Shown: one piece after another, positions 1 to 64,000 of the stretch
How positions within the stretch are numbered: the stretch's first letter is position 1
How the letters are laid out: each line of letters opens with the position of its first letter
Origin: Uloborus plumipes
Lineage: Eukaryota > Arthropoda > Arachnida > Araneae > Uloboridae
DNA: 64,000 nt
Reading direction: 5' to 3'
Assembly: GCA_038373865.1 (NCBI GenBank)
Contig: JAXGGA010002264.1
Location: forward strand, 62,001-126,000
Position numbers and translations under genes: made by a program
Notes under the pieces: model-generated
Databases searched by the model: none
Told to the model about the DNA's origin: nothing
The model's input: the letters and a program-made list of their open reading frames with translations, nothing else

Positions 1-161
1 AAGAAATAAATGTCTTGGAATTTTAAAAGTGCAGTCTTATTGTCTTCCTTAGAAAATTTCGAATCGAATGGTACTATGTTTGATTCTCTACACTCAGCAG
101 TTTTCGAGGAGTTCAAGCTTCAGACGGACAGACATACGCGGACAGATTTTAATAGTAGTAA
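1..161 (-). mobile_element. 5' end of a second Helitron-like copy, cut by the window edge
   Basis: This stretch is a diverged copy of about 1180-1371: both share the run around TTCAAGCTTCAGACGGACAG and end in CGGACAGATTTTAATAGTAG. It directly abuts the CTAG end of the neighbouring element at 162. The simplest reading is a second copy in the same orientation whose body lies left of position 1. The first bases match the end of a minisatellite unit of the neighbour, as expected for the same family. Confidence 0.5.
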
Positions 162-210
162 CTAGCTGCGTGGCCCGGCGTTGCACGGGCTTTAATGTAG
201 TGAAGACAGT

Positions 211-352
211 TTGAGAAAACTACTCGCCGTCAAGGCGGCTCGCCTTTACAGAAGCGGGGAAAGTTTCAACAGACTACTCGCCGCCAAGGCGGCTCACCTT
301 TAAAGTACCAAGGAAAGTTTCAATAAACTAATCCCCGCTAAAGCGGCTCGCT
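211..352. repeat. Three-unit ~54-bp minisatellite
   Basis: Three imperfect units of about 54 bp are each built on a core like CTACTCGCCGTCAAGGCGGC (near 220, 274 and 328), followed by an AAAGTTTCAA tract. The core is a small GC palindrome in AT-rich surroundings. It lies near the 3' end of the Helitron-like element. Confidence 0.75.
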
Positions 353-689
353 ATAAATCTTTCCTGCATCAAAAAGTCAATCGAATTATTTGCACATGCT
401 TCCTCAGAAATAAAGACGATGTCAAGTAGCGCATACTTAGCACTCTCCCTAAATAACAAATAAAATTCCTTTCCAAAAACAATTATTTCCAAATCGCTTT
501 CTTGTAAAATTAATTGCAAAATTCTAAACGAAAAAGTTCTTTTAATATTTGGATCGCAGCCAAAAAAAAGTCCCTTCTAAAAACAGTAATTGCAATTTTA
601 TTTAAAAACGCATTTTCAAAATGGTATACCAGAGAAAAAATGTCATTAATAATTAGAATAGAAACAATTGTTAGAACTTTGTTGTAACA

Positions 690-1195
690 CGTATTCAAAA
701 TGCCAATGGAAAGAAATAACACTCTTTAATTTTAAAAAGTTCAGTAATTTAATTAACGTTTTAATTCAAAATGGCAACGGTACGAAATAAGTCTTGGAAT
801 TTAAAATAGTGCAATAATATAATTAACGCTTTAATTTAAAATGGCGACTGAAAGAAATAAAATTATTGAATTATTTAAAATTCCAAGACATTTATTAACG
901 CTTTAATTTAAAATGGCGACTGAAAGAAATAAATGTCTTGGAATTTTAAATAGTTCAATAATTTAATTAACGTTTTAATTAAAAATGGCAACGGTAAGAA
1001 ATGTCCTGGAATTTTAAATAGTTCAATAATTTAACTAACGTTTTAATTAAAAAATGGCAACGGTAAGAAATAAATGTCCTGGAACTTTAAATAGTTCAAT
1101 AATTTAATTAACGCTTTAATTTAAAATGGCAACTGAAAGAAATGTCTAGGAATTTTAAAAGTGCAAAGAATTTAATTAACGTTTTAATTAATATC
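690..1195. repeat. ~70-bp minisatellite, about seven units
   Basis: About seven diverged units recur at 66-74 bp spacing. Each contains AAAATGGCAACGG or AAAATGGCGACTG, then AAATAAATGTCTTGGAATTT, then an ATTTAATTAACG run. The ATGGC cores fall near 692, 769, 839, 913, 984, 1050 and 1125. It forms most of the Helitron-like element's body. Short reading frames here are by-products of the repeat. Confidence 0.8.
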
Positions 1196-1371
1196 TTAGC
1201 TAATTAACGTCGTACAATTACGCGGTTGGTCTTATTGTCTTCCTTAGAAAATTTCGAGTCGAATGGTATGTTTGATTCTCTACGCTCAGCGTTTTTTGAG
1301 GAGTTCAAGCTTCAGACGGACAGACAGACAGACAGACACAGACAGACACGGACAGATTTTAATAGTAGTAA

Positions 1372-2728
1372 TAATATATAATTCAAAATATATCTCAAAG
1401 TGTCTAATTTATTTGTGACGTAGAAACATCTGAAAAAGTTTTCTGTTATCAGTTTTCTTCTAATCTATGTACAACTAAATATTATGAACATAAACTCTAA
1501 CAAATAATCAATTAGCAAAAATCCCTTTTAGTTGTAGCTGTTTCGAAAAGGATGTAGAAATTTCGGATTTTTGTAAAAAAAATTTGTAATTTCATTCAAA
1601 TGTAAATGTAACACTAGAAACTTCTTAGCGACATGCAATTAAATTTTAAAACCAATTTTAATTGATGTGTGGACATTCAGATCACTGGTTTTTAGTACAA
1701 CTTTTCCCGATGTGACAACATTACAAATAAATTACAACCATTTTACAATATCTTTTGAATTTGATGATACATATTTTTAGAATTCTTGCATGAAAAGACT
1801 TTATGCATGTTAATAATTGCTTTAACTTATGGCAAAAAAATCTAGCATGAATTTTCAATTTTCAGAGGAATTTATCTCTTTGGTGCCTGAGAATAACAAA
1901 ACAGTTTTTGTTTCGTTTTAAAGGGCAATGTAACACCTTCTTCCTCCATGCAGTTGCAAATTTTTACTAAGTGTTCCCCAGGCTATTTTTGGGGAGTGAA
2001 AAGGGCCATTTTTCATTTTTTTCTCAAGTTTAAGATATTTTTCATAATAATCATCTTACTTAAAAGGCTTATATCTCTTTAATGCCTTGGAATAACAAGA
2101 CAGTTTTTATTTCATTTTAAAAGGCGTTGTAACACTTTCTAACTCCATTCATTTGTAAATTTCTACTACCTGTTTCACAGGCCGTTTTGGGGGAGTGAAA
2201 AAGGCCAATTTTAATTTTTTCTCAAGTTTAAGCAATTTTTTCATAATGAAGGACTGCTGGTATCATATTTTTTTCTGTGCTTCTAGTATCTATAACAGGG
2301 TGCAAGAGCAAAAAAATTAGAACCCCACTGTCAGTCCTTCATATACTTTTTCATGCTTGAAATGACGAAAACTGCACTTTTTGAACCGCGAATGGACTGG
2401 GAAAATTTATAATTAGGCTTAACTTAATCCGTTTCTGTTATGCACAAATCACAGTCCATTCTTTTAGCTTTAAAATAAGTCATGTGTGATCTTTATACTA
2501 CTTTAAATAAATTTACTAGAGCCCTTAGAATACATATCAAAAATGCTAAATTTTACTCATCGGCGGAGCAAAAAAATGGCGAAATCTCGAGAATAAAATT
2601 TTTTCGAAAAAAAAAAAATAAAACAGTTTGGTAGTATAGAATATTGGTGCATATTACCTACCAAATTTGATCAAAATCAAAAATGGTGCGGCACGGCCCA
2701 TTTGTTGAATTTATATGGAATGACGCTA
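1372..2728. other. AT-rich non-coding stretch with a ~200-bp tandem duplication
   Basis: No gene is visible. About 1870-2040 and 2069-2242 are two diverged copies of a ~200-bp unit; both contain TTATCTCTTT, a CAGTTTTT run and a GGGGAGTGAAAA run. A short inverted repeat around AATGAAGGACTG lies at 2247-2342. The rest is unassigned, either intron of gene 1 or DNA upstream of it. Confidence 0.5.
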
Positions 2729-4788
2729 CACTGTTAAAAAAAAAATGTCCTGAAAATAACGGAAAAATATATGGCAGCTGAGTTTCCGGAGTTATTCCGT
2801 TTCGTTATTTCCGTGATTTTGAAAAAGCTTCGCTCGTCATTTTTCCGTTTCTTAATTCTCCGTTCTTAAATTTTTTCGGTTCTTATTATCCCCGCTTATA
2901 CGTTATAGGCTTATACGCTTATTTTAATCATAATTCATTATTTATCTTTTTGTATGTAGTCTCCCACAACATAAAATTACAAGAAATTGTAGGGGGAAAG
3001 ACGCAACAAATTCAATTTTATAGATTTTGAAATTCAGACGTTTAATTTCTTCAAAATGAAACAGCAGCAGTTAACTCATTGTCATTAATTCCCTATTCCT
3101 TATTTTGCGCTGTTAACAGCGCAGGGTTTAAATTTTTAGAAGCAATGCAGTAAATCTCATGAAATCAGTACAAGATACGACTCATGAATGCAGTAGATTA
3201 ATAGTTTAATAGGTTTCTATAAATTGAAACCTTTGCATTTTCTGAAAATTGTATTTTTATTTAATGGGGCACGACAGCTCTGATTAGATTTTCCAAACTC
3301 TTGATGATATTTAAATAGACGCTTTTACATTGTTTTTTTCATTTATTTCTTAATAGACATTGAGCTAAAGGTTAAAACAAATGTGTAAATGAAGTAAAGT
3401 CATAAAGTAAAAATGCTACGTTTTGGGACTTAAGCTTTTAAGTCTTTCTTATATTACAAAAAACATTTCACTAACTTTTACGAGCCCTCAGCACCAGTAA
3501 GTTTATACATGAAACTCTTAAAATGTACAATTGGTTTACATCATGAAATAACTGTTAAGTTTATGCTCAGAGTAATATAAAAATAGCAATAACAAAAATA
3601 AAAATTCTTACCTCCTATCGCCAACATCATCACAAAAAAGACAACAACATAGTGAGTAGATTTTAAAACATACTAAGACACCCGTTTGTTGCCCATTTTG
3701 ATTGATTCCATCGCGAATTATTATGGACTGATAAACTGTCTTATTAAAAATGTTGAGCAAGGGAAACACGGTGTCCCGAATAATCATTTGAAAAGATCCA
3801 AATCATTTTTTTCAGCAGTCAACTTAATTAACAACGCAGAATCCTGGAATAATTCCTATTCGAATGCTATAACAATAGCCAACGCTCTTCTTCGAAGCAT
3901 TCTCAAATTGAAACACACATACTGTCTGTTTGCGTTTTGTGCGCCTGGGAGCCACGGACGCTTCCATCTGAAAAAGGGGAGATAGGTTTAGGATGCGCAC
4001 TACCCGATGCCTTCAGCTTTTGTTCGCTTTCTACTTCCTTGTTGCTTTTCCCCCTATTTCGAACAAGTCCGAGGAGACTTCGCGCGTGCGCAGATACAGC
4101 GGAGGTCGCACGAAAAAATTTTAAACAGTAATCACGTCCCAACGAACACGATTAAATAACACATTCGCATGTGATGTTTTTTGGAAAGTAACTATCCTAA
4201 CGACGCGACACAGATATCTTCTTTTTCCAAACTAATGCGAAGAATACAAAGTTCGTCTCTTTCAGGAAGCTGTAATACGCATAATTAATTCCTAACGGCC
4301 CTGCATATTATAAGTTTTGCCGTCTCGTACTTTGACCTACGAATCAACGTTAATGCAGAAACCATAAAGGTAGGAAAATTCCGTTTTTGTTTCTCTAAGT
4401 CTGTGATTCACGGAATATTTCCGTTTTTTTTAAGGAAAAGATAAGTTTTGAAACGAAAACGGAAATTTCCTGTTAAAATTGGTAAAAACTTCCTGAAAAT
4501 TCAGGTTTTTTAACAGTATTTTTCTGTTTGAAAAAAACTTTTTCGCACTTATTTACACATTAACTAACTTTTAATTTGTCTCTAATTTTATTTATGAAAC
4601 AAAAAAGCGTTCAGGCTGTATAATAATGCTAAGTAATAACTATTTTTATTAAACATAAAGGTAGTAAACATGTTTACTTTTGTACACTAAGTGTGAAATC
4701 TGTAATATTTATCAGTTCGGTAGCGTTCTCATTATGTCGGTAACGTAATTAAAAAACTTCCTGAATATTCAGGGGTTTTTTAACAGTG
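2729..4788. mobile_element. TIR element with CACTGTTAAAA ends and TA flanks
   Basis: The left end reads TA-CACTGTTAAAAAAAAAATG and the right end TTTTTTAACAGTG-TA. These are inverted termini flanked by TA dinucleotides, as for Tc1/mariner-like targets. A near duplicate of the right terminus occurs at 4481-4520 (CTTCCTGAAAATTCAGG then TTTTTTAACAGTA), so the right end is doubled. The interior contains repeated CCGTT/TTCCG motifs. I see no intact transposase. A related fragment is at 39009-39240, and the elements at 18704 and 24069 have similar ends. Confidence 0.7.
3599..3710 (-). other. ~110-bp block shared with 29485-29605, containing a 7-codon mini-frame
   Basis: Read on the minus strand, this block aligns with one in the 24069-30252 element. 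Both contain an ATG-led frame of seven codons (MGNKRVS here, MGSKRVC there), then a TAG stop, an AAAATCTAC run, a TTTTTTGTG run, and a GT splice-donor-like end (GGAG|GTAAG here). It could be a conserved 5' non-coding exon of the transposon. I first considered a host signal-peptide exon, but its presence in two TIR elements argues against that. Confidence 0.4.
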
Positions 4789-5016
4789 TACTTTTTTGAA
4801 AAATACATATATAGAGAATTTTCCATTGCTCTGACCCTTTATATGTATTCTTAAAAGATCTTCATTACGTGATTGCTCAATCTTGCCATCGGCAAAAGTT
4901 AACGTGTTAAGGAAATGCCGTATTTTAAAAATTCGTTGACTGAGAAGGTTTATTAATTAAGTTTTTTTTTTTTTGAAATAAAAGAAATGTACTAAATAAA
5001 TGTTGGTTCCTTTCAG

Positions 5017-5111
5017 GTGGCTTTACTGACTAAGTCCCGGGAGTCTTTCTTCTGCGGCGGAGCACTCATCAATACTCGCTATGTGCTGACTGCGGCTCAC
5101 TGCACATTTGG
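5017..5111 (+). CDS. Serine protease gene 1, His57 exon
   Basis: The exon follows TTTCAG and ends before GTAGGT. It encodes VALLTKSRESFFCGGALINT and continues RYVLTAAHC, the classic Cys42, then Ala-Ala-His57-Cys58 region of chymotrypsin-fold proteases. His57 is the general base of the catalytic triad and Cys42-Cys58 is a conserved disulfide. Its 95 nt end in phase 2, and the next exon's first G completes a Gly codon. An in-frame TAG directly past the donor supports the splice site. The preceding exon should carry the IVGG-type activation site and was not found between 1 and 5016. Confidence 0.93.
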
Positions 5112-5229
5112 GTAGGTCTTTGGCAAAGCACCGGATATCCGTACATCCGATGTTGAATCAAGCTCCGTATCGCATTTGGTGGATTTTTTGCAGTCTTAAT
5201 TGTTATTACAAATTTGAAAATCTGTTTTA

Positions 5230-8200
5230 GGGTAACTTAAAAGCACCAGTAGTCGGCCATTTAAGAGCTCCTTTGTTGATCTTCGCCAACCAAGAAATTT
5301 CAGCAATTAATACAACAACGAAAACACTAGAAGTTTAGGCTATACTTTTGTGATTCACTTATTTCAGAAGTAAAAACCTTTTTACATTAAAATTAAAGCG
5401 ATATGTTAATACGAGTAAAAGCTCCAGTACTCGGCCACGTTGTGCCCAGTAGTCGGCCGTTTCATTTTCATTGACCTTATGGGATATGAATGATTGAATT
5501 AAATCAAAATTTAAGAGAAAATTTACAGCACAGTATTATGTTTAGTCTGGCCAAGTTTTCGTGGTACCTCTGGTTACTGGGCATTGTAGATGATCTTGTT
5601 AGTGTACTTGATACACCATGTGCTCTTCTTATTTCTCTTAACTATTAGTATACTGTTATGAATTTTAGACAGTACACTTAGCTCAGTACTCTCAGGATAT
5701 TGATGTAATTATCGTTTTTATACTTCAGATGCTTAAAAAAACTTCATTTTAGAAACTGTACTAGAAAAAAAGTGTTTTCTTTAACAATATGTCCATATCA
5801 GAAAAAAAATAATTTGAAACATCAAAAGAAGCTTCGTAAGGGTAAGAGAGCATAAATGACGCAATACTTTTTCCCCCGGCATACTTGCCCCCCCCCCCCC
5901 CCCGCATCTCTTCGTCTCAACATTTCACAATTCACGTTACCGCTCCAATCCCATCACAATCACAAACATTGTTAGAAAAATGCTTTTACGTGAACCAAAA
6001 TGCAAAAAAACACAAAAAAACTTGGCAAGTCCTCTCCCCCCCCCCTTCACCTGCCGCAAACTGTTACAGTTTAACTAACCACCCCTTCCCCTTGTCAAAG
6101 CGTGACATCATTTCACGACGGTCTCTAAAAAAATAAACGATTTGTGTTAAGGAAAACAGTGATAAAATAAATGCTGTTGCAACATAGTATAATAAAAATA
6201 TTACATATACATATTTCGGGTTAAAAAGAAACTTAAAAAAAAAAGAAGCTTCTGAAGTTAAGCATTTAAACAGCACTTACTAAAGATGCAAGACATGACA
6301 AGATAAACGAAATTTGTATAAAATGTACCTGAGGCAGTTAAAAACAGGAATAGTGTTGTGGTAAACAGCAGTTTTTGATCACAGAATCAAGAAATGGGAA
6401 AACTATTTTACCTTTTATGTAAAGATAAAGACTGAATAAAAGAGTCGATACAATTTATGATCAGACCAATAATCACATCGGCACTTGACTGGTTCAAGTT
6501 AATTATTAGAATGTAATTTCAACATAGGAACATAAAACTAAATTTGTAGTTTCATAAATAATTTCTTCTAAAACTATGCAAGTAAAAATACATTTAAAAA
6601 TGCACTGAAAAGAATATCCATCAAGGATCCACATCTGGCGCAGAATTTTCCACTTAAACAAAGGTTATTTGTTTTAAATTAATTGAAGTAAGATGAAATA
6701 TGGAGGTAAATTGATATTGGGATGTCATGAAGGTAATCTTATGGCTTTAAACAAGAACATTAGTAAACAAGGAATGAACCAAAATTTAGTTTGTTGCAAT
6801 CTAACCATGTAATTTTGAAATGAATTCATCACAATTCTGATTATCCAGTGAAGAAAACTCAAAAAATTAAACATTTCGTGAGAATCAGTAACAAAAATAT
6901 ACCAACATTTGAAACAATTAGCCTAAATAGAACACAGGGGTCTTGAACCTTTGGTAAAGCAAAAAGTTTGGAATACTAGCAATAGAAAGAATAACCATAT
7001 GCTTGACCTTCATTAAATAACTTGAGCCTATGTAACTATTGAAGTAATGCATATTTTCTCCGTATAATTAGAGTGGTTATTAACTGCCGAATAAATATCA
7101 TTAGAAGCCAAATCACTCGTTTCATCAATTTTATCAGCTTAAGGTAATTTTATAAGAAACTATTAAATCACCATTTGGTAATAACTAGCTGAGTGTTAAA
7201 ACTTATAATCTTAACTCAACGGCTGAGTCTATTTAAAAATATGTTTTAAGAATTTTTAACTAAGATCACAATACTAGAAGCAATAAAATGTTGAAGCAGC
7301 TCTTTTTGTCATAAATTTAGGCGCTAAATTTAAACATTTTATCGAGAAAAATAAATTTTGAAAAAGGAATTTTTACTCAAAACAGTTAAATTTTCGTTGT
7401 ATTTCAAAAGATAGTGACTGGTGCAGTGTCATCCACCAATAACGCCAAGGTAATCAGTGAGTGTGGACTCGAAAGTCTACAAAATAGAAGAAAAGTAAAT
7501 ATGATAAAATTCACAAACAAAGCAAGAAGTCGCGCTCCTGAACACATTTCTCGTATTACCTTCGAGAGGCGTGCCACGCCAAGTCAAGAATAAAACGATC
7601 TTCACCCATGCAATATGATAGAGATATCAGAGTAAAAATTGACCTTCAACACAACAAATGGGACATTGTTCAGGAGCCTGTCTCTCGCAAAAAGCTTCCA
7701 CTCAACACCATTGAGCTCTAACACTAGCTCAATGCTCAACACCAGCATTCACACCGACCTTCTGGAGCCATGCAACAAAAATGAACAGAGTGATACTATT
7801 AGAAAAAAGGGACTTAATACAATCAAAAAATTTCCAAAAGAAAAGTTTGTTCATGCATATACAGATGGTTCATCTGACAAAACTATCACCAATGGAGGTT
7901 CTGGTGTGTTTTTAATTGCTCCAGATGATACCCTTTACAAAGTCAAATTCAGTGCAGGAAAAATAGCCTCCAACTTCACCTGCGAGCTACGAGCTATTTT
8001 GGAGGCACTTAATATGTATAAGGACCCTTCCCACTAAACAGGCACAGGGCCTAGTGATTTTCTGTGACTTCAAGGCCGCCTCCAGGTAATTTCAAAGGGG
8101 CACTCTTCTATCACCCATTGAAATCATCTCAGGTCTTCGGGAGATATAGGCTATGAACAAGACCTGTACACTTCAGTGGATACCTGCACATGTCAAAATA

Positions 8201-9130
8201 GCAGGCAAAGAATATGCTGATAAATTAGCCAAGGAGTCCAGAGACCTTAATAACAATAGTGTATCTCCAAGATGCAAACGCAATAGCTAAATCTAAACTC
8301 GGAGATAAATCAATCCAAGCGAAAATAAATAAGTCGATTAATAACAAAAACTATAACCAGGCTGAGAACTGGCCATCACAGGGGCATGAAGATTGATGGA
8401 GAGGGTAAGAAGGGTGTATAGAAACTGTTGTAATTGCCCAGATACACAGCTTACACCTTGTCATATCTTTGAGTGTCCAGTAATAAGAGCGAACCTGAGA
8501 GAAATTGGTGTATTGCCGTCAATTAGACCTTTATGACGATAACATCCAACAAATCGCAAAAGCAGTTATAAGGATCCATGGAGTTATTTAGTTTGGCTAA
8601 GTCATAGATACGACAAAAAATGTCAATGCCTTAATTTCATTGTTATTTGATGAATCCATATTAAGAATGAAAAGCCGAATTAAGAATGTGGCCGACTCTA
8701 CTGGGTAAATTATCCGAACAGCTTAAAATCAGTGGTCGGCCTGTCGTGGCCGACTATTGGAAATGCAGAATTCCGTACCCAGTTGTCGGCCACCCCTTTA
8801 AAAAACAATTGAGTTTAACCAGGAGTTTGCTTTTTCAATGAAACTTCATGTTAGACATTCTATTAAAATAAAAATTAATCAAATTCACAGTAGAATGAAA
8901 TTAATAAATGTAATTACCATTTAAAGACGTGTCCTCTTAGCTAAAAAATAAGCAAACTTGGATGACGGGCACACCATTCAAAATGAAATGACTAATTCAA
9001 AAAAGTACCCAAAACGAAACTGCCCCTGATTGATGATTGGGGATAGGTGTTAATGGGGCGTCATATCTGATTGACGCCCCATTAACACCATGAGTTTTGT
9101 CATTGTGGCCGACTACCGGTGCACTTACCC
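5230..9130. mobile_element. Large TA-flanked TIR element with subterminal GTCGGCC motifs
   Basis: The left end, TA-GGGTAACTTAAAAGCACC then AGTAGTCGGCCA, mirrors the right end, TGGCCGACTACCGGTGCACTTACCC-TA. The motif (A/G)GT(A/T)GTCGGCC, or close variants, recurs near 5251, 5425 and 5448, and in both orientations near 8690, 8731, 8748, 8780 and 9103. The motifs therefore cluster at the two ends, as transposase-binding repeats often do. No transposase of its own is recognised. A decayed retrotransposon fragment lies in the interior. A C-rich run sits at 5887-5903. It occupies the first intron of gene 1. Confidence 0.65.
7639..8500 (+). pseudogene. Decayed non-LTR retrotransposon RNase H and C-terminal zinc-knuckle fragment
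   Basis: The frame 7639-8037 contains VHAYTDGSSDKTITNGGSGV followed by a stretch with CELRAILEAL, which matches the first two acidic motifs of RNase H (TDGS, then the Glu helix). The first frame stops at 8037. Later frames pick up IFCDFKAAS and TLQWIPAHVKIAGKEYADKL, the usual third and fourth RNase H blocks. Near 8420 a CRNCCNCPDTQ...HIFECP stretch resembles the Cys/His tail that follows RNase H in Jockey or I-type elements. At least two frameshifts make it dead. No reverse transcriptase is seen upstream. Confidence 0.75.
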
Positions 9131-9383
9131 TATAAAATACCATTACATTTCACTTAAATTACTTTTTAGTTCTTATGAAATTATAAGGTTTTGTTTCTGC
9201 AATTAAATAGAAAAACCCCTCGTTACATTGCGTCCCGTTATATCACTCATTCGGATATATCGCGCTCTTCCTTTGTCAACCCGAAAAACTATACATATTT
9301 ATTTTAAATAGATGGTTTTACATTCGACATTACCCCATTTTGGTCCCCATTTATAAGCATCTGTAACCGTCGAGAGCTTTTAA

Positions 9384-9884
9384 CCCATTTATGCCCAGTA
9401 GCCTAAAAACGGGACGCTTGTTAGTTACTGCATACAGAAACCTGTAGTGGGTATATCATTTTACTAAAGCTGTTTTTCACAAGTTATAGTCCTTCTTGAG
9501 AAAACCAGATAGAGCCACTATTTGGACATCAGAGTTCAGTTATTGACAGCTATTTTCTGACAAATCAGCCAATCAACGATCCAGCATGGGTAGCCACACA
9601 AAGAAAGTTTTTTTGCGAACTTTTTTTTCATAAAATAAAACTATTTAAAAATGATTTGCTTAAAATTGATCAGAGATGCTTTTTGTAATGCTACCGTGCA
9701 CAAGTAAGGTCGTATTTTGCTCACATATCTGCAAATAATCCCATAAACAGGACGCTAAATAACTTAATAAATATGGCAACGGCGAACTATTTCAAGCCTA
9801 AAATGTATGTAAACCATTCCAAGTAAGAGTTTTAAGCAGACAAAAATTGAAAAAAAAAATGTTAAAAACTTGGGCATAAATGGG
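9384..9884. mobile_element. piggyBac-like MITE, TTAA target
   Basis: The left junction is TTAA-CCCATTTATGCCCA and the right junction is TGGGCATAAATGGG-TTAA. These are perfect 14-bp inverted ends with the CCC/GGG termini and TTAA duplication typical of piggyBac elements. The element is 501 bp with no coding sequence. Its ends resemble those of the larger element at 19873 (CCCATTAATGCCT). Confidence 0.85.
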
Positions 9885-9888
9885 TTAA

Positions 9889-11223
9889 TAGCTAAACGTG
9901 GTTCCAATCAACAAGACCACATAAAAACGGATACGTCCGCATACCTTCCGCTTTGTTGGGGGTCCCCTAATCCTGGAAAAAAATTGCTTTAAAAAGTTTT
10001 TATGAAATCCTTGAAAATTGTCCTTAAAGGAATATTTCTTAATATCTATTTTTGACTTAAAACAGGTGTGTCTTTCAAGTTTAGCCAATTTCGTAAGACT
10101 GTACAGTCAATTATTAAAACGTCAGAGACTGGAAAATGCAAATGAAATGCTTTAAATAATTTTAACTGTTCTAGAGTCTTTGAAAATCATTAAATACCTT
10201 TTTGAAACTCCTTAAAAAGCGCTTCAATTCCATTTCTCATCAAATAAACTATGAATCAACTGAATGGCCAGAATATTACTCTCTCGTTAATTACTTTTTA
10301 AATCTCTACACTATTTCTTTTAAAGGGTTTTATGCGTTTTTACTACTGGTCATTTTACATTAAGTGCTGTGTCAGTCGGTGAACAAGAGCTACTATGTAA
10401 CTATATACTGAAAACCGATGTAAACAAATAATGTGTTTATCTTTACCGATGTAAACAAATAATGTTATCTATCCCCTCGTTAATCCTCTCTGTCGATTAA
10501 TGTCCATCGATTGTTAAACTACAAAAAAAAAAAAAAGGAAAAATTTGATTGATCAAAATTTACAAAAAAAAAAAGGCAGGACATGTATAAGGTGTTTGTT
10601 TGTCTATTTTTTCCAACATCTTTTTGAAGCCCCAACTACCCCATATAAGGACTCAAAATGCAGAACTTTAAAAAAATTCAAAAATTTCTTCGATGGAGAA
10701 ACCCTCGGACCCCCTAAAATTACTCATATTCTACCCTACTTAAAGGAGTTCATTGCATCTCTCTCTTGATACCCCTAATCCAATAAAGGTCAGCCCACAA
10801 AAATAACAAGAAAATACATATAAAAAAACACACAAATAGCATTAAGAGTCCCCCCGACTCCTAACAAAAAAAAGTTACGGGAGATTGGGCAAAGTGCGAA
10901 CTGGGCCCTCCACGAAATGTCTTTCTGAATACGGCCTTATCTATTGTGTTCTTTTCATGCATAGTTTTTGTTTTTTCAATAAAATATACATTGAATGCAT
11001 ACGCTATGAATTCCTCATCTCCTAAAAAAACTTTGAAAAGACGGTTTTGTTTTCAAATGCAGCATTTTTGTTGCATTTAAAGTGGAATACACGAATAAAA
11101 CAAAGAAAACGTGGAATGTAAACTTCGAAAACAACTGAATTAAAAATATTTGCATTAAAAATGCAATGTGTTAAAATAAAGCCTGGTTATTTAACAAAAT
11201 GGTTAGTTTTGTACGGAATCAAA
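9889..11223. other. Intron 1 DNA of gene 1, no gene seen
   Basis: This is AT-rich with many poly(A) runs. A short direct duplication of ACCGATGTAAACAAATAATG occurs at about 10413 and 10445. The reading frame at 10545-10769 lies in homopolymer-rich DNA without a recognisable domain, and I do not call it. Confidence 0.5.
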
Positions 11224-11273
11224 TTACAAGAGTTGCACTTTTATTCTGCTTAAGTGAAAATTGACTTTTTGGG

Positions 11274-11360
11274 AGGTCACAGTGACCTCCGAGAACAGAG
11301 GTAAATGATATCCAAGAATTCTAGGGAGAATTGGAACTTTTTGTGAGGTCAAAATGACCT
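11274..11360. other. Two palindromic nuclear-receptor-like sites
   Basis: AGGTCACAGTGACCT at 11274-11288 and AGGTCAAAATGACCT at 11346-11360 are both perfect inverted repeats of AGGTCA with a 3-bp spacer, the IR3 form bound by some nuclear receptors. A third, AGGTCACTGTGACCT, lies at 13902-13916. Related, imperfect versions occur in the fold-back elements. Motif match alone does not show regulatory use. Confidence 0.35.
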
Positions 11361-11450
11361 CCCAATAACCTCCAATTGGGGTACTTCTGCTTGACCCCCC
11401 CCCCCTCAACGTGAGTCCTGGCTACCCATGAATAAGGATGTAACTTTTTT

Positions 11451-11952
11451 AAGGCTACAGAGGACACAAAAATGTTTTTTCAATTATTGATCTGTATATC
11501 TAAAACTTTGTGTGCTTGTATATTTACTAAATATAAAAGCACAAAAAAAATTTGGTGCAAAAAACAATGAATACTTTTTTTGAAATTTAAAATTTTAGAA
11601 TGAAATTTACATGAATTTTTCAGATAAAAAATTTGTATAAATTTTTATTTTCAGCCATCTTTTATAAACTATCTCATAACATTACGTGTAATGCATAGAT
11701 TTATGCAATCATGCCTAATGATTGAAAATTAAGTGGAAATTGCAAGTTAAAAAAAAAAAAAAAAAAAATGACGCATGGAGCATTTTGAAATTTTGTTAAA
11801 AATTTTCTTTCATTTTAAATTTCAAAAAAAGTATTCATTGTTTTTTGCACCATTTGTTTCATGCTTTTAGATGTAGTAAATATACAAGCACACAAAGTTT
11901 TGGACAAATTAGATCAATAATTTAAAAAAACATTTTTTTTGTCACTAGCCTT
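11451..11952. mobile_element. Fold-back MITE of ~500 bp
   Basis: The two halves are long inverted copies. AAGGCTACAGAGGACACAAA at the left mirrors the right end TTTGTCACTAGCCTT. Inside, GTGCAAAAAACAATGAATAC mirrors GTATTCATTGTTTTTTGCAC, and the TTTGTGTGCTTGTATATTTA side mirrors TAAATATACAAGCACACAAA. The flanks give TA at both ends. The small loop is AT-rich with a poly(A) run near 11750. No coding sequence. Confidence 0.75.
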
Positions 11953-12154
11953 AATGAACTTAATATTTTAACCTCTGTTTAGGGTTCCCACCCTCTTCAC
12001 ATAAGCATCAAAAATAAATTTAAAAAAAAGTAGGAGTCCGGAGTCGGAAGTTTCAAAATCCCAGAGTCGGAGTTGACTATTTTTCCTCAGACTCCGTTGC
12101 CCTGCATAAATCTTAATTTATTACAGCTTTTTTTTTTTTTTAAATTAAGAAAAG

Positions 12155-14795
12155 GTGTGGCAATGACATTTTGTGATTTTCCTCATTTTTTATAGGTGAA
12201 AGTAAGTCATGAGAAGTGAGCATTCTGAAGTTTTTAGTCCCCCCAAAAATTTTGTTCGCTCGGTAAAAATTACCGAAGTTTGATGTTTTTCAGCTCTTTT
12301 TCGGTAAAAAGACTGAAAGACGCATTTCAGTGTGCTATAGGTTTCTACAGAAACACCACCTCAAGGTTAAGTTTACATTTATTGATTATACAGTGTCTGG
12401 TTATGAGGACCCCATAGTTATTTGGGTTGGGTTTATTGCTTTCTTTAGTTAAGCAGCCGCAAAGTATGATTTTTAGTCCATTTTTGTTCGAATTTAAACT
12501 GTATTATTTCCCCCAAAAAAACTCCCGAATTTTTTTTAACGTATACTGAAAATTTATTCCATGAAGAGAATATGAGGTACGGAAATTGTTTAATATTTCA
12601 TTGCTTTGAAGAGAAAGACTGTTTTTCAAAATTTGTAGTTTTTTTAATAGTGTTTAACTCAAAACAGCAAGCCTAGAAAAAAAAATCATGAATTATGGAA
12701 CCTACAGATGTGTAGAATAACGTAAAACAAAAAAGAAGCGTGGGGTCTCTTCTAGTTTTTAAGAAAATATTTTTTGTAGCTTATTTTAAGATTTTTTTCC
12801 CTTAGCAAAGTGCGTCCATCAAGTAGGTCAGATCTGCTGAAACTTTAAGTATATAGCAATGATTTATATAAATTTGCACAGAGAAAAAGACTAGAAACAC
12901 GTAATTTTGTCAAAATTTTTATAATGTTTAGTTTCTTAATTACAATTAACTCAAAAAAAGATAAATCTAATGGGGGAAGTATTGAATGTACTTGTACATA
13001 TTACTCGCTTTGAAATATTGGAAAAGTAAATTATGTGAAGTATCTTCAGAGGCGTTCGAATGGGAATTCAGTAACCTCCTAAATATTTTTATACTCAAAA
13101 AGTTTTACTGGCGATTCGGCAAATTTCGAAACGATATTGCAACATTGAAATTTTCTATTTGTATTTTTTTACTTATTACGATTTTTATTATATGATACCT
13201 GCATACGTGTAAAACAACGTAAAAAAGAAAGCGGCCTGGGGTCCTTCCCAGTTTTAAGGGGGGAAAAAAATCTCATTTTAATACGTTTTCTAGCAGTAAA
13301 ATGTGTCCAGTATACAGGTCGGATCTGCTAAAACTTAAGATTTTCTAACAATACATATATGTGTGTACAGAGAGAAAGAAAAAGGCTCAAAACACTTAAT
13401 TGCAATAAAAAGCTAAAAGTTCTAAAAATTTAGACAAAATTAACTCAAAAAACAGTAAACCGTTACTGAGGGAATTGTGTAATTTACATATTACGAGCTG
13501 GCAATGACTGGAAATATTGGAAAAGTAAATACTGTGAAGTATTTTTAGAGGCTCCGCAATGGGAGGTTACTGTGACCTTATGAAAAATTTCATATTCGGA
13601 TATTTTTTCTGAAGATTCTACGACTTTGGAAACAATATTACAACACTAAAATTTTCATTTCTTTTAATTTTTACATGTGCGCTGGATCGTATTTTATCAT
13701 TTAGAAAAATTAGGAAATATCTTTGACAAATTAAGAACATCTTCTTGATGAGTATAAGATACTCATGGGCACGTGAGCTTAAATTTTTAAAAAATACAAT
13801 CAAGCACATATGCAAAAAATGTATCATTAAACAAATCTTAATGTTGCAATATTGTTTCCAAATTTGCCGAATCGTCAGGAAATTTTTTCGAATTTTTCAG
13901 GAGGTCACTGTGACCTCCTACAAGAATACCTCTAAATATACCTCACCGAATTTACTTTGTCCAATATTTCAAAGCTATGTTTCACATACATTCAATAGTT
14001 CTCTTAGATTAATTTTTTTTTTGAGTTAATTGCATTTAAAAAAATGATAAAAATTTAGACAAAATTATTTTTTTAGTACTCTTTCGTATTCTCTATACTG
14101 TATATACATCATTACTGTATACTTAATATAAGTTTCTGCACATCTGACCTACTTGATGGGCACATTTTATATGAGAAAAGCATTAAAATGAACTACAAAA
14201 AGAAAAAAAAAATGTTGAAAACTAGAAGAGACTCCACGCTTCTTCTTTTTATGGATTATTGAAACTACAGATGTGTAGAATAACATAAAAAGTTATTTTT
14301 TGTAGGTAGCTGTTTTGAGTAAATGCGATCAGAATAAATTCGAGAAATATCGGTTTTTTTCTCTTCAAAGCAATTAAATATTAAAACATTTTCGTACCTC
14401 ATTATTCGCTTCGTAGTACAAATTTTCAGTATATGTTAAAAAAATTTTTAAGGGGTTGCTTTTTTTGGGGGAAGGGGGGGGGGAATAACGCAGGTTAAAG
14501 TCGAGCAAAAATGGACTAAAACCCATACTTTGCTGCTGCTTAACAGAAGAAAGCAACAATTCTCAACCCAAATAACTATACGGTTCTCATAACCAGACAC
14601 TACATTGTACGATCAATAAATGTAAACATAACCTTGAATCGGTGTTTCTGTAAAAAACTTTAGCGCACTGAAATACGTCTTTCATTTTACTAAAACAGCT
14701 TTGCAAAACATCAACCTTGGGGATTTTTTGTTGGAGTTAAACTTTACTTCTCATGACCTACTTTCGCATGTAAAAAATGAAAAAATGTCACTGCC
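12155..14795. mobile_element. Large fold-back element, copy 1
   Basis: A left arm (12155 to about 13480) and a right arm (about 13760 to 14795) are inverted copies around a small centre near 13700. The ends read GGTGTGGCAATGACATTTTG and, inverted, CTTTTTTCATTTTTTACATG then TGTCACTGCC. Each arm contains two diverged sub-units carrying AGATCTGACCTAC or its inverse. The element is homologous over its length to 58314-62030. No coding sequence or clear target duplication is visible. Several short frames here are by-products of AT-rich repeats. Confidence 0.75.
13902..13916. other. Perfect AGGTCA IR3 palindrome
   Basis: AGGTCACTGTGACCT is an inverted AGGTCA pair with a 3-bp spacer, inside the right arm of the fold-back element. 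The corresponding place in the 58-62 kb copy is altered. See also the pair at 11274-11360. Confidence 0.3.
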
Positions 14796-15419
14796 AACTT
14801 TCAATTCGTAATCCAAGATAAAATGATAGAAATATTTACAATTATTGCGTTTTTAATTATAAAAGTAATTGTTCAGGCTAATTTTCTTTTTTATTTAAAC
14901 TCGTCCGAACATAAAATCTAATCTTTTGGTAGGATGGTAGGTGCACATTTCATTAGTTTGTACGGTAATTGAATCCATCTCCTGACCTCGCCTCTATCAC
15001 ACCCCGAAAAGCGCGATGGAACGAGGGGTTACATTTTCTATTGATTTGGAATTGAATTTCCTTTCACAGCAATGAGTAAAATCTGTGAAGTTGTTTCCAG
15101 ATAAGAATTTTCATGTACAGGGACAAATGTCACAGTTCTGCATCGATGCCGAAATAAGCATCATTTCTATATTGTTTAGTATCCTCACACCCTTGCTACC
15201 CATTTATTGATACCGCTAGAAATAATTCTCATTTTATTTTGGCACAAATGACCTATTCCCTACTCTTCATAGAGCTTCCTTTAAGAAGAAATCAAATTCT
15301 TATTGTTTTCGCTACGGATGGATTTTCTAAGAAGATTGAGGAAATGCATAATTTTCCTCTTGAACCGGGATTAAATTGAGCATGAACGTGTAGATCCTTA
15401 TTCGTAGATCTGGAGACGA

Positions 15420-15770
15420 ACAATCTGGCTATCTAAGCAAAAGTGTTGAAGTTCCAGTCGTTGAGTAAAACTGCAGTTTTTCTGCAAATATCTTAAAATT
15501 TTGCAAGCATCTGCTCTTTTTCAGCAGTTTTGGGGAAATGAGAAGCACATCTAAATCTCTAGCAAATGATGCTTATTCGGCTCAAAGCTTGACATTTTTG
15601 CAAGAAAATAATTTTGTGACTTGCCTTGCAGGAATGACGTGCTTTAAAAAAAAAAATCTACGAGAAAACTGCAGTCATTTTGCAGTTTTCTGCCAAATTT
15701 CTTCTTGAACTAGAAGATAACTGCAAAATGACTCTACGATTGAAATTTTAAATTCGCGCAACCCTATGAT
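15420..15770 (-). repeat. Dispersed repeat, inverted copy of the MITE at 35354-35680
   Basis: Both copies share a GTAAAACTGCAGTTTTTCTG run, the tract around CTGCAAAATGACT, the TTCTTGCGAAAATG-like run, and a CATAGGG... terminus. This copy lies 120 bp before exon 2 of gene 1 and has lost its clear left terminus. Non-coding. Confidence 0.6.
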
Positions 15771-15890
15771 AGGAAAACTTTTGCTTAGTCAGCCATATAC
15801 TATCGTGTTCGTAATATTTTTCTATCCAACATGTTAGGACAAGGGTAAGTCGGAGAAGGTTAATTTTAAAGATGACTGGTTTTGGTTTAG

Positions 15891-16156
15891 GATCCCGAAG
15901 AATATGATAACGGCTCGTCTTGGAGAGTATGACCTGCAAGCTGAAGTTCATCTGATCCACGAAGATTACGCGGTCATCAAAATGAAGCGGCACGGCCAGT
16001 ACAGTCAGCGGACGCTCCAGAATGACATAGCTCTGCTGTTGCTGGAGAAGGCGGTCACCTTCAATCCCTTCATCATGACCATTTGCTTGCCCGAGAAGAA
16101 TTTCGATTACGTCAATAGGACGGCCACTTTGGCCGGTTGGGGAAATTTGGAAGGAG
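15891..16156 (+). CDS. Serine protease gene 1, Asp102 exon
   Basis: The acceptor is TTTAG and the donor AAGGAG|GTAAGA. The first base completes the Gly codon begun in the previous exon and the exon ends in phase 1. The product includes TARLGEYDLQ, then LQNDIALLLLEKAV with the catalytic Asp102 in the NDIALL motif, then TICLPEKNF and TLAGWGNLEGG. These are standard S1A landmarks in standard order. NRT near the end is a potential N-glycosylation site. The insert between EYDLQ and NDIALL (VHLIHEDYAVIKMKRHGQYS) is of ordinary length. GC content is clearly above the flanking intron, as expected for a constrained exon. Confidence 0.95.
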
Positions 16157-16375
16157 GTAAGACTACTTGAAATCATAAAGATCGCCCAAAATATCCCGAT
16201 TATCAGCGGCTCTTTCGCACTTTTTTTCCACTCATATTAGACATTAAAATTGCAAATTACAATGGATTTCTAAATTTTTAACATGTTGTTTGGGTCACTT
16301 AGAGTAGTCTAAATCTAAGTTTGCACCTTTCTAAAACCTCCTAAAATATGCAACACATGCGAATACCCGATTTAA

Positions 16376-17600
16376 AGAGCATTAAATTTACAGCAAGGTA
16401 AGTTCAAGTGGCGTTCTGTAGGACCAATAGTTTAGGATATATAATGCTTCAAAAATTGGTCATTTTTTGGCGAAAAATTAAATTATGCTTTGATCATAGT
16501 TTTGAAAAAATATCAACATAAATTCCTATTCCACAAGACAAAAATTGAAAAGTAATTACATTACATTTAATCGCTTCCATTTAAGGCCAAACAGAAGCCT
16601 GTAGGTTCAATATTTTATTTACAGTCGCGAATAAACAAATATTTGAAAATTTTAATTTTTTTTAAAACGAGGAAAAAAGCTTTCTAATGATAGGAGGGCA
16701 CCGGATAGTAAAAAAATGCATAGAATGATATAAAAAGAGTAACACTGTATTAAAATATTATTTTAATAATTAAAAAAAATGTTGGAGGTTAGTTTCGCTC
16801 GTTGAATTTGCTATGTTTATGATGGTTCTTGTTGGCTGTGGTCTTTTCCCGACTTTTTTTCTGGTTTAGTGCAAAAACGTCAGTCAAGAACTTGAAATTG
16901 TAGTGGACAGAGAAAAGACCTTAATTCTAGCATTGTTTCTACGATTAACATTCAAATAACAGGCCCCGTATCTTTCAAATTAGTAACCTGACTGACGTGA
17001 TTTTTGATATCTTGCCTCCCACAGCTTGTTTCCATAAAAAACGAATTTTCGAAACTCATGTTGTTTTTGCTCTCACCGATTTAACTTTTGATGATACATG
17101 TGGCTACTGTTTTAGAGAACACTAAATTTTCAGCAATTTAAACTCAAGGGGCGTTCTGGAAAACAAATAGTTCGTTTTAGAGAAATTTTACTTCATCAAT
17201 TTATCATTTTTTGAAAAAAATATGATTCGATCATATTTTGGACCAAATATAGACATAAATTCCTGTTCGACAAGACAGAAAATGGACATGTAATTACAGT
17301 ACATTTAATCAGCTTTGATTTAAGCTTAAACAGACGTCTGCAGGTTTAATGTTTCATTTACAATCGAAAAAAAGCAAATATTCGGATTTTTAAATTTTTT
17401 TGAGAAATGAGAAAAAGTTTTCTAATAAGAGCAGGAGGGCACTGGACAACACAGAAATGAGTAGGATGGTATGAAAAGATTAATATTGTATTAAAATATT
17501 GTTTTCATAATTAAAAAAACCTACAGGCTTAATTTAGCTCAATGCATTGCTTGTTTTTTTCTTTTGAGAGGCCTTGTTGGCTGTGGTCTCCTCCCGAAAC
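16376..17600. repeat. Direct duplication of ~450 bp of intronic DNA
   Basis: About 16376-16850 and 17115-17600 are diverged direct copies. Shared landmarks are TTTACAGCAA/TTTCAGCAAT followed by a GGCGTTCTG run, ATTCCTATTCCACAAGACA/ATTCCTGTTCGACAAGACA, and TTGTTGGCTGTGGTCT. No terminal repeats or coding sequence are apparent. It lies in intron 2 of gene 1. Confidence 0.6.
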
Positions 17601-18524
17601 TGCAGAAAGGGAAGGTCTCAAGATGTTTGTCTATTTGTGGAAAGAGTCGTTGCTTTAATTATAGTTGCTGGAGATGAAGAAATACGGACAGCTTTCTCGC
17701 TACGGACACACACTCGCTATCAATTCTCCTTTGAAAAAAAAAATTGAAATCTGTCGGTCCGTTTAGGTGCTGGAATGCCTCAGATACTGGCACGTCAAAC
17801 TTCTAGCCCCCTTCCTTGTTACGTCGGGGGATAATAAAATTACAAAATCGAGAACTTATTTTTAGGATCCTTAATTTTAATCGATCCTTATTTTTAGGAA
17901 ATATATCCCTCTCTATTGTCTAGCCCAGGGGGTCTCCAAACGCTTTTGCTCGCGGGCCATTTTTGAAAATTTTGCTTGCCAACCCCTCCCGTCCCAGAAG
18001 GAGTTTTCATCATACACATTGTCGTTCGGAATTACGGGCATATTTGTTGTATTAGAAATAATTGGGGATATGTAATAACTACATTTTGAATTCAGCGTGG
18101 CGATTTTATCTAGAATTTCTAAAAGAAGGCTCAAATTTTATATCAAATCTTTAGTTTTCGTTCACTGGATGTCGAATTTTTCTTTTAGTATCAGATTTTA
18201 CAAACATTGATCATTGGATTTAAAAACTAAAATAATCAGTCACTTAAAAATAGATTCTAAATATTTTTATTGAAGTAGATACCTTTCATAACATTAAAAA
18301 TTTCCTACTTAATCATCAAAGTTATTATTGGTGAAAAATTTCTATTGCCTGTGAGAAAAATTTCGTATAACCTTATTAAACCTCTTATTGACTTGAAAAT
18401 ATTCCTAATATCTTTCCCTCAGATTCCAAAAACCAATTTAGCTTTTTTTTCATTTTCCTTCCTTTTAAAAAAAATTAGCTGTCTTTCTATGCTTAATTTC
18501 TAAAGAAAGTCAGGAAGGGACATT

Positions 18525-18690
18525 TGTTGAATGTCAGATTAAGACAGAAAGCAGGAACTGGACTACTTGATGACTTTGTGAATACTTTACAAAATAACAA
18601 GAAAAATGTAAGGAACATTTTAAATGTCAGATTAAGACAGAGAACAAGAATTGGTTTACTTGATAGCATTCAGGTTTTAGCTATTGAAAT
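18525..18690. repeat. Two-unit ~93-bp tandem duplication
   Basis: AATGTCAGATTAAGACAG recurs about 93 bp apart (near 18528 and 18621), each copy followed by a GGAACTGGACTACTTGATGA-like run. In frame this gives repeated NVRLRQ...GLLD on the plus strand. That could be the vestige of a coding segment of the hAT-like element, but I do not recognise it. Confidence 0.5.
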
Positions 18691-18842
18691 CGAATTTATC
18701 CTACACTGTTAAAAAAATTTCTGAAATTGTACGGTAAAAGTTACTGGCATCCATATTGCCAGTAACTTTTCCCGTAATTTTTTGTTTGCTGCAAAATTTT
18801 ACGGGAGAGAAAAAGAGAATTAAAATGTGCGAGATACGAACG

Positions 18843-18905
18843 ACAAGGATCGAACCCAGGACCCAATTTTCACACACTGCTTTACTATCCACGGTATACT
18901 GTAAA
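18843..18905 (-). tRNA. tRNA-like sequence or SINE head, degenerate
   Basis: The minus strand contains GGGTTCGATCC, a perfect Pol III B box with T-loop form, and an A-box-like GTGGATAGTAAAGC about 35 bases upstream. Acceptor-stem pairing is not convincing and no CCA or clean cloverleaf is seen. I read it as a tRNA-derived SINE head or tRNA pseudogene inside the TIR element, not a working tRNA. Confidence 0.35.
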
Positions 18906-20392
18906 AACTGATTGCGATTGGCACCTGTCAGGGTGTTAAACGCGTGTAGCACCAGCGACATCCAGGAGGGAGCCAGGATTTCACTCGTAGCTTGGGTGAA
19001 AAACTGGCACCCTCAATCCAACGCGCTCGGCGGGGTGTAAGATGGAACCGTAGGAGAGAATAAATGGCACCATCACTGTTCTCTATTGCCTATCCCCCCC
19101 CCCTCCTAAGCTGTATGTGTTTTTGTTTGTAATTGTGTTCAGATTTATTTGCTTTTTTCTCGAAGTCTTTGCACATTTTTCGCATTGAATTCTGGTTTTA
19201 AAACGATTGAAACTTGTAATTTAAGGCATTTTCTCACAGTTCAGACTTTCCAACATAGTTGAAAAGAACTCATGACTTCAATTCATCTGTCCGTGCTCTA
19301 ACTCTCGTTTTTATATCCACTAGATCACTCAGTAGTTTTAAAATGTTATTAACATTTACGATAACATTATTTCTACTAAAAATGAAGTGGGAAGGTCAAT
19401 TGTTGAATCACTTTTACGAAAAGCCAAAAATATTCAGTTGCATTACGATCACTGAATAATCAAGTCGTTTCATAAACATCAAAATTTTAACCAAGAGTAA
19501 CATATTAATACCCAGCAAAAAAAAACTAATAATGCAGTAAGCAGAACAAATATAAAGAAGAGTTCACGAAATGAATCATGACATTCGAGTGTTTATAATA
19601 AATAATAGTGAGAGATTTCTTTTTTCAATGTTCTATCTACGCAGTTATCGTGACGAAACAGCTATATTATTTCGGCCACTTAAATGCTTCGCATCGTTAT
19701 AAATATTTTTTGCGGAAAATCCGCTCGATTCCTGACGATATAAGCAAATAGCACTTATTATATTCAGAAAATGAGCCAGTAAAGTTTAAAATATAACAAT
19801 TTATAAAACTTTCTAATTGCTAGTTGAATCTTTTTTTTTTCGTTTTGTTTTCTTTTATATCAGCTAGTTTAACCCATTAATGCCTGACATTTTTTTTCAA
19901 CGATATTTTGTATACTGGTTACAAATAGTGTTTAATGGACAGGAAAAATAGTTAAAAAATTATCATGTAAAAATTATATTTTTTATTTAAGAAAGAAAAA
20001 TCGTCCCTAAAAAGGGACGCTAGGCACCAGAGGGTACATACTTTTTACCAAAATTTTTTTTCTGCCTACGATGTAATATTGAAAATGACAATTTATAAGA
20101 AGAAATAAAAGCAGCAATTAACATAAACTGGGAAGTTCAGAGAACAAGGAAATATTGGTGTTGTTGAGTATGAAAGTCTGCAAAGCATTTGTTCTGCAAA
20201 CCTACGTATTGCATTTGCTGCATTCCGATAAGCTCTTTTACTTCAATGGGCGCATCTTACCTGAGTCTTATTTAAAGCAATATAACAACTAGCCCCATAA
20301 TACCTAACTCAATCCGGTATTCTTGAGCTCAATGCGTACAGTAGCTTCTAAAATAAAAATGAAGAGCGGCTACCACCATTTTTTAGAATAAA

Positions 20393-20944
20393 TCAAAAAC
20401 CGGTAGTTCCCGATATTTGATGCATGGGATCTTTTTCTTTATGCAACGATTGTACTGAGTTGCATAGATTGAGTACCAAATATATATGGTTATATATATT
20501 TGGTTCATCAATTTCAATTACTTTCTTTTCGCTGTTGGACAATCGCTTAGCCTTTACAATAGGATGAACTCCATGAAGATTCGATGCAATAGTTATGACA
20601 TCCCTATTATTCCACCGAACCAACGTAATATTATTTTACCTGTTATCGACATTTATTCAAAACTTCCTCTCTTTTCTTTTTTGAACAGCGTAACTTTAGT
20701 TCATGAGCATTTTTTAATCCGATTCTTGCACAGAACCTTTCTGAGACAAATAATCACGTAGGAACGCAAGAGAAGTAAATAAATTGTCACAGTAGAGATC
20801 AAAATTGGCATTCTCAGGGAATTCTGAAATTAAATCTGCAACCCCCCCCCCTTTTTTTTTTAAATAACAGACACATATGCAATCCTTGAATTCTTCATCA
20901 AGGTGAAATGCTAAGCTTCTGAAACAGCTTAGGGCTTCTTCCAA
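20393..20944 (-). pseudogene. piggyBac transposase fragment, broken
   Basis: On the minus strand, 20944-20714 encodes FDLYCDNLFTSLAFLRDYLS, matching the piggyBac (DDE_Tnp_1_7) block whose DNFFTS motif carries a catalytic Asp. After a frameshifted stretch with a KKERGSF-like block, 20623-20393 encodes VRWNNRDVITIASNLHG, matching the following conserved VxWxDNxxVxxxSxxHG block. Only about a third of a normal ~550-residue transposase remains, in different frames with stops between. The N-terminal part and the C-terminal Cys-rich domain are not recognised. Confidence 0.85.
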
Positions 20945-21542
20945 CAGTCAGACTAAACAATAATAGACACCTAAATACATAATGGAAAAGTAATTAAATA
21001 CAACGAATAATTAGTGTTTTGAAGAACTACATTTTTGAAATAGCTTTCTTTCAAAATTTACCTTGAGTATTTTTTGTAATTAAAAAAAAGAGAAAATATT
21101 TAAGAACGTTGCATAATTAAGTTTATATATTAATTTAATTTAATTAGATTTTAAAAATAAAATAAGTTTTAAAAATGACAATTATTATCTGTTTTTCAGT
21201 CTAAAAACATTTACTAACTCCTTTTGATATAAATTATAGATTCTAAGCAAGAAACCAGCAACGGTTAAACAATGCAGCCTTTGGGGCCTAGCGTCCCCTT
21301 TTAGGGACGTTCTTAAATTGCTCTAAAATCCTAAAAAAATTTAAAATTTACAAAATTGCAAAAAAGGTAAACTAAAACATCGATCAAAGTAGCACATATA
21401 TCAAACACAGATTTACTTGTTAATAACTTTAAAAACTTAGCTTTTTGTTCTTGAGATTGTGAACGATGTAATTTTTGATAAAGATCATAATCAAATGGCT
21501 ACAGATCACAGTTTACAGCGGTTATCTGCTGAAATCTGTTAA

Positions 21543-21950
21543 CCTTTTAAGCGGTTTGCCCGTACGGTGTACGTGCTACCCGAAATTGGCCTCATCTGGT
21601 TTGCCCGTACGGCGTACGGGCATCGATATTTTCAGATTTCCTTTTCTGGTTTTAACGAACTGTTCGGAAAATTGTAAACCTCAAAATTCACAGTAAGTGT
21701 GAGAGAAATTTTTGCATAATTTGTAAACCATTCATTACTGAATGCAGAATGTACTTGGAAAAAGCAAATATTTCGGGATTTTTTGACCAAAATTGTAAAA
21801 TAAAAAATATTGTAAAAGCATTGAAAACGAAAAAAAAATTTTAAAAATTCTTTGTATTCTTATTCTGTTAAGTATGGTACTTAACTATATGCAATAAAAA
21901 TATGCCTTTTTTGGAAGTATTTCTGGTAAAATAATTGACCGCTTAAAGGG
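21543..21950. mobile_element. piggyBac-like MITE inside the piggyBac element
   Basis: The junctions are TTAA-CCTTTTAAGCGGT and ACCGCTTAAAGGG-TTAA. A near-palindromic GCCCGTACGG(C/T)GTACG motif appears twice near 21558 and 21602. It is 408 bp and non-coding. It is the innermost level of the nest. Confidence 0.8.
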
Positions 21951-23093
21951 TTAATGCAGAATTGAAGCAATACCAAAGTAATAATTGAACACAATTATTT
22001 AGTTGAAATGTTCATTTTTGGAAAATTCAGACTCCCTTTTTGGACCGTCCCTAAAAAGGGACGCTAGGCATTAATGGGTTAAGCATTTTGATCTTTAAAC
22101 ATTGTTTATATAGTATTCATGAAAATACCGGAACATATTTTTAAAGTAACGTTTATGCATGATATAAAATACAAGACATAACAATGTTACAGCAATAAAC
22201 TAAACTTATACTCATTAGTCAAATGAAACAATTTTAAACGTGTTGGAAAGTTCTAATAGTAAACTATGATAAAATGCCTGTAGCTACTTACGCGAGGATT
22301 TGAAGATAATGTGAGACCAAAATATGTAAGTAAATCCAGTTGTATTCATCCAATGTGAAAGATGAAGCAAATTCTTTTCGATGCAACGTACCATCCGCCA
22401 TTAAAAATGGATGGAAATAAGTCAGCGCACATGCGCTATTATCTACGTTCTGCTATTGGTGGGTTTAATGGCACCTTCGGTCTTCGGAAGCACCGTTCAC
22501 CCAGGGAGGTGCCAAAGGGCATCGAATCCCTACTTTGGCTCCCTAATGGCAACCTTTGGCACCGTATTTTCATCCTATGTTGACTAACGTCACCTGTTCG
22601 GCACCCCCGGTTTTTACAGTGTACCAGATGAGACACATCAGGAGAGTGGAAATAGGGTGTCATCTGCATCGCACAGTAAGTCATGTGGTGATCAATTGGC
22701 GCTGCAATTGCAATTTTTCACAATTTACTGTAAAAAAATTTCTGCACGGGAACTGCTACATTTTACAGTAACATTACTTTTAAAGCTTCCTGAATTTTTA
22801 ACGGTATAATCTTTGCAATTTAGAGCTCGCATAGTGCAAATACGGAAGAAATTATCCCTGGAGAGTTAATCTAGTAATGACGACTTAGCTGATTTATGCA
22901 TCTAAAATCTGGCCAGCAGCCGCTGACCAGTTTTCAGATGCTCGATGGCAACTTTTGGCCCGCGGGCCATAGTTTGGAGACTTCTGGTCTAGTCTTTAGT
23001 AGTTCAGTCTTGAAAATGAGTTTGTTTCCATTTACCAAGTTAGTTTTAAACTATGTAGTATCTACAGTTTTTTCCCATTGACATTTTGTACAG

Positions 23094-23227
23094 GTGGACC
23101 TACTAGTGATGTCTTGCAAGTTGCCAGCTTTCCTATTATAGCAAACGCCGATTGCCAAAGTGAACATGGAGTACCGATTGATGATTCTGCCATTTGCACT
23201 GGAAGTGATGATAAAGGAGCGTGCAAC
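23094..23227 (+). CDS. Serine protease gene 1, 168-182 loop and S1-pocket exon
   Basis: The acceptor is TGTACAG and the donor GCAAC|GTAAGT. It enters in phase 1 and leaves in phase 0. The product reads GGPTSDVLQVASFPIIANAD, then CQSEHGVPIDDSAICTGSDD, then KGACN. The Cys168-Cys182 pair and Cys191 are present. Counting back from Ser195 in the next exon places Gly at 189, Ala at 190 and Asn at 192. Trypsins have Asp189 and usually Gln192, so this enzyme should not prefer Arg or Lys. No frameshift or premature stop is present, and the gene looks functional. Confidence 0.93.
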
Positions 23228-24066
23228 GTAAGTTTCAAAAAAAAAAAGTCTATACACACTACACAGGGTGCATCGAAAAAGTCTTTTTTTTTAATACCAA
23301 ATTTCCAATAGCACGGAAAAGTTGCCTTGTGGGCACTAAAAGACACTTCGGTTTTTTTCACAAAACAGCATACAAAGACTTTGCTAAAAATGCATTTGCG
23401 GGAATGCTTTTTAGTTAAAAATATAAAAGACAGTACTGAAGTTAGCAAGCCTTGGTTTGTTTTGATTGGTAGTTTAGTTTTTTCCCCTAATTTGGAAAAA
23501 TCGTAAAAATGAAAACTGACTTTAAAGAGACTTTAAAGGTTAAAAAAATATAGCACGTCCACGAATTCAAAATATTGTTTTTAACGATCGTCGAACTTTT
23601 TCGAGTACATAGTTATTCGATATAGGCATAGGAGTGCGTGCCTCAACTGCCCGAGGACTCCTATACCAGCTCGATACTCCACTGCGTTCAGTACTGTATG
23701 TTGCAGACTACAGAAAATAAAAACACTAAAAGGTATGAAACAATGTAGGTGCTGTTTGATACCTTCGTCTTATTTAGCAAAACAAGTTATTTGATGCGTC
23801 ATGCAGATATGAAAAGTTATAAAAAGATAGTTTTTTAGAATCTGAAGATATTTCTATTTGTTTAATTCTAATGAAATTCTATTTCACTTCCACATCAATA
23901 CTAGAATTCAGTTCAACTGACGTAGTCGTGCGCTCTCAACTATAAAAACAAGCACCTTAGTTTGATATAAAAGCAATCATTTTAGTTTGATATGCGAGGA
24001 TGGTAAATTAAATTGTATTATTTCCAACTGTTAGAAAATTTTAGTTATAAAACATTGAAACATTGA
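23228..24066. other. Start of intron 3 of gene 1, nothing recognised
   Basis: This is AT-rich intronic DNA. The only visible structure is a small inverted motif around AGGAGT...ACTCCTATAC near 23630-23665. Short frames overlapping exon 3 on both strands run into this stretch and are not separate genes. Confidence 0.5.
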
Positions 24067-24260
24067 TACACTCTTAAAACTGTGCCTCTGAAATAAGAGG
24101 CACATTTTGAATTTTTGTGCCTCTGAAAATTAAGCGGCACATTTAAAATGAAAGGCACCGTTTGTGCCTCTGAAATTAAAAGGCACATACCGTGCCTTTG
24201 ATTTTAGATTTCAGTGCCTTATATTTGAAGACGTCTGTGCCTCTGATTTTTGATTTTAGC

Positions 24261-24925
24261 CCGGGAGCTAACTGTTGGAAAACTGCAAATCGTGATAAGA
24301 AGATGCCACTTGGTGGGAATGTTGTTTAGGGCTATACATTGAAATTAAGACCCAGAGGCACTTTCAAAAACCGTTTTAATCCAAGATGGCGGCGTTTTTC
24401 AAAATGGCGGCCTATGCTACTGCTTTTGCAATTTAACTCACACAAAAGAGGTTTTTATATCAAATTATATGTTTTTCAACCCGAGGATTTCATTTAGAAT
24501 GTTGAAATAAAGCTAAATGTTCATTTTGATATTTATTTTTTTATTTATTTTTAAGAATTATATTGTTTACGAGAAGACTACATGTAGTACCCAAAATCTT
24601 TTAGAAAGTTAGCCAAATTGCGACCGAAGAAAATAAACTGGGAAACCTGGTGCGGTGGTAACCTAACCATGCTCAAATTAGTCTCCTAAGAACTCCACAC
24701 ACATCTCCCAGCGGTGCTGCTATTGTTAGAAGCATTCCGAGAAGGCCCGTTTAGTCTGTGGAGTTAGCGACAAAAACAGCCGAAATATTTCACTTCCGGA
24801 TAGCAGTGTGAAATTTGGTACAGAGCTTATGCACATATATAAGAACAAAAAACCGCTGGGAGACACTTGATCAGGGGTCATGAACTCCCGTGATGACGTC
24901 ATCAAGAGGGCCGCTTTTACAGGTA
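24261..24925 (+). repeat. Left inverted arm of the 6.2-kb element
   Basis: It mirrors 26650-27311 from CCGGGAGCTAACTG through AAGATGGCGGCGTTTTTCAA, the GAGAAGACTACATGTAGTA run, and the AAGGCCCGTTTAGTCTGT run. AAGATGGCGGC matches the YY1 binding consensus and its mirror occurs in the other arm. Confidence 0.85.
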
Positions 24926-26675
24926 AATACATTCGTTTAATTACTTAAAACTTCATCATAGATTGAAATATTGCAAAACTCAAATGTATCATTTGAAAGC
25001 TCTTTGAAAGAGCTATTTGGAAAGATTTAATTTTTCTTTCTGAGGTCAAGGTCCCATCTGTAACGACGTCATCATAATGGCCGCTTTTACAGGTAAATAC
25101 GTTTAATTCCCGCTAAAACTCCATCACAGATTTAAATATTTCAAAATTCAAATATATCATCTGAAAGCGCTTTAAAAGATCTATTTAGAAAGATTTAATT
25201 TTTCTTTTTGAGGTAACGGACCCACCTGTGATGACGTCACCAAAATGGATGCTTTTACAGGTAAATGCGCTCATGTAACTGTTCAAAACTCCATCATAGA
25301 TTTAAATATTGCAAAACTGAAATATATCATCCAAAAGCGCTTTAAAAGAGCTATTTTATATTGCTTGGTTTTATTTTCTAAGACAAATAGTTGAAAAGTT
25401 ATAACAATTTTAAATTTAAATGCATAACAAACGTGTTTACCTGTAAAAGCGGCCATTTTGATGACGTCATCACAGGTGGGCCCTTGACCTTAGAAAGAAA
25501 AATTAAATCTTTCTAAATAGCTCTTTTGAAGAGCTTTTAGATGATATATTTGAGTTTTGCAATATTTGAATCTATGGTGGAGTTTTAGGGGGAGTTAAAC
25601 AAACGTATTTACCTGTAAAAGCGGCCGTTTTGATGAAGTCGTCACAGGTGGGCCTTTGACTTTAGAAAGAAAAATTAAATCTTTCTAAATAGCTCTTTTA
25701 ATGAGCTTTCAGATGATATAGTTGAGTTTTGAAATATTTAAATCTATGATGGAGTTTCAGGGGGAGTTAAACGAACGTATTTACCTGTAAAAGCGGCCAT
25801 TTTGATGACGTCATCACAGGTGGGCCCTTGACCTCAGTAAGAAAAATTAAATATTTTCTAAATAGATCTTTTAAAGCGCTTTCAGATGATATAGTTGCGT
25901 TTTGAAATATTTAAATCTATGATGGAGTTTTAGGGGGAGTTAAACAAATGTATTTACCTGTAAAAGCGGCCATTTTGATGACGTCATCACAGGTGGGACC
26001 TTGACCTTAGAAAGAAAAATTAAATCTTTCTAAATAGCTCTTTTAAAGAGCTTTCAGATGATATGTTTGAGTTTTTCAATACTTCAATCTATGATAGTTT
26101 TTTAAGCAGTTAAACAAACGTATTTACCTGTAAAAGCGGCCATTTTGATGACGCCATCATAGGTGGGCCCTTGACCTCAGAAAGAAAAATTAAATCTTTC
26201 TAAATAGATCTTTTAAAGCGCTTTCAGATTATATAGTTGAGTTTTAAAATATTTAAATCTATGATGGAGTTTTAGGGGGAGTTAAACAAATGTATTTACC
26301 TGTAAAAGCGGCCATTTTGATGACGTCATCACAGGTGGGACCTTGACCTTAGAAAGAAAAATTAAATCTTTCTAAATAGATCTTTTAAAGAGCTTTCAGA
26401 TGATATATTTGAGTTTTGCAATATTTAATCTATGATGGAGTTTTAGGGGGAGTTAAACAAACGTATTTACCTGTAAAAGCTGCCATTTTGATGACGTCAT
26501 TAAAGGTGGGACCTTGACCTCAGAAAGAAAAATTAAATCTTTCCAAATAGCTCTTTCAAAGAGCTTTCAAATGATACTTTTGAGTTTTGCAATATTTCCA
26601 TCTATGATGGAGTTTTAAGCAATTAAACGAACGTATTTACCTGTAAAAGCGGCCATCTTGATGACGTCATCACGG
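24889..26675. repeat. ~170-bp satellite-like array, 11 units in two opposing blocks
   Basis: Each unit contains GCGGCCATTTTGATGACGTC or a variant, then an AGGTGGG(A/C)CCTTGACCT run, AGAAAGAAAAATTAAATCTT, and a CTATGATGGAGTTTTAG run. Three units run in one orientation (TGACGTCA sites at 24894, 25063 with one change, 25232). Eight follow in the opposite orientation (25462, 25632 altered, 25806, 25979, 26149 altered, 26321, 26492, 26662). Spacing is mostly 161-182 bp. The orientation flips near 25375-25440. Confidence 0.9.
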
Positions 26676-27311
26676 GAGTTAATGACCCCTGATCAAGTGT
26701 CTCCCGGCGGTTTTTTGTTCTTGTATATGTACATAAGCTCTGTACCAAATTTCACACTGGTATCCGGAAGTGAAATATTTCGCCTGTTTTTGTCGTAATT
26801 CTACAGACTAAACGGGCCTTCTCGGAATGCTTCTAACAATAGCAGCACCGCTGGGAGGTGTGTGTGGAGTTCTTAGGAGACTAATTTGAGCATGGTTTGG
26901 TTACCACTGCACCAGGTTTCCCAGTTTATTTTCTTCGGTCGCAATTTGGCTAACTTTCTAAAAGATTCTGGATAATACATGTAGTCTTCTCGTAAACAAT
27001 ATAATTCTTAAAAATAAATAAAAAAATAAACGTCAAAATGAACATTTAGCTTTTTTTCAACATACTAAATGAAATTCTCGGCCTGAAAAACATATAATTT
27101 GATATAAAAACCTCTTTTGTGTGAGTTAAATTGCAAAAGCAGTAGCATAGGCCGCCATTTTGAAAAACGCCGCCATCTTGGATTAAAACGGTTTTTGAAA
27201 GTGCCTCTGGGTCTTAATTTCATTGTATAGCCATTAGCAACATTCCTACCAAGTGGCATCTTCTTATCACGATTTGCAGTATTCCATTGATTTTTGACAG
27301 TTAGCTCCCGG
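26650..27311 (-). repeat. Right inverted arm of the 6.2-kb element
   Basis: This is the mirror of 24261-24925 and is clearly alignable throughout. Ends include GCCGCCATCTTGGATTAAAA and the TTAGCTCCCGG terminus. It carries the inverted ATGGCGGC motifs. Confidence 0.85.
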
Positions 27312-28461
27312 ACTATTTCAGTGCCTTACACTTCTTAATTTTTTACCCCAGTGCTTGCATGTTTTAAACTTTTTTTTAGGTTTTAATTCGTCATGACACA
27401 TTAATTAGATATATCAAAACAAAATGTTTCCCAAAGAATATAAAAATCTTGTGCATAATACTTTATTTCATTTTCTGATTTCATTGTTGTATAAGCTCTT
27501 ATTTTCGCTAATCTTGTCAACAGAACTGAAAATTGGACAAGATAAGAAAAAAAAAAATGCTATTAAGCTTCAGTTTTTGCCATTGTACGACATAGCAAAA
27601 ATAAGTACTTCATAACAAATTGTCAGTTTGATCCTGAAACAAAGGTAGTCTTACATGATTGAATTTATTCAATTTTAATTAAAAGGTAACTTTTTGAAAG
27701 ACAATATTGAGAATAGGAACAAAACAAGGTATTTAAACTATTTTTAGTTTTAGTTGCTTTAGTATAACATTTATTAAATGTAATAAATGAAAATGCTATA
27801 AAATATAGAGTGATTTTAACCTTTTATGCAAAATAGTATCTTTTTAGGGAGAACAAACACTTGATGTTTTATAATGCTGTAGTTTCAAATTTAGTTATTA
27901 CGTACAGGATAATAACCGATCATTCCATGCAATCTCGATAAAAATTGCAAGATTCCTTAAATCACATCTAAACACATTTAAACTTCTGTTACAATTCAAA
28001 AACATCATAACAGTTTTTTATAACTACGAACATGTCATACGGATCCAAAAAATGATTTAAATTGATCACTGAGTACTCGGCCTGCTAAAGAAAAAATGTT
28101 TGACGAAAAAATTTCACTAAAAGTTGTATTTTTGTGTAATAAAATCTCATTAAAAGATAACAAGTTCAGTAAATTTAAAGTCAACTGAATCTCGTGATAA
28201 AGTATTTTACCATAATAAAGGTCACATGAAAATTGACTAAGTTAAAATTTATTAAATTTAATAAATAAATGCTGCGATACAGAAAATTAGTGAATTTAAA
28301 CTTTAATGCACAGAGGCAAAGTTTCTTTTATAAATATTTAGTTTTGAATCTGCAATTTCTACGAGAATAGTCTTTTTTTACTTATTTTTGCCGAAAAAAA
28401 TCCTATTATATTTTAACAAGTTCAACAAATTTATATTCAACTGAATCTTGTGAGAATTTAT

Positions 28462-29129
28462 CAGATGCGTATTTGACGTGAGGCCGCCCTGGACTTTTGA
28501 AACTGGCCGCCCCCCCCCCTTGAGGTGTTGAATTTCAAAGTTGTTAAAAAAAAAAAAACTTTTTTATTTACTTGACATAAAATGTATTTTCAAGGTAAAC
28601 CGTGCAAATCCCGGCCACACAGCTAGTTAAACATGAAATTGGTTGGTTGTTAACAATCAGCCAATTGGTAAAAATTCGTCTTTTGGGAATTTCAACTTTT
28701 ACTACTACAAATCTGCTCTTACATTATTATAAATCAACAACGAGGGAAACGAGAATATTTTGTTGGATCAATGTTAAGTCTATGGAACAGAATTCGCTTT
28801 AACGAGCAAGACCCGGTTTTAACGAACAATTTTTTTCTGTCTTGCAGTCTTTTTTTCTCCTCTTTCTAGTCTTATTCCTGTCTTATCCTCTTTTCTTTTT
28901 TTTTTCCCCTGCGGTTCAATACTTTTGTATGGAAAAATTCCACCAGCATTCCAGCGTTATTAAATAAAGAACAGTATTTAATTCAATTAACTGATGTAAT
29001 TCTCGCTGCCGATCAGCCCTGCTGTCTAAAAAAAAGGGTCTTTACTTTGCATAGAAAAAGTGCCGCCCCCCCCCCAATCGTGCCGCCCTGGGCTATAGCC
29101 CACTAAGCCCATACGTAAATACGGCACTG
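28462..29129. mobile_element. hAT-type MITE with perfect 8-bp duplication
   Basis: GAATTTAT occurs at 28454-28461 and again at 29130-29137. The ends are CAGATGCGTATTTGACGTGA and, inverted, CAGTGCCGTATTTACGTATG. Subterminal GGGCTATAGCCCA and CCGCCCTGG motifs and poly(C) runs follow. This terminus type is well known among hAT elements. It is 668 bp and inserted in the 6.2-kb element. The frame 28602-28802 within it has no recognisable domain. Confidence 0.88.
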
Positions 29130-29484
29130 GAATTTATACTTTATCATGATGAAGTACTACGAAATATTATCAAATTGAGTTAAAATTAATTTTTAACTTT
29201 AAAAAAATGCTAAATCATAACTTATTATTTTTTAAAAAATCCTACTATATTTTAAAAAGTAGTACAATAAATTTAAAGTCAACCGAATCTTGTGAGACAA
29301 TATTTATCATAATAAAGCCCATGCAACTAAAAAATAATTACTTCTTTTGTCAATGGAGCTTTTTGCCGGAACAACAAACAGTATCAAATATCTAACATAT
29401 TAAACCATTATGGCAAATGAGACTAAGATTTTAATTAAAATAACGCTGATAAATCATAATAGAAATAAATTGGACGAGCTATTT

Positions 29485-29605
29485 TACATACCTGTCGTAG
29501 CACAAAATGTCAACATACAGCACAAAAAAGATCAGCAAAGGAGTATGTAGATTTTAAAAATACACTAACACACTCTTTTGCTGCCCATTTTGTTATCGAT
29601 GTTTC
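29485..29605 (-). other. Conserved block matching 3599-3710
   Basis: Read on the minus strand it has the ATG-led 7-codon frame MGSKRVC, a TAG stop, an AAAATCTACAT run, a TTTTTTGTGCT run and GACAG|GTATGT, a donor-like end. It aligns base by base with the block in the 2729-4788 element, while flanking DNA does not align obviously. Confidence 0.4.
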
Positions 29606-30396
29606 CATAGGAAGACGTTTGAAACAGCAGTTTATGCCTCGGCAATCAATAATGCATAATGGATGGACAGATAAATAAAATCTTCTTCTGATAGTAAGTG
29701 TTCAGAGCAAACCATAATATGCTTATTCTGCACAAAATGCACCCGACTGACTTTTCATTTGCCGTTGCTTCAAACGATGAATCTTGCAAAGGAAAGGCAT
29801 GGAACGATCAAATTTCTACACTACAACTTGATTTTCGTTCCCTATTCTTACATCTGCATCAAACAACAATGCAATACATAAAATTATTTCTCTCAAACTA
29901 ATAATATTGCTTGAAAACGACGAAAGAATACATTTAATCCTGAATTTTTGCGATAACGAACTTTCCGCCATCTCCAGCATTGAAAATAAACATACGGGCC
30001 ACGTGATCAGCTATAACCTCAAACCCAAAGCGTGAACAGACGATGTGCCGCTTAAAACTTGCGAAGTGGGAATTTTAAAAGGCACGGCCGATTCAGTGTG
30101 CCTTTAAAAAGTTTTGCTTCCTGTCCGTGCCGTTCATCTCGTTGTGCTTTGTATGTATCAACGGCACCTAACGCTTTGAGCCTCCGATATGTAAGTAATA
30201 TAAGGCACAATTCTCTTGTGCCTTACATATAAGTGGCACACTTTTAAGAGTGTATGATAGTAATGAGAACCTAACTTGTTCCTCATATTTGGTGCTTTTC
30301 CAGTAGTCGAGTTACAGTTTAAAAGAAAAGAAAATATGTGCTTTAAGTTTAATTTCGTACCTTTTCTCCAAATTGTTTTTTCGCTTCACATTTTAA

Positions 30397-30606
30397 CCTT
30401 CCTCTACTACGGCGGGTCGTATCCGACCCAAATCAAATTTATATTTCGTGCTACAGCTAAGTAAGCGAGTGTTATGTTAAATTGGATACTACTTTACATT
30501 ACCAATTTCCAAAAGATAGTTTTATGTTAAAAAAAGGCTCAAAAAAGAGTGTCGGATACAACCCAACAGTAGTGTATGTGTGATCTTAAACCACCGTAGT
30601 AGAGGG
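30397..30606. mobile_element. piggyBac-like MITE, TTAA target
   Basis: The junctions are TTAA-CCTTCCTCTACTACGG and CCGTAGTAGAGGG-TTAA. Internal GGTCGTATCCGACCC and GTCGGATACAACCC form an inverted pair. 210 bp, non-coding. Confidence 0.85.
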
Positions 30607-30721
30607 TTAAGAACCTAACTTTGTGCTTTATTTTGACCTTTTATGCCATCTGAAGGGTGTATCTAGGTTGCGAAACGGGAGGTCTTTTAGGCAAAACGAT
30701 ATATATTTTCTTCTAGTTTAA

Positions 30722-30950
30722 CCCTTTAACTGTCAAGTTATTTTGATTTTTAACACTTTTCCAAGCACAAATCCGAGAAACAGTCGGGTTTGACAAAGAG
30801 ATGAAGCCGAAATAAACGTCTCCCGAAAAAAATTCTGGTACAACAATACGATGCACTCAAAAAAAAAAAAATACCCCGAGTAATACTCGGGGGTGACGTT
30901 TTCGAATACCAGCTGTGCCCGAGACTATCTCGGGCATGACAGTTAAAGGG
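30722..30950. mobile_element. piggyBac-like MITE, TTAA target
   Basis: The junctions are TTAA-CCCTTTAACTGTCA and TGACAGTTAAAGGG-TTAA, a perfect 14-bp inverted repeat. An internal CCCGAG/CTCGGG hairpin lies near 30878-30935. 229 bp. It sits 112 bp from the preceding MITE but belongs to a different family. Confidence 0.88.
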
Positions 30951-30954
30951 TTAA

Positions 30955-32048
30955 TTAAACATGAAGCTTCTGCCTTCTTAAGCATTTTGGTGTTTTTTCA
31001 GCCCATAAGAATATTTTAGCAAATAAAGTTGATATTAACTTTTGTTTCAATTCCGAAAATATTAGTAAAAAAGAAAGATGAATTGTTTATGTGTTCGAAA
31101 AAGCAGCTTCAACCGTAACCGTGAAAAGTTTTTTTTTGCAAGTGTTCTCATTTCATGCATTAATCTTTTCGAAAAAAATGATTATGAGCCTGTGATTGTG
31201 ATTAAATAAATAAATTTATTGGTACACATTGAATAAAATACAATTAAATAATTATTCTATAGTGTTTTGAATGTAATTTGCCGTGTCAAGGTTGTTCTAA
31301 TTGTCGTGGGTACGCCACCCTCTGCAAGCAGAGGAAACAATGTGGGGAGAAAAGTCATACATGGAGGATGGAGATCGGTTCTTGTTACGTAGATCCGCAT
31401 TTCCCGACCTGTGCTATGTGACTCACTACATAAAAAATAATCAGTAATGGCGGACATAAAAAAATAGCCAATCAAAGAATATCACAAAGTTTTTTCCCAT
31501 AACTCATAAAAAATATTTTAATAACATTACACTAAAAGTCAATATATACAATCGATTATCGAAAATCCGACAATATCGCTTTTTTAGAGCTTCACTAAAT
31601 TTTTTCACCAGCTATCAGTAAATTTCAAAGGATTAGGTTTTTCAAAACGAGCAACAAGGATCGTATTAAATATAATTTTCATAAATATCTGAACATAATA
31701 GAATAAAATAATCTGTTTTAAATATTTTTTTATCGAAACCATTTCTTAGTAATAAAATATGGCAAAAATGTAGTTAAAAATGAAAATTTGATATATACAT
31801 ATGTTTAATTGAGTTTATAACTTTCTCTAGTTTATAATTCAACATGACATTCAGGCGAACGCCAATGGAAATTTTCTTATGTGATGTGCAAGCCAATAAA
31901 ATGTACAAACGAATAAACACACTTTTGCGATAAAAAAATTCACGAAATAAAATCATTTTTCTGAAGTGGTACAATGTACAACAAAGTGGTAAAAAAGGTT
32001 GGAAAATGCTGACATAGACTGTAGCTGAATGAGTTAATTTTGATCCAG
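30955..32048. other. End of intron 3 of gene 1, nothing recognised
   Basis: AT-rich intron. The minus-strand frames at 31257-31475 and 31774-32163 show no recognisable domain; the latter overlaps exon 4 on the opposite strand and is a shadow of it. Confidence 0.5.
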
Positions 32049-32222
32049 GGTGACTCTGGCGGCCCTTTGATGCTATTGGACGACAATGACCGGTGGAAGA
32101 CTGTTGCAATTGTCTCTTGGGGAAGAAGAGGCTGTAATCCCAAGTTTCCGACTGTCTATACAAGAGTATCCTTCTATTTAGATTGGATAAAAAAGCACGC
32201 CAACGTGAGTGACATTTCTTAA
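32049..32222 (+). CDS. Serine protease gene 1, Ser195 terminal exon
   Basis: The acceptor is ATCCAG and the reading is in phase 0. The product opens [16 protein letters not shown] with the catalytic Ser195 and oxyanion-hole Gly193, followed by IVSWGRRGC (Ser214, Trp215, Gly216, Cys220) and [19 protein letters not shown], ending at TAA. Thr at position 226 replaces the Gly of trypsins. Pancreatic elastase also has Thr226, where it narrows the S1 pocket. With Gly189 this suggests preference for small or medium non-basic P1 residues, which is an inference. The C-terminal amphipathic helix typical of the fold is present. Confidence 0.95.
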
Positions 32223-32248
32223 GCTTGCATCGTTTTGTGGAGAATGTT

Positions 32249-32254
32249 TTTATT
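32249..32254 (-). terminator. Poly(A) signal of gene 2
   Basis: Plus-strand TTTATT is AATAAA on the minus strand, 59 bp past the gene 2 stop codon. It lies between the gene 1 stop and the gene 1 poly(A) signal, so the two 3' UTRs should overlap. Confidence 0.5.
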
Positions 32255-32273
32255 ATTTTAAGTCCACTGTCTC

Positions 32274-32279
32274 AATAAA
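32274..32279 (+). terminator. Poly(A) signal of gene 1
   Basis: AATAAA lies 52 bp past the gene 1 TAA. The gene 2 stop codon follows at 32313-32315, so cleavage 10-30 bp downstream would fall near or inside gene 2's last exon. Confidence 0.6.
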
Positions 32280-32312
32280 CTGAGTTTTGATGTTTCTCGA
32301 ATTGCACATTAT

Positions 32313-32471
32313 TCAAACCATGTTTTCTGTGATCCAGTCCAAATATTCAGTGACTCTAGTGTAAACGCCAGGATATCCAGGCTGCGCACACTTGCTCCCG
32401 AAGGACACGACACCAACCACTGTCCAGTGTCGCGTTCTGTCGGGGATGACCATTGGACTTCCAGAATCTCC
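32313..32471 (-). CDS. Serine protease gene 2, Ser195 terminal exon
   Basis: The minus-strand acceptor is TTTTTACAG. The product is [20 protein letters not shown], then [20 protein letters not shown], then [12 protein letters not shown] and TGA. Ser195 and Gly193 are intact, but residue 197 is Ser where nearly all S1A proteases have Gly (GDSGGP). Position 215 is Phe instead of Trp. Gly216, Cys220 and Gly226 are as in trypsin. The 53 codons have no break, so this looks like a working enzyme with an unusual active-site loop. Its stop is 90 bp from that of convergent gene 1. Confidence 0.95.
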
Positions 32472-33094
32472 CTGTAAAAATCAAGAATGCATTTCAACAA
32501 CAATCTTTCCAAATTTTCAACGCTTAATCCCCTGAATTCATTTGTAAATAAATGTTTACATAGTTTTTTCTTAGTCGAAAATATATCAAATATATAATAT
32601 ATGCAAAGTATAAAAATTTGACAATCACTGGGATGTAGGCCCTAGAACCAGTACTAGCCGCTAAACTACTTCCGGTAGCTGACACCAACGGTCAGCCTTT
32701 CAGCAAAATACAAGGAATGGTACTTTCAAGTTCCAGCAGGATTCTAACCATATTAGATTCATGATACTAAATGAATGTAAGCGGGTTCTTCTGAGTGGGC
32801 GTAAAGGGTTAAAGAATCTAGTTTACCAGAAAATGGAAATATTTTCCCACAGATAACATGGGAAAGGCATTGTTGCTTGTATTACGTGACAATAGAGATA
32901 GGCACACATATCTGACCGTCTAGCAACAAAGATGCGGGCCTCGGTAAAGTTAGACCTCTGACAGATGAAGGAAGCGGAAACGGACCACTTCATTTTAAAA
33001 TAGGTTGGATCTGCCAGAACGCGTAAGCGGTCAAGTCTCGATAATCCAACCTATTTCAAAAGAAATTTTTCTTGTGTTGTAAACTGGTCCAACG

Positions 33095-35235
33095 TAGGGT
33101 GGGTCGTTTTAAACTTTTTCTGAAATCGAAATCGCGGGTGATGGGAAAAGTTGTGTATTGGCATCGAATGTTTGTGTAAAATTTTTTTTTGAAAATCAAA
33201 ATATATTTAGACCCCCCGCTTGGCCCTTGAAGTTTCGCAAAAAATGTAAAAAATGGCATTTTTAAACAATTTTTTTAAAAAAAATCATTTGCAATTTTTT
33301 AAATCGCCTGTGGTGGGTAAAGGTGTTCATTGGCATCAAATGTTCGTGTAAAAATTTTTTTGGAAATCAAAATATATTTCGATCTCCCGCAAAACCCTTG
33401 ACATTTCTGCAAAAACGTAAAAAAATGGCATATTTTTTCTTTTCTTTTTTTTTTTTTAATTTTTATGCATAATCCTTTAAATCATTTTTTGTGTAAAAAG
33501 TTCGAGCATTGACATCAAACCTTAGTTTAATTTTTATTTTCGGTATTAAAAAGGTATTTTGACTCTCCCAGGCATTTGAAGTTTCTCCAAATGTGTGAAA
33601 ATTCATTTTCAAAAACATGTTTTAAAAAATCACTTCCTATTGCTTTTTATTTCTTGATGCGTAAATAGTTGAAAAGCAAAGGCATATTTCTGTGGAAAAA
33701 AAAAATTATAGCTATCATATTATGTTTAGTGGTCTTGCCAAACCTTTAAATTTGCTATTTTTTTTGTTTAGCGTTGAAAAAAGAGGTAGACGATTTATAC
33801 AGCTTTGTACGAATAACTGTTTCTGCGCGGAATATACGTTTCTTCTATTCTGTAATATTATATAACTAATAAACATCACCCACCCCCCATATTAACAATG
33901 TTCCTGGTATTTAGATAAGCAAATATGCACCGTATGTAAATCGCAATGAAGAGCTCAGAGCAGAATTGTTTTATTGTGGCTTGTGTGTTTATCCCAGAGA
34001 ACTTGCTAATTGCCATGATTAAAAACACGCAATCTTGTGTGAGGAAATTAGGATACAGAAGAATCCTGAAGGCCAGAGCTCTTACTAATGAAACTGTTCG
34101 TGATTTTGTCATTCCACCTCTCAATTTTCAAGAAAACGACGATACGGAATTGATCGATTCCTCCGCTTATCAAACATATTTCCAATGCGGAACTTGAAAA
34201 AATGGCTGAAACGGGTAAAGTAATTCACCATGTCACACACAAGCAGTAGAAAGAACAGTTAGGTTAGTGACAGCAGCATCATCATCTGTTTGTGGAGCAG
34301 CTAGTCGTGATGGCTTTATTCGTACTACGTTAGCATCCAGAAAATTAATGCCAAACTTTGAAAACAAAGCAAAGTATAAGGTATAAAATTTGTTACAAAT
34401 AAATAAATAAATACATAACCACCCAAATATTGGAAGTTTTGAGGATAGGGGGGAGGGCTATGGTGGTATTCAAAAGCAGCCACCTCCTTGAGGTGAATTC
34501 TAAGCTATTTTTCTCTAATTTCGGCAAAATGAACTAAGAGCTGCTATAACATTGCGACGCAGATAGAGCGTCAACAATTCTCTGGTGCTTTAGTCTGGTA
34601 TACTTATGTTTTAATCTGAAATAATTCTGTAACTTTTTTTTTGAAAAAAAAAAAGTAAAAATGGATGTTTTAATCAGTGTTTTAAAGATTTTTTTTTTTT
34701 TTACTTTTCGCTTTACCTTTCGATGTTTTAACATCAAAATAATAAAAAATCTCTAAATGTTTCAAATTTCAGCGATCTATAGGAGGCTTAAATATTGTAC
34801 AATATTTTAATATTTCTGTTTATGAACAAAAAATCTTACAAGGCAAGTATTTTAACTACTGGGAATAAAAAAAAAAAAAAAATACCTAAGGAGTTTTAGA
34901 AATAAAAAATAATTTTTTACATATTTGGCAAAATTTTAAAGGGACGGCTGTGGGTTCGAAAGATATTTTAGCCCCCATTTAGAAATCTTTGGTGTCGATG
35001 CATAACTTTTCCCAGCACAGCGATTAGAAAATTACACATACAAATGTCAACAAATTGTTTAAAAACGCAATTTTTTTTTCATTTTTGGCGAAACTTCAAG
35101 GGCCCAGCGGGGGGGGGGGTCTAAATATATTTTGATTTCCAAAAATTTTTTTACATAGACATTCGATGCCAATACACAACTTTTCCCACTACAGGCGATT
35201 TCGATTTCCAAAAAAAGTTAAATCGACCCACCCTA
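33095..35235. mobile_element. TIR element with TAGGGTGGGTCG ends
   Basis: The left end TAGGGTGGGTCGTTTTAAAC mirrors the right end GTTAAATCGACCCACCCTA. The inverted arms extend for hundreds of bases: the TGGCATCGAATG run near 33160 mirrors CATTCGATGCCA near 35165, and CCCTTGAAGTTTCGC mirrors GCGAAACTTCAAGGG. The arms contain several diverged repeats of a ~150-bp unit. No target duplication is visible. The interior holds a broken coding fragment on the plus strand. It lies in the 21-kb intron of gene 2. Confidence 0.75.
33946..34384 (+). pseudogene. Transposase-like fragment, family without a name known to me
   Basis: The frame 33946-34197 contains VRKLGYRRILKARALTNETV, then RDFVIPPLNFQENDDTELID. 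After an out-of-frame gap, 34234 onward reads HTQAVERTVRLVTAASSSVC, then GAASRDGFIRTTLASRKLMP. From memory, I associate these blocks with a family of uncharacterised, repeated proteins seen in aphid, hydra and arachnid genomes. I cannot name a superfamily and no search was done. The stop at 34195-34197 and frame changes make it a relic. It sits within the inverted arms, consistent with the C-terminal part of the element's own gene. Confidence 0.55.
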
Positions 35236-35353
35236 TTCCCCCCACCTATCCTCATCGAGTCTCCTAATATGTAGTAATATGTGTAGAAATGTAAATAAGA
35301 ATATTACTACCACGCAGGTGTACGGCTGACTGAGCAAAAGTGCTCCTGTCATA

Positions 35354-35680
35354 GGGCTGCCACGATTTTAAAATTTCAATAAGGGAGAGATTTTAGATTT
35401 TTCGCAGTTATCTTCAAGTTAAAGGAGAAATTGAGCAGAAAGCAGCAAAATGACTGAAGTCATCTTGCAGAATTTTTTAAAGCACATACTCTGCAAGGCA
35501 CATCATTTTGTAATGACATCATTTTCTTGCGAAAATGTTAGCGAGATTTATTATTGATTTGCGAGAGATTTAGATCTGCTTCTCATTTTCAAACAACTGC
35601 AGATTATTGTGAAATTGAAAGATACCTGCAGAAAAACTGCAGTTTTACTCAACTACCCGAATTTGAAATCGTGATAACCC
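35354..35680. mobile_element. TA-flanked MITE
   Basis: The left end TA-GGGCTGCCACGATTTTAAAA mirrors TTTGAAATCGTGATAACCC-TA at the right. CTGCAG and TTGCAG motifs recur inside. A diverged inverted copy lies at 15420-15770. 327 bp, non-coding. Confidence 0.65.
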
Positions 35681-35682
35681 TA

Positions 35683-36538
35683 ATTGGATCACTTTTGTTT
35701 AGATAGCAATATGCCATTGTGTTAGTAATATATTTATTGGCACTTTTATATATAACATATTATAAAACTCGATGAGGGTAGGTCAACCTAAGTCAGATCT
35801 TGGAGCAAGTCCAACCTCTCGAGACAATATCTTAGTAATTACCGATTAAACGCCAATAACGAATGAAGATGATAGCTTACTTTACAAGTATCCAAAATCG
35901 AATTTCGATACGTAGGTGGGTTCTCAAAATACTTTTAAAGGTTGGAATTTTTGTAGTGGCATTTCGTAGTGGCACCATTCGACATGGCAAAATGAGTAGT
36001 AAAAAATAAAATGCTGTACTACTAGAAAATCTCTTAGGTTTTTTCTAGTTACTATATGGCTCCTTATCATTTTGACTGCTAAACTACGAGATAACTCATT
36101 GTATGTGAAATTAGATGATCAAGTGTACTTTGAGTTAGCTCGTAGATACTGGATTCGCTGTTTTCATATTGATTCGAGTGCACATGTAATACACAGGCAT
36201 AAGTAGAGCTATTTGGCTTCTGGGAAGGTACCAATAAGTTCAGACTAGCTCACAAGTAGCCAAAATCATAAGCTATAAATTTTTCATATCGCGACGTGTT
36301 AAGAAGCTGTATGGTTTCAACTTTACTTTTGAAACGGCTGTATCGTTACTGCAGAGCAGAAAAAAACTGCAGTAAATTGTTAAAAAATCTCACAATTTTG
36401 TTACCAAAAGACGGGGAGGGCGGGTACAAGTATACCACCCCTTTCCGGCGCCAAGGTGGGCATTCCGTTGATTAAATATGATTATTTTTCTTATCGTGCG
36501 TCAAAAAATTCAAAGAGTTTTCAAATGCATTTAGCAAA
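35683..36538. other. Intronic DNA of gene 2, nothing recognised
   Basis: No coding sequence, terminal repeats or tandem array is seen here. It is moderately AT-rich. Confidence 0.5.
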
Positions 36539-36546
36539 ACTTGCTA

Positions 36547-36751
36547 CAAGGGCGGATCCAGCTCTTGGTTAAGGAGGGGGTCATATTCGGAAGGGAGGGG
36601 GCCAAAGGGCAATTTTTGAGCAAAAATGGGGCTATTTGGCAATGTTTTCGTAATATTAGACCTAAAAAACTCAGTTTTATGCTATATTTGGTCGCTTAAG
36701 GAGGGGGGAGGGTTCATGCCCCCCCCCCCCCCACCTCTGGATCCGCGCTTG
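36547..36751. mobile_element. hAT-type MITE with perfect 8-bp duplication
   Basis: ACTTGCTA occurs at 36539-36546 and 36752-36759. The ends CAAGGGCGGATCCAG and CTGGATCCGCGCTTG are inverted, followed inward by G-rich and C-rich runs (a long C tract at 36718-36732). 205 bp, non-coding. Confidence 0.9.
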
Positions 36752-37092
36752 ACTTGCTAAAATTCTTGCGAGTGGAAAATTGTATTCAATTAGCCCCATT
36801 ATTGTAAGCAGCCTGGCTGGTAAGTTGGAACAGCGCAATTCTCTGCCCCGTCCCTCGCTCTGCGGGGGTTCCTCTCTTGAGGAGAAATCAGATCCACGTG
36901 GGTCACGGTCAGGGAGTAATCATGGTGGTCAAACAAGAAAACTTCAAAAAAAAAGTAACCCCTGATTGAAAATTTCACCCAACTTTCCTCGCCAACCCGT
37001 CCCGTCGATCAGAAGGCAGAACTTGTGTTTTCGCACTCTCTCAAAGAGAAGTGTCCGCAGTACTTAACAAAAGAAGGAAGCACTAATCCTCC

Positions 37093-37491
37093 CTAGGGAG
37101 GTTCTCCGCCTCCGTGGGAGATGGAAATCGTGTGAGTTGGGATGTCACGCCACTTGTCCATCTTCTTAACCTTGCCAATCTCAGAAAGGTGTCTCAATAT
37201 CGTTGTATGGTCAACTTTCATCCTGATAGCAAGTTCCCTCGTGGATACGGCTGGATCCGCTTCCACTAGATCCTTCAGGTCATCATTCTTCACAGACGTT
37301 TTGGGTCTTCCGCGCGGCTCATTTTGCAGTAAAAAATCGCCAGTCCGAAATTTTTCGAACCAACGCTGCACTTTCCGATCGTTAACCGTATTCTCCCCAA
37401 ACGCTTGGTTTATGTTGCGTGCAGCTTTTGCAGCACTATTACCAAGTTTGTACTCATATAAGAAAATGACGCGAATGTCGGCAGAATTCAT
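37093..37491 (-). pseudogene. Mariner transposase, N-terminal DNA-binding part only
   Basis: Starting at ATG 37491, the frame gives MNSADIRVIFLYEYKLGNSA, then a helix-turn-helix block with VQRWFEKFRTGDF, then a second with STRELAIRMKVDHTTILRHL, and GKVKKMDKW, the linker just before the catalytic domain. This is the bipartite paired-like DNA-binding domain of mariner transposases. After DKW the sequence diverges (DIPTHTISISHGGGEPP) and the DD34D catalytic domain is missing. It covers about 120 of ~345 residues. It cannot transpose itself. Confidence 0.9.
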
Positions 37492-37681
37492 ATCGGCAAT
37501 AAACTCAAAAGAAATAACAAAAGGGAAGACCTTCGAGAAAAGCTATTTTGCTGAAATGCGTCTCTGGCAATGGGCAATACGACTATGAATGAGGTTATGC
37601 TAAAGACAAAAGTATAACGAAAACAGGGAGACAAACGTCCGCATGTAAAGGGAATCCGACATTTCATACGCACCAACCTAA
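37093..37681 (-). mobile_element. Truncated mariner element
   Basis: On the minus strand the element starts after TA with TTAGGTTGGTGCGTATGAAA, a mariner terminus, followed by a short leader and then the transposase start at 37491. The other terminus and the catalytic half are absent; sequence homology stops near 37093. Confidence 0.85.
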
Positions 37682-37860
37682 TATTTCTCTAGCCTGTTTT
37701 CTGTTACCACGCCAGATCTTCATGAAATACCACGATTTGCTCCTCGTTTAAAAGCTTATCCAGCTGGCTCTGGGCAAAAAATTGACAGTCACAGAACAAA
37801 TTGACTTTTTTTTAATGACATATTACTTGAATAAATAGCATCTGAAAGTTGAGATGTATT

Positions 37861-37918
37861 GGCGCGAGTGGTAGAGTCGAGCTTATAACCGGAAGGGCAT
37901 GAGTTCGAATCTGGGCCT
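37861..37918 (+). tRNA. tRNA-like sequence or SINE head, degenerate
   Basis: GTGGTAGAGTCGAGC resembles an A box, and GAGTTCGAATC is a B box at normal spacing. TTATAACC lies where the anticodon loop would be, giving a possible TAT anticodon. Stem pairing at the acceptor and T arm is poor. I read it as a tRNA-derived SINE head or pseudogene. Confidence 0.4.
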
Positions 37919-39008
37919 AAAAATACTTCGATAGGTTTTTCTTTAGCACAATTGTATTATTCAACTGTCCACCTCTGCCGGATTACTCATTTTGCAACAA
38001 AACAAAAGATTTTTCCCATGAGTTTCAGCCGCAATGCAAACCACTGCAAGGAAAAATTGCAATAAATTAATAAAGTAATCTCTTTTTCAACAACAAACCA
38101 ATAAATTTCTGGTCTCCGGGATGAAAAAAAATTGATACGTTATCTTGCTATCGTTCATTAATGTTTTTACAAAATTAAACCTTTTATTAATACTAATAAA
38201 ATGATTTATACTGCCGTGCGAAGCATAAAAGTGGTAATCTGTATTTAAACTCAAAATGAGAATTCACTTTTTAAAGTTTTATGCCTCTATTAGAAGCCAC
38301 TTTTTCAAAAATTTTATTGTAACATTTCTAGTTCATAAATGACCATAAAACAATGTATTTAGGTAAGATATGTTACAAAGAATTACCTGATGACAATAAT
38401 TCAATTTCTATCAAAAGACCTGTGTGCTTAGCCCTCCAGTATAGAATTAAAAAATAATAATAAGTTGAGTATGTAGTATTTGTTTTTATATTAAATTATT
38501 TTTTTCTCACCTCGAACTTTCTGGCATACCGGAAAAGATCAGACAAAAGTTATTAAAAATCTGGTGACCCTCGAATTTTGCTGCATGCGGGGTAATACGG
38601 CCTATATTGTTCCTCGAAGTGTTTCTTTGTGTTTGGGGGGGGGGGACACCCTAGTTTGAGTAATACTTCATCAAGCTTCATAAACAAGCTTCATAAGGAC
38701 ATAATATTTAAGATTTTTTCCACCGCTATCGGCGTAAAATAATCTAATCTTTCTGTGTTCAGAAAATGACTTAAAAACGGGTTTTGGCGTTTTTTTCTGT
38801 CAAGTGGGAATGATTTTGAAAATCATAAGATTTATCGCTTTAAAATAAGTCTTCCTTCTGGTTTGAACGCAAACAAAATCTGGTGTAGAATTGAAAGGCT
38901 TGGGAGATGAAGGGGTTATGTGACAAAACAGAAATTGCGAGTATTTAAAGTTAAAAGCTTTATTGTTGCAGCTTTTTTTGTTTTCTGGATTTGTCGTTAG
39001 TGTGCGTA
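37919..39008. other. Intronic DNA of gene 2 with one dispersed repeat
   Basis: No gene is seen. About 38900-39003 (GTGACAAAACAGAAATTGCG and following) is a diverged copy of about 48410-48520. A G-run occurs at 38633-38645. Confidence 0.5.
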
Positions 39009-39240
39009 CACTGTTTAAAAAATGTCCTAAAAATAACGGCAGCTGAGTTTCCGGAGTAATTCCGTCTCGTTAATTACATTTCCGTGATTTTACAGAAGCT
39101 ACGTTCGTCATTTTTCGGTTCTTAATTCTCAGTTTTTCATTTTTCTGTTTTTCAATTTTCGGTTTTTTAATTTTCAGTTTCTTAATTTTCCGGTGCGCTA
39201 GTTTAAGCTCCTTTATTTCTCCTTTTTCCATATTTTACTC
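39009..39240 (+). mobile_element. Left-end fragment of the CACTGTTAAAA family
   Basis: It begins TA-CACTGTTTAAAAAATGTCC and then matches 2729 onward (AATAACGGCAGCTGAGTTTCC and ATTTCCGTGATTTT). A matching right end was not found nearby, so it is a truncated copy. Confidence 0.65.
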
Positions 39241-39889
39241 AAATTCCATGCCCGTCTTTCTGTCGACGAACACAATTCTAGTCATTTTTATGTTATTTCA
39301 GAATTAAATTTTCTGGGAATGGTAAAGATATAATTAAACATTCCACGAAAAAACTGACTGATATCTTGTCCTGCACGTGATAACTTATGCAAAATATCAT
39401 TTAAAGGGGTAATGAAAACAATTTGTTGCTTAAGAAACTACAAACATATGTGTCAAACATTAAACAAAACATTTCGCTAATTCTCGCTCAAAATTATCAC
39501 TTTTTTAAAATATGAGATCACATGTGAGCATCATTTTGCCCATCACCACCATCAGCTCACTTTGTTTTTTGCCATTGACCCCACCACCCATTGTGCATGT
39601 GTAAGAATTCAAGAAAGGTATTGGATTTCACACTTAGTGTTCACACAGATGCATTTAGTAACCAGAAAAGGCATTTCCATTTGCTTCGTGAGGCGATATT
39701 TTCTGAAAAATGGCTAAATTTTTTAGACCATATCACAGAAAAAGCTCAGTCTCTCATGACAAGAGGCTTACAGCAACAAATAGAATACTTTATCGACATA
39801 CTAGTTACAGGCTGTAGTGCTATTACATGAGAAAAAGGTCAGCAGAGAACTTAGATATCATACGATATCAGAAATATTTTTTCTTGAAC

Positions 39890-40145
39890 AAAGTGTCGTA
39901 CTGGGCAATTGATTTACACTACAGGCGATTAAAAGAATAGAACTTTTAAAATAAAAATTAAAATGTGATTTTTTACGTATTTGGTGAAATTCAAGGTTCT
40001 GGAGGTGAGCTTAAATATTATACGACATCGAAGTAATTTCTTCCATGAGCTATGAGTCTTACTGTGCTACCATTTTCGCTACTGGCGATTAAAAAGAATC
40101 AAACATAATTTTTCAAAAATTAAACTTAAAATGATCAGTTTTCAG
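39890..40145. repeat. Degenerate arm sequence related to the 33-35 kb element
   Basis: Two diverged units each contain TACAGGCGATTAAAAGAAT or a close variant and a TTGGTGAAATTCAAGG run, resembling the ~150-bp units in the arms of 33095-35235. No boundary or coding fragment is clear. The upstream frame 39591-39830 has no domain I recognise. Confidence 0.4.
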
Positions 40146-40748
40146 TTAAAGTTGCAGTTAATTGTTTTTTTTTTTTTTTTTTTGCTGTGTTCAGATTTGA
40201 ATTAATGTTGCAAATTTTTTTGTACCGTAAAACTTGAGGAATGATAATGTTCCTAAAAACCTTTTTGATAACACAACTATGAAAATGGATAATTCACTTT
40301 GAAGTTGAAATCTACACGTTGATAATATAGTGCAAGTTTAACACCTTCATCATCTAATTTAATATAAATGTCCAGAAAACAAGCTGATATATGTGTGGGT
40401 GTAAAATCAAAATTTCCTATTTTTTTTGAAATTCCCTTCTGCTTCCCTAGCTTTTCCCTGATTTCCTGGTTCAGTTGCTACATTGCAAATAAACAGGGCG
40501 TCATTGAAGTTTTGTTATAACCTCTATACCAAAAAAAAAAAAAAAAAAAAAATCGACAGCATCGTCGACAAGAAATCATCCAATGCCTTTGAAATTTCGT
40601 ATGCATGGATGTTTTGAACACATATGCAAATGATTAAAATTTGGTGTCCAATAAATGAATAATTTGACCTCTAATGCATCAGAACTGGGCATCCAGCAGA
40701 CGTGTATAAGGAGCAATTATTCAACGGTTGCTAAAACTTTGGGTTTGA
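40146..40748. other. Intronic DNA of gene 2, homopolymer-rich
   Basis: Poly(T) near 40165-40184 and poly(A) near 40530-40550 occur. I see nothing else that I can assign. It may hold the missing left end of the Tc1 relic. Confidence 0.4.
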
Positions 40749-41853
40749 TTGAGATTGAAATTCTTTCAACAACTTAAAAAATACTCTGCTGTAGGATTCG
40801 TGCTCTACGAGCAACGTTCAAAGTTTGTCAGTCGTATCATTGGATTGAAAGAGGCCGGTTGGACAAATCGGAGAATCGCTCGTCATTTGAGTGGAAGCGA
40901 TGCGAAGATGCTGGCAAGGATGGGTGGAAAATGTCATTGAGCGTCAGGATGGTAGCAGGCGACCTAGGGCTCCAACAGATCGTCAGGACAGAGTGATTGT
41001 CCGATCAGCTGTCACAGGGCTTTATTTATCTCTATCAGCCATCAGACGTTCAACGCAAACACAATTTACAGACGGTTGAGACAGTGAAATCTGCACACTG
41101 CCGAGCCACATTCCAATGGTGCATGGCTCGATCAGGTTGGATGGGGACGTTCTTATTATAGTCCGCTTTCGAAGCAACTTCCAACTGTGTCCTGACGATA
41201 ATCGAAGACGTGTTTGGAGACGTTCACTATGGCACGCCCTCAACAAGGCATTATGGTCTGAGGTGCTATTTCCTTTGACAGTTGGACCCCTTTAGTCGTC
41301 ATTAGAGGTACACTTAAGCCTTGGTTTCCTAGAACGCGACAATCGTCGCCGACGCCGGGCGCGTCTGCACGCTGGAATCAGAACCAGTTTGATTGGAGCG
41401 GGACGTGAAGCGACGTCAATCTGTGGCTCAGGAGCAAGCGCGGAAGAAGGCGGCGACCGTCGCCTCGCCAGAAATCGACGGTTTCACTCCTAGGAAACCA
41501 GGGCTTTACTGAACGTCGACGACATCCAACGACATGTTTTGCTAACTTTCCTTTTCAACTACCCTGGGCTGCTTTTTCAGCAGGACCACATACGACACGA
41601 GTTGCTGTTAACTATCTGCAAGCTTGTCAAACTATATCCTTGGCCTGTCAGATCGCTAGATCTTTCTCCCGTCGATCATGTCTGGGATAAAATGGGAAGG
41701 CGATTGCATCTGGCACGAAATGGTAATGACCTTGCTCCACAATTGGAGCGAATTTGGCAGGAAATACCGCAGACCATCCGGGAGCTTTACCGATTTATGC
41801 CACGCCGTGTGGCAGCTTGTATTCAGGCTAGAGGCGGGTCAACACCTTATTGA
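40749..41853 (+). pseudogene. Tc1-like transposase relic
   Basis: The first frame has KFVSRIIGLKEAGWTNRRIA then RHL. After a one-base shift near 40890 come RRCWQGWVENVIERQDGSRR and PRAPTDRQDRVIVRSAV, then LSAIRRSTQT. These are the two helix-turn-helix modules of Tc1. Later CPDDNRRRVWRR and RGTL belong to the catalytic core. After the MITE insertion come GLLFQQDHIRH, LDLSPVDHVWDKMGRRL and FMPRRVAACIQARGGSTPY, a normal Tc1 C-terminus. Internal deletions and several shifts remove at least the first catalytic region, so it is dead. Terminal repeats were not found. Confidence 0.9.
41317..41505. mobile_element. GC-rich MITE with TTA duplication, inside the Tc1 relic
   Basis: AGCCTTGGTTTCCTAG at the left mirrors CTAGGAAACCAGGGCT at the right. 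TTA occurs on both sides (41314-41316 and 41506-41508). The 3-bp TTA target and end type suggest the PIF/Harbinger group. Removing it joins RGTL to the expected continuation of Tc1, so it inserted after the Tc1 element. It is 189 bp and far more GC-rich than its surroundings. Confidence 0.8.
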
Positions 41854-43078
41854 ACTTGTTAGTGTAACTCGGAAATAAATTATGCAATTGTTCTAAAATT
41901 TTAATAATTTACTATTCTGTACATTGTCTTCCTATCCACCAATTTTCGTCTAAATCGGACTATTTCTTCTTACTGCGTCGATTTTTTGTTTTAATTTCTA
42001 TCAAATATGGCACTTTTAGTCATTCATGTCCCCCTTTTTTAAAAAATCTCCTTGTGCCACACTAGAGTGGTCACAAAAATTAATTTTCGAATTTCTTATG
42101 CGGGCACCCCCCTAAAATGAGCCAATAGGCTAGAAAATGAGATTTGAAAAGTTTTAGCTTAATCGGATAATATTAACACGTGCCGCAAAGAGGGTAAAGT
42201 TAAGAAAAACAGCCATTTTTAGCCAAAAATTGTAGTTTTTACTCTGTGAAACCAAAACTACGTATCCTAGAAGCTTTATTTTGGTCTCATTTTGTAGAAA
42301 ATTTTATTTTCTTTAAGTCTAATTTCATTTAAAGTCTCGAAAAAAATGATTGAATATTTTTTAGAATTTTCGCAAGTCAGGCTGCAACGCATTTCCTCGA
42401 AATTACAAGTAACATGGGGAAATATTTTTTTCAACTAATCTTTTGAGGCATCCCCCTAAAATGTGCCAATAGACTAGAAAATGAGATTTGAAAAGTTTTA
42501 GCTTAATCGGATAATATTAACACGTGCCTCAAAGTGGGTAAAGTTACGAAAAACAGCGAGTTTTAGCCAAAAATCGTAGTTTTTCCTCTGCAAAACCAAA
42601 ACTATTCATCTTAGAAATTTTATTTTGGTCTCATTTTGTAGGAAATTTCATTCTCGTTTAGTGCTATCCCATTCATTTTTGCTACCATGTTCAAAGTATT
42701 TATTTGGCATTTTTCAGGTTAAATCGTAGAGTATATCAAAAATAAGAAATTTTCATGCAAAAACCTAAAAGCATTACAATATTCAATTACATTTATTTGC
42801 TTATTGTTGGATTTACTTTGTCAACTAAAAAAGGAGTATTTTTGCGGTACTTTAGAAATAAATAAAACAAATTTGTGTTAAAATAGAGGAATTAAGGGGT
42901 TAAGATGGAAAGCAAATAGTTAAAATGACAATAAAAGCGTTAATGCACCTTTATACTTAAACTGTTAAATTATATAACATCATTTTACTACTCTTTACAT
43001 ACAAATTAGGTTGCGGATGGCTTGGATGGGATACCTTTTGATAAATGAGGAAACTGTGCCTGCATTTAGCATACAGCA

Positions 43079-43375
43079 TTAACTTGTAATAAAAGCTATT
43101 GTTGCTCTTTTGTCTTTCGTCAAAGAGGAACTGAAGCCTGGAATTAATTTTACACCTCTTTCAGCTGTGTCATGGAAAATCATTAAACTATTTACTGTCT
43201 TTTTATCTTTAGTATGAAATTGGTTTTTACACGATTTATAGGGGTATACATTGTAATCGTCTCTAGGCTGCAGCTTTTTAATTTCACAACAAGCAAGTTT
43301 CAATTTTCGCTTAAATTGCTTATTTCTAATATTATCATCTTCTGTACCTGCTTTAAATTGCTTTTTATCTAACAC
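43079..43375 (-). pseudogene. C-terminal transposase-like fragment of the 8.5-kb element
   Basis: The product includes LKLACCEIKKLQPRDDYNVY, then KTVNSLMIFHDTAERGVKLI, then SSLTKDKRATIAF. The blocks LQPRDDY and DTAERGVKLI..LTKD are, from memory, the C-terminal hallmarks of an uncharacterised repeated protein family; a similar NTERGMALIE block is in the neighbouring element at 52.3 kb. No catalytic domain is present in this frame. The frame at 43693-44016 just upstream is not recognisable and may be arm sequence, because its inverse lies at 47290-47602. Confidence 0.5.
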
Positions 43376-45717
43376 AGATCATTCAGCTGGAAATTTTTAA
43401 AAAATATTTTCTTGAGGACCAGCAGATGTATTTCCATTTTGCAACTAAAAACTTCTTTAAAAACAACTTCTAAGATGCGGTGGAAACATGCTGAATGCGG
43501 AAAATATTTCTGTAACAACGCAGGTTTCCTGAAAGCTACCACTACTTTCAGCAGTGGTATCAAAATACATTCCATAATTTTTTTCAACTGAGCCCCAATG
43601 CTCAACTAAACTACTGAATATATAGCACTTACTTCTACACGCACGTGCTGTTTTTAAGGATGGGAACACCTATCATCTGCTCTTGAACACCACTAGTTAT
43701 CAAAATTGCTAGCCTGTAAATTGTCTTTGTTAAATAGAACTAGCTGAGCTTTCTTATCCCAATACACAACAGTTCCTTCTAACCAGGAAAGTACTCGACT
43801 TAAGTAATAATGAAAAAAGTTAAAAATGGTACCATTCGAAAGAGCATACTGAGACATGTCTTTGACCCAAAGATCAAGTGCCCTCGTCCCCTCGTTTTCG
43901 AGATAAAGGGTCTTAAAGTCGGCCGTAAATGAGCCAAATTTGAAGACTTGGCAAGAAATTGAAGCTAGCTCCAGATTCTCCCTTCCGCTGCTTGCTTGGC
44001 ATCGCATCGTTTCCATGTTTGGTCATTTGCAAAGAAAGTAAGATGTTTTACTTTAACCCTTTACTTGTATGAGCTAAAATAAAGAATGCTGGTCAAGACT
44101 ATGATGTGGAAAGCAGAGAGCTTTATCCAGAGGAGCAAAAACTTTACAAAGAAGTTAAAGTTTCATCTTTTTACGATTGATAACAATACATTTTAGAATT
44201 TCAGTTATTTGAAGTTTTTTTACTGAACTAAGTTGTATGTATTAATTATTACACGTTAAAATATATTGCACGTGTTTCTAAATGAATAATTCGGGATAAT
44301 TAAATAAGTATGAAAAGCAGCTAATATGAGCTCATGTACAAAAAATGAAAGAAATTATTTTTGGGGTAGAAATTAAATTGTCATGGATTATGATATCAGT
44401 TCTTATTGAAAAAAAAATCGATACAAGAAGTTTCACTATCTGCCAACTCTTAGCAAAAACATTTATTTTTTTTTTAAATTGAAATCGAGAAAAAATAAAC
44501 AATTTTTAAAAGAGAACGAATTAGTAAATATCAATAGCTGCAAAATTATATCCACGTCGGAAAGTACATCAATGGTAGAGGGAAATAATTATTTCCATTC
44601 CTAAAATATACTAATAGAGTCGGCATTCATTGTAAAAACCCCTGCCGTTCAAACAAATTTGTCACTATAGCGAAAAGTCTCTGTAACGTAAATGTAAAAC
44701 ATATTGCATGTTAATTTCGTACTGCTTAAAAACACTAGAATAACTTTTACTAGTTCTGCTACATGTTCAACGGGTAGGAAAAGGCTAACAAAATTGTAAA
44801 TCAATACAAGTTTTAGCTTAAAGTTAATACAAGTTTTAGCTCTGTAAAAGTAGAAAATAGGTGAAAAAAAATCATGAAAGAAGGCTTGATGCACTGAAAA
44901 AAAAAAAACGCTCAAGCGAAGAAAAAGCACAACTTAATAAAAATAATTAAATACACAGAGAAAAATTTAAAATAGGAAAGTTGGGTTTTGAGCTGCGGAA
45001 ACTGTGTACCTGTCAGTCTGTCTATTGGTCAGTTTTTCTGCCCCCCCCCCCCAAACCCCACAATAACTTTTGAGTGCATAGTCCGATTCGATTTTTTTTT
45101 TTAATCGAAAGATCTCAGTGATGACAATACACTCCCATACTCGACTTTTTGATTTGAATAATATTTCATTCAATTTCGAATTTCCAATTTTTCCCCCTGT
45201 CCTCACTTAGAACTTTTGAAGGAGCAAGTTCGATTCGAGCGAACATATTTTTTCGAAATATCTCAGAGAAAACACCTCATTCCTGTTTCATTTTTTTATT
45301 TGAACTCATTTTCATTAAATTTTGAGCATTTTTTTTTTTTTTTTTGAAAGACCATTCTTACATACCCAGTGATGCAATTGACAAAAATGTTTAGGGGAAC
45401 TTACTTTGAGTTATAGGGGACCCACCAAAAGAAAAGTGGTTTGAAAAAATTTATATTTGCAAATTTTACAATTAAAAACCCTAAATATACCCCCCCCCAT
45501 ACTACAGAATTGTACGAACACTTAAAAAAAATAATTAAAAAAAACAGGAGGTTCAGTTGTCACCTCCTGTTGACAAGGGGGGCCCCTTAACAAGGGGGAC
45601 TCCCCTTAAACAAGGGACCTGCATTAATCGCAAATAGTACGATAAAATTTAATTTTGATGTGTTGTTTAAAATTGTTTTTCCTCTTTAAAAAGCTCTCTG
45701 CTTTCCATGGCTTGATA

Positions 45718-47276
45718 CACTAGGTGGCCAAAAGTATCCGGACACTTTCAAAAATTCACATCTTTACATATAGCTCGAGAAATAAGTGATTAATTGTTCT
45801 TTAACTTTAGTCATACAAAATGTAGGATTCACCGAACATTTCCAAGTTGAAATTAAATTACCCTTGCATTTGGGGGACGACAAGAAGGTGGGTCGGAAGA
45901 AAAACTGCTTTTTGACCATACTCTTCGAAAATAGCTCGGAATATGCTATAAATTTCAGTAATTAATTAGCATACTATGTATAATTACTGCACAAATTTTT
46001 ATGGACGTACCACTCTTACTTCCGAAGATATGAAAAGTTTTTTAAAAAACGGCAATTTTATTTGAAGGGCTTTTGCTCATAACACGCAGAGTTTTTGATC
46101 AAACCTTATCACAACTTTAGGAAAGATGACAAAATACAAGAGAAAGAACATACTAAAACGGTAAAAAAAAATATTAAAAATCCGATGAGATATGAACGTT
46201 AAAAGGAAATAATTTCTCACGGCGCATGCGCGAACGACAGAAATTTATAACTACAAAAATATTGTAGCCTGGTTTATACTGCATCTTATTAAAAAAATTT
46301 CAGTTGAATATCGTAAAAATTGGAAAAGATGTCAGCGATCTAGTGAGCTGTAATTCATTCATTCGCAGACAATACATAAATGGCGAGGGGTTGTCCACAA
46401 ATAGTGTGGTGAAAATCGAGCATTTTTTTCAATGTTAAATCGTATACAGTTTGAAAATTTATATTCGGCATAGAAGTCACATTTCGCCTATTCGGCCAAA
46501 AAGACCTTATACGTAGGTGGCCAAAAGTATCCGAATACCTCCTGAAACGTTGGTTTTGAACGATGACGCAATCACCTTTAATTTAAAAATAGCTCTTTGT
46601 GGACAGTCCCTCACTACTTATGTATTGTCTGCGAATGAATGAAATACAGCTCACTAGATCGCTGATATCTTTTTCAATTTTCATAATATTCAACTGGAAC
46701 TTTTTTATAAGATGCAGTATACATCAGAGTACAATATTTTTGTAGTTATAAATTTCTGTCGTTCGCGCATGCGCCGTGAAAAATTATTTTCTTTTAACGT
46801 TCATATCTCATCGGATTTTTAATATTTTTATTTACCGATTTAGTATGTTCTTTCCCTTGTATTTTGTCATCTTTCCTGAAGTTTTGATGAGGTTTGAAAA
46901 ACTCTGCGTGTTATGAGCAAAAACATTTCAAATAAAATTGCCGTTTTTTAAAAAACGTTTCATATCTTCGGAAGTAAGAGTGGTACGTCCATAAAAATTT
47001 GTATAGTAATTATACCTAGTATGCTAATTAGTTACTGAAATTTATAGCTTATTCCGAGCTATTTTCGAAGAGTTATGGTCAAAAAGCGGTTTTTCTTCCG
47101 ACCCCCCTTCTTGTCGTCCCCCAAATGCAAGGGTAATTTAATTTCAACTTAGAAATGTTCGGTGAAGCCTATATTTTGTATGACTAAAGTTAAAGAACAC
47201 TTGATCACTTATTTCTCGAGCTATATGTAAAGATGTGAATTTTTGAAAGTGTCCGGAGACTTTTGGCCACCTAGTG
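45718..47276. mobile_element. Tc1-type fold-back element
   Basis: The left end TA-CACTAGGTGGCCAAAAGTAT mirrors TTTTGGCCACCTAGTG-TA at the right. GTGGCCAAAAGT is a frequent Tc1-like terminus. The arms are inverted over several hundred bases: ATATAGCTCGAGAAATAAGT mirrors ACTTATTTCTCGAGCTATAT, and GGCGCATGCGCGAACGACAG mirrors CTGTCGTTCGCGCATGCGCC. An internal terminus-like GTAGGTGGCCAAAAGTATCC lies near 46514. No transposase. 1559 bp. Confidence 0.85.
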
Positions 47277-47659
47277 TAGTAGCTTTCTGCTTTAACTCGC
47301 ACAGGTAAAGTAAAAGATTATTGTAAAGCCGTCTTTCAAAAGCTTTGCAGATGACCAAAAATGGGAGTCAAGTTTTCCGTTGGATGCAAATAGTGTAATC
47401 GCACCGCAGCTTCCAGTTTCATTATAACTCGCTAAAATTGGCGATTTTTCAAAAAAAATTAGCTGACTTTAGGACCTTATATTTCGATAACGGGGGCGCG
47501 AGGGCAAAAACGCGTGCGTCCAGAAACATGTTTTACAATGCTCTTTCGATTGGTACTCATTTAAAAAAAATTCATTATTCCATGATCGCGTACTTTCCTG
47601 GTAAGTCTAAATTCCTAAATCGATTTTTGATAAGTTTAAATCTTTGTTGACGAAATTGC

Positions 47660-47916
47660 TCTCTACAAAAGGGTATGTATGACGTTTCTACTGAAAATTA
47701 AATCTGACATTAATGATTTAATGTCTCTTCTGTAGCTGCTACTATCCGTTCTACGAATCCCGATGAGAAACATCAAAGTTGTTATCAAGGGAAAATCCTT
47801 AACTTTTTGGTTTTGAATGGCATTTTTGGATCTCTCAGCATTCTTTGCAGCTTTCTCCGCTCATCATACAGTTTTTCTAGGTTTGTAACGTAGGTTTTAG
47901 ATTGTTTGGCTGGCAT
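47660..47916 (-). pseudogene. Possible N-terminal coding fragment of the 8.5-kb element
   Basis: On the minus strand an ATG at 47916 opens MPAKQSKTYVTNLEKLYDER then RKLQRMLRDPK. A +1 shift continues NAIQNQKVKDFPLITTLMFL. It is basic and rich in predicted helix, and it lies on the same strand as and upstream of the C-terminal fragment at 43079. Linking the two is an inference. I do not recognise the domain. Confidence 0.3.
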
Positions 47917-49123
47917 CTTAGCTTTTTCACAAAAAATGAGAACTCCCTTTAGTTACTTGAAGCTTTTCTGAATATCAGTTTAATTTGACGCAAGTTTTAA
48001 AGATAGAAGGTAAGATAAGAAGGTAACTTGGAGCCTGTGATTTAATGAGACATGCGGCTATTAAAAATTGTCTTTCTGTCTTAAATTCAAGCTTGTTGAT
48101 CTTTGGAAACCGAAAGTGGAGCCATTCTCCATTAAATCTCAAGGATTGTGTCCCAAACTAGTTGCTTGAAGACTTGCAAAGCGAACAACTATGAATACTA
48201 TATTTATAAAGTGTTGTGGGGTGTCTTAATGATTTCTCGGCCCTCCCACAATAGAGATGGCGATTGAACCTTTCTATAATGGGGAATCATAGTTTTCTCG
48301 CTTCCCCAGGGGGTCGAAAGCCCTAACAAGGCAGATTTTTAAGCTAATATTCAGCTCTGACGGCTAAGGAGGAAAGCAGCGTTTTGTATTTGAAGGGGTT
48401 AAGAGATGAAAGGGTTAAGTGACAAAACAGAAATTGCGAGTAATTAAAGTTCAAAGTTTTATTACTGTAGTTATTGCAGATTTTTTGTTTTCTTGTTTTG
48501 TCATTAGTGTGCGAATGATATTGGTCTATTGATATCTACTGTTTGATTTACCAAGTTTTATTTTCTCACCTGTATCTATTGCTTACCATTGTAGAGAGCG
48601 TTCATTTTTTAAAATGTAACTTAGCCCCTTCATCCTCCAAGCCCTTCATTTATGGCTCGTACTGCTCAATTCATAAGCTTTACTCGCAGTTATTTATTTT
48701 ATCTATGAGTTTCAAAGACATAAATTTATTATATATTCGTAATAATATTGTTGTTTTTTTTCTGAAAAGTCAACGTTTTCCGTAGATTTCATCAAATTTA
48801 CTAAAATAACTTATTAATTTACATTTTAATGATTTATTTTTTCTAAGCAATTTCGAGGATTTAGCGCTGCAGCCTGACTTGAAAAATTCTGAAAAATATT
48901 CAATTTTTTCGAGACTTTAAATGAAATTAGACTTAAAGAAAATAAAATTTCCTACAAAATGAGATAAAAATACAGCTTCTAAGATGAATAATTTTGGTTT
49001 TACAGAGGAAAAACTACGATTTTTGTCTAAAAATCGCAGTTTTTCGTAATTTTACCCACTTTGATGCACGTGTTAATATTATCCGATTAAGCTAAAACTT
49101 TTCAAATCTCATTTTCTAGTCTA

Positions 49124-50122
49124 CTAGCTGACCCGGCCACGCGCTGCTGTGGCTAAGGTATGGGTTAAACTATAATGTTTCAATAGAAACGAAAAACTTT
49201 ATTACCGTTATAGAGATCAACTTTATATAAATATGAATTTGAGGTCAAAATATGAAAACAATCGAACAAAAATTTCCTACGTTTGCTAGAAACAAAAAAT
49301 GTAGCATTTTAGTACTTAGAAATATTATATTCAAGCTTGTAACAATTGAGTTAATTAAAAATTTGCTAATTGCTATTGTAACATTTTATTTTTTAATAAT
49401 ATAGGTAGGGTAGATAATTAACCAATATTATTTGTTATTTTTTGAATTATAAGCATTTTTAATTTCAGTTTAACTCAACACTAATCGGTGCACAATATTC
49501 TTTGTTAATCTGTCTCTTGTAAACAAAAATAGATTGGACAATTTTCCCACACGGGAGCAAGCGACCTATAGTTGCCCATGGGAAAACATGGATTTTCTAA
49601 ATCTAAACCGCAAATTGACATTGTTTGTCCTTGGGACTTATTAACGGACATGGCGAAAGCTAAACGAATGGGAAACTGTAGCCTTTTGAAGGGTATTGAA
49701 GATTCTGACGGTGTCATTGGGATACGTGGCAACAGAACTACTTCATCTTTAAACTTGCCAGTCAAAATGATTGCCTCAATAATGTTCCCGGTGATTTTTT
49801 TGATAACTAAACGCGTACCATTGCATAATCTCGGTGCATTTAAATTACGTAGAACTATGGGTGAACCAATTTTTAACCGCAGATTATGTGGTGGCATTCC
49901 AGGTATGTTTAAAGAATTTTAGCCGAGAATACAGAAAAGCTGGTAGCTAAATAGATAATTTGCAATAAAAAAATATTGCGGTCCTAAATTGAGATAAAAA
50001 CTATCCTATCATTTAAGTTGGACCAAACTGAAACTGCGTGCAAAATTTGGTTACAATCGGTTCAGTAATTGAGGAGTCCATTGGCCACAAACCCAGGGAC
50101 ACGTAATTTTTATATATTAAGA
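49124..50122 (-). mobile_element. Truncated Helitron inserted in the right arm of the 8.5-kb element
   Basis: On the minus strand the element begins TCTTAATATATAAAAATTAC and ends with the hairpin GCCACAGCAGCGCGTGGC, then CGGGTCAGCTAG, followed by T. Both termini are canonical Helitron features and insertion is between A and T. The exact empty site, GTGCCAATAGACTAGAAAAT, survives at 42464-42483 in the opposite arm. 999 bp. It contains a helicase C-terminal fragment. Confidence 0.92.
49505..49897 (-). pseudogene. Helitron helicase (Pif1-like) C-terminal fragment
   Basis: The frame gives [20 protein letters not shown], then [20 protein letters not shown], then [21 protein letters not shown], then [12 protein letters not shown]. 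This is the last part of the superfamily 1 helicase domain of Helitron RepHel proteins, including helicase motifs V/VI ([11 protein letters not shown]). The usual VACSR motif that follows is disrupted. Everything N-terminal, including the Rep endonuclease and Walker motifs, is missing. Confidence 0.9.
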
Positions 50123-50626
50123 TTGGCACATTTTAGAGGGGTGCCTCAAAAGATTAGTTGAAAAAGAAATTCTCCATGTTACTTGCAATTTCGAGGATTT
50201 GCGTTGCAACCTGACTTCTGAAAAATATTTAATTATTTTTTTTGAAACTTTAAATAAGATTAGACATTAGAAAATCAAATTTCCTACAAAATGAGACCAA
50301 AATAAAGCTTCTAGGATTCGTAGTTTCGGTTTTACAGAGTAAAAACTACAATTTTTGGCTAAAAATGGCTGTTTTTCTTAACTTTACCCTCTTTGCGGCA
50401 CGTGTTAATATTATCCGATTAAGCCAAAACTTTGCAAATCTCATTTTGTAGCCCATCGGCACATTTTAGGGGGGGGGGGGGCCGCAAAAGATTAGTTGAA
50501 AAAAAAAATTTCCCCATGTTACTTGTGACCACCTTAGTGCCACACACATCAGCTGTATCAACTAGGCAATAAAGAGCATTTATTTTGGATTGTAAATCAA
50601 TAGCTTCTTTTTTATGAATGTGCCAT

Positions 50627-52987
50627 TAGGGTGATTCAAAAAAAAATTTTTTTTTGAATTTCTCTGGTCTTACCCCGCAGTTTTTTTACACTATTCATGA
50701 ATGTAATGCATGTAAAGTTTTAGCTCAATTGAATAATATTTAGAGGTCGCTCAACGCGATCGAATTCTGTTGAAAATTAGCTATTTCGAGAGTTGGAGTA
50801 TATAGCTTCATTACCCGAAATAATATTATTCTTCATATAAAATGGAGTAACTTAAAACGTTAGTTTACTCTACTAAGTAATTAGTCAATAAAATAACTCG
50901 AAGTGAGTTGTAACGATTACCCCCCCCCCCCCGCTCCAAAGCTGCATTATCTCTTACCTGAGTTTGGGTAGAAAATGCAGCTGCGAGCTCGGGCTGTGGT
51001 TTCTGCTTTCTTTTCGGTTGTTTAAGGTATATGAGTTTATTTGGCTAAAACACCTAGCATCCACTCTAGACAGGGCACAGTATAAGTGACAAAAAGCCAC
51101 TTTGATAGTAGCTGCTACAGTACAAAGTATGGGTCAAAATAGGGAGGATTTGACAACGTCCATAAAACGGTAAATGCAAACTATTCGCTCTGAATTAGCC
51201 GTTATACAAAAGTCGTTTAAATCTAGGACTTCCTTTGATAGTTCACTGGAACGAAACACTTATTCAAACTATATTGGGGAAATGAAGGATGATCGGCGGG
51301 TTTCATACCAGTATTAGTATCAGGACCACAAGCATTGATGATTTACTTCCGGGTTCTAGTAAGTTAGTCAGGCATTGGAATTGCTACGGAAAATGAAGCT
51401 ATACGATAACCAGTTAGATAAATGGGAACTTACTGAGCTCGTACGTGGTATGTGTTTCAATACGACATGCATTGCCTGTACTAAAGTTGGAGCATGTTTG
51501 AACTTGGGGAAAAAAAAACTAGGGATTCAACTTTTATATTGTGCTTTCCGCCATTATATTTTAGACATTGTGTTTTCTGTGGTATTACAACCGAAATCTA
51601 TTCTACTCTTGGTCTCTCGGTATTTTAACCGATAAACCAAGAAATAAGTAGAATGGGGGTATTTGATTGCATGCAATGTCAGATGCGATGTTCATGCAAT
51701 TGTGTGGAACCATCCACTGCCATTGGATCTACAATACTGCTTTTTAAGCGGTTTTAGCAATCATAGTCCAGAATAAAACATTCTAATTTAAACCTGGAGT
51801 GAGGAACGATGAGGTTGAGGAGTTGGCAGCACATTCAGAGCAACGTGCAACTAGTAATGGAAGTTGCGCAAAGTTAACTTCTGATGACCCATGTAAAAGT
51901 GTGCAAGGAATATACTAGAGCTTAGTGCGATTTTCTTGAGCAGAGCACCTTCTCTTGGTGTATGTTTTCGTGTCCCAGGATTGGTTCCTCGTGTTATATC
52001 TGTGTTAAAGATTCTTTATGGCTTCAAGTTATGGATATTTCCCAACCAGTTCAAACTTGCAGCTGGACAAACAAAAGTAACATATGAATGTGATTTCTTT
52101 CACGTTCTTATCGTTAATGGGGAAGAATATCTAAGAGCTGGGTTCCCAGCAACCCTTTTTGTGCAAGCACTAAGAAATGATTTGGAATATTTTTAGCGTC
52201 CTTATTCATGTAAAGAAGAAACTCAAAATATATCAGCTGTTTGATCCTGAGCATTCGAATCTTTAAGATAGCTACCAACAAGGCTTTATACTACCAAAGA
52301 AACTGAGGATTGTAAACCACAATACGGAGCGTGGCATGGCCCTTATTGAAGCATTTGTTAAGACTATCATTAACGACGAAAAACAGACAGTGTCTTCAAG
52401 TGGTACAGGAACACAGAAAAGGTTTCAAAGTTGCAAAAAAGTAACCTTAAAAAGTATTGCAAGAATTAATGAGCGAATTACTATATATTTAATGTATTTA
52501 AATTTGTTTTTTATATTTTTTCTGTATTTGATTAGTTGTCATACTTTTCTGCATTTCATTGGTTTTTCAGATATATAGTTCATTTTGTGATTGCACGCTT
52601 CTTTTCTTCGGAGATATAAAAAGCAATAAGTAACTTTATTATTATTATTATTTACGTTCGCATTTGTGCCACTATCACAAAATTTAAAGTACTCCTAAAT
52701 GTAAATATAGTTTACTAAAATTTTGGGCGAATAATTCAGTGTATATAAAGGGCCTAAATAAGACGGTAAGACGAATAAAAATACAAAGGCTTTTTTCTAT
52801 AGATATCATTTACGATCACGTTTTTGTCAATATCACAATTTCAAGGCGTTTGAGCGACCTCTAAATATTAATATATTTTGCCAAAGTTTTGCACAAATAA
52901 TCAGTGTATATAGTGGCACAAAATAAGAGGGTAAGACGCACAAAAATACAAAGTTTATTTTTTTCTATACATTTCTGAATCACCCTA
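50627..52987 (+). mobile_element. 2.4-kb TIR element with TAGGGTGATTCA ends and 9-bp target duplication
   Basis: ATGTGCCAT occurs at 50618-50626 and 52988-52996. The ends TAGGGTGATTCA and TGAATCACCCTA are perfect inverted 12-mers, and the following bases resemble those of the 8.5-kb element (A-rich run, then TTGAATTTCT against TCGAATTTCT). The right arm has two tandem ~160-bp units with GGTAAGACG. It carries a plus-strand transposase-like relic. It lies 82 bp from the 8.5-kb element. Confidence 0.85.
51375..52443 (+). pseudogene. Transposase-like relic of the 2.4-kb element
   Basis: Frames in order: 51375-51635 gives MKLYDNQLDKWELTELVRGM, then CFNTTCIAC...GACLNL...KLGIQLLYCAFRHYIL. Next, 51936-52196 gives CFRVPGLVPRVISVLKILYG and IFPNQFKLAAG. 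Last, 52321-52443 has NTERGMALIEAFVKTIINDE. From memory I associate these with a family of uncharacterised proteins having FDTTxSNTG, CRHH and TAERGVxLI blocks. The FNTT...RHY stretch may be the first catalytic region of an RNase H-like transposase, which is an inference. Multiple stops lie between frames. Confidence 0.55.
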
Positions 52988-53027
52988 ATGTGCCATTATT
53001 GCCACCGGTGAGTGGTATTAAATAAAT

Positions 53028-53515
53028 TGAAAACAATAGCTGATTATGTGCAATGAGTTATATATATAAATATATAACTCATATATATAAATTGAAAACA
53101 ATATACATAAATTGAAAACAATATACATAAATTGAAAACAATAGCTGATTATGTGCAATTAGCCCATAATAAGGGCGAAACTGCAGTCTTAGGATGCTAT
53201 GATCGAGCTGTGGGTGCATTTGCTACAGTTCTGCCTCAGCCCTGGCTTACGGGCGGTAACTCATTGCACATTACCCAGTTTTAGCCTTCCAATTTCGAGT
53301 TGAGCCGCACCATAGTTTGCGGACGCTCGCTGGTAAGATAAATTCACTTTATCTACCAGTTTGTTGGCTATCTTAGCTACAATAAGACGATTTTTGCCTC
53401 CGGCTCGATCATTGGCTATTCCTAACTGAGGAGCCCATAATAAGGGCAAAACTGCAGTCTTAGGATGCTATGATCGAGCTGTGGGTGCATTTGCTACAAT
53501 AGCTGATTATTTTCA
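53028..53515. repeat. Composite repeat: short tandem units and a 68-bp direct repeat
   Basis: AAATTGAAAACAATA(T/G) recurs several times at 53028-53145 with a TATATAAATATATAACTCAT palindrome between. AGCCCATAATAAGGGC and the following ~66 bp occur at 53161-53227 and again at 53432-53498. Between them lies a segment whose minus strand resembles the repeats at 63.2-63.6 kb (GGAGGC...AA.CGTCTTATTGTAG). Non-coding. Confidence 0.7.
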
Positions 53516-53654
53516 TGAAAAAATATAAAGATCGTATTTTTGTTTTACTAAGGAAAGTAACATAACTGTTAAAATGTCATTCTGTGGACGGATGTCACTT
53601 AAAACAATGTATTAAGATTGTTTCCTATTGTTATGTTTAATGTATGGGAATTAC

Positions 53655-53794
53655 CTGGCAGGCATCTTTTCCACCTTCAAAAAATCCGGCGCACATAAAG
53701 CCCTTCGTGATGGGTTGAAAGTACCTTCGATTGCAGTCGGCGTTGTCCCAAATGGGCATGGTCACTTGTTGCAAACTGCCACTACCAGAGCCAC
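53655..53794 (-). CDS. Serine protease gene 2, 168-182 loop and S1-pocket exon
   Basis: Minus-strand acceptor TTTCAG and donor CCAG|GTAATT; enters in phase 1 and leaves in phase 0. The product is [20 protein letters not shown], then [20 protein letters not shown], then GGKDACQ. Cys168, Cys182 and Cys191 are present. Asp189, Ala190 and Gln192 are at the S1 position, predicting cleavage after Arg or Lys. The [10 protein letters not shown] stretch is ordinary for proclotting-enzyme-like proteases. It is the counterpart of exon 3 of gene 1, with the same phases and near-equal length (140 against 134 nt). Confidence 0.95.
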
Positions 53795-54767
53795 CTGAAA
53801 AAGGGGTTTTCAGTGTATGCAGTCTCAGTAATACCACAGTAAATGTTGAACATGTAGAGATGAGTTCGGGCTCATTTTTGAGAACACTGTCTCAAACCAA
53901 AATCCGAGTGAAACTTTCTTGTCTCAAGAACCGAGCCCACTATATTCTGATATGGTTTATTGAAAGGTTAGTATCGGCTGATATCTTACATCAACTACTA
54001 AATATGGGTACATCTGCGATTGTTTGAAAATGTTTTTTTTTTTTAAATCCTTTCTGTTAATGAAATATGTTAAATTAAATGTTCTTAAGTAACAGAAGTA
54101 ATGTTCTCAAAATGCTCCACTTCAAAGGCATTATTAATGTATGACAAATTGCAACCGGTGCCCACTGTATGTAAAAGTAGTAATCGTAATTATGAATGAA
54201 TGTTGATTTATTTTCGTTTTTTAATTTCCACACATATTCAAATGATTTAAATGTTCTTGTTTAGCGTAATAATGTCTATTTGCTTGAGTGGACGATTGAA
54301 TTCGAGCCCACCAGAGCCCGAAACCTATTCCGGTTCTCGAGCCAGTCTTAGCTGGCTATAAGTGTTGTCTGAGTGGCTCGCAGACTCAATTTATGTATTG
54401 GATTCAGTATGTCGCGGAAAGCCGGTGCATTTTCTGTGAAGAACAGTGTCTCATAAAATTCAATAGCGCAATAGATGGTGATAACCGGCAGCGTGGAGTC
54501 AAGATCAGTTTTAGTTCAGAAAAAACCTAGTGTTCGTCAAAACACTGGAAAAGGTTAAATGCGAGAGCTAGCGTCGTTCAGCGATACGAGATCTCAGGGG
54601 AATTATTTTCAAGAAATAAGTTCTCTACACTAAATCCAAAACCACAACATGTATGCTCATTTTTCAGTTTTGTGATTTCATTGCATAATGAAGCTTCTAT
54701 GGTAGGTTATTAACTTCACTACCCCAACTTATAGAACAAAATGGTCCTACTCTTGCCCTATTTTACT
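53795..54767. other. Intron of gene 2, nothing recognised
   Basis: No domain or repeat boundary is seen. A small tract near 54290-54360 repeats GAGCCCACCAGAGCCCGAAA-like words. The plus-strand frame 53731-54027 overlaps the exon antisense and is a shadow. Confidence 0.5.
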
Positions 54768-54771
54768 TTAA

Positions 54772-55285
54772 CCCGTTACCGCCCAGTGATCTATTTACAA
54801 ATCATCTCTTTTCAGACACCTCACTGAAATTAATATCTTTTTATCATTTCTTATTCTTATTGGCTGGTTTCCTTACACGTGTAGCTGCGCCCCTTAAAGT
54901 TGAACCTTTCTTTCCCCGGTCAGTCCAGCAGGTAATGTTTAAAGTTTGTCATGTTGCAGATTCATAGTGTACTATTCAATTTGCGGTACAACGGAATTTT
55001 CTTTTAAGAATATATTATACTTTTCTTTAGCTGGTTTTAATTTTACAAAAACTTTATTCTTAATTTACAACATTGGTACCTTCAAAGATAAGATTAAAGG
55101 AAAGTTACCTACTTTTATACCACCAGAAATGCCCAGTTATCTATTTATAGATCATCTATTTTTTCGACTAAAACATAGTGTAAGCGACTAAAACTTTATC
55201 TTTACTCTATTTACGAAGTATAAAATGGAATTCAAAAAGATTTTTTTAAAAATTGTCATTTTAAAATAACCTAGGCGTTAACGGA
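54772..55285. mobile_element. piggyBac-like MITE, TTAA target, degenerate right end
   Basis: The junctions are TTAA-CCCGTTACCGCCCA and TAGGCGTTAACGGA-TTAA. A second copy of the left subterminal sequence (GCCCAGTTATCTATTTATAG) occurs near 55131. 514 bp, non-coding. Confidence 0.65.
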
Positions 55286-55713
55286 TTAATAAGTAAAATA
55301 TCATTAAGTTTGGAAACGCAGCTCCACTCATCCATGTGCTAGAATTTCCCAAATATTGCAGTAAAATATTTGAACAATCTGATACTTGCTGATTAGTTGT
55401 GTTAATAATACCCATGTCCAGTTTCCAACGGCAGGCCAGATCCACGAGATTGTACGTTTTGTGTGTGAAATGAATGATGAAACTCGTTTTACTAACAAAC
55501 TTCCTTGAAAAAATGAATAAAGGCTAGCTGCTAAAGCCATAAAATCTCGATAGAGAGTTAAAAATTATCTAATACTTAGTTTTGGGGCCGACAAAACCAG
55601 TTACGTCCAACACACATTATTAAAGATGCAATGCAAAAAGCAGCTATTTGTAGGGGTTGGACTTGATTCTTCGCCATTCTATGGAAGTATAACTGGAGTA
55701 GATGAATATTTAC

Positions 55714-55991
55714 CGTACGAAACGGTGCCCCAGCCGGTCACGGTGCCCATGTAGCCGACGAGGGCGTTGGCCTTGAGTCCGTGGGTGGGCAGGCAGACGG
55801 GGCTCGCGAACTCGGAGTAGGCGACGGCCTTCCGCAACTTGAGAAGCGCGATGTCGTTGTAGAATCCGCTCCGGGAGAACTCGGGGTGCGGGATTGCCTC
55901 GGCCACCCCGAAGTCCACGGGCTCCATCCCGTCGTCAGTCCGGAAGAGGTGGTGGTCGCCCAGACGGACGGTCAGCTGCTCTTTGCGGTAC
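55714..55991 (-). CDS. Serine protease gene 2, Asp102 exon
   Basis: Minus-strand acceptor GTGCAG and donor TACG|GTAAAT; enters in phase 2 and leaves in phase 1, exactly like exon 2 of gene 1. The product starts YRKEQLTVRLGDHHLFRTDD, continues GMEPVDFGVAEAIPHPEFSR and SGFYNDIALLKLRKAV (catalytic Asp102 in NDIALL), then SPVCLPTHGLKANALVG and MGTVTGWGTVSYG. All standard S1A landmarks are present. The exon is strikingly GC-rich (third positions mostly G or C) compared with other exons and its AT-rich flanks. A long plus-strand frame over it (55781-56014) is an antisense shadow. Confidence 0.95.
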
Positions 55992-56744
55992 CTGCACAAA
56001 GAATGAACCTTTGATTCGTACTAACTTCGCAGAAGGAAGGTCCCTTTTTAAGTCATTTTTCGATCAACTCTCAAGTTGGATTAGATTTCTGCTAAAGAAA
56101 AAAAACCTATTAAAATATCTTTCGGCCCCAGATTTGAAAATAAAATCGCACCATCTTGGATTCATTTACGTTACTTTGTCAGGATGTCACCGTAGACAAC
56201 CCCATGATCTTTAATTGCCCGGGACCCCTAATTGGTTAAAGACGACCCTGATTCTATATGATAATTAAGGTAGTTAAGACCAGTGACTACTTCGCATTGG
56301 TAGGCGTTAAAAGTAAAAAAAATTTGAACGTTTCGCATTTCCTCCTATAGCACGGAGGGTAAAATGTAAAAGCTTTAAACTTATTTCACAGTGTCATTTT
56401 CAAAACAATGAGAAAAAAAACGGAACTCTATGAATGTCAGCTGTATGATGACTCTTGCCAAATAGTCTAACTCCAAAAATCACTGCAAGTATGGTAATAA
56501 ATTTTGTCTCCCATTTAACCACAACTGACTCTACTAAGGTTTGTAAAAGTTTCTACCCATTTTGGCTTTGTATTAGCCTCATTTCTGGGCCGCGAACAAG
56601 CTGCCAGTGGGAAATGAAGCATTCGAGGGATGATCAGAATGAAAGGGTTCAAAGCGACTAAAGAAATATTTATCAGCCATTGACAGAAAATACAAAAAAA
56701 AAAAAGAAATAAGATAAGAATGTACCACCGATCATTTTTTGACA
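55992..56744. other. Upstream intron of gene 2, nothing recognised
   Basis: No exon with an AAHC motif is visible on the minus strand here or further right. The frames at 56455-56661 and 56515-56754 overlap each other on opposite strands and show no domain. Confidence 0.5.
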
Positions 56745-57000
56745 TAATCACCAAGTATATCTAGGCATTTATCAGAATGCAGAGCCAACGTGTTGATCCC
56801 GTCTTGGTAGAAATTAGGGGAAATTCCTATGCATTGAGCCAGGTTTCTGCGGATGTTGACAGGAATAGTTACTTTGCTAAATCTGCGCTATATGAGGGAT
56901 GACTTCAGATTTCCCCTTTGTACCGTCGCAATAGTTCGTGCATTGTTTTAGCAGTATGGGGTCTGGAATTGTCATGCAAGAGGATGACACCTTTTCTCAA
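56745..57000 (-). pseudogene. Mariner-type transposase C-terminal relic
   Basis: On the minus strand, near 57000-56900, LLHDNSRPHTAKTMHELLRR matches the mariner catalytic block HDNARPH (second Asp). After stops and a deletion, YQDGINTLALHSDKCLDILG then DYV at about 56815-56750 matches the mariner C-terminus (pattern KCLxxxGDYV). The segment between, with the third catalytic Asp (SPDL block), is disrupted. DNA up to about 57250 may be further decayed mariner, but I cannot align it. Confidence 0.7.
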
Positions 57001-57719
57001 CATGCTCTGTCATTTGCGGACATATTCTTTACATACAAAAATCGAATCACGGCATTCACTTTTCACATGAGGCCATTTTTCTAAGCGTCTTGCCAATTCA
57101 ATCGTTCTGGACCATCTTGGAACGTTCACTACCAACTATATGGCACACTGTATGGCAAGTAGCATCATCTGTCTCGACTCTGGGAAAACAAAAATTTTTC
57201 ACAATATGTAGTTTTCAAATGCTGCAACTTTTAACTTTTTCGTCTGATTATCCCTCTTACAACCATTGAAAAACGTAGGATGGACTTCAGATAAGGCAGT
57301 TTAGTGAAATTGACTTTCAAACGGGCGGTATCGGAAAGTGTGATTACGAAACACAGGTATCAAAATGAAGAAATCTCCTAAACCTTGTTAAAATAGTCAA
57401 CTCTGCTCATGTGCCTCTAAATGGGGTATCATACACAGGGAAATTTGTTCAATGCCGTGTCAAATCAGTTCAAACCGCAACTTCTAATCTCCAGTCAACT
57501 TCGGTCACAGAATATCCCTATGCTATTTCTGGCCGGTAGTTAAATAAAAAGTTGCGAGCAAATGAGGAGTTGCGTTGAACGAAGTTTCCTAGATGTGATA
57601 CTCTCTTACCGTTTTTCTCCCCCGATAAGATGAATCAGAAAGAAATCCATTAAAGTCAGCTCTTTTAAACGAAAGAGAAATTACATGAACCAGAGCACCA
57701 CTGGTATCGTCCTGGAGGC

Positions 57720-57956
57720 TCCATAGCTCAGGGTTTTAGTAGACGGGAACAAACTATTCTTGCACGTCCTCGTAGTGGTCCTCAAACCATGGAATTCTCC
57801 GAATGTTCTGAGAACTTTTATATGTGTACCAACTGTTCTATTGCCCACATTCTCGAGCATCCGAGACTCACCAGACAAGATTTGGCTGACGATCCCTTGC
57901 TGGTGTTAGACTTTTTGAGAGTGTACAAAGTCATGGACCTGGTTTATCTCTGCTGA
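57720..57956 (+). pseudogene. C-terminal fragment of a non-LTR retrotransposon protein
   Basis: The frame gives SRREQTILARPRSGPQTMEF, then CSENFYMCTNCSIAHILEHP, then RLTRQDLADDPLLVLDFLRV and KVMDLV, and ends at TGA 57954-57956. The Cys-x2-Cys...His cluster followed by RLTxQDLxDDPLLVLDFLRV is, from memory, the C-terminal end of a retrotransposon polyprotein abundant in spiders. No reverse transcriptase or RNase H core is seen upstream. It is the main sequence hint for the taxonomic guess. Confidence 0.6.
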
Positions 57957-58313
57957 CCAATGCAACAACAAATCAGCACTCTATAACTGCAAGTTCCAAG
58001 CGTCCGGAAAAAAGCTTAGAGTTCATGATAGTTCGAGCTATGGAAGTGTCCCACATATTTTTGAAGTGTTTGGGACGCAATTAAAACTTCGAGATAAAGG
58101 GATATTCGAGTGGACGTATTAAAAGCTCGGTCTTCACACTAGTTGCCTTGTTGAATCACCTCAATTTTAGTACGGAAGAATTTGTTGAAGAATTCGGATT
58201 AGTCCCGCAAAATATATAGTATGAGAAGTGATAAAAATAAGCAGTCCTAAAGTGAAGAATATGGAACCCTCAAATTTTACCCGAGTTTAAGAGTCATTAC
58301 TATTTTGAAAGAC

Positions 58314-61300
58314 ATGGTGTGGCAGTGACATTTTTTGATTTTCTCATTTTTTACATGCGAAAGTAGGTCATGAGAAATGAACATTCTGAAGTTTCTAGCC
58401 TACCAAAAAATTTTGTTCGCTCGGTAAAAATTCCTGAAGTTTGACGCTTTCCTTTTTTGGTAAAACCACTGAAAGACGCATTTCAGTGCACTGTAGCTTT
58501 TTACAGAAACACCACCTCAAGGTTATGTTTGCATTTATTGATTGTACAGTGTCTGTTTATGATGACCTCATAGTTATTTGGGTTAGGAGTTGCTTTCCTT
58601 AGTTAAGTGGCCGCAAAATAATGCTTTTAGTCCATTTTCACTCGACTGTAAACTGCGTTATTTCCCCCTAAAAGCATCCTCCGACTTTTTTTTTATAACA
58701 TATACTGGAAATTTATACAAGGAAGAGAATATATGGAACGAAAATTGTTTAATACTTCATTGCTTTGAAGAATTTTCAAAATGTATGGTTTTTTGATCGC
58801 ATTTAACTTAAAATAGTGACCCTAAAAAAAATAACTTTTATGGACTATGGAACCTACAGATGTCCAGAATAACGTAAAAAAGAAAGCGTAGGGTCTCTTC
58901 TAGTTTTCGAGAAAATATAATTATTATTATTATTATTGTAGCTCATTTTAATGCTTTTCTTCATAGTAAAAATGTGTCCTTCAAGTAGGTTATATCAGTA
59001 GAAACTCTAAGAATACAATAATGATGTGTATAAATTTATATGCAGAAAGAGAAAAAGACTAAAAACACGTAATTTTGTTTAAATTTTTACAATTTTTAGT
59101 TTTTTAACGGCAATTAACTCAAAACACGATAAATCATTACTGAGAACTATTAAATGTACATATTACTAGCTTTGAAATACTTAATAAAGCAAATTCGTTG
59201 AGGTATCTTCAGAGGTATTCCAGTGGGAGATCAGTGACCTCCCAAAAAATTTCATATTCGAAAAGTTTTGTTGACGATCCGGCAAATTTGGAAACAATAT
59301 TGCAACATTAAAATCTTCTATTTTTTTACTTTTTACATATTAAGATTATTTTTTTATGTTTTATGATACCTGCATATGCGTAAAACAACGTAAAAGAGAA
59401 AGCGACGTGTGGTCTCTTCTAGTATTAAAGAAAAGAAAAATTGTGTAGCTCATTTTAATACGTTCTCTAGTAGTAAAATGCGTCCAGTATGTCGGTCAGA
59501 TCTGTTAAAACTTAAAGGAAATAATAAATTTTTATGTGTGTGCATAGAGAAAGAAAACGACTTACAACACTTAATTTTGTCTGCATTTTTAGAATTTTGA
59601 GCTTTTTATTGCAATTAACTCAAAAAACGATAAGTTATTACTGAGGGAATTATTGAATTTGGGTAGTACTAGCTAGAAATATTCGAAAAAGTAAATACTG
59701 TGAGGTATTTTTAGAAGTTTCCCCAATGGGAGGTCAAAGGAGGTCACTGTGACATCCTGAAAAATTTCATACACGGAAAAATTTTCTGACAATTCAGCAA
59801 CTTTGGAAACAATATTGCAACATTGAAATTTTCTATTTATTTTTTACATGTGAGCTTGATCGTATTTTATCATTCGAAAAAAAATAGGAAATTTCTTTGG
59901 CAAATTAAGAACATCTTCTTGAGAAGTATAAGATACCCACGGGCACTCGAGCTTAAATTTTTACAAAATACGATCAAGTACACATGCAAAAAATGTATCA
60001 TTAAAAAAATCTCAATGTTGCAATGCTGTTTCTAAATTTGCCGAATCGTCAGCAAAATTTTTCGAATGTGAAATTTTTCGAGAATACACTGTGGCCCCCC
60101 ACTAGAATACCTCTGAAGATACCTCACCGAATTTACTTTTCCAATATTTCAAAACTAGTAATATGAGTATTCAATAGTTCTCTCAGTAATGACTTATCGT
60201 TTTTTGTGTTAAACGCAATTAAAAAACTAAAAATTATAAACATTTAGATAAAATTAAGTAACAAGTTTTAGCAGATCTGACCTGCATACTGGACACATTT
60301 TACTGCGAGAAAACTTATTAAAATGAGCTGCATTTTTTTTCTTTAAAACTGGAAGGGACTCCAGGCCGCTTTCTTTTTTACGTTGTTTTACACATATGCA
60401 GGTATCATATAATACAAAAAATATAATCGTAATAAGTAAAAAAATAATAGAAAATTTCATGTTGCAATATTGTTTCGAAATTTGCCAAATCGTCGGTAAA
60501 TTTCTTTAATATAAAAATATTTAGGAGGTCACTGAATTCCCATTCGAATGCCTCTGAAGATACCTCACATAATTTACTTTTCCAATATTTCAAAGCGAGT
60601 AATATGTACATTCAATAGTTCCCTCAGCAATTATTTATCTTTTTTTGAGTTAATTGCAATTAAGAAACTAAAAACTATAAAAATTTTGACAAAATTAATT
60701 GGTTTTTAGTCTTTTTCTATGTGCAAATTTATATACATCATCGCTATATACTTAACCCTTTGACGGTTATGGAAATGAGCAGTTTCCGTTCACTTAATTC
60801 ACGCAGCATTAGGAGTAAACAGTAGTCGAAAGTGGCAGCTGTTTTCCCCCGCCGTTCTTCCGAAAATGTCACCTTTCTCTGGCGATGCCGTAGATAGCTC
60901 GCCTCGCGCGTTTTAAAAATTTCTTAAAGTATTTATAGTACATAAATAACAGTTTTTACGTACCTTAAAATAGTTATTAAACAGTAAATTATAAATGATT
61001 ATAACCAATTATATAAATAATAATAGTTAATTATAAATATAAGACAAATATTAAATTGAAAGGACTAAATAAATGCAACTAATGTAAATCTTTATGAAGC
61101 ACAGTATAAATACAGTAATTACCTAAAAATCTTTTTGTGTGTGATATACTTTAAAACATGGAATTGCACATAATGGGGCATTACAGTCTTTGCAATACGT
61201 ACGCGAGTAGTGCTCGTTACTAACCATTTCGGTCAAAATCTTGCTCCCGAGCGGAACTCGTTTGCGCGCATTATGAAGCACGATTCGATTGCGAGCTGAA

Positions 61301-62030
61301 CTCGTTCATAACCATCAAAGGGTTAAAGTTTCAGCAGATCTGACCTACTTGATGGACGCATTTTGCTAAGAGAAAAAAGCATTAAAATAAGCTACAAAAA
61401 ATATTTTCTTAAACTAGAAGAAACCCCACGCTTTTTGTTTTTCTGTTTGTTTTACGTTATTCTACACATCTGTAGGTTCCATAATTCATAGGAGTTATTT
61501 TTTTCTAGGCTTGCTGTTTTGAGTTAAACACGATAAAAAAACCACAAATTTTGAAAAATATCAGTCTTTTTCTCTTCAAAGCAATGAAATATTATACAAT
61601 TTCCGTACCTCATATTCTTTTCATAGAATAAATTTTCAGTATACGTTAAAAAAAAAATTCGGGGGGTCTTTTTGGGGGAAATAATGCAGTTTAAATTCGA
61701 GCAAAAATGGACTAAAAACCATACTTTGCGGCTGCTTAACTAAAAACATTAAACACAACCCAAATAACTATGGGGTTCTCATAACCAGACACTGTACAAT
61801 CAATAAATGTAAACATAACCTTGAAGTGGTGTTTCTGTAAAAAACTACAGCGCACTGAAATTCGTCTTTCAGGCGTTTTACCAAAAAAGCCCTGCAAAAC
61901 GTCAAACTTTGGGAATTTTCAGCGAGCAAACAAAATTTTTTGGGGGCTAAAAACTTCAGAATGGTCACTTCTCATGTTCTACTTTCACATATAAAAAAAC
62001 TGAAGAAAATAAAACTATGTCACTGCCAAA
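58314..62030. mobile_element. Large fold-back element, copy 2
   Basis: Homologous to 12155-14795 along its length. The ends are GGTGTGGCAGTGACATTTTT and, inverted, ACTATGTCACTGCC. Inverted arms of about 1.5 kb meet near 59870. Sub-units again carry CAGATCTGACC(T/G) motifs and GGGAGGTCA-type motifs. The right arm is split by a TTAA element at 60756-61322. Without that the copy is about 3.1 kb, longer than copy 1. No coding sequence. Confidence 0.75.
60756..61322. mobile_element. piggyBac-like MITE with recoverable empty site
   Basis: The junctions are TTAA-CCCTTTGACGGTTATG and CATAACCATCAAAGGG-TTAA. The interior has GAACTCGTT-type motifs near the right end. The empty target survives as AACTTTAAGTATATAGCAAT (TTAA at 12844-12847) in the other fold-back copy, read on the opposite strand. 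567 bp, non-coding. Confidence 0.9.
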
Positions 62031-63159
62031 ATTTCCCTTTTTTGTCTGATTTTCAAAATAATGGTTCTGAAATGCATGATCTTCCGTACAAGTTGCAATT
62101 GGAAACTCAAATTAACAGATGTCCATAAACTGATGTTTGTAACTTGTGTCAAACGGTTAATCAGAATACAATCATAATATAATCTCGCAATTTTTTTTTT
62201 TTTTTTTTTTTTTTGGCTTATGGGAATAAATAAGGTACCAAATTGTTCAGAATTGAACTACGCATAGCATATATTTTTTTCCAAAAGATGGAAAAAATTT
62301 AATTTTAAGAGCCCATTGACCCCTTAAAACAATTAATTTCGAATATTTATTTTTAACATTTAAAAATGTACCTGGTCATAATTGCGTCCACAGCAATAAA
62401 AAGTAAAGGCGGCGAAATAAATCGCTTTTGGTTGGAAGCAAATGCGATATTTATTGATTCTCTGAGAATACCGGTTTTGAGCAGTAATGTACTGCACAAA
62501 AGTAAGGTGGCAAGAGCCATGAGGAGGCAGCGATTCTAAAAAGAGCCCGAATGAGGGCGGGGTAGGGAATCTCTTCTGTTTTTATGGTGGCCAAAGTAAC
62601 GTTCGAGATTTGGCCGTGCTTAGTAGAGTCCATACCGAGTAGCGAAATGTCTGAGAGGAAATGTTATGATAACAAATATTCACAAATGGTTCTGGTCAAG
62701 CCCATGAGTGCGAAAGTACAGCTGTCCACAGAGTAATCCTTTCCAGGCTATAAATGGCCAAGCAGAGAAGGTTTTTTCATCTTCGAGTCTGAACTGATTG
62801 AGCGAAAATGCCTACGAAGGTTGGGGTCTTCGAGCGATATGTCAGCCTTTTCGGTACATTTCTAAGAGACTGCCGAGGTGACTGAATAAATCGCTATTGT
62901 TCCGAGAGGTCAGTTTATAGAGTGCAGTTTCAAAAGGATTGGCTAAGTGACTTTTGAAATTATTCAAGTTCATGTTAATTTGCGTTTCGCCGGTATTTTA
63001 AGATGTTTTAAATGTGTTTTACTTAACAGTTTTAGTAATAGTGAAATCGTAAGTGCTAGTTTCACGTGCATGGTATAGTCAAAGTGCTAGAAAAAAAAAA
63101 GTTTTATCTTTCTAGCACTTATGGGTTATTGTGTGTTATTTTTTAGGCACTAATTTTGT
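62031..63159. other. Unassigned DNA upstream of gene 2
   Basis: Poly(T) at 62189-62214. No exon, domain or repeat boundary is recognised. The minus-strand frame 62451-62633 shows no domain. Confidence 0.5.
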
Positions 63160-63650
63160 TTTGTACAGTAAGTCAAAAAGCCAGGGACTAAACAGAACTA
63201 AATGCGATACACCTCCAGCTCGATCATACCATCCAGAGACTGCTGTTTCGTCCTCATCTGGCTTAGTCAGTAACCGAACTGGAGGCCGAAATAGTCTCGT
63301 ATTAGCCAAGAGGTAGCCAACTGGTAGCTAATGTAAAATTACCACACCAGTGAAAGACCGTAGCAACCAAGTCAAAACCTGGGTATTAAGCAACGAGTTA
63401 AATCTCTCTTAAGCTAGGGCTAAGGAGATCGACACCGCCCCTTCGGTCATGTCATTTAGAGACTGCAGCTTTGTCCTTATTCGAATTCACCAGTCTGGCT
63501 GAAGCAGTAACCGAGCGGAAGGCAGAAAACCTCTTATGGAAGCTAAGAGTGCCAAACAAACTGATAGCTTAAGTAAATTCAGCCCACCAGCGAGAAACCG
63601 CAATAATCGAACCTTTCAACAAGTAAATTAAAGGCAGTGTTTGGGTATTA
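63160..63650 (+). repeat. Two diverged copies of a dispersed repeat
   Basis: About 63180-63400 and 63425-63650 align with each other: AGACTGC(T/A)G, GTAACCGA(A/G)C, GGCCGAAATAGTCTCGTATT against GGCAGAAAACCTCTTATGGA, and CACCAG(T/C)GA(A)A(G/A)ACCG. Part of the pattern also occurs inverted at 53280-53430. Short frames here are not supported as genes. It could be a SINE or low-copy satellite; no Pol III boxes are seen. Confidence 0.55.
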
Positions 63651-64000
63651 TGCAGTAAGTAAAATTCGTTCAATCGAACTCTCAATTCAACTGCAATTTC
63701 AACTGTTCGTTCAACTACGTGCAAGAAATTGCATAGAACACGGATGTTTCCTCCTAACCCTTCACTGCACGATTTTTTATATTTTCATGAAAGAAATCAT
63801 TTGTTACCTTTTAAATAGCCCTGAGCTCAGGAAAAATGAAGAAAAAAATTAATCTTAAAAATGTGCACCAAAACTGATGTTTTAATTGTTTGTTCTATGT
63901 ATGGCACAAAGCACATAGCATATGCTTTGTATGCCGATAAGTGTAATAATCTACAATGTGTTTTGTTCCATAAGTGGTATAAACAAACTTTCCACTAAGT

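Follow-up and report, generated by a model that had tools for sequence, protein, structure and literature searches.

We consider it likely, with a probability of roughly 0.8, that two adjacent elements in the Uloborus plumipes genome are decayed members of a cut-and-paste transposon group whose transposase is distantly related to that of hAT (Hermes). The window in which they lie is a stretch of 64,000 nucleotides (contig JAXGGA010002264.1, positions 62,001 to 126,000 of the forward strand) from a 1.42-Gb genome of 25,906 contigs; positions given below are those of the window.

Element 1 (8.47 kb, 42063−50536, coding strand minus) was recognized as a decayed transposon from its ends, its duplication, and its transposase pieces. 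Its left end is TAGAGTGGTCACAA (42063−42076, plus strand) and its right end TTGTGACCACCTTA (50523−50536, minus strand), and exact 9-bp copies of the target-site duplication GTGCCACAC flank it at 42054−42062 and 50537−50545. Element 2 (2.36 kb, 50627−52987, plus strand) was defined by its ends, its duplication, and its genomic copies; it runs from TAGGGTGATTCA (50627−50638, plus strand) to TGAATCACCCTA (52976−52987, minus strand) between exact 9-bp copies of ATGTGCCAT at 50618−50626 and 52988−52996. By chance, any one pair of ends would show nine identical flanking bases with a probability of approximately 4^-9. The exact flanking repeats, together with copies of element 2 found elsewhere with the same ends and other duplications, bear out the original prediction of two adjacent transposons with TARRGTG ends and 9-bp duplications. 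A further element at 33095−35235, with inverted ends TAGGGTGGGTCG and CGACCCACCCTA, had been likened to them. It shares the end motif but lacks an 8- or 9-bp duplication, and neither the profile of 97 relatives described below nor another comparison gave a match to the group transposase; a Pfam scan of its 85-amino acid (aa) fragment (33940−34197) gave nothing above the cut-off. Between this element and element 1, a 149-aa frame on the minus strand (37093−37542) resembles the N-terminus of a mariner transposase.

It would be conceivable that the two elements are unrelated and have similar ends by chance, since the ends differ past TARRGTG. We regard this as extremely improbable: a 44-bp subterminal stretch (family D3) is also alike in the two, and the profile of 97 relatives, when run over the frames of the window, found relics of one transposase in both. 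These common relics ruled out unrelated elements and upheld the claim of a single transposon group.

In element 1 the relics are arranged as in the gene, reading along the minus strand from approximately 47952 to 43082, with weak pieces between the stronger ones. They comprise an N-terminal piece at 47788−47952 (minus strand; profile positions 59−96, i-E 1.4e-4), the surroundings of the second catalytic Asp block at 43460−43739 (minus strand; profile 317−344, beginning at 43739, and 352−388, beginning at 43669, in two frames), and the TAERGVKLI block at 43082−43378 (minus strand). In the last of these, profile positions 437−481 (i-E 0.045) and 683−720 (i-E 8.9e-7) occur in one frame, so that element 1 lacks most of the insertion domain. 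The transposase fragments that had been predicted for this element were thus present, but their coding strand had to be corrected to minus. An arrangement of two opposed transposase copies within element 1 was considered and dropped after the profile run. Subterminally, the element carries two direct repeats of 227 bp that are 88% alike (42103−42673), with inverted partners at approximately 48900−49129 and 50269−50474. Nested within its gene is a long palindromic element (approximately 45716−47278) with GGTGGCCAAAAGTATCC ends near TA, which resembles a non-autonomous element of the Tc1/mariner type. Between the right subterminal repeats, a fragment of a Pif1 helicase 2B domain (49505−49918, minus strand; PF21530, E 8.8e-13) is possibly a Helitron remnant.

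Three relics were found on the plus strand of element 2: the second catalytic Asp (Asn here, in FNTT) with an altered CRHH block at 51363−51632 (i-E 4.6e-12), a piece of the helical insertion domain at 51897−52193 (profile 481−570, i-E 1.4e-13), and the TERGMALI block with its conserved Glu at 52267−52575 (i-E 3e-7). The AERGV-type block reported for both elements was accordingly recovered in each. The FNTT...CRHH segment, suggested earlier as a possible catalytic region, coincides with the CxxH motif and the second catalytic Asp, neither of which is intact in element 2, and is probably part of an RNase H-like catalytic region.

A genome search with element 2 gave at least 57 matches, and at least 40 places, including that in the window, carry 1.69 kb or more of it, the others at 93−97% identity; as 40 of 1785 candidates were scored, these counts are lower bounds. 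All 20 copies that were fetched begin with TAGGGTGATTCA, except for one (L024) that has TAGGGCGATTCA; the right end, located in 18 of the 20, terminates in CACCCTA, or in one case (L021) CATCCTA. At their right ends, copies L010−L028 differ in how many subterminal repeats of approximately 170 bp they carry, several having one or two extra. A majority sequence built from 21 copies (20 genomic plus that in the window), to which the copies are 97.0−99.7% identical, contained no open transposase frame. In all 21 copies the codon for the second catalytic Asp has become Asn, the Cys and last His of CxxH have become Phe and Tyr, and the next Glu has become Asp; the Glu codon of the AERG block is retained in all 21. 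Of the stop codons in one frame, ten were examined, and each occurs in 19 to 21 of the copies. The shared stops and residue changes indicate that the element 2 gene was dead before the family spread. We conclude that element 2 is non-autonomous, and it would have been moved by an enzyme from another element. A related element on contig C17453 (3350 bp, right end TGAATCACCCTA, 8-bp duplication atgtacac, frames of 467 and 235 aa) has 71.7−77.9% DNA identity to element 2 in four main colinear blocks; its different left end, TATGGTGATTAA, makes it an unproven candidate for the helper. A one-frame read-through of element 2 found no relatives.

The joined frames of the element 2 majority sequence matched one database protein at E values up to 1, P0002 (E 2.6e-42). 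P0002 in turn had at least 119 matches in the spider genome (119 of 5338 candidates scored; E 1.2e-160 to 5.7e-53). An uninterrupted frame of 565−567 aa was present in ten of the 20 loci cut out, and full-length single-frame transposases of 786, 774, and 795 aa were found at L052, L053, and L054, respectively. The same genome thus contains group elements of 3.3−4.2 kb with uninterrupted transposase frames. In the F567 family a 199-aa frame precedes one of 567 aa; the element is 3.5 kb (TAGGGTGGTCCTTA...TAAGGACCACCCTA), and two more copies are 98.7−99.6% identical to the first; one of these, on C1038 (L037 with L051), differs by an insertion of approximately 1.5 kb close to the left end. The 786-aa family (about 3.34 kb, left end TAGGGTGGCCCTTA) and the 774-aa family (about 4.24 kb, left end TAGGGTGGTTCA) share the right end CCACCCTA; their lengths are BLAST limits and include a few flanking bases. 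The near-identical copies and uninterrupted frames suggest that the group was apparently active in this genome recently; the two members in the window are dead.

With an alignment of eight relatives as the query, 805 proteins were found at E values up to 0.1 (7990 scored). Where an organism was given, the listed relatives were labeled uncharacterized or hypothetical and came from Uroleucon formosanum, Aphis glycines, Schizaphis graminum, Daktulosphaira vitifoliae, Solenopsis invicta, and Lasioglossum baleicum, and none of the 120 relatives among the matches listed carries a Pfam domain. The profile used throughout was made from 97 of these 120 (alignment A2; the 23 omitted were mostly shorter). 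Two Asp residues, a C/DxxH motif, and a Glu are conserved in that order in all 97 and would be catalytic. P0002 was also searched against viral contigs, where 14 pattern matches arose, and against bacterial and archaeal genomes, where 38 arose; none was confirmed.

The profile searches of the frames that the original prediction had called for produced no usable match. When 18 sequences (P0002, ten of the listed proteins, and seven frames taken from six loci) were scanned against Pfam, no match passed the curated cut-off, and NCBIfam scans of five likewise gave none above cut-off. Against PDB sequences, P0002 returned no row; L053 returned eight weak rows, mostly proteasome subunits (best E 0.19), and the A2 profile three (best, MPP1, E 0.019). 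None of the libraries searched contains a model for the group. Judged by title and the opening of the abstract, none of the papers listed in literature searches is an account of it. Some members may already be named, presumably among the unclassified aphid families that Repbase names by their 8- or 9-bp duplications.

The duplications and subterminal repeats might instead suggest a lineage of Mutator-like elements (MULEs), as the MULEs of Aedes aegypti usually have 8- or 9-bp duplications, and most have long terminal inverted repeats and short subterminal tandem repeats (PMC5225508). Three MULEs jointly scored 18.75 against the group profile, a score exceeded by at least five of 30 shuffles, which reached 24.7; however, true hATs scored just 20.5 against MULEs in the control, so the method is weak at such a distance and says little about this possibility. 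The MULE domain PF10551 was found in none of the 18 scanned sequences. The genome has at least 129 MULE matches, and by eye, in the partial lists, no contig is common to these and the P0002 matches. We consider a MULE origin very unlikely.

The protein blocks of the group had been said not to match those of the Mutator, Merlin, hAT, and P groups. A group unlike known superfamilies was not supported, as the predicted fold, the order of conserved blocks, the profile comparison, and the target consensus all point to hAT. Structure prediction, proposed as a means of finding an RNase H-like core, gave a model in which such a core is confidently predicted, with a large helical domain inserted into it in the manner of Hermes. 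In the structure search, Hermes ranked 5.8 Z units above the best other row, with a match that spans the insertion domain; Foldseek TM-scores were modest (0.35 and 0.49). Among the best 50 Foldseek rows, RAG and Transib chains had E values no better than 0.5 and chains of the P element were absent; the best 50 structure rows contained none of P element, Kolobok, Dada, and Merlin, absences that exclude nothing.

For the profile comparison, the hAT reference was an alignment of four transposases of the same genome, all of which match PF05699. The second Asp and CxxH blocks aligned in register (P 0.0054, probability 6.7%), and the first catalytic Asp was out of exact register. After the columns had been trimmed to those of the first sequence, the score was 36.5 (hhalign probability 12.0), compared with at most 27.4 in 60 column shuffles and 15.6 for the reversed profile. 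Taken singly, the four hATs scored 27.6, 16.4, 20.4, and 29.6, the second and third of these lying within the range of shuffles made against the joint profile; each best alignment reached the second Asp/CxxH region. Global mode gave no sensible alignment. Judged by these sequence profiles, the comparison modestly supports a hAT relationship. Neither PF05699 nor PF14372 (hAT) matched any of the 18 scanned sequences at E values up to 10, which is a matter of sequence sensitivity and not a structural feature. The N-terminal BED zinc finger (PF02892) likewise had no match in the group sequences scanned; a BED finger is common, but not universal, in hAT. PF05699 had at least 150 matches in the genome (150 of 3772 candidates scored), with one contig, by eye, common to the P0002 list and the places far apart on it.

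These observations also bear on a reading in which the group forms a separate superfamily somewhere within the C/DxxH group (Dada, hAT, Kolobok, MuDR, P), not specifically as a sister of hAT. Hermes may top the fold search as the solved relative at hand. The margin by which Hermes leads, the inclusion of the insertion domain in the match, the hAT profile score above its shuffles, and a target consensus that equals that of Hermes all argue against it, and we hold this placement to be unlikely. A separate superfamily that is the sister of hAT, in which a helical domain of its own at the N-terminus would bind DNA and the transpososome would tolerate two target spacings (ATG and CAT 2 or 3 bp apart, giving 8- or 9-bp duplications), is a possibility that we entertain tentatively, at somewhat less than even odds. 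The reading that we prefer remains a distant relationship to hAT.

Duplications were tabulated for 46 sites, omitting C14845 (ends not found), C13077 (left end not found), and six F567 copies with at most one end. Nineteen were exact over 8 bp and ten over 9 bp; the remainder comprised three with one mismatch in 8 bp, one of 7 bp, seven in AT repeats on both sides, two without a located right end, and four without a duplication (L010, L014, C13071, and F567_C23758). The seven insertions in AT repeats would fit an nT...An target. Both lengths occur within one family (13 of 8 bp and six of 9 bp in the element 2 family; two and three in F567). The 9-bp duplication originally described is therefore exact at both window elements, but for the group it is 8 or 9 bp. 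Copies lacking a 9-bp duplication had been named as evidence against the prediction; such copies exist, yet the group stands. The base following the duplication is T in seven of the 19 8-bp sites, which would count as 9-bp sites if the initial T were not part of the element; the other 12 are plain 8 bp. Conversely, one chance neighbor cannot turn an 8-bp duplication into a 9-bp identity unless an extra terminal base is assumed as well.

At the 29 exact sites the second base is T in 28 and the second-last base A in 28 (P approximately 6.5e-13 each, background 0.33). The 8-bp sites have T at position 2 and A at position 7 in 18 of 19 each, and the 9-bp sites have both bases in 10 of 10. The third base is G in 23 of 29 and the third-last C in 21 of 29, so that the consensus is aTG-N2-CAt or aTG-N3-CAt.

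In the mechanism that we propose, two transposase subunits would read this palindromic target through its ATG and CAT half-sites, and a spacing of 2 or 3 bp between these would set the cutting distance at 8 or 9 bp, respectively. The putative catalytic triad is D300, D365, and E700 (P0005 numbering), with C394−H397 as the likely C/DxxH motif. By analogy with Hermes, the flanking DNA probably ends in hairpins after excision. Mixed 8- and 9-bp duplications around a fixed palindromic half-site offer a natural case for how a transpososome sets its cutting distance. If these proteins are transposases, many uncharacterized or hypothetical insect proteins become recognizable as such, which affects gene counts and repeat masking.

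Among known systems, the group most resembles hAT. Like Hermes and hAT, it is predicted to have an RNase H-like core into which a large helical domain is inserted, and it has the order Asp, Asp, CxxH, insertion, Glu block. The second base of its ends is A and the fifth is G, in keeping with the hAT end rule. It differs from hAT in its helical N-terminal part without a BED match and in the lack of a Pfam hAT match, and where the group has NDxAERGV, the hATs L106 and L108 have SERLFS in what would be the corresponding block. The IS256 family (ISCth4), which is bacterial, matched more weakly than Hermes. Duplications of 8 or 9 bp are also reported for the MULE Muta1 in the Mutator lineage (PMC5225508). 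The target preference of Hermes is the 8-bp nTnnnnAn (PMC10368747 and PMC2803484); the group has the same T at the second and A at the second-last position, but unlike Hermes it makes duplications of 8 or 9 bp within one family, the 9-bp form accounting for a third of the exact duplications.
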